IMG/VR virus record: IMGVR_UViG_3300035662_000180
Coordinates: 1-21,687 of that record
Length of the DNA stretch: 21,687 nucleotides
Direction: 5' to 3' (one strand)
Origin: a virus
Part shown: in pieces, positions 1-21,687 of the stretch
How positions within the stretch are numbered: the first letter of the stretch is position 1
Layout of the letters: each line of letters begins with the position of its first letter
Position numbers and translations under genes: made by a program
Notes under the pieces: model-generated
Told to the model about the DNA's origin: nothing
Database searches by the model: none
What the model saw: only the letters and a program-made list of their open reading frames with translations

Positions 1-149
1 ACTAAATCACCAGGAATTATAAATCCAGTATCTAATTGATTGATATCTTTTTTGTTGTATTCTAATAAAGAATTCATCAATGAATTGACATACCAACTGG
101 TGCTTTTATATTTTCCTCCCGTTTCTTTTATAATTTCTTCTGCTATCAT
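1..149 (-). CDS. Unidentified phage protein, N-terminal part only
   Basis: An open frame on the minus strand starts at ATG 149-147 and runs off the left edge of the window, giving 49 residues (starts MIAEEIIKET, includes SWYVNSLMNSL and DTGFIIPGDL). Its start overlaps the stop of gp4 in an ATGA junction, so it is translationally coupled to gp4 and very likely a real gene. I do not recognise the family from this fragment. Its position after gp4 would fit another head- or tail-completion protein (in T4, genes 2 and 3 lie beside gene 4), but that is inference from context only. Confidence 0.6.
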   Translation of the reverse strand, partial: MIAEEIIKETGGKYKSTSWYVNSLMNSLLEYNKKDINQLDTGFIIPGDL

Positions 150-610
150 AATTTGATACCTAATTCTTTTTCTGTCAGAACACGAAACTCATAATTTCTG
201 TCTGCACAATATTCCTTTGCTGCTTCCCATTTTGCTTGATTTACTGCCCAAGTTTTAACAGCATATGCCCAAGATTTTGTTTTTCTTTTTGGATTTGTTT
301 CTGGCATTTTTAAATCTTTTTGTGGTTTAATTTCTACAACCAGATGTCTGTTATTTCCATTTTTGTCTTTATATTTAACGAAGAAGTCTGGGAAATATCT
401 GTGAATTTTATTATCAATTGGAGAACGATAAGGAATCCAAAATTCTTCAGATTTCCAACCATTTACACTTTCAGTTAGGTCACAATATTGCATAAACTTC
501 AATTCATATGATGACCTATAAACTATGTTTGTTGGGTCACCATTATATTTTTCTGGGTTTTGTGGTCTATATTTTCCTTGCCTATACTTACTATCTTCGT
601 TACGAGGCAT
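146..610 (-). CDS. gp4: Head completion nuclease, T4 gp4 type
   Basis: The 154-residue protein matches the T4 gp4 (head completion) family in length and motifs: a basic N-terminus (KYRPQNPEKYNGDPTNI), then YRSSYELKFMQYCD, then IDNKIHRYFPDFFVKY and LVVEIKPQ. These give a complete PD-(D/E)xK nuclease-like core with E36, P74-D75 and E93-x-K95, related to the TnsA N-terminal fold. In T4-like phages gp4 acts on DNA-filled heads before tail joining and has been described as a nuclease. The gene is divergent from the tail-tube-fold gene at 642, with only 31 bases between them. A TATAAATA box on the same strand at 640-633 lies 23 bases before the ATG. All core residues are present and nothing looks truncated. 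Confidence 0.85.
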   Translation of the reverse strand: MPRNEDSKYRQGKYRPQNPEKYNGDPTNIVYRSSYELKFMQYCDLTESVNGWKSEEFWIPYRSPIDNKIHRYFPDFFVKYKDKNGNNRHLVVEIKPQKDLKMPETNPKRKTKSWAYAVKTWAVNQAKWEAAKEYCADRNYEFRVLTEKELGIKL

Positions 611-632
611 ACATATTATATAATCTTAATCG

Positions 633-640
633 TATTTATA
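633..640 (-). promoter_or_regulatory. Late-promoter-like TATAAATA box for gp4
   Basis: The minus strand reads TATAAATA from 640 to 633, an exact match to the T4 late-promoter element. Its last base lies 23 bases before the gp4 ATG (610), predicting a leader of roughly 10 bases. The box sits almost against the ATG of the divergent plus-strand gene (642). Confidence 0.65.
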
Positions 641-641
641 A

Positions 642-1346
642 ATGGCATCAAGAGGACCAGGAGCAGGACAACCTGAAGTTGGTTTTTTGTATAAGACAAC
701 AGATGAAGCATTAGAAATCTTTGGTAAATTATCCCTTACAAGTCAATTTAAGGTATCATTGCACTTGACTAATCGTGGTGATGGTGATTTATTGATGAAT
801 TGGTTGGCAGATGCAGGAATTACAAGTGATGGAGAATTTTCAAAATTTGACTTTTATTGTGCGGAGACTTCACTTCCTGGCGCAACCTTTGATGTCACGG
901 AAGAGATTGGGTCACGTCAAGGAGTGATAGAGAGGTTTCCAACTAAAAGAGTTTATCCAGATGTTACAATGACATTTTATGTTGATTATGATTATAAACT
1001 CATTCGTCTTTTTGAAGAATGGATGAATTATATCAATCCTGTTTATACAGATGCTGGAGAAGTTAAAGCAAATTCAAGGGGACAGGGAGACGCAAAAAAT
1101 CGTCCAGATTTTTTTAGACTTAAATATCCCGACACATATAAGAGAATTATATCAATTGTAAAATTTGAAAGAGATTTGAATAGAACTAATGATGTGCCAA
1201 GAATAACTTATCGTTTGATTGATGCTTTCCCTACAAACATAGCAGCAATGCCAGTGACTTATGAAGGAAGTACAATCACTAAAACAATAGTTACCTTTAG
1301 TTACTCCCGTTATGTAATTGAAAAACATAAAACGAGGAGTAAATAA
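642..1346 (+). CDS. Tail-tube-fold baseplate protein (gp19/gp48/gp54 family)
   Basis: This 234-residue protein shows the conserved layout of T4-like tail-tube-fold proteins: FKVSLH near residue 36, DFYCAETSLPGATFDV near 70-85, a run like RFPTKRVYPDVTMTFYVDYDY (split by the usual 'tube' strands), FEEWMNYINP, a PDTYKRIISIVKFERD segment and the closing AFPTNIAAMPVTYEGS ... TFSYSRYVI strand. Such proteins make the tube itself (gp19) or the baseplate start of the tube (gp48, gp54). Its place next to gp4 and gp26, away from a sheath gene, favours a baseplate tube-initiator role, but I cannot separate the three from sequence alone. No Shine-Dalgarno is visible; TATAAT at 619-624 could be a -10 box giving a short leader. 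Residues 1-10 are Gly/Pro-rich and probably disordered. Confidence 0.75.
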   Translation: MASRGPGAGQPEVGFLYKTTDEALEIFGKLSLTSQFKVSLHLTNRGDGDLLMNWLADAGITSDGEFSKFDFYCAETSLPGATFDVTEEIGSRQGVIERFPTKRVYPDVTMTFYVDYDYKLIRLFEEWMNYINPVYTDAGEVKANSRGQGDAKNRPDFFRLKYPDTYKRIISIVKFERDLNRTNDVPRITYRLIDAFPTNIAAMPVTYEGSTITKTIVTFSYSRYVIEKHKTRSK

Positions 1347-1349
1347 ATA
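1342..1349 (+). promoter_or_regulatory. Late-promoter-like AATAAATA box before gp26
   Basis: AATAAATA overlaps the stop codon of the upstream gene and ends 22 bases before the gp26 ATG (1371). It fits the NATAAATA form of late promoters of cyanophage T4-like phages. No Shine-Dalgarno is visible in the short predicted leader. Confidence 0.6.
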
Positions 1350-1370
1350 AAAGCACTGAAACATTGAATT

Positions 1371-2099
1371 ATGCCATTACCTAAGATTTCTACACCAACG
1401 TATGAATTGGTTTTGCCATCAACTGGGAAAACAATTAAATACAGACCATTTCTAGTCAAAGAAGAAAAGATATTAATTCTTGCTCTTGAAAGTCAAGATA
1501 CAAAAGAAATTACAAATGCAATCAAGCAAGTATTAAAAGATTGTATTTTAACAAAAGCAATTAAAGTAGAAGAACTTCCAACTTTTGATATTGAATATTT
1601 GTTCTTAAACCTTCGTTCAAAATCTGTTGGTGAGTCTATTGAATTAATTATTACTTGTGGTGATGATATGGAAACTCAAGTTCCAGTCACAATTTATATT
1701 GATGAGATTCAAGTTCAAAAAGAAGAAAATCATAGCACGGATATTAAACTTGATAGTTCTTTAGTTTTAAGAATGAAGTATCCATCTTTAGACCAGTTTA
1801 TTAAAAATAATTTTGATTTTAACACAGAGCAAAGTACATCAAATATTGAAAAATCTTTAGATATTATTGCTTCTTGTATTGATATGATCTTTAATGAAGA
1901 AGAAAGTTGGGCAGCATCTGATTGTACTAAAAAAGAATTAGTTTCTTGGATTGAAACACTTGATTCAAATCAATTCAAACAGGTTGAAAACTTTTTTAAT
2001 ACAATGCCAAAACTTGCACACAAAGTAAAAGTTAAGAATCCAAAGACTGGAGTGGAAAGTGAAGTTACGTTGGAGGGGTTAACATCTTTTTTCGGTTGA
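1371..2099 (+). CDS. gp26: Baseplate hub / tail-assembly protein, T4 gp26 type
   Basis: The 242-residue protein opens with PLPKISTPTYELVLPSTGK, followed by IKYRPFLVKEEKILILALES, the hallmark of the T4 gp26 baseplate family (T4 gp26 is slightly shorter, about 208 residues). A central DIEYLFLNLRSKSVGE segment and a helical C-terminal half (IEKSLDIIASCIDMIF ... ELVSWIETLDSNQFKQVENFF) also fit. T4 gp26 is needed for assembly of the central baseplate hub. The reading frame ends ...TSFFG at 2099, where a T TTT TTC heptamer and a stem-loop suggest a -1 frameshift that would add the 57-residue protein at 2102 to its C-terminus, giving a fusion of about 301 residues. That layout resembles the G/GT tail chaperones of lambda-type phages. 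A late-promoter-like box precedes it at 1342. Confidence 0.8.
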   Translation: MPLPKISTPTYELVLPSTGKTIKYRPFLVKEEKILILALESQDTKEITNAIKQVLKDCILTKAIKVEELPTFDIEYLFLNLRSKSVGESIELIITCGDDMETQVPVTIYIDEIQVQKEENHSTDIKLDSSLVLRMKYPSLDQFIKNNFDFNTEQSTSNIEKSLDIIASCIDMIFNEEESWAASDCTKKELVSWIETLDSNQFKQVENFFNTMPKLAHKVKVKNPKTGVESEVTLEGLTSFFG

Positions 2100-2129
2100 G
2101 TATGGCTTATATGGAATTGGAGTCATACT
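2087..2129 (+). promoter_or_regulatory. Candidate programmed -1 ribosomal frameshift site (slippery heptamer plus stem-loop)
   Basis: The heptamer T TTT TTC (2087-2093) lies in the gp26 frame exactly as X XXY YYZ, four codons from the end. A -1 slip leads through CGG TTG AGT straight into the ATG of the 57-residue frame at 2102, with no stop between. A stem of ten pairs follows: 2099-2108 (AGTATGGCTT) with 2120-2129 (GAGTCATACT), eight Watson-Crick and two G-U pairs, with an 11-base loop. The gap from the heptamer to the stem is 5 bases, within the usual range. The downstream ATG has no Shine-Dalgarno at a proper distance. This is inferred from sequence; frameshifting itself is not shown. Confidence 0.65.
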
Positions 2130-2275
2130 TTAGAATTAATTTTGCATTACTTCAATTTCATAAATGGCCGATTAGGGATGTTGAAAATATGATGCCTTGG
2201 GAAAGAGATATTTACTTAGCACTTCTCCAACAACATATTGAAGATGAGAAACTAAAACAACAAAATGCTCAATAA
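2102..2275 (+). CDS. 57-residue tail-assembly protein, probable -1 frameshift extension of gp26
   Basis: This short frame (MAYMELESYFRINFALLQFH..., then PIRDVENMMPWERDIYLALL and a charged tail IEDEKLKQQNAQ) starts 3 bases after the gp26 stop, in the -1 frame. The pattern 'D-x-E-x-M-P-x-x-E-R-x-x-Y-x-x-L' followed by a charged helix is typical of small second halves of phage tail chaperones (the 'T' part of GT). T4 places gene 51, a hub assembly catalyst, at this position, but T4 gp51 is about four times longer, so I do not give it that name. It may be made only as a gp26 fusion, or also from its own ATG. Its own ATG has no good ribosome binding site. The function is inferred from position and shape. 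Confidence 0.7.
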   Translation: MAYMELESYFRINFALLQFHKWPIRDVENMMPWERDIYLALLQQHIEDEKLKQQNAQ

Positions 2276-2278
2276 ATA
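2271..2278 (+). promoter_or_regulatory. Late-promoter-like AATAAATA box before the 2300 gene
   Basis: AATAAATA overlaps the stop codon at 2273-2275 and ends 22 bases before the ATG at 2300, the same spacing as the box before gp26. The predicted leader contains the purine-rich AAGAAAG, a weak ribosome binding site. Confidence 0.6.
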
Positions 2279-2299
2279 ATTCTAAAATAAGAAAGCAAG

Positions 2300-4075
2300 A
2301 TGGTAATAGGTTCGGTTCTGAACCCAGAAAGAATAGTAGGTAAGCAGAATACAAACCAACAACTCGCCAAAAATTTTATTTCTGGTGGTTCTTTTCTTGG
2401 AACATCTTCAATTGCTTCTGCTGCAAATAAAATAGTAGGATTTCAAAGAGGGACTGCAAAACCAGTCCCATCTTCAGTAGATTCAATCGTAAGTACTATT
2501 TCTACAAATATTACAAACAATATAACAAGCACTTTAAATAATACTCTTCAAAGTTTCACTACAGATTATAAGAAAAGAGTATCTGATGTTGATTCTGCGA
2601 AACCAACCGGCATTCTAAGTAAGTTTTTAAGTACCTATAAGAGTGTAATACAATTCATTCAGTTTTTTGGCAACAAAAAATTTGTGAATAGAATAAGTGA
2701 CAATTTAAAAAATCTTTCTAAATCATTTACAGAAAGTTTTGAAGTTGCAAAATTGATTCGTCAGGTCATTGTAAAAATAGTACAACAATTATCAAATCTT
2801 CCAAAAGCATCTCCAGGTGGTGGAGGTGGAATTGACATTGATGTTGATGTTCCCATGGGTGGTGTCAGAAAGAGCGCACCACGAGGACTTGGTAATATGT
2901 TCAAGGGAAGAGGCAAAATGCTTGCCCTTGGTGCTGGTGCTCTTGGATTGGGTGCTGTTGGTGCTGGCACAGTGAATGCTCTTTCTAATGTTGATGAAAT
3001 TAGAGCAGGAATGCTTCAACCTGGAGATGGTGGAGACATCATATCAACGTTTAGTTCTGCAATAGAAAGATTTATTACAGCAATTAATACAATGATTGGT
3101 ATTGGAAAGGGTCCTTCCAAACCTCCTGGTGGTGGTGCAGGAGGTGGTGGGGGAAGTCCTGGAGGTCCTGGTCCTGGAGGTCCTGGTCCTGGATCTCCAG
3201 TGGATTATAGTAATTTGAAAAGTGGTGATATATCTACTATGGCAGGCAAATCAGCAGTTTTATATGATGAATATAGAAATCTTGGATATACTGATGAGGG
3301 AGCAAAAAGATTAATTGCTGAAATTGGCAGAGAAGGTGGGATGGACAATAAAAACTTGTTTGGAACTCATACTGATCCTTCTGCAAAAATTCCTAATACT
3401 GGTATGTTTAGTTGGAATCAAGATAGAAGAACTGCTTTAATCGATCAGGCCAAAAAGGCTGGGGTTTGGGATGAGACCAAAGGTCAAATAAAAGAAACTG
3501 CTGAGGGATTGAGATTCCAAGCAAGATTTTCTGCAAATGAAATTAAGACGAGAGGTGCTGGAGTTCCTGAAGCATTAACCACTCAAGGTTATTCTGGTGC
3601 TAAAATATCACAATTACTTAGAGATAAGTATATTGTTTATAGAACTGATCGTGGTTATTCTGGGGGTCCTGATCCAGAATATGGATCAGTTAAAACTGGA
3701 GAATGGTATAAAAAATTGACTCCAGGATTGGAAAAAACATATAAACCAAAACCAGGAATAGGAGGTAGTTATGAGGAATTGCCTAAAGAATATGCTGCAG
3801 CATATAAGGCTGGAAAATTAAAATTAGAAGAATACAACAACTTAGCAACAGGTGTTTCTCAAGTTGCTCAAACAGCAGCACAATCACAAACAAATATTGT
3901 ACCAATAGATTTGTCTGGTGCAATGCCTCAACAATCTCAAGGTGGTGGAGGAGGTATTTCTGCACCACCATCAACTCAAAAAAATGGTCCATCAGTTCCA
4001 TTATTACCTTCTGCAAACACTGATAATTTTTTAGTTTTATATTCAAGAATGGTTTATAATATAGTAGACGGATAA
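2300..4075 (+). CDS. Tail protein with lysozyme-like domain; tape-measure candidate
   Basis: The 591-residue protein has, in order: a helical N-terminal third (to about 170; Asn/Thr-rich around 65-80, then FIQFFGNKKFVNRISDNL), a Gly-rich linker, the motif GNMFKGRGKM (198-207), a Gly/Ala hydrophobic stretch (208-229), a second Gly/Pro-rich linker, a domain at about 305-430 resembling the phage tail-lysozyme family (AEIGREGG with E345 as the candidate catalytic acid, then FGTHTDP and GMFSWNQDRRTALIDQAKKAG), and a PGIGG-AAY tail from 485. It sits right after the frameshifted chaperone-like pair, where tape-measure genes usually lie, and its length is close to that of T4 gp29 (590). The extended helix expected of a tape measure is short here, so it could instead be a hub or ejected lytic protein. 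It ends in a TAATG junction with the next gene, to which it is related. Confidence 0.65.
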   Translation: MVIGSVLNPERIVGKQNTNQQLAKNFISGGSFLGTSSIASAANKIVGFQRGTAKPVPSSVDSIVSTISTNITNNITSTLNNTLQSFTTDYKKRVSDVDSAKPTGILSKFLSTYKSVIQFIQFFGNKKFVNRISDNLKNLSKSFTESFEVAKLIRQVIVKIVQQLSNLPKASPGGGGGIDIDVDVPMGGVRKSAPRGLGNMFKGRGKMLALGAGALGLGAVGAGTVNALSNVDEIRAGMLQPGDGGDIISTFSSAIERFITAINTMIGIGKGPSKPPGGGAGGGGGSPGGPGPGGPGPGSPVDYSNLKSGDISTMAGKSAVLYDEYRNLGYTDEGAKRLIAEIGREGGMDNKNLFGTHTDPSAKIPNTGMFSWNQDRRTALIDQAKKAGVWDETKGQIKETAEGLRFQARFSANEIKTRGAGVPEALTTQGYSGAKISQLLRDKYIVYRTDRGYSGGPDPEYGSVKTGEWYKKLTPGLEKTYKPKPGIGGSYEELPKEYAAAYKAGKLKLEEYNNLATGVSQVAQTAAQSQTNIVPIDLSGAMPQQSQGGGGGISAPPSTQKNGPSVPLLPSANTDNFLVLYSRMVYNIVDG

Positions 4076-6171
4076 TGAAAAAAGTACTTTCTTCTCCTTT
4101 AGTTTCTGCTTCCAATAACATAGTTTCTTTTAGTGGAGATTCCTCAAGAAGACTAAAAGGAATTCAGAGAGATGTTGTTGATTTCTCTAAGTTTTTAAAC
4201 ACTCAAAATAAAGAAATTAATAGAATAAAATTACCTGAAAAAAGAAAAATTAAAGAACTTGCGAACTTAAACATTGCTTCAAGTTTTGGTTCTCCTGGAA
4301 ATTTATTATCATCTTTACTTGGAGGGGCACTTGATGTTGCTGGTTTTCTTGGTAATATGTTCCCTCCAAGAGGAAAAATGGGTGCTCCTCAAAATACAAG
4401 AGGATTGAGACCACCAAAACCAATAGTTTCTGGTTCTAAGTTACAATTTGGAGGACTCAAATCTGTAGGTATTTTGAATGCAGTTTTTTCTGGATTGGAT
4501 TTTGCTCAGGGATTGGCAGAGGGAGAAAGCACAGGTCAAGCAGCATCGGGAGCAGTGGGCAATCTTGCTGGTTCATTACTTGGTGGTGCCATTGGGCAAG
4601 CACTAATTCCAATACCTGGGCTTGGTTTTGTAATTGGAAGTATGGCAGGTGGATTTTTGGGTGGTTACACCGCAGATAGAGCATATGAACTTGCAACTGG
4701 TGGTGCTGGAGGTGTGTCTGGAAAAGTTGAAGAAAAACTAAAGGCACAAGAACAACAACAAAAGGCATCAGTTCAAGAAAGTGGATTTGGTGATGTAATA
4801 AACAGATTTAGTGACTCTGTAGGAAAGTTTGAAAACTTTGTCTATAAGTCATTTGCTTCTGTGGTAAATGGTGCCGCAGCTGCTGCTGGTTCTGATGAAA
4901 TGATGTTGGATTACGGTTTAGACCCAGATGCAATTCCAGATGCTCCTGAAATTCCAGGAGAACTTCCAGATATGACTGCTGAAGGTGGTCAAATGCCCAG
5001 CAAATATACTTCATCTCCTTATGGTTGGAGATGGGGAAGAATTCATAGTGGTGTTGATTATGCTATTACGGAAGGAACACCAGTAAGTGTGATTCAACCT
5101 GGTCAAGTAACATACGCACAATTTAATGATGGTGGGTATGGATATGCTGTACAAATTGCACATCCTGGTGGTTCTAGTAGTTTTTATGGGCACTTAAGTA
5201 AAATATCAGTCAAAGAAGGACAACAAATAGAACCTGGAACTGTAATTGGAAATGTAGGAAGCACAGGAAATTCTACGGGACCTCACGTTCATTTTGAAGT
5301 TAGACAAGGAAGTAAAAAATTAGAAATACCTACAAGTGAGGGAGATAAGTATTTTAGATTCGGTGGCAATGTAAAAGTCAAACCAAAGGCAGGAGTTTCG
5401 GGAGCAGGTTCTAATCCTTTTGTTTTAGAATTACACGCAGACCCAAATGCAAAAGGACAAAAGACAGGATTAATCCCAAGCAATACCAGTCCAGATACTG
5501 CTGTTTCTCAAGCACTTGTTTCTAGTTTCGGGACTTATGGTAAAAATTTTAGAGGAGGATTGGGTGTTACAAATAGAGGTGGAAATATTCTAGAGTCAGA
5601 TATGGCATTAGGTGCTGAAGCAAATGCAAAAAGAATAGTTGAAGCAATGATGAAAGACCCTAAACGTGCATATCATATTTTTGCAGGACACGCTGATGTA
5701 ACAAAAGGTGAAACTGGTGCTCCTGGAGAAAAGGAATATAATTTAAAAACTGCTGAATTGGTTGAAAAATTAGCAAAAGCACAGAAATTAAATGTAATGT
5801 ACCATAAATCTATTATTGCAAATGAAGCAAGTGATCCAAATTCAAATCTTTCCAGAATTAAAGCAATAATGGATGCTTCAAAGAGACCTGGAATAGGAGG
5901 TCCAGATTTAACTCCAGAGGCAATTGCTGCATATCAATCTGGAATGATTCAAAATCTCCAACAATACCCTTCTTATAATCAACTACAACAGGTTACAACA
6001 ATTATACCAATGATGATGAGTCCTCAAGGTGGAGGAGGACAACAAAAACCAGTCTTTATTCCAGTTGGAGGTGGTGGTGGAGGAACTGTAATTCTTCCTG
6101 GTCCAGATGAAGGACAACTGGTAAATAGTCTTATGAAGACTATGTTACTTACTAATCTGTCAGCAAGCTAA
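4075..6171 (+). CDS. Tail protein with M23 peptidase domain and permuted amidase-like domain
   Basis: The 698-residue protein starts with a charged helical region (to about 65), then GNMFPPRGKM (93-102), a hydrophobic glycine-zipper stretch (about 154-203), and an M23 (lysostaphin/LytM-type) metallopeptidase domain at about 300-415. Its zinc ligands are visible: H324-x-x-x-D328 in RIHSGVDYA and H404-V-H406 in TGPHVHFEV, with YGHLS between. M23 enzymes cut peptide cross-links of peptidoglycan. Residues about 450-590 resemble an N-acetylmuramoyl-L-alanine amidase (Amidase_3) with its two halves swapped: H454 in VLELHAD and E507 in NILESD come first, H539 in FAGHAD and E554 in GEKEYN second. A PGIGG-AAY tail from 605 parallels the upstream protein. 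It probably acts at the tail tip during DNA entry. Both ends have TAATG coupling. The M23 call is firm; the amidase call is a pattern reading. Confidence 0.8.
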   Translation: MKKVLSSPLVSASNNIVSFSGDSSRRLKGIQRDVVDFSKFLNTQNKEINRIKLPEKRKIKELANLNIASSFGSPGNLLSSLLGGALDVAGFLGNMFPPRGKMGAPQNTRGLRPPKPIVSGSKLQFGGLKSVGILNAVFSGLDFAQGLAEGESTGQAASGAVGNLAGSLLGGAIGQALIPIPGLGFVIGSMAGGFLGGYTADRAYELATGGAGGVSGKVEEKLKAQEQQQKASVQESGFGDVINRFSDSVGKFENFVYKSFASVVNGAAAAAGSDEMMLDYGLDPDAIPDAPEIPGELPDMTAEGGQMPSKYTSSPYGWRWGRIHSGVDYAITEGTPVSVIQPGQVTYAQFNDGGYGYAVQIAHPGGSSSFYGHLSKISVKEGQQIEPGTVIGNVGSTGNSTGPHVHFEVRQGSKKLEIPTSEGDKYFRFGGNVKVKPKAGVSGAGSNPFVLELHADPNAKGQKTGLIPSNTSPDTAVSQALVSSFGTYGKNFRGGLGVTNRGGNILESDMALGAEANAKRIVEAMMKDPKRAYHIFAGHADVTKGETGAPGEKEYNLKTAELVEKLAKAQKLNVMYHKSIIANEASDPNSNLSRIKAIMDASKRPGIGGPDLTPEAIAAYQSGMIQNLQQYPSYNQLQQVTTIIPMMMSPQGGGGQQKPVFIPVGGGGGGTVILPGPDEGQLVNSLMKTMLLTNLSAS

Positions 6172-7484
6172 TGTCACAATCTGTAGCAGCATTTAAACCA
6201 AATTATTTTATCATACAATCATTAGATGGTAGTAAAAAAATTGATATTACCAATTCATTATTGTTTTTTGATTACTTTGAGGATATTTTATCTCCTTGTA
6301 TAACTGCTACTGCACAAATAGTTAATAGTACAAGTTTGTTTAATCTTTTACCAATTCGTGGTGGAGAAAAAGTTTCCATTAGTGTTGATACTGCATTTGG
6401 TGAATTTTTATTTGACGGTGATACTGCTTTTTATGTTTATAAGGTTAGCAATCTTGATGCACAAAAGTCAAGTGAAATGTTCACTTTACACTTAGTTTCT
6501 CGTGAAGGTTTGACGAATGATACTGTCAGATGTGAAAGAAAATATACAGGTAATATTCAAACTACAGTAACTAAAATTTTAAAAGATGTATTAAAAACTA
6601 AAAAATTTAAGAGTGAAAATATAGAAGGAACATCAAATGATTTTTCTTTTATTGGAAACAATAGAAAACCATTTCATACTTTGACTTGGTTGGGACCAAA
6701 AGCAGTTCCTGCAAATGGTCAAAACTCTGGAACATCAGGTGGAGAGAATAGTGGAATCGCAAAAGGAACTGCAGGATTCTTATTCTATGAAAACAAAGAT
6801 GGGTTTAATTTTAGAAGTATTGATAGTTTAGTTTCAAGCACTCAAATTCAAAACAATAGTGCCGATAAGGAATCAATATATAATTATCAATATGCTCCAA
6901 TCATTGAGAGTAATAATGTAGAAACAAATTTTAGAATTTTAAACTATAAGTATGAAAAGAATATTGATTTGATGAAATCATTGAGAGTTGGTATGTATTC
7001 AAATAAAACATATTATTTTGATTTGTATTCAAACACTTTAGATATTTACAAATACACAGTGAAAGACCAAGTTAAAAATAAACTAGGTGCGTCTAAGAAT
7101 ATTGCTGTTTCTGATGAATTTGGAGATAGTATTAGTAGAATTATGTTTAAAATTTCTGATAGAGGAAATTTGAATAATGATGGAACTGTAAGTGGCAAGT
7201 CAAGAAGTGGTGCGGATATGTCAATGTCTTATTCTAGATATAATTTATTATTCACTCAAGCACTAAATATGGTTATACCTTGTAATATAAAACTGAAAGT
7301 TGGAGATATTATAAATGCACAATTTCCGAGAATCAAAAGATCGGATAATAAAGAAGCAGATGATGAGCAAAGTGGAAATTATTTGATTAAAGAATTGAGA
7401 CATCATTTTGAAGGAAATCAAATGGTTACAAGTGTAAAATTAATTCGTGATAGTTACGGTCTTTACGGTCCTCAAAACGGGTAA
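6171..7484 (+). CDS. gp27: Baseplate hub protein, T4 gp27 type
   Basis: The 437-residue protein begins with an FKPNYFIIQSLDGSKKIDIT strand pair and continues DYFEDILSPCITATAQIVNS and LLPIRGGEKVSISVDT, the pattern of gp27/gpD-type hub proteins: two tube-like domains that form a trimeric cup joining the tube to the gp5 spike. It is a little longer than T4 gp27 (391). Its middle holds a Gly/Ser-rich loop (about 180-200), and its end has a strand-rich domain (IPCNIKLKVGDIINAQFPRI ... GNYLIKELRHHFEGNQMVTSVKLIRDSYG) like the last tube-like domain of hub proteins. Position between the lytic tail proteins and gp5 fits. It is coupled to the upstream gene by TAATG. Confidence 0.75.
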   Translation: MSQSVAAFKPNYFIIQSLDGSKKIDITNSLLFFDYFEDILSPCITATAQIVNSTSLFNLLPIRGGEKVSISVDTAFGEFLFDGDTAFYVYKVSNLDAQKSSEMFTLHLVSREGLTNDTVRCERKYTGNIQTTVTKILKDVLKTKKFKSENIEGTSNDFSFIGNNRKPFHTLTWLGPKAVPANGQNSGTSGGENSGIAKGTAGFLFYENKDGFNFRSIDSLVSSTQIQNNSADKESIYNYQYAPIIESNNVETNFRILNYKYEKNIDLMKSLRVGMYSNKTYYFDLYSNTLDIYKYTVKDQVKNKLGASKNIAVSDEFGDSISRIMFKISDRGNLNNDGTVSGKSRSGADMSMSYSRYNLLFTQALNMVIPCNIKLKVGDIINAQFPRIKRSDNKEADDEQSGNYLIKELRHHFEGNQMVTSVKLIRDSYGLYGPQNG

Positions 7485-7489
7485 GAAAA

Positions 7490-7699
7490 ATGGATTTACA
7501 ACAATTCATACATACTATAAATGATGAATTGGGAAATTCATCATTAAATAAACAAAGAAAAAGATACTTAGAAGCACATTTGGAAGAACTTTTGGAATAT
7601 CAAAAGAATAATCCAAATAATACTTTAATACCAAATGCATTAGAATTATTTTGCGATTTAAACCCAAACGCACTGGAGTGTAGAATTTACGATGATTGA
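7490..7699 (+). CDS. Small hypothetical protein between gp27 and gp5
   Basis: The 69-residue acidic protein (starts MDLQQFIHTINDELGNSS, contains a charged helix KQRKRYLEAHLEELLEYQKN, ends LECRIYDD) starts 6 bases after the gp27-like stop and overlaps the gp5-like start by 8 bases. I do not recognise the family. The tight packing on both sides and the absence of any other frame covering this gap support a real gene. A role in hub assembly is suggested only by position. Confidence 0.65.
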   Translation: MDLQQFIHTINDELGNSSLNKQRKRYLEAHLEELLEYQKNNPNNTLIPNALELFCDLNPNALECRIYDD

Positions 7700-9872
7700 A
7701 GAAGCTTTATTGAAATCCAATTACATTGGTAAAGATGGTTTTTATTGGTGGATTGGACAAGTAGCAAATCAAAACTCTTGGAAAAGCAAATCTCAGTTTT
7801 CGGAGGAAAAGGGTTCTGACGGTAAAGTGTGGGCAGCAAGATGTAAGGTAAGAATTGTTGGTCATCATACTTTTGATGGTAATGTTCTTCCTGATGATGA
7901 TTTGCCTTGGGCACAGATTATGATGGACCCTGCTTTTGGAAGTGGTCAAGGTGGTATGGGAGCAACAATAAATTTAAAGGGTGGTGAGACTTGCTTTGGA
8001 TTTTTTATTGACGGAGATGATGCACAACAACCAGTCATAATGGGTCTTCTTCATCGTAGTGATGGTGTTAAGAATTTAATCTCAGAAGAGGTAATAGCAA
8101 AAGAAAAAAGTTCTCAATTCAAACCATTTACTGGACATCCTGGAAATAATATCCCAGCAACTCAAAGAAGTGCAAGAAAAGAAAAAGAAATTATTCCTGA
8201 AAATCCTCAAACAGAAACTTCTCCACTATCAACAAAAGACAAAGTAGATATTGCTTTTAATTCAAATGTTGGATTTTACACTGGGACTACTCGTGTATTT
8301 CCTCAGTATGGAGATAGACTTCAATTTGATGCATCATCTATATGGCAAGTTGCGAAAAAAGCAGATGTAGAAATTACAATACCTAATGGTTGTCAGAATG
8401 GATTAATCGGAGATATTTCACAAGCTCTTCAGAGCTTTATGGCAATTACAAATGGATTAGACCGATATTTAAATGTTTATGTAGATACTGTATTAAATGA
8501 AATTGTAGATATAGGAAATCAAATTCGTAATACTGCTAGGTCTATACTTAGTATCGTAAAACTCATTATCAATAATTTAAGAAATACAATTTTTAAATGT
8601 ATTACTTGGGCATTTAGAAAATTAGTCGGTCTTGTTGTTCCACAACCCCAACAAAAGATTGTTTTGGAATCAATGAAGAAAATTCTTGATGGAATTTTTT
8701 GTATTCTAGAAAAACTTCCATCAAGTCTTTTGGATTTTATTACAAATGCTTTACAGGATTTAGTAGATAGAACAGTAAATGTCCCTCTTTGTGCAGCAGA
8801 AGAATGGACTGCTGGAATTCTTGCTAAACTAATGAATGCGATTGAAGATGCATTATCTGATATAATGTCTGGTATTAGTTGGTTGACTGGTGGATTAGGA
8901 ACAATTTCTGGAATTTTAAATCAAGCAAGTTCTTTGGCATCTCAAATTTTTAGCTTTCTTGAATGCACTGGACTTGCTTGCAAGAAACCACATACTTGGG
9001 CAGCAAAATTTGGACCAAGTGAAAAAGAAGCAGATGATTGGAAAAAAATGGTTAGTAATGTTAATGTGTTTAAAACTGCTGCTAAAGCAGGAAGTTCAAT
9101 AGAAGTTTCTCTTCGTAATACTCCTTTATATTCTGCAACTGATACTTTTGGGTCTGGATTTGGTGGTTTGATTGATAGAGCACTTAATAATGCATCTTGT
9201 GTGTCTAAAGTTCTTAATCCACAGAATCAGGATGATTTAATGAGAATGCCAATTGGAAGCAGATGGAAAACGTGCATACCACCACAAGTTTATATCACAG
9301 GTGACGGAGTTGGTGCTAAAGCAATTCCAATAGTTGGTGATAATGGTAAGATTTTCTCTGTTCAAATTGCCAACAGGGGAGTTGGTTATACAAATGGAAC
9401 AACAGATGTAAGAATTGTTGATAAAAGTAATTATGGTTTAGGTGCAACTGCAAGAGTTGAGGTGAATGAAAAAGATGGTGGTATTGATAAAGTTATAATT
9501 CTAAATTCTGGTGATGGATATTGTAAAGGCAATGTTACAGCACCAGGAATAAGTTCTTCTATAACTGGCACAGTTACTGATGTTGTGGTAGATAAACCAG
9601 GATATGGATATACAACTGGGGATAAAATTACTGATGGTAAAAATACTTATGAACCAATTATTTCTCCTGGAAGTGGAGCAATTGTAGATGTTAAGTTGCC
9701 AACAAATATTATAGGAGAATTTAAAACCATTCCCACACTAACTATAAATACCAACACAGGAGTAGGAGCAGAACTCATTCCAGTTATGCAATTTACTCCA
9801 AATTATTCTTCAACAACTGGTGTTCCAGCAGTCTCTGGAATCGCAGTAACCTCAGTGATAGATTGTGTATGA
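7692..9872 (+). CDS. gp5: Baseplate central spike protein, T4 gp5 type without lysozyme
   Basis: Residues 10-125 form a gp5-like OB-fold: FYWWIGQVAN, RCKVRIVGHHTFDGNVLP, LPWAQIMMDP, GGMGATINLKGGETCFGFFIDGDD and QPVIMGLLHR, matching T4 gp5 strands that bind gp27. T4 gp5 then carries a lysozyme domain and a triple beta-helix. Here residues about 230-440 are hydrophobic helices (for example ILSIVKLIINNLRNTIF, SLASQIFSFLECTGLACKK) with no lysozyme motif, and about 530-700 hold repeated GxGY modules (NRGVGYTNG, NSGDGYCKG, KPGYGYTTG). So the protein likely trims to a hub-plug function, with cell-wall cutting done by other tail proteins. It overlaps the preceding gene by 8 bases and the next by 4 (ATGA). 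Confidence 0.8.
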   Translation: MIEEALLKSNYIGKDGFYWWIGQVANQNSWKSKSQFSEEKGSDGKVWAARCKVRIVGHHTFDGNVLPDDDLPWAQIMMDPAFGSGQGGMGATINLKGGETCFGFFIDGDDAQQPVIMGLLHRSDGVKNLISEEVIAKEKSSQFKPFTGHPGNNIPATQRSARKEKEIIPENPQTETSPLSTKDKVDIAFNSNVGFYTGTTRVFPQYGDRLQFDASSIWQVAKKADVEITIPNGCQNGLIGDISQALQSFMAITNGLDRYLNVYVDTVLNEIVDIGNQIRNTARSILSIVKLIINNLRNTIFKCITWAFRKLVGLVVPQPQQKIVLESMKKILDGIFCILEKLPSSLLDFITNALQDLVDRTVNVPLCAAEEWTAGILAKLMNAIEDALSDIMSGISWLTGGLGTISGILNQASSLASQIFSFLECTGLACKKPHTWAAKFGPSEKEADDWKKMVSNVNVFKTAAKAGSSIEVSLRNTPLYSATDTFGSGFGGLIDRALNNASCVSKVLNPQNQDDLMRMPIGSRWKTCIPPQVYITGDGVGAKAIPIVGDNGKIFSVQIANRGVGYTNGTTDVRIVDKSNYGLGATARVEVNEKDGGIDKVIILNSGDGYCKGNVTAPGISSSITGTVTDVVVDKPGYGYTTGDKITDGKNTYEPIISPGSGAIVDVKLPTNIIGEFKTIPTLTINTNTGVGAELIPVMQFTPNYSSTTGVPAVSGIAVTSVIDCV

Positions 9873-10453
9873 CAACTCCAGACCCACATTTAAGACAGAC
9901 TGACCATTTTATAGAAGCTTGTGGAGTAGAAAGTCCTCATAATGGGAAGATAGACTATTCTTGCACAACAAAAAAAGGTCAAGGATTTATCTATTATGAA
10001 AATGGTGATTTAGATATTGTTGCCGATAAAACATCAAAAGAAGTTGTCGGAAGAAAAATTACCAATGAATCTGAACCAGCAAAAATTATTCGTGCGGAAA
10101 ATGGAGGAATAGTTCTATCTGCACCCTATGGAACTGTTACAATTGTTGCAGCAAACATTCGGTTTGTTGCTCTTGATGGGACAGGAGGAGGAGAGATTAC
10201 ATTTCAAGCATCCAAATTAATTCATCAAGACGCTCCAACGGTCACTACACAAGGAACAAATACAACAACTGCAGCAGCAAATAATGCTTCAGTAACTGGA
10301 AGCACTGCATCTTTAAGTGCGAATACACAAGCAGAAGTTCAATCAGGAATAGACTCCGATAAGTCTTCTGTTTTGGGCAAAATATTAGATGCAATTACTA
10401 GGTTTAAAAATTTCTTTGCTTCCATTTGCTCTGATAATCCTGGAGGCAAATAA
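9869..10453 (+). CDS. Small structural protein, candidate spike tip
   Basis: I place the start at ATG 9869, which overlaps the gp5 stop as ATGA; the frame is open a little further upstream but only from a TTG. The 194-residue protein has an N-terminal part with PDPHLRQTDHFIEACG and KGQGFIYYENGDLDIVADK, then short alternating strands (GGIVLSAPYGTVTIVAANIR, FVALDGTGGGEITFQASKL) like the beta-helix tips of gp5/VgrG-type spikes, a Thr/Asn/Ala-rich spacer (TTQGTNTTTAAANNASVTGS), and a C-terminal helix ILDAITRFKNFFASICSD. The strand pattern and the position directly after a gp5 that seems to lack its own beta-helix suggest a separate spike piece. This is inference; the family is not recognised with certainty. 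Confidence 0.6.
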   Translation: MTTPDPHLRQTDHFIEACGVESPHNGKIDYSCTTKKGQGFIYYENGDLDIVADKTSKEVVGRKITNESEPAKIIRAENGGIVLSAPYGTVTIVAANIRFVALDGTGGGEITFQASKLIHQDAPTVTTQGTNTTTAAANNASVTGSTASLSANTQAEVQSGIDSDKSSVLGKILDAITRFKNFFASICSDNPGGK

Positions 10454-11277
10454 TGGCAGATTTTACAGTTGCTAACATTGGAGAAAAACTAATTGTAGGT
10501 CAATTGGATATGTCCTTTTTGACTGCTACTGCAGAAATTACTCCGGGAACAGCAGTTATTAATGGTCCTTGTTATATTGGTTTGACCCCACAGATTGGAG
10601 TTGCAAGAGCAACTTGTATGATTGGACCACCAGTGCCAGGTCTTACTGTTCCTGCTTCTCTTGAAGTTTCTGGAATCGCAAATTTTGTTGGAGATACAAA
10701 TACAATAGGAATTTCTAAATTTTTGGGTCTTGCTATGAAATTAGCAGCAGATATATCTTCTGCTATAAAAGTCAATTCGGGAGCACACATTTCCACTGCA
10801 AACAAAGTAATTACTGGAAATCTCAATGTTACTGAAAATGTAACCGCAGTTCGATATTTTGGAGATATTAGTGCTTGTGTCGGAAAAAAAAATTTTGATA
10901 TTCCACATCCATCAAAACCAGGATGGAGACTAAGGCACGTTTGTATTGAAGGTCCAACTGCTGATGTTTTTGTGAGAGGGCAACTTGATAATAAAAATGT
11001 TATTGAACTTCCATATTATTGGAAAAATTTAGTTGATGTTGAGACCATTACTGTTCATCTTACACCAATTGAAATGCATCAAGAATTATTTGTAGATAAA
11101 ATTGAGTGGGGAAATAAAATTTATATTAAAAATAATTCTGGTTCAGCAATTAAGTGTTATTATACTGTTTATGGTGAAAGAAAGGATACATCTAAAAATA
11201 TTCCAGAATACGAAGGTACTTATGACGATTATCCAGGTGATAATCGTGAATATGTTTTAAGTGCAATAAGGAGTTGA
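10453..11277 (+). CDS. Virion structural protein with tail-fibre C-terminal domain
   Basis: The 274-residue protein starts at ATG 10453 in a TAATG junction, with GGAGG at 10442-10446 as a good ribosome binding site. Residues 1-140 are Gly/Ala/Thr-rich strands (TAEITPGTAVINGPCYIGLT, PPVPGLTVPASLEVSGIANF, then ISSAIKVNSGAHIS and VTAVRYFGDISA). From about 147 there is a compact domain seen at the ends of many phage fibre and structural proteins: KKNFDIPHPSKPGWRLRHVC, IEGPTADVFVRG, VIELPYYWKNLV, ETITVHLTPI, KIYIKNNSG and YYTVYGERKD. It is probably a short fibre or fibre-attachment protein on the baseplate. The receptor and exact position are unknown. Confidence 0.65.
   Translation: MADFTVANIGEKLIVGQLDMSFLTATAEITPGTAVINGPCYIGLTPQIGVARATCMIGPPVPGLTVPASLEVSGIANFVGDTNTIGISKFLGLAMKLAADISSAIKVNSGAHISTANKVITGNLNVTENVTAVRYFGDISACVGKKNFDIPHPSKPGWRLRHVCIEGPTADVFVRGQLDNKNVIELPYYWKNLVDVETITVHLTPIEMHQELFVDKIEWGNKIYIKNNSGSAIKCYYTVYGERKDTSKNIPEYEGTYDDYPGDNREYVLSAIRS
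11268..11273 (+). promoter_or_regulatory. Strong Shine-Dalgarno AAGGAG
   Basis: AAGGAG lies 7 bases before ATG 11281 and is the clearest ribosome binding site in the window. It supports that start and shows this gene does not rely only on coupling to the upstream gene, whose stop is 3 bases away. Confidence 0.7.
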
Positions 11278-11280
11278 TAT

Positions 11281-12333
11281 ATGCCAGTACAGGAAATTAT
11301 TGATGAATATAAATCAGAAATTGTTTCACTGGATAATCAAGTAAGTTCTTTGGGTACTTTGGTAGATCCATTGCAATTGAAGATTAATCGTTTTATTAAC
11401 CCTGTAGCACAACTTGATTTGGAAGTTTGCAATTTAACCGTAAAAATTAATCAAAAGATTTATGATATTGGAATTGTTGCAAACAATGCAAATGCTTGCG
11501 GATGTGGTTCAACTGCAACTCGTACAGAGGTCATTTATGATAGTGTTGGTGCTATAGTCGGAGTTACAACAACAACTTACACTATTGGTAATTATTATTA
11601 TTACGAACAAGTTAAAGCACATCGTATTAATGCAGAAAATACTTCATATACTGGAACTGATCCCTATGGACCATATTTTGGAACTGACGGTTCTACAACT
11701 TTTACGACTGGAATAGGTTATGCTACCACTGTAAATGGAATTGACAATGATTCCATTACAAGTTTAACAATCACAAATCCTGGTTATGGATACACACCAG
11801 GAACTTATTATCGTCAAGAATTAACTGGTGAAATAGGAACTGGTGGACTTGTTGATATTATAGTAGGAAGTGGAGGGACAATAATTACTTCAGTGATTGT
11901 GAATAATGGTGGAACTGGATATCAAACTAATCAAAGTGTTGGTGTTCTTTCATTTCCTGGTGCATCTTTTAACATTTCCCGTGTAGGTTCTCCTATTCTT
12001 GGTGTTGGTACAGATACTTATATTGTTGCAAGTTCTGGTGTAGGAAGTGTTTTTGTTCCCACCGTATCCTCTGGAAATGTGAGTATTTGTTCCACATCTT
12101 GTGCGACATATTCATCTCAATTTACAATATTAAGTAATGATTTGTCATCTCTTCGTGCGAAACGAGATAGTTTATTATCTGGAACCAATCATCTTAAAAC
12201 AGAATCCAAAAAAATGTATGTACAAAGATATGGATTCGTTTTTGCACAAGGTGATTTAAATTCAAGAAAAAGTACGGTAAATAGTATTATAGGTACTTTA
12301 TCTGATTCTACTTACGGCGATTATTTTGTATGA
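11281..12333 (+). CDS. Structural protein with paired helical ends and Cys clusters
   Basis: The 350-residue protein has a helical N-terminus (about 1-70, IIDEYKSEIVSLDNQVSSLG ... LDLEVCNLTVKINQK), a Cys pair C73/C75 (NACGCGS), a strand-rich centre with two GxGY modules (NPGYGYTPG, NNGGTGYQTN), a second Cys pair C270/C274 (ICSTSC) and a second helix (about 276-315, FTILSNDLSSLRAKRDSLLS). The end helices could pair as a coiled coil and the Cys pairs would then sit side by side at the base of the central beta domain. It is surely a virion protein by context (between fibre genes, strong AAGGAG, ATGA overlap with the next gene). I do not recognise a named family. Confidence 0.6.
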   Translation: MPVQEIIDEYKSEIVSLDNQVSSLGTLVDPLQLKINRFINPVAQLDLEVCNLTVKINQKIYDIGIVANNANACGCGSTATRTEVIYDSVGAIVGVTTTTYTIGNYYYYEQVKAHRINAENTSYTGTDPYGPYFGTDGSTTFTTGIGYATTVNGIDNDSITSLTITNPGYGYTPGTYYRQELTGEIGTGGLVDIIVGSGGTIITSVIVNNGGTGYQTNQSVGVLSFPGASFNISRVGSPILGVGTDTYIVASSGVGSVFVPTVSSGNVSICSTSCATYSSQFTILSNDLSSLRAKRDSLLSGTNHLKTESKKMYVQRYGFVFAQGDLNSRKSTVNSIIGTLSDSTYGDYFV

Positions 12334-15074
12334 GTATACTTTTAAGGGATACGAGAACTGGTCTTATAACATCAACCGATTTAATTGAACCTTGGCTTGG
12401 ATTGTATCTTCGTGAAAATCCAGATATTGTAAAAGTTGGAATTGCATTAAATGAAAATAAAAATTATTATCCATATTTAAACGATAGTGCTATTGATAGC
12501 AACGATCCCGGTGTGAGTCTCGGATTAGTTTATAATCCTGGTTTGAATAGATTGGGAATAAACACAACAAATCCACAAGCAACACTTGATGTTTTTGGTA
12601 ATTTAAATGTAAGTGGTGTTGGAACAATTACAAAAAGATTTGACGTTGGGTATGGTGGGACAGTTTTTACTGTACTTAATAGTGGAGACTCAAATATTGT
12701 TGGACTCGGTTCAACTTATTCTGGAAATGTTGGTATTGGCAGCAACATACCAACACAAAAACTTGATATTGCAGGAAGTATAAAAGTAGATGAAAATATA
12801 TATGATTCTGTAAATTATTCTGGAGTTACTGGATATTATCTTTCCCGAGACATTAATGGAATTAGATGGGTTGAAATAACCCCTGCCAGTGCTGCTGGAA
12901 TTCTTGTTTATAATGACTTGTCTTTAATTGGAACTGGACAGTCTTTTTTTGGAATAAATTTTAACACAGGACGAGGTGCTGGTGTTAACACTGATCCAGT
13001 TCAGGCATTTGTAAATTCAAGTAATTCAAACATTGCAGATGTTTATGTTTATGATTATTGGGATTATGTAAATGGAAGTACATCAATCTACAGAAATTCT
13101 AATGTTGGAATTAACAATTCAAATCCTTCTTTTTCTCTGGATGTTGTCGGAACAGCAAGTGTTACTCAGACATTTCAAGTTGGAATTTCAGGCACAGTAT
13201 TTACCACGACTGGAATTGGTTCGGTTGGAGTTGGAACCAATTTACCAATTAAAGATGTAGATATTGTAAAGGAGGTTTTATTTCAAAATACAGTAGAACT
13301 TAATTCTTCATTGATTGATATAAACAACAGCACTGCTACTGGAAAATTTGATTATCGTCTTTCTTCTGTAGGAACCGGAGTATCTTGGAGACCTTCTGGT
13401 GTTCAAACTCAAAATATCATATATGTAACCAAAGATGGTAATGATGCAAACAGTGGATTACTTGAAGGTGATGCAAAAGCAACTGTAGGAGCAGCAGCAT
13501 CAATTGCACAAGATGGTGATACAATTTATATACGTCCTGGTGTTTATTTTGAAAATAATCCTATCGGTTTGAGAACTGATGTAACAGTATCAGGACAAGA
13601 TTTGAGATTAGTCACAATCGTTCCACAAAATCGCACAAAAGATGTATTTCACGTTCGTAGAGGTTGCTTAATAGAAAATTTAAATTTTGCTGGTGGAGCA
13701 CCAGGAGATCCAAATGCAGTTTCAATTGCTCATACTGGATGTGCAGCAGTTGCATTTCCTCCAATAGATATTGCCGACCGTGCAAATACTGGATATATTG
13801 CTGCAGGACCAACATTAGAAGGTCCATCTGGAAGATGGAGAAGTCCATACATTAGAAATTGTACCAACTTTATGACAAAAAGTATTGGTATGAAGATTGA
13901 TGGAAATCACGCAAGTGTTTCAGATCCTATTAATAATATTGGAAATAATCTCAAGTGTATGGTTTGTGATTCATTTACTCAATATAATGAAAATGGTATT
14001 GGTGTTTCCATTACAAACAATGGTTATGCTCAATTAGTATCTATTTTTACAATTAATTGTGATAAAGGAATTTATTGTGATAGTGGAGGATCTTGCGACC
14101 TTACAAACTCCAACTCTTCATTTGGTAATTATGGATTGTATGCAGTTGGATTGGGTTCTACAGAATTTACTGGAAAGGTTAATCCTGTTCCTCAAAATTT
14201 TGGACCAGTTATAACAAGAGTAACTCCTGGTGTGAATGCAAATAGTGATAAAGTTGAACTTACAAATGTAAAGGATGTATATAATGTACCACGAAGACCT
14301 TATGATGGTCAGGCTTTATTTTTCCAGATTAGTAATTTGGATGGGAGATATCCAGATGCAGCAAGTTTCCCAACTTTAACTTTACCGATGGTTAGAGTAC
14401 AAGAAATTAAAATAATAGATGCTGGATCTGGATATAGTGCTTCATCTCCACCTAATGTCCGCATTATTGATAGTAACGATAATACACAACAACCAAAAGG
14501 ACCTCAAAGTATTATAGCACAATTAAGTCCCACAGTAGATACAAATGATGGGAGTATCCTTTCAGTTGATGTTATAAGTAGTGGGAGAAATTATCTACCT
14601 ACTCAAAATTTAATAGTTCAAATTGATTCACCAATTGGTATAGGTACTACTGCAACGGCAATAGTTATTACACAACCAATTTATTATACAGTTGATGTTG
14701 CCACTCAAGTTTCTGTTGGTGGCACAACAACAGTTACATTCAATGAAAGAATTCCTTATGAGTTATATGGTGATGAAGATGTTTCATTAAAAAGAATTAG
14801 CAGAATTCTTACGAGTTCTCACTCTTTTGAATATATTGGTACTGGCACAAGTATAAATACTTCCACACCTTTTCAGGGGGCAGTTCCTATAAAAGCAAAT
14901 GAAATTGTTGCTTTAGATGGGGCACAAGTGCCATTCACAAGTACAGACCAAAAAGGTAATTTTGATATCGGAGAAGGTCTTCAGATTAATCAACCGACAA
15001 GAACAATTAGAGGGAGAGATTTTAGTAGAGCAATTCAGGCAGAAGTTACACCACTGATTTTAGCATTAAGATAG
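12330..15074 (+). CDS. Large tail fibre with parallel beta-helix domain
   Basis: The 914-residue protein starts in an ATGA overlap. Residues 1-70 probably attach to the virion (STDLIEPWLGLYLRENPDIV). Residues 70-310 carry fibre-shaft repeats of the form VGIxxxxPxxxLDVxG (LGINTTNPQATLDVFG, VGIGSNIPTQKLDIAG, VGINNSNPSFSLDVVG). From about 364 to 615 there is a pectate-lyase-like parallel beta-helix: YVTKDGNDANSGLLEGDAKA, DGDTIYIRPGVYFENNPI, FHVRRGCLIENLNFAG, YIRNCTNF, SITNNGYAQLVSIFT, LTNSNSSFGNYGLYAVG. GxGY modules follow (DAGSGYSASSPPNVRI, SSGRNYLP), and the end FDIGEGLQINQPTRTIRG ... TPLILALR is typical of cyanophage fibres. It probably recognises or cleaves a surface polysaccharide; catalytic residues cannot be assigned. 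The beta-helix is closely related to the one in the partial fibre at 18721. Confidence 0.75.
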   Translation: MSILLRDTRTGLITSTDLIEPWLGLYLRENPDIVKVGIALNENKNYYPYLNDSAIDSNDPGVSLGLVYNPGLNRLGINTTNPQATLDVFGNLNVSGVGTITKRFDVGYGGTVFTVLNSGDSNIVGLGSTYSGNVGIGSNIPTQKLDIAGSIKVDENIYDSVNYSGVTGYYLSRDINGIRWVEITPASAAGILVYNDLSLIGTGQSFFGINFNTGRGAGVNTDPVQAFVNSSNSNIADVYVYDYWDYVNGSTSIYRNSNVGINNSNPSFSLDVVGTASVTQTFQVGISGTVFTTTGIGSVGVGTNLPIKDVDIVKEVLFQNTVELNSSLIDINNSTATGKFDYRLSSVGTGVSWRPSGVQTQNIIYVTKDGNDANSGLLEGDAKATVGAAASIAQDGDTIYIRPGVYFENNPIGLRTDVTVSGQDLRLVTIVPQNRTKDVFHVRRGCLIENLNFAGGAPGDPNAVSIAHTGCAAVAFPPIDIADRANTGYIAAGPTLEGPSGRWRSPYIRNCTNFMTKSIGMKIDGNHASVSDPINNIGNNLKCMVCDSFTQYNENGIGVSITNNGYAQLVSIFTINCDKGIYCDSGGSCDLTNSNSSFGNYGLYAVGLGSTEFTGKVNPVPQNFGPVITRVTPGVNANSDKVELTNVKDVYNVPRRPYDGQALFFQISNLDGRYPDAASFPTLTLPMVRVQEIKIIDAGSGYSASSPPNVRIIDSNDNTQQPKGPQSIIAQLSPTVDTNDGSILSVDVISSGRNYLPTQNLIVQIDSPIGIGTTATAIVITQPIYYTVDVATQVSVGGTTTVTFNERIPYELYGDEDVSLKRISRILTSSHSFEYIGTGTSINTSTPFQGAVPIKANEIVALDGAQVPFTSTDQKGNFDIGEGLQINQPTRTIRGRDFSRAIQAEVTPLILALR

Positions 15075-15078
15075 TAAT

Positions 15079-15759
15079 ATGGCAGTTTCACCACTTAATA
15101 CATATTTGACCATAGCAGTTCCTGTCGCACCAGGAGAGCAGACTGTTTATACAGTCCCCACTGGACAATCTTCTATTTTGTTATATGCTCAAGTTGCGAA
15201 TGTTGGAGTCAACACTTATCCAATAGTTACACTTACACATAGAAGAACAAGTAGTTCTCAAAGAACAGTAGGGAATACAAGGAATACAAGGATTGCGAAA
15301 AATATAGAAGTTCCTCCAAATGATGTTGCTATTTTGATTGATGGTCGTCTGGTTTTGGAAAAGAGTGCAATTATCACTGACTCAATCGTTCTTTCCGGGA
15401 TACAATCCGGGATTGTTTCAATTTCTACTTGCACTTATGATAATCAAACAGGAATTACAACTGTCACAACAGTAACTCCTCATAATTTTGTAGCAGGTGA
15501 TGAAGTCACAATGAGTGGTCTTGCATTTACTTGTTCAAGTCAGTTTATAGGACTTACTACTACAATTTTTCCATCACCTCAAAAGTCTTTTGTTATAGAT
15601 TCTATTATTGGGAGTGTAGGAACATCAAAAACGTTTGTGACCAATTCTGGTATAACCATTGGTATTGCACACACTTATGTAAGTGGTGGTCAAGTAGGTC
15701 CGTTGCAAATGGAATTCCTTTGTAGCATTCTTGAAACTAATGTATCTGGCATTGTATAA
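15079..15759 (+). CDS. Virion structural protein, cyanophage type
   Basis: The 226-residue protein starts 4 bases after the fibre stop. It has two parts: residues 1-115 form strands with AVSPLNTYLTIAVPVAPGEQ, VYTVPTGQSSILLYAQVANV and a basic loop (THRRTSSSQRTVGNTRNTRI), ending VPPNDVAILIDGRLVLEKSA; residues 120-226 hold VTPHNFVAGDEVTMSGLAFT, a motif common in cyanophage structural proteins, and a strand-rich end. It probably joins fibres to the baseplate or decorates a fibre. The precise family is not assigned. Confidence 0.6.
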   Translation: MAVSPLNTYLTIAVPVAPGEQTVYTVPTGQSSILLYAQVANVGVNTYPIVTLTHRRTSSSQRTVGNTRNTRIAKNIEVPPNDVAILIDGRLVLEKSAIITDSIVLSGIQSGIVSISTCTYDNQTGITTVTTVTPHNFVAGDEVTMSGLAFTCSSQFIGLTTTIFPSPQKSFVIDSIIGSVGTSKTFVTNSGITIGIAHTYVSGGQVGPLQMEFLCSILETNVSGIV

Positions 15760-15761
15760 TT

Positions 15762-17810
15762 ATGACAAAGTATTTAAGTGGAAGAGTAAAAAGAAGGTCA
15801 CAGTCCGATTTAACAAGTGATAGATATAAGTACTTAGCAATAAATCAAGCAGAACCAAATCTTGGAGATCCTTCTTTACTGGAACAATCTCTTCCTTTTG
15901 GTCAACCATATCAAGTTGTTTCAGTACCTGGATATCCAGGACAACGATATTGGATTCCACCTGGAGGTGGATTGATACCTGGTTCTATTAGTGTTTATGA
16001 TGAAAATATTATTGTCCCCAGTAATGCTGGTGTGAGTAGCATTACTCAAATAAATTTTGTTGGATCTGCAATTAGTGTAACTGGTTATTTAAATGCAGAT
16101 AATTCCCCAGGAACTGGAGTTACTGTTAGAGTTTTTGCTCCAGGAAATAATCAACAAATATTTTTTAATAATAACAATGAGTTTGGAACTTCTTCATTAT
16201 TGATTTTTGATAATGTTACTGGAATTTTAACAGCAGGAAAATCCATTAATGTTGGTATTGGTGCCACTGTTTTGACTGCAACTTTAGATGGTTTAGTTGG
16301 AATTAGAACTGCAACCCCAACAGACCCATTAGACGTAAATGGAAATATAAGACTTCGTTCTGGTCTTAAAGATTTTAATAACAATGTAGGTATTGAAAGT
16401 TCTATTCTTGTTTCTACAGGTGCTGGAGTTTCTTGGACCTCCCCTTATGCTGCTGGTCTTCAGGGTCTTCAGGGACTTCAGGGCACTCAAGGAACACAGG
16501 GAACTCAAGGTACTCAAGGAACACAGGGAACACAGGGAACTCAAGGTACTCAAGGAACACAGGGAACTCAAGGTACTCAAGGAACACAGGGAACTCAAGG
16601 TACTCAAGGTACTCAAGGTACTCAAGGAACACAGGGAACTCAAGGAACACAGGGAACTCAAGGTACTCAAGGTACTCAAGGACTTCAGGGAACACAAGGA
16701 ACTCAGGGCACTCAAGGCATCTCTGGGGAAGGAGGTGCTCAAGGAACTCAAGGAACTCAAGGAACACAGGGTACTCAGGGAACTCAAGGTACTCAAGGTC
16801 TTCAGGGAACACAAGGAACTCAGGGCACTCAAGGCATCTCTGGGGAAGGAGGTGCTCAAGGAACTCAAGGAACTCAAGGAACACAGGGTACTCAGGGAAC
16901 TCAAGGTACTCAGGGAACTCAAGGTACTCAAGGTATCTCTGGTGGAGGAGGTGCTCAAGGAACACAGGGTACTCAGGGAACTCAAGGTACTCAAGGTATC
17001 TCTGGTGGAGAAGGTGCTCAAGGAACACAGGGTACTCAGGGAACTCAAGGTACTCAAGGTATCTCTGGTGGAGGAGGTGCTCAAGGAACACAGGGTACTC
17101 AAGGAACTCAAGGTACTCAAGGTACTCAAGGAACACAGGGTACTCAAGGAACTCAAGGTACTCAAGGTCTTCAGGGACTTCAAGGAACACAGGGTACTCA
17201 GGGTACTCAGGGTACTCAAGGAACTCAAGGTACTCAAGGAACTCAAGGTACTCAAGGCACACAAGGTACTCAAGGTGCTACAGGAACAGGTACTCAAGGT
17301 ACTACAGGAACAGGTACTCAAGGTACTCAGGGCACTCAGGGCACTCAAGGAACTCAAGGTGCTTCAGGTGTTAGTGTTAGTGGAAGTATTATACAAGTTG
17401 CATATGCAACATCTAGTTTAACGAACTCAACAACATCAACATCTTTTCAGGCATCAAGTTTAGCAGTTTCAATCATCCCAAACTCTACTTCTAGTAAAAT
17501 ACTTATAATTTCACATTTCTCAGCAAATCAAGAAACTCAAGCATCAAGTGGAGATGGTGGATATTTTTCTATTTTTAGAAGTGGTACTAATCTTGGAGAT
17601 GCAACTTATGGTATGATATTTGTAGGTACGAATTCACCACCAGTTTATTCAGGTGCATCGCTCACTTGGATAGATTCTCCAAGTACAACATCTTCTGTAG
17701 AATATAAACTTTATTTTAGAAGTAAATTGGGAGGAACTGTAAGTGCTCTAACTGGAACTGGTGGTGAAACTAGAGCAGCATCAATTACGGCAATGGAGAT
17801 AGTAGCATGA
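15762..17810 (+). CDS. Collagen-like tail fibre with globular C-terminal knob
   Basis: The 682-residue protein has a basic N-terminal attachment region (TKYLSGRVKRRSQSDL, then PGYPGQRYWIPPGGG) and a shaft with one VGIxxxxPxxxLDVxG repeat (VGIRTATPTDPLDVNG). A collagen-like segment of Gly-X-Y triplets follows from residue 232 to 535, mostly Gly-Thr-Gln, with five Gly-Ile-Ser-Gly-x-Gly-Gly-Ala-Gln inserts that keep the three-residue register and two short breaks near its end (GATGTGTQGTTGTGTQ). A C-terminal beta-domain (about 536-682: IPNSTSSKILIISHFSA, DSPSTTSSVEYKLYFRS, ASITAMEIV) is of a type common at phage fibre tips. The shaft should trimerise as a triple helix and the knob should bind the host. 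It starts 2 bases after the upstream stop and overlaps the next gene by 4 bases (ATGA). Confidence 0.8.
   Translation: MTKYLSGRVKRRSQSDLTSDRYKYLAINQAEPNLGDPSLLEQSLPFGQPYQVVSVPGYPGQRYWIPPGGGLIPGSISVYDENIIVPSNAGVSSITQINFVGSAISVTGYLNADNSPGTGVTVRVFAPGNNQQIFFNNNNEFGTSSLLIFDNVTGILTAGKSINVGIGATVLTATLDGLVGIRTATPTDPLDVNGNIRLRSGLKDFNNNVGIESSILVSTGAGVSWTSPYAAGLQGLQGLQGTQGTQGTQGTQGTQGTQGTQGTQGTQGTQGTQGTQGTQGTQGTQGTQGTQGTQGTQGTQGTQGTQGLQGTQGTQGTQGISGEGGAQGTQGTQGTQGTQGTQGTQGLQGTQGTQGTQGISGEGGAQGTQGTQGTQGTQGTQGTQGTQGTQGISGGGGAQGTQGTQGTQGTQGISGGEGAQGTQGTQGTQGTQGISGGGGAQGTQGTQGTQGTQGTQGTQGTQGTQGTQGLQGLQGTQGTQGTQGTQGTQGTQGTQGTQGTQGTQGATGTGTQGTTGTGTQGTQGTQGTQGTQGASGVSVSGSIIQVAYATSSLTNSTTSTSFQASSLAVSIIPNSTSSKILIISHFSANQETQASSGDGGYFSIFRSGTNLGDATYGMIFVGTNSPPVYSGASLTWIDSPSTTSSVEYKLYFRSKLGGTVSALTGTGGETRAASITAMEIVA
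16684..16912 (+). repeat. 117-base tandem duplication inside the collagen tract
   Basis: Bases 16684-16795 and 16801-16912 are identical over 112 bases, with a period of 117 bases (39 codons, 13 Gly-X-Y triplets). Each copy holds one ISGEGGAQ insert. Identity at synonymous sites implies a recent duplication. Confidence 0.85.
16896..17084 (+). repeat. Three tandem 63-base units inside the collagen tract
   Basis: Units at 16896-16958, 16959-17021 and 17022-17084 each encode seven Gly-X-Y triplets ending in ISG-G(G/E)G-AQ. They differ at only a few bases, for example GGAGGAGGT against GGAGAAGGT, and the first has ACT CAA where the others have ACA CAG. Confidence 0.85.
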
Positions 17811-18115
17811 CAATAGAATCAAACTTTTTTTATAAGGCAATTTCATCTTTAGCACCAAAATCACAATGGTTTTGTATTGATTGTGATTATGAACAATTAA
17901 AGTGGTTTTCTGAAGATATTCCAAAACCAACTTTTGAAGAAATTGAAGCAGAGATGCAACGACTTCAAGCAGAATATGATCACAATGAATATCAAAGACT
18001 TAGAGCAATAGAATATCCATCTTTTGCTGATCAATTTGATCTCTTATATCATGGTGGTTATGATGCTTGGAAAGCAGAGATTGATAAAATAAAGCAAAAA
18101 TATCCAAAACCGTGA
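17807..18115 (+). CDS. Small phage protein, tail-fibre-assembly-like
   Basis: The 102-residue protein overlaps the collagen-like fibre stop as ATGA. Its C-terminal half carries a pattern found in many phage proteins encoded just after fibre genes: AEYDHNEYQRLRAIEYPSFA, DQFDLLYHGGYDAWK, and IDKIKQKYPKP at the end. The N-terminus has WFCIDCDYEQLKWFSED. Such proteins are thought to be fibre-assembly factors or small structural parts, but their action is poorly established. The context, directly after a fibre, supports that general role. Confidence 0.65.
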   Translation: MTIESNFFYKAISSLAPKSQWFCIDCDYEQLKWFSEDIPKPTFEEIEAEMQRLQAEYDHNEYQRLRAIEYPSFADQFDLLYHGGYDAWKAEIDKIKQKYPKP

Positions 18116-18123
18116 TATAATAT
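18116..18123 (+). promoter_or_regulatory. Degenerate late-promoter-like TATAATAT box
   Basis: TATAATAT lies immediately after the stop at 18113-18115 and starts 29 bases before ATG 18145, the same position as the perfect boxes elsewhere in the window. The match to TATAAATA is only partial; TATAAT is also a sigma-70 type -10 sequence. Confidence 0.35.
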
Positions 18124-18144
18124 ATACTGAAGATACTTTTTATT

Positions 18145-18571
18145 ATGAGATTTCATGTTCTTGGTTTACCGCACACGGTTTCTAGTAAAGATTTTAATGC
18201 CTGTGCATATACTCAAAAAGTAGTTAAATTTTGTAAGATGATGAGTGCTCGTGGGCACTATATTATTCATTATGGTCATGAAGATTCTGATGCAATTTGC
18301 AATGAGCACGTTTCAGTCATTACAAATGAGGACTGGCAAACTTGTTATAGGAACTCCTGTTGGATATTTTGAAGAAAATGGAAAACATGGTGGAGGAATT
18401 TTAGTTCCTTTAGATGAATTAGGATTTCTAAACGAAACTAGAAAAAATTTACTATACTATAAAGATAATCCAAAGGAATATAAAGAAAAATGTGAAGAGA
18501 TACAACATTATGCAAGAGAGCATTATGACTGGGGTAAAACCATACATTCTTGGGTTGAACTGTTTTCTTAA
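18145..18571 (+). pseudogene. Decayed glycosyltransferase (internal deletion and frame change)
   Basis: From ATG 18145, about 60 residues (MRFHVLGLPHTVSSKDFNAC, YTQKVVKFCKMMSARGHYII, HYGHEDSDAICNEHVSVITN) match the N-terminus of the glycosyltransferase-like proteins common in marine T4-like phages. This frame soon stops (18370). In the +1 frame, from about 18330 to 18571, comes a typical glycosyltransferase C-terminus: GKLVIGTPVGYFEENGKHGG, GILVPLDELGFLNETRKN, LLYYKDNPKEY, HYDWGKTIHSWVELFS. Full-length proteins of this kind have roughly 350-400 residues, so the central catalytic part (about 200 or more residues) is missing and the two ends are out of frame, joined near 18328-18340. It cannot make a working enzyme. 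The two ends may come from different glycosyltransferase genes. Confidence 0.75.
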
Positions 18572-18720
18572 GAATTGAATTGGTTGACAGGACCCCAAAT
18601 TGGTTCTATAGATATAAATTAGAAAAATATCTTCTTCTACTGTTAATATTGGAACTGTTTAAAAATGCTCCATAGAATGAAACCTATATATTATAAGAAA
18701 AAAAGTACCAGCAATAAGTA
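18572..18720. other. Non-coding gap, 149 bases
   Basis: This is the longest gap in the window. I see no convincing terminator: AATTGG at 18578-18583 and CCAAAT near 18595-18600 pair poorly and no T-run follows. TATAAATT at 18613-18620 is a near match to the late-promoter box but lies over 100 bases before the next start. A better placed box is at 18692-18699. Confidence 0.5.
18692..18699 (+). promoter_or_regulatory. Degenerate late-promoter-like TATAAGAA box
   Basis: TATAAGAA matches six of eight positions of TATAAATA and starts 29 bases before ATG 18721, the same spacing as the two perfect plus-strand boxes at 1342 and 2271. Confidence 0.4.
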
Positions 18721-21687
18721 ATGACGGACAGATTTCCACTTATAGCAAATCCAACAACTCAACAGATTGAGGAATTAGCACCTGGAGATAATCTCAATTT
18801 ACAGAATAGTGGAATAGTTGGTGCTACAACTATAACCGCAGATAAGTTTGTTGGAACTCTACAAGGAAACGCAGCAACTGCTGATAGATTAAATAATGCT
18901 GCGAATATAACTGGTGGATTTATTAGTAGTTCTAGATTATCTGGTTATTATGGAATTGATGTAAATAGTGCAAATATACTTACGAATGCTGCAAATATTG
19001 CTGCAGGAACAATCAGCAGTGCAAGATTATCTGGTCATTATCCAATTTCTGTTGATTCTGCTTCTTCTTCTGATGCTTTGACTGATGCATCAAATATTAC
19101 AGGTGGTATAGTTCCTTCCGAAAGGTTAGAGGGATTTTACGACATTAATGTAGGAACAGCAAACACTGCAAACATTATTACTCCTGGAAGTTTTCAGAAT
19201 ATTAGTATTGGAGGAAATGCTGCTACTGCTACTACAGCAGTCAATCTTTCTGGTGGAACAGTTTCTGGTGTTGATTTAAATATTAGTGACATTGGTACAA
19301 TTGGAACTTTAGGTGTTTCTGGTTTAACAACAACAACTAACTTAAATGTAACCAATTTAGCATCAATTGGGTTTGCTTCTGTAGGAGTTGCAACGATTGG
19401 ATTTGGAACATTTACAAATGTCAGAATATCAGGTGCTGCTACAATTGGGTTCTTAACAGCAACTAATGCTCGTGTTTCTGGAACTGCTACTGTTGGATTT
19501 TTAACTGCAACTAATTTAAATTCACCCAATGCAACTTTGGGAATTGTTACTGCAAATACACTCACTGGTCTTAATACATTATCTTCGTATGATGCAACCC
19601 TTGATTTTATTAATAATACTAGGATTACATCGGGTTTATTGGTTGGAACTGCAGCATCAATTGGAATTGCAACAATAGGATTTGGAACTTTTACAAATGT
19701 ACGAGTATCGGGAATATTAACTGCAGGTACATTTTCTGGTAATTTTAGTGGAGGAATAGTTGCTGCTGCTGCTTCTATTGGAATTGCAACAATTAGTTAT
19801 GCAAATGTCGGACTTGCATCAATTGGTATTGCAACTGTAGGATTTGCCTCTGTTGGTATTGCTACTATAGGATTTTTAACCGCAACTGATGTTCGTGTTT
19901 CTGGAACTGCTACTGTTGGTCTTTTAACTGCAACAACAATTTTCACTAATAATTATCTTGGAAATGGGGAATCCATAGTAGGTATTGTAACTCAAATTAA
20001 TATTGGGACCGGTCTTACTTTAACATCTACACAAACAGCAGGAAAGGGAATAGTTAATGTAGGAATTCGCACTACTATAGGAAAAACAATCTTTGTTTCC
20101 TTTGAAGGAAATGATTCAAACACTGGATTGTTGAATAATGATGCAAAGAAAACTATAAAAGCAGCAGCAGCACTTGCTTTACCTGGAGATACAATTAAAG
20201 TTTTTCCAGGAACTTATGTTGAAAATAATCCAATAGTTTTATCAAAAGATGTTTCAGTGGAAGGAACAGAGTTGCGTAACTGTTTAGTTTCACCACAAAA
20301 CACTGGACTTGATTTATTCCACGTTAATAATGGATGTCATTTAACAGATTTAAGTTTTGTTGGTGCTCCATCAACAAATGGTGCATCGGTAGTATCATTT
20401 CAACCACTTGCTGGAGTTTCTACTCATAGATTTTTTGATGCTGCAAGAATGATTCGTATGAATCTTGATTTTATTTCTGAAGAAACTGTAGGATATTTAA
20501 CCAGCACAGATTATAAAAATCCTATATTTAATTCTGGAATAAGTACAATTAGAAAAGGTGTTGTATCTGCATTAAAGGCAGTATGCCATGACATTACAAG
20601 GGGTGGAAATTCTAAGTGTGTGGTTGCAGGAAAATCATATTACACTGCAGGAGGAGCACTTCAGAATATTGTTGGATTTAAAACCGAAACAATAGATGCC
20701 TTTAATTATGCAGTAGGAATTGCAAGGTCTTGTATTAATAATGTTTCTTTTGCAAAAACAAGTGGTGGAAATTATCAGTCTTATTATACACAAGTAAAGG
20801 ATGTTTCCATTCAAGCAGATTCTGCAACTGGATCTAATACTAATTTAAATTCTTGTTCAAATGTAATTTCTGCATTATATTCTTGTGTTGGAATTGTGAC
20901 TACAATAATTAATGATGGTTTGAGTGCTCTTGGTGGAGCAGGAATTAATACAACACTACCATCAGCATATGATGGACAATCAAGTAACAATTGGTCCAGC
21001 ACAAAACTTGAAGGAACAACGTTCTCACCTGGTGTCGGAATTATTTCAAAAGGTCCTTATATTCGCAACTGCACAAATTTTATACCAAATAGCATTGGAT
21101 TAAAGGTAAATGGTTTTGATGCAGAACCTGGAGATGAAATTGATAATGGCATTCAAGGTTCTATGAGTGTTGATTCTTATACACAATATAATCAAGGTGG
21201 TATTGGAGTGTCAATTACCAATGGTGGTTATGCTCAATTAGTTTCTATCTTTACAATTTGTGATGATATTGCGATTTATACATCTTCTGGTGGTCAGTGT
21301 GATATTACCAATTCTAACAATTCATTCGGAACTTATGGATTATATTCAAATGGTGTAGGGGATTACTCTAGTAGATCAATTTTTAGATATACTGGAACTG
21401 CAAATACAAATGCTACTATAGGTCAAAATATAATTACAGTTTCTGGTTTGGGAACCAATAGACCATATCAAGGGCAAGCAATTTATTTTGGAAACTTATA
21501 TTATTCTGTTGAATCTATAAGTGTCACTGATGGTGGTTCTGGTTATACATCGGAACCAACTGTTACAATTAGTTCTCCAACTGGTCCAAATGGAATTACT
21601 GCCGAGGCATTTCCTGTAATTGAAAATGGAAAAGTAGTTTCAATTAATGTTATTAGTACTGGTAATCAATATGTAACTGCACCAACT
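18721..21687 (+). CDS. Large beta-helix tail fibre, 3' end beyond window
   Basis: The frame from ATG 18721 is open to the window edge (989 codons, no stop). It begins MTDRFPLIANPTTQQIEELA, a virion-attachment type start. Residues 57-150 hold three shaft repeats of 30-33 residues (LNNAANITGGFISSSRLSGY, LTNAANIAAGTISSARLSGH, LTDASNITGGIVPSERLEGF). Residues 210-430 hold short strand repeats of the type ASIGIATIGF and RVSGTATVGFLTATN. From about 455 a parallel beta-helix domain resembles that of the 914-residue fibre: FVSFEGNDSNTGLLNNDAKK, PGDTIKVFPGTYVENNPIVL, FHVNNGCHLTDLSFVGAP, YIRNCTNFIPNSIGLKV, SITNGGYAQLVSIFT, ITNSNNSFGTYGLYSNG. It carries an extra segment of about 150 residues (near 570-745, with AARMIRMNLDFISEETVGYL) absent from the other fibre. 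GxGY modules begin near 936 (TDGGSGYTSEPTVTI). It is probably a receptor-binding fibre. Confidence 0.8.
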   Translation, partial: MTDRFPLIANPTTQQIEELAPGDNLNLQNSGIVGATTITADKFVGTLQGNAATADRLNNAANITGGFISSSRLSGYYGIDVNSANILTNAANIAAGTISSARLSGHYPISVDSASSSDALTDASNITGGIVPSERLEGFYDINVGTANTANIITPGSFQNISIGGNAATATTAVNLSGGTVSGVDLNISDIGTIGTLGVSGLTTTTNLNVTNLASIGFASVGVATIGFGTFTNVRISGAATIGFLTATNARVSGTATVGFLTATNLNSPNATLGIVTANTLTGLNTLSSYDATLDFINNTRITSGLLVGTAASIGIATIGFGTFTNVRVSGILTAGTFSGNFSGGIVAAAASIGIATISYANVGLASIGIATVGFASVGIATIGFLTATDVRVSGTATVGLLTATTIFTNNYLGNGESIVGIVTQINIGTGLTLTSTQTAGKGIVNVGIRTTIGKTIFVSFEGNDSNTGLLNNDAKKTIKAAAALALPGDTIKVFPGTYVENNPIVLSKDVSVEGTELRNCLVSPQNTGLDLFHVNNGCHLTDLSFVGAPSTNGASVVSFQPLAGVSTHRFFDAARMIRMNLDFISEETVGYLTSTDYKNPIFNSGISTIRKGVVSALKAVCHDITRGGNSKCVVAGKSYYTAGGALQNIVGFKTETIDAFNYAVGIARSCINNVSFAKTSGGNYQSYYTQVKDVSIQADSATGSNTNLNSCSNVISALYSCVGIVTTIINDGLSALGGAGINTTLPSAYDGQSSNNWSSTKLEGTTFSPGVGIISKGPYIRNCTNFIPNSIGLKVNGFDAEPGDEIDNGIQGSMSVDSYTQYNQGGIGVSITNGGYAQLVSIFTICDDIAIYTSSGGQCDITNSNNSFGTYGLYSNGVGDYSSRSIFRYTGTANTNATIGQNIITVSGLGTNRPYQGQAIYFGNLYYSVESISVTDGGSGYTSEPTVTISSPTGPNGITAEAFPVIENGKVVSINVISTGNQYVTAPT
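18889..19170 (+). repeat. Three shaft repeats of about 30-33 residues in the partial fibre
   Basis: The encoded units start near residues 57, 87 and 120 and share the pattern L-x-x-A-x-N-I-x-x-G-x-I-x-S-x-R-L-x-G-x-Y-x-I-x-V. The DNA copies are diverged, so the repeat is an old structural one. Confidence 0.75.

Follow-up and report, generated by a model that had tools for sequence, protein, structure and literature searches.

The window, by which we mean the whole 21,687-base virus record analysed here, carries a T4-like tail module in which gp26 is preceded by a tail tube gene and followed by two large genes:

642 to 1346, plus strand: gene of the tail tube family, upstream of gp26 (PHROG 45 tail tube, 7.7e-34; Pfam Phage_TTP_2)
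1371 to 2099, plus strand: gp26, zero frame, 242 amino acids, probable short tail assembly chaperone of the TAC-N type (Pfam T4_baseplate, 1.7e-72; PHROG 150, 1.7e-78)
2300 to 4075, plus strand: large tail gene after gp26/gp51, 591 amino acids, tape-measure candidate without a match to a tape-measure family
4075 to 6171: second large gene, 698 amino acids, whose M23 peptidase region matches tape-measure families

Hub and lysozyme-type genes follow downstream of the second large gene. Megablast of 642-4074 found no match among annotated phage records; judged by gp26, the nearest named relative is Synechococcus phage S-SCSM2R (71%), and identities of up to 96% occur in IMG/VR loci. For 2300-4075 the family searches named no tape-measure family, and the genes downstream in seven named relatives gave tape-measure matches that were weak, partial or absent; that 2300-4075 is the tape-measure gene is plausible. 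Elsewhere in the window, positions 146-610 on the minus strand encode a head-closure protein (PHROG 218) with an additional hit to the Pfam family TnsA-like endonuclease N-terminal. Within the ORF at 15762-17810, the stretch 16485-17360 consists of a 9-base unit repeated about 98 times, which is translated into collagen-like GTQ repeats; the long mirror ORFs found there on both strands are by-products of this repeat.

The gene for gp26 ends in the codons TCT TTT TTC GGT TGA, with the stop at 2097-2099. Around this end lie the following features:

2072 to 2076, plus strand: GGAGG, SD-like internal element and likely stimulator, 10 bases before the heptamer
2087 to 2093, plus strand: T TTT TTC, slippery heptamer of the form X XXY YYZ in the correct phase, with codons conserved in relatives
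2087 to 2275, plus strand: gp51, the extension in the -1 frame (TAC-C type), corresponding to residues 240-301 of the predicted fusion and ending in TAA 2273-2275 (PHROG 634, 8.9e-25; C-terminal part of PHROG 150, 9e-6; C-terminus of T4 gp51)
2098 to 2130, plus strand: predicted hairpin of 11 pairs, 2098-2108 with 2120-2130 (folding, covariation with slid controls, structure profile)
2102 to 2104, plus strand: internal ATG in poor initiation context, usable by a separate gp51 gene, opening 57 codons (start-codon survey of relatives)

Read from 2087, the -1 frame gives FFRLSMAYMELESY... (FFRLSMAY...) and stays open up to the TAA at 2273-2275, and the predicted fusion would comprise 239 + 62 = 301 residues. 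The original prediction had named an in-phase T TTT TTC near the end of gp26 and a -1 frame running without a stop into a 57-residue frame, and both are borne out in the window.

To judge the site in relatives, loci were retrieved with gp26 peptides lacking the last residues of the protein. In a first set of 80 loci, all 78 that reached the gp26 stop carried TTTTTTC in phase. Further scans and named phages widened the comparison to 341 sequences; one of these (L095) had no gp26 match, seven ended before the stop, and the remaining 333 yielded 296 distinct junctions. The T4 row (L081) was removed because it showed the gp51 end instead of the gp26 end, leaving 295 gp26 junctions, the window itself (L097) included. 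Six T in phase at the gp26 end (T6) are present at 276 of these 295 distinct junctions, which come from relatives that are not phylogenetically independent. Counted within 24 nt, the run is found in 213/213 junctions of the three cyanophage-type scans, 45/47 of the phiM9-query scan, 2/2 near Vibrio phage nt-1, 14/18 other junctions (window included) and 0/15 of the Limestonevirus-query scan. The two phiM9-query junctions without the run at this distance (L147 and L150) have it in phase 31 nt before a gp26 stop that is displaced 7 codons downstream, and their extension is still in the -1 frame. Named phages that bear the site include P-SSM2, S-SSM7, P-HM1, S-RIM2, nt-1, phiAS5, Ps15, phiM9, ORM_20, pf16 and BUCT-ZZ01.

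The simplest objection to a slip site would be that two genes merely adjoin each other and that the T run between them is meaningless. As a control set we used 485 other ORFs of at least 150 amino acids from both strands of the window and the cyanophage-type loci, which are mechanical ORFs and not all genes. Among these, 39 had any X XXY YYZ in their last 45 nt, three had an in-phase T6 there, and in 106 the -1 frame stayed open over 40 codons beyond the stop. The combination of T6 and a -1 frame open for 40 codons arose once in the 485, namely in the window's own next gene of 591 amino acids, near position 4027, and thus can occur by chance. However, conservation contradicts such an origin for the gp26 site: the T6 of the next gene is lost in those relatives whose alignments were inspected, which carry forms such as AAC TTT TTA or AAT TTC TTA instead and provide a natural negative control, whereas that of gp26 is kept in 276/295. 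Judged by these counts the gp26 slip site is far beyond chance, and a meaningless run has a practically negligible probability. A second frameshift joining the 591- and 698-amino-acid genes, considered for the T6 at 4027-4034, was rejected on account of the same loss in these relatives.

Codon usage argues in the same direction. After reduction of 242 loci by 90% identity or length, 179 non-redundant gp26 genes were left, and in these the Phe codons of the heptamer are TTT in 179/179 and TTC in 173/173. In contrast, the likewise conserved Phe208-Phe209 of gp26 use both codons, with TTT/TTC ratios of 61/117 and 162/16. In some lineages Phe-Leu replaces Phe-Phe while T6 is kept, as T TTT TTA in 7 junctions and as TTTTTTG in phiM9. 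Since the heptamer codons are fixed where Phe208-Phe209 vary, and since T6 persists despite a changed amino acid, these codon counts indicate that selection acts on the nucleotides of the slip site.

A different source of the frame change might be slippage of RNA polymerase on the T run, which would produce a mixed mRNA population. The T6 of the window could be taken in this sense, and the idea is harder to dismiss for the phiM9-query set (loci L103-L161), where the run comprises 8 T in 31/47 and 7 T in 7/47 distinct junctions. Against it, the run is always exactly six in the 213 cyanophage-type junctions, while the runs that a review mentions in connection with slippage in bacteria comprise 9 A or T. 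The phase-exact T TTT TTC, the SD-like element and the hairpin are furthermore features of a ribosomal signal, and we consider polymerase slippage extremely unlikely as the general explanation. The 8-T runs of the phiM9-query set are long enough to raise it as a contributor there.

Besides the heptamer, an SD-like purine stretch recurs upstream of it. GAGG stands at -14 to -11 in 118/177 sequences, and AGG lies nearby in 175/177. Averaged over the 177 sequences, position -15 is the strongest anti-SD position of the whole gene, with -7.0 against a mean of 0.1 over 620 positions. In the individual sequence the site is less exclusive, with less than 1% of the upstream gp26 8-mers being as strong in 80/177 and less than 3% in 123/177. 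The underlying codons point to constraint as well: Glu235 is encoded by GAG in 120/174 genes, compared with 31% of the Glu codons gene-wide, while the other conserved Glu columns listed have GAG in at most 67/174. Outside the cyanophage set the SD-like site is unremarkable in nt-1, Ps15 and phiM9, although the median over 50 junctions is strong (0.9% of the gene's 8-mers are as strong). Going by these codon frequencies, the SD-like codons are under constraint. The SD-like element that lies about 10 nt before the heptamer is a likely stimulator of the slip.

On the other side of the heptamer, folding of 2094-2133 predicts an 11-bp stem of -11.5 kcal/mol (z -4.1, none of 200 shuffles as good). 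The longer stretch 2060-2148 is unremarkable overall (z -0.95) and retains the stem in its predicted fold. The original prediction had placed ten pairs (2099-2108 with 2120-2129) 5 bases past the heptamer, and this stem was recovered with one additional pair, so that it starts 4 bases after the heptamer. Its exact form is shared by part of the relatives: at least 8 of the 10 pairs are kept in 53 of the 177 sequences, out of 179, that were long enough downstream. The comparison across relatives that had been suggested along with the prediction thus confirmed the heptamer, its phase and the -1 extension as conserved in cyanophage-type and several other T4-like lineages, but not the exact stem as universal.

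Nevertheless, structure as such appears to recur at this place. When 89 of the 177 sequences, all cyanophage-type, were folded in 50-nt windows, the minimum lay at +10 from the heptamer start (mean -10.6 kcal/mol), with z -2.17 compared to -0.20 at the control place. Other lineages fold different stems at about the same spacing from the heptamer. A common stem was sought in an alignment of 71 of 74 sequences. L015, L093 and L099 were omitted because they were offset or folded differently, a choice that favours the stem, and L096 entered shifted by 3 bases. Over these 71 sequences RNAalifold predicted no pairs and no common structure. The stem of the window exceeded all 500 shuffles in the cells paired (72.4%), the double-changed cells (28) and the covariation score (0.178), but not in the pairs changed on both sides (379/500) or in further pair types (143/500), and a control slid by +2 had more double-changed cells than the real stem (50 vs. 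28). One universal stem is ruled out by the empty RNAalifold result together with the retention in 53/177. Junctions outside the cyanophage set show a weak hairpin signal (mean z -0.62, n=50), and those of the Kuttervirus and Limestonevirus types show none (z -0.8 to +0.3). Because the window's stem is kept by only part of the relatives, no universal consensus emerged and other stems occupy a like spacing, the hairpin is probably real yet fast-evolving, as far as predicted folds can tell.

A different way to make gp51 would require no frameshift at all. Ribosomes terminating at the gp26 stop might reinitiate at ATG 2102, two bases further on, and gp51 would then be a separate protein of 57 residues. 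Public records do annotate separate gp51 genes, and in 85/176 sequences, the window included, the first ATG is codon 5 of the extension, just past the gp26 stop. However, the first nine codons of the extension contain no ATG, GTG or TTG in 65 of the 176 complete extensions, none of the 176 sequences offers such a codon before the heptamer in that frame, and the residues before codon 10 are conserved (FFRIAL.H..L). In those 65 the whole extension can therefore be made by fusion only. The invariance of the heptamer at synonymous sites likewise speaks against reinitiation, and so do the inconsistent annotated starts of gp51, which lie 20 bases past the gp26 stop in P-HM1 and 50 in S-RIM2, with none annotated in ACG-2014b. 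The gp26 genes of these three phages (L098, L099 and L100) all carry the in-phase T6 despite this inconsistency. In the window, the best SD-like stretch in the vicinity of the ATG is the GGAGG at 2072-2076, which lies 25 bases upstream of it and is thus too far away to be its ribosome binding site; the expectation that the internal ATG lacks such a site was correct. We therefore regard reinitiation without frameshifting as very unlikely, while it is possible as an additional route where the first ATG is codon 5.

The -1 frameshift at the end of gp26 is also consistent with what can be said about the two protein parts. The predicted model of gp26 has a pLDDT of 85, and when 997 chains were aligned to its N-domain with VIA-align, the top three were 3fgx, 2ob9 and 3klu (Z 7.9, 7.7 and 7.3; rmsd 4.0 over 84-86 residues), followed by the next row at Z 4.8. 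2ob9 is the HK97 tail assembly chaperone, and a passage of PMC9603447 calls all three tail assembly chaperones. A Z below 8 alone may reflect a common arrangement, so that the weight rests on the identity of the top three matches. Foldseek with the gp26 model returned nothing at E 0.001 or better, its best hit being again 2ob9 (E 0.47), and sequence searches of gp26 and the extension gave no convincing solved relative (all E >0.2). Going by the predicted model, gp26 is probably a tail chaperone of the TAC-N type. The next fold match to model residues 6-92, at Z 4.8, is 5ir0, ORF19 of a PICI-like element of Vibrio cholerae, which may be a chaperone-like protein carried by a satellite.

The extension belongs to PHROG 634 (gp51) in 51/51 members and is homologous to the C-terminus of T4 gp51 (probability 95.4), the N-part of which matches the gp26 profile (probability 95.9). 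Since its N-part resembles gp26 and its C-part the extension, T4 gp51 is by these profile matches the counterpart of the predicted frameshift fusion, encoded there by one gene opposite to gene 26. In T4 and Proteus phage Pm5461, both of which carry gp51 as a gene of its own, the final 90 nt of gp26 contain no X XXY YYZ.

Besides these phages, no X XXY YYZ heptamer lies close to the stop in 19 of the 295 junctions, and all 19 are Ackermannviridae-type, a label that is our own in the case of Vibrio phage D506. Their extensions are still in the -1 frame and of the same kind (SYF...HGYSIFEI..SMPWH). Loci of this type with a conserved -1 extension and no T6 in about 20 bases around the gp26 stop are L086 and L326-L340. 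At the corresponding place they have ATT TTC (Kuttervirus and Limestonevirus types), GTT TTT (VAP7) or CTT TTC (D506), followed by one codon and the stop. Among 22 loci listed, not all distinct, 16 that we label Kuttervirus-type contain no ATG, GTG or TTG in frame until a GTG 32 nt past the stop, while in the other six (Limestonevirus types, VAP7 and D506) an ATG overlaps the stop, as TAATG in the Limestonevirus types. The slip site of T7 gene 10 is G GUU UUC, and we infer a relaxed slip of the T7 type for the Ackermannviridae-type relatives.

Taken together, a -1 frameshift at the end of gp26 that makes a longer chaperone is very probable from the sequence comparisons. The complete reading, according to which gp26 is the short chaperone and a -1 slip at the heptamer, stimulated by the SD-like element and the hairpin, yields a long gp26-gp51 chaperone, has in our estimate a probability of roughly 0.9. 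Ribosomes would be held at U UUU UUC (2087-2093) by pairing of GGAGG with the 16S rRNA and by the hairpin ahead. In a fraction of the passes two tRNA-Phe would slip back by one base and reading would continue in the -1 frame, which would add the gp51 domain of about 60 residues and give a long chaperone of 301 residues. By analogy with lambda G/GT, coating of the tape-measure protein would fall to the short form and recruitment of tube subunits to the long one. Sequence shows the heptamer with its phase and conservation, the homologies, the constraint on the SD-like codons and the excess of folding past the heptamer; the occurrence and frequency of slipping, its stimulation by SD-like element and hairpin, and the chaperone role are what we infer. 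Counting against this reading are the codon-5 ATG of 85/176 sequences, the lack of a common RNAalifold structure, the weak hairpin beyond the cyanophage set and the gp26 ends that carry no heptamer. The G/GT-type pair with a fusion of about 301 residues that had been proposed for gp26 and its neighbour is thus supported by the conserved heptamer, phase and extension, by the predicted gp26 fold and by the gp51 family. One might further speculate, with somewhat less than even confidence, that in T4-like phages of the cyanophage type the ratio of the two chaperones is set by a dnaX-like signal, made up of U UUU UUC, an SD-like element some 10 nt before it and a hairpin re-invented in each lineage.

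Vladimirov, Gautam and Davidson (Virology 2022, 566:9-15) reportedly described the gp26/gp51 pair, with frameshifting conserved in several T4-like groups and T4 using separate genes 26 and 51. A passage of PMC12846349 (2025), citing Vladimirov et al. 2022, states that TAC-N genes of T4-like phages are known to use poly-T stretches as -1 signals, and one of PMC10274946 refers to the same work for T4-like phages in which the short and the fused form have genes of their own. The kind of site is therefore already known, where the original prediction was aware of no established case in T4-like phages. In the literature searched we met no prior mention of the SD-like element or of the Ackermannviridae variant, either of which may still be published.

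The frameshift would explain the inconsistent annotation of cyanophage gp51, which is recorded as a short gene whose start varies or is missing altogether, and it recasts gp26, the 'baseplate hub protein' of many records, as a probable tail chaperone. It would link a common marine phage group to the rule known from lambda G/GT, by which a frameshift sets the stoichiometry of the chaperones. Moreover, the natural variants of SD-like element, slip base and stem offer a test set for the tuning of -1 frameshifting by bacterial ribosomes, including cyanobacterial ones.

If compared with known systems, the predicted arrangement is that of lambda G/GT, in which the short chaperone acquires a C-terminal domain through a -1 slip at the 3' end of its gene. 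The lambda heptamer is GGGAAAG, unlike the T TTT TTC found here. HK97 gp13 ranks with the closest fold matches to gp26. According to a passage of PMC5009743, G-T frameshifting is widely conserved 'except T4'. T4 shares the protein architecture, its gp51 joining a gp26-like N-part to an extension-like C-part, but its genes 26 and 51 are separate and divergently oriented; T4 gp51 is described in part of PMC3004832 as needed for assembly and absent from the particle. With E. coli dnaX, the frameshift elements of which are treated in passages of PMC5600365 and PMC5009743, the site would share a three-part anatomy of upstream SD-like element, slippery heptamer and probable downstream structure, the first and the last being read here from sequence alone. 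In contrast, the dnaX heptamer is A AAA AAG, and the slip leads there to a shorter product, whereas in the window it would lead to a longer one.
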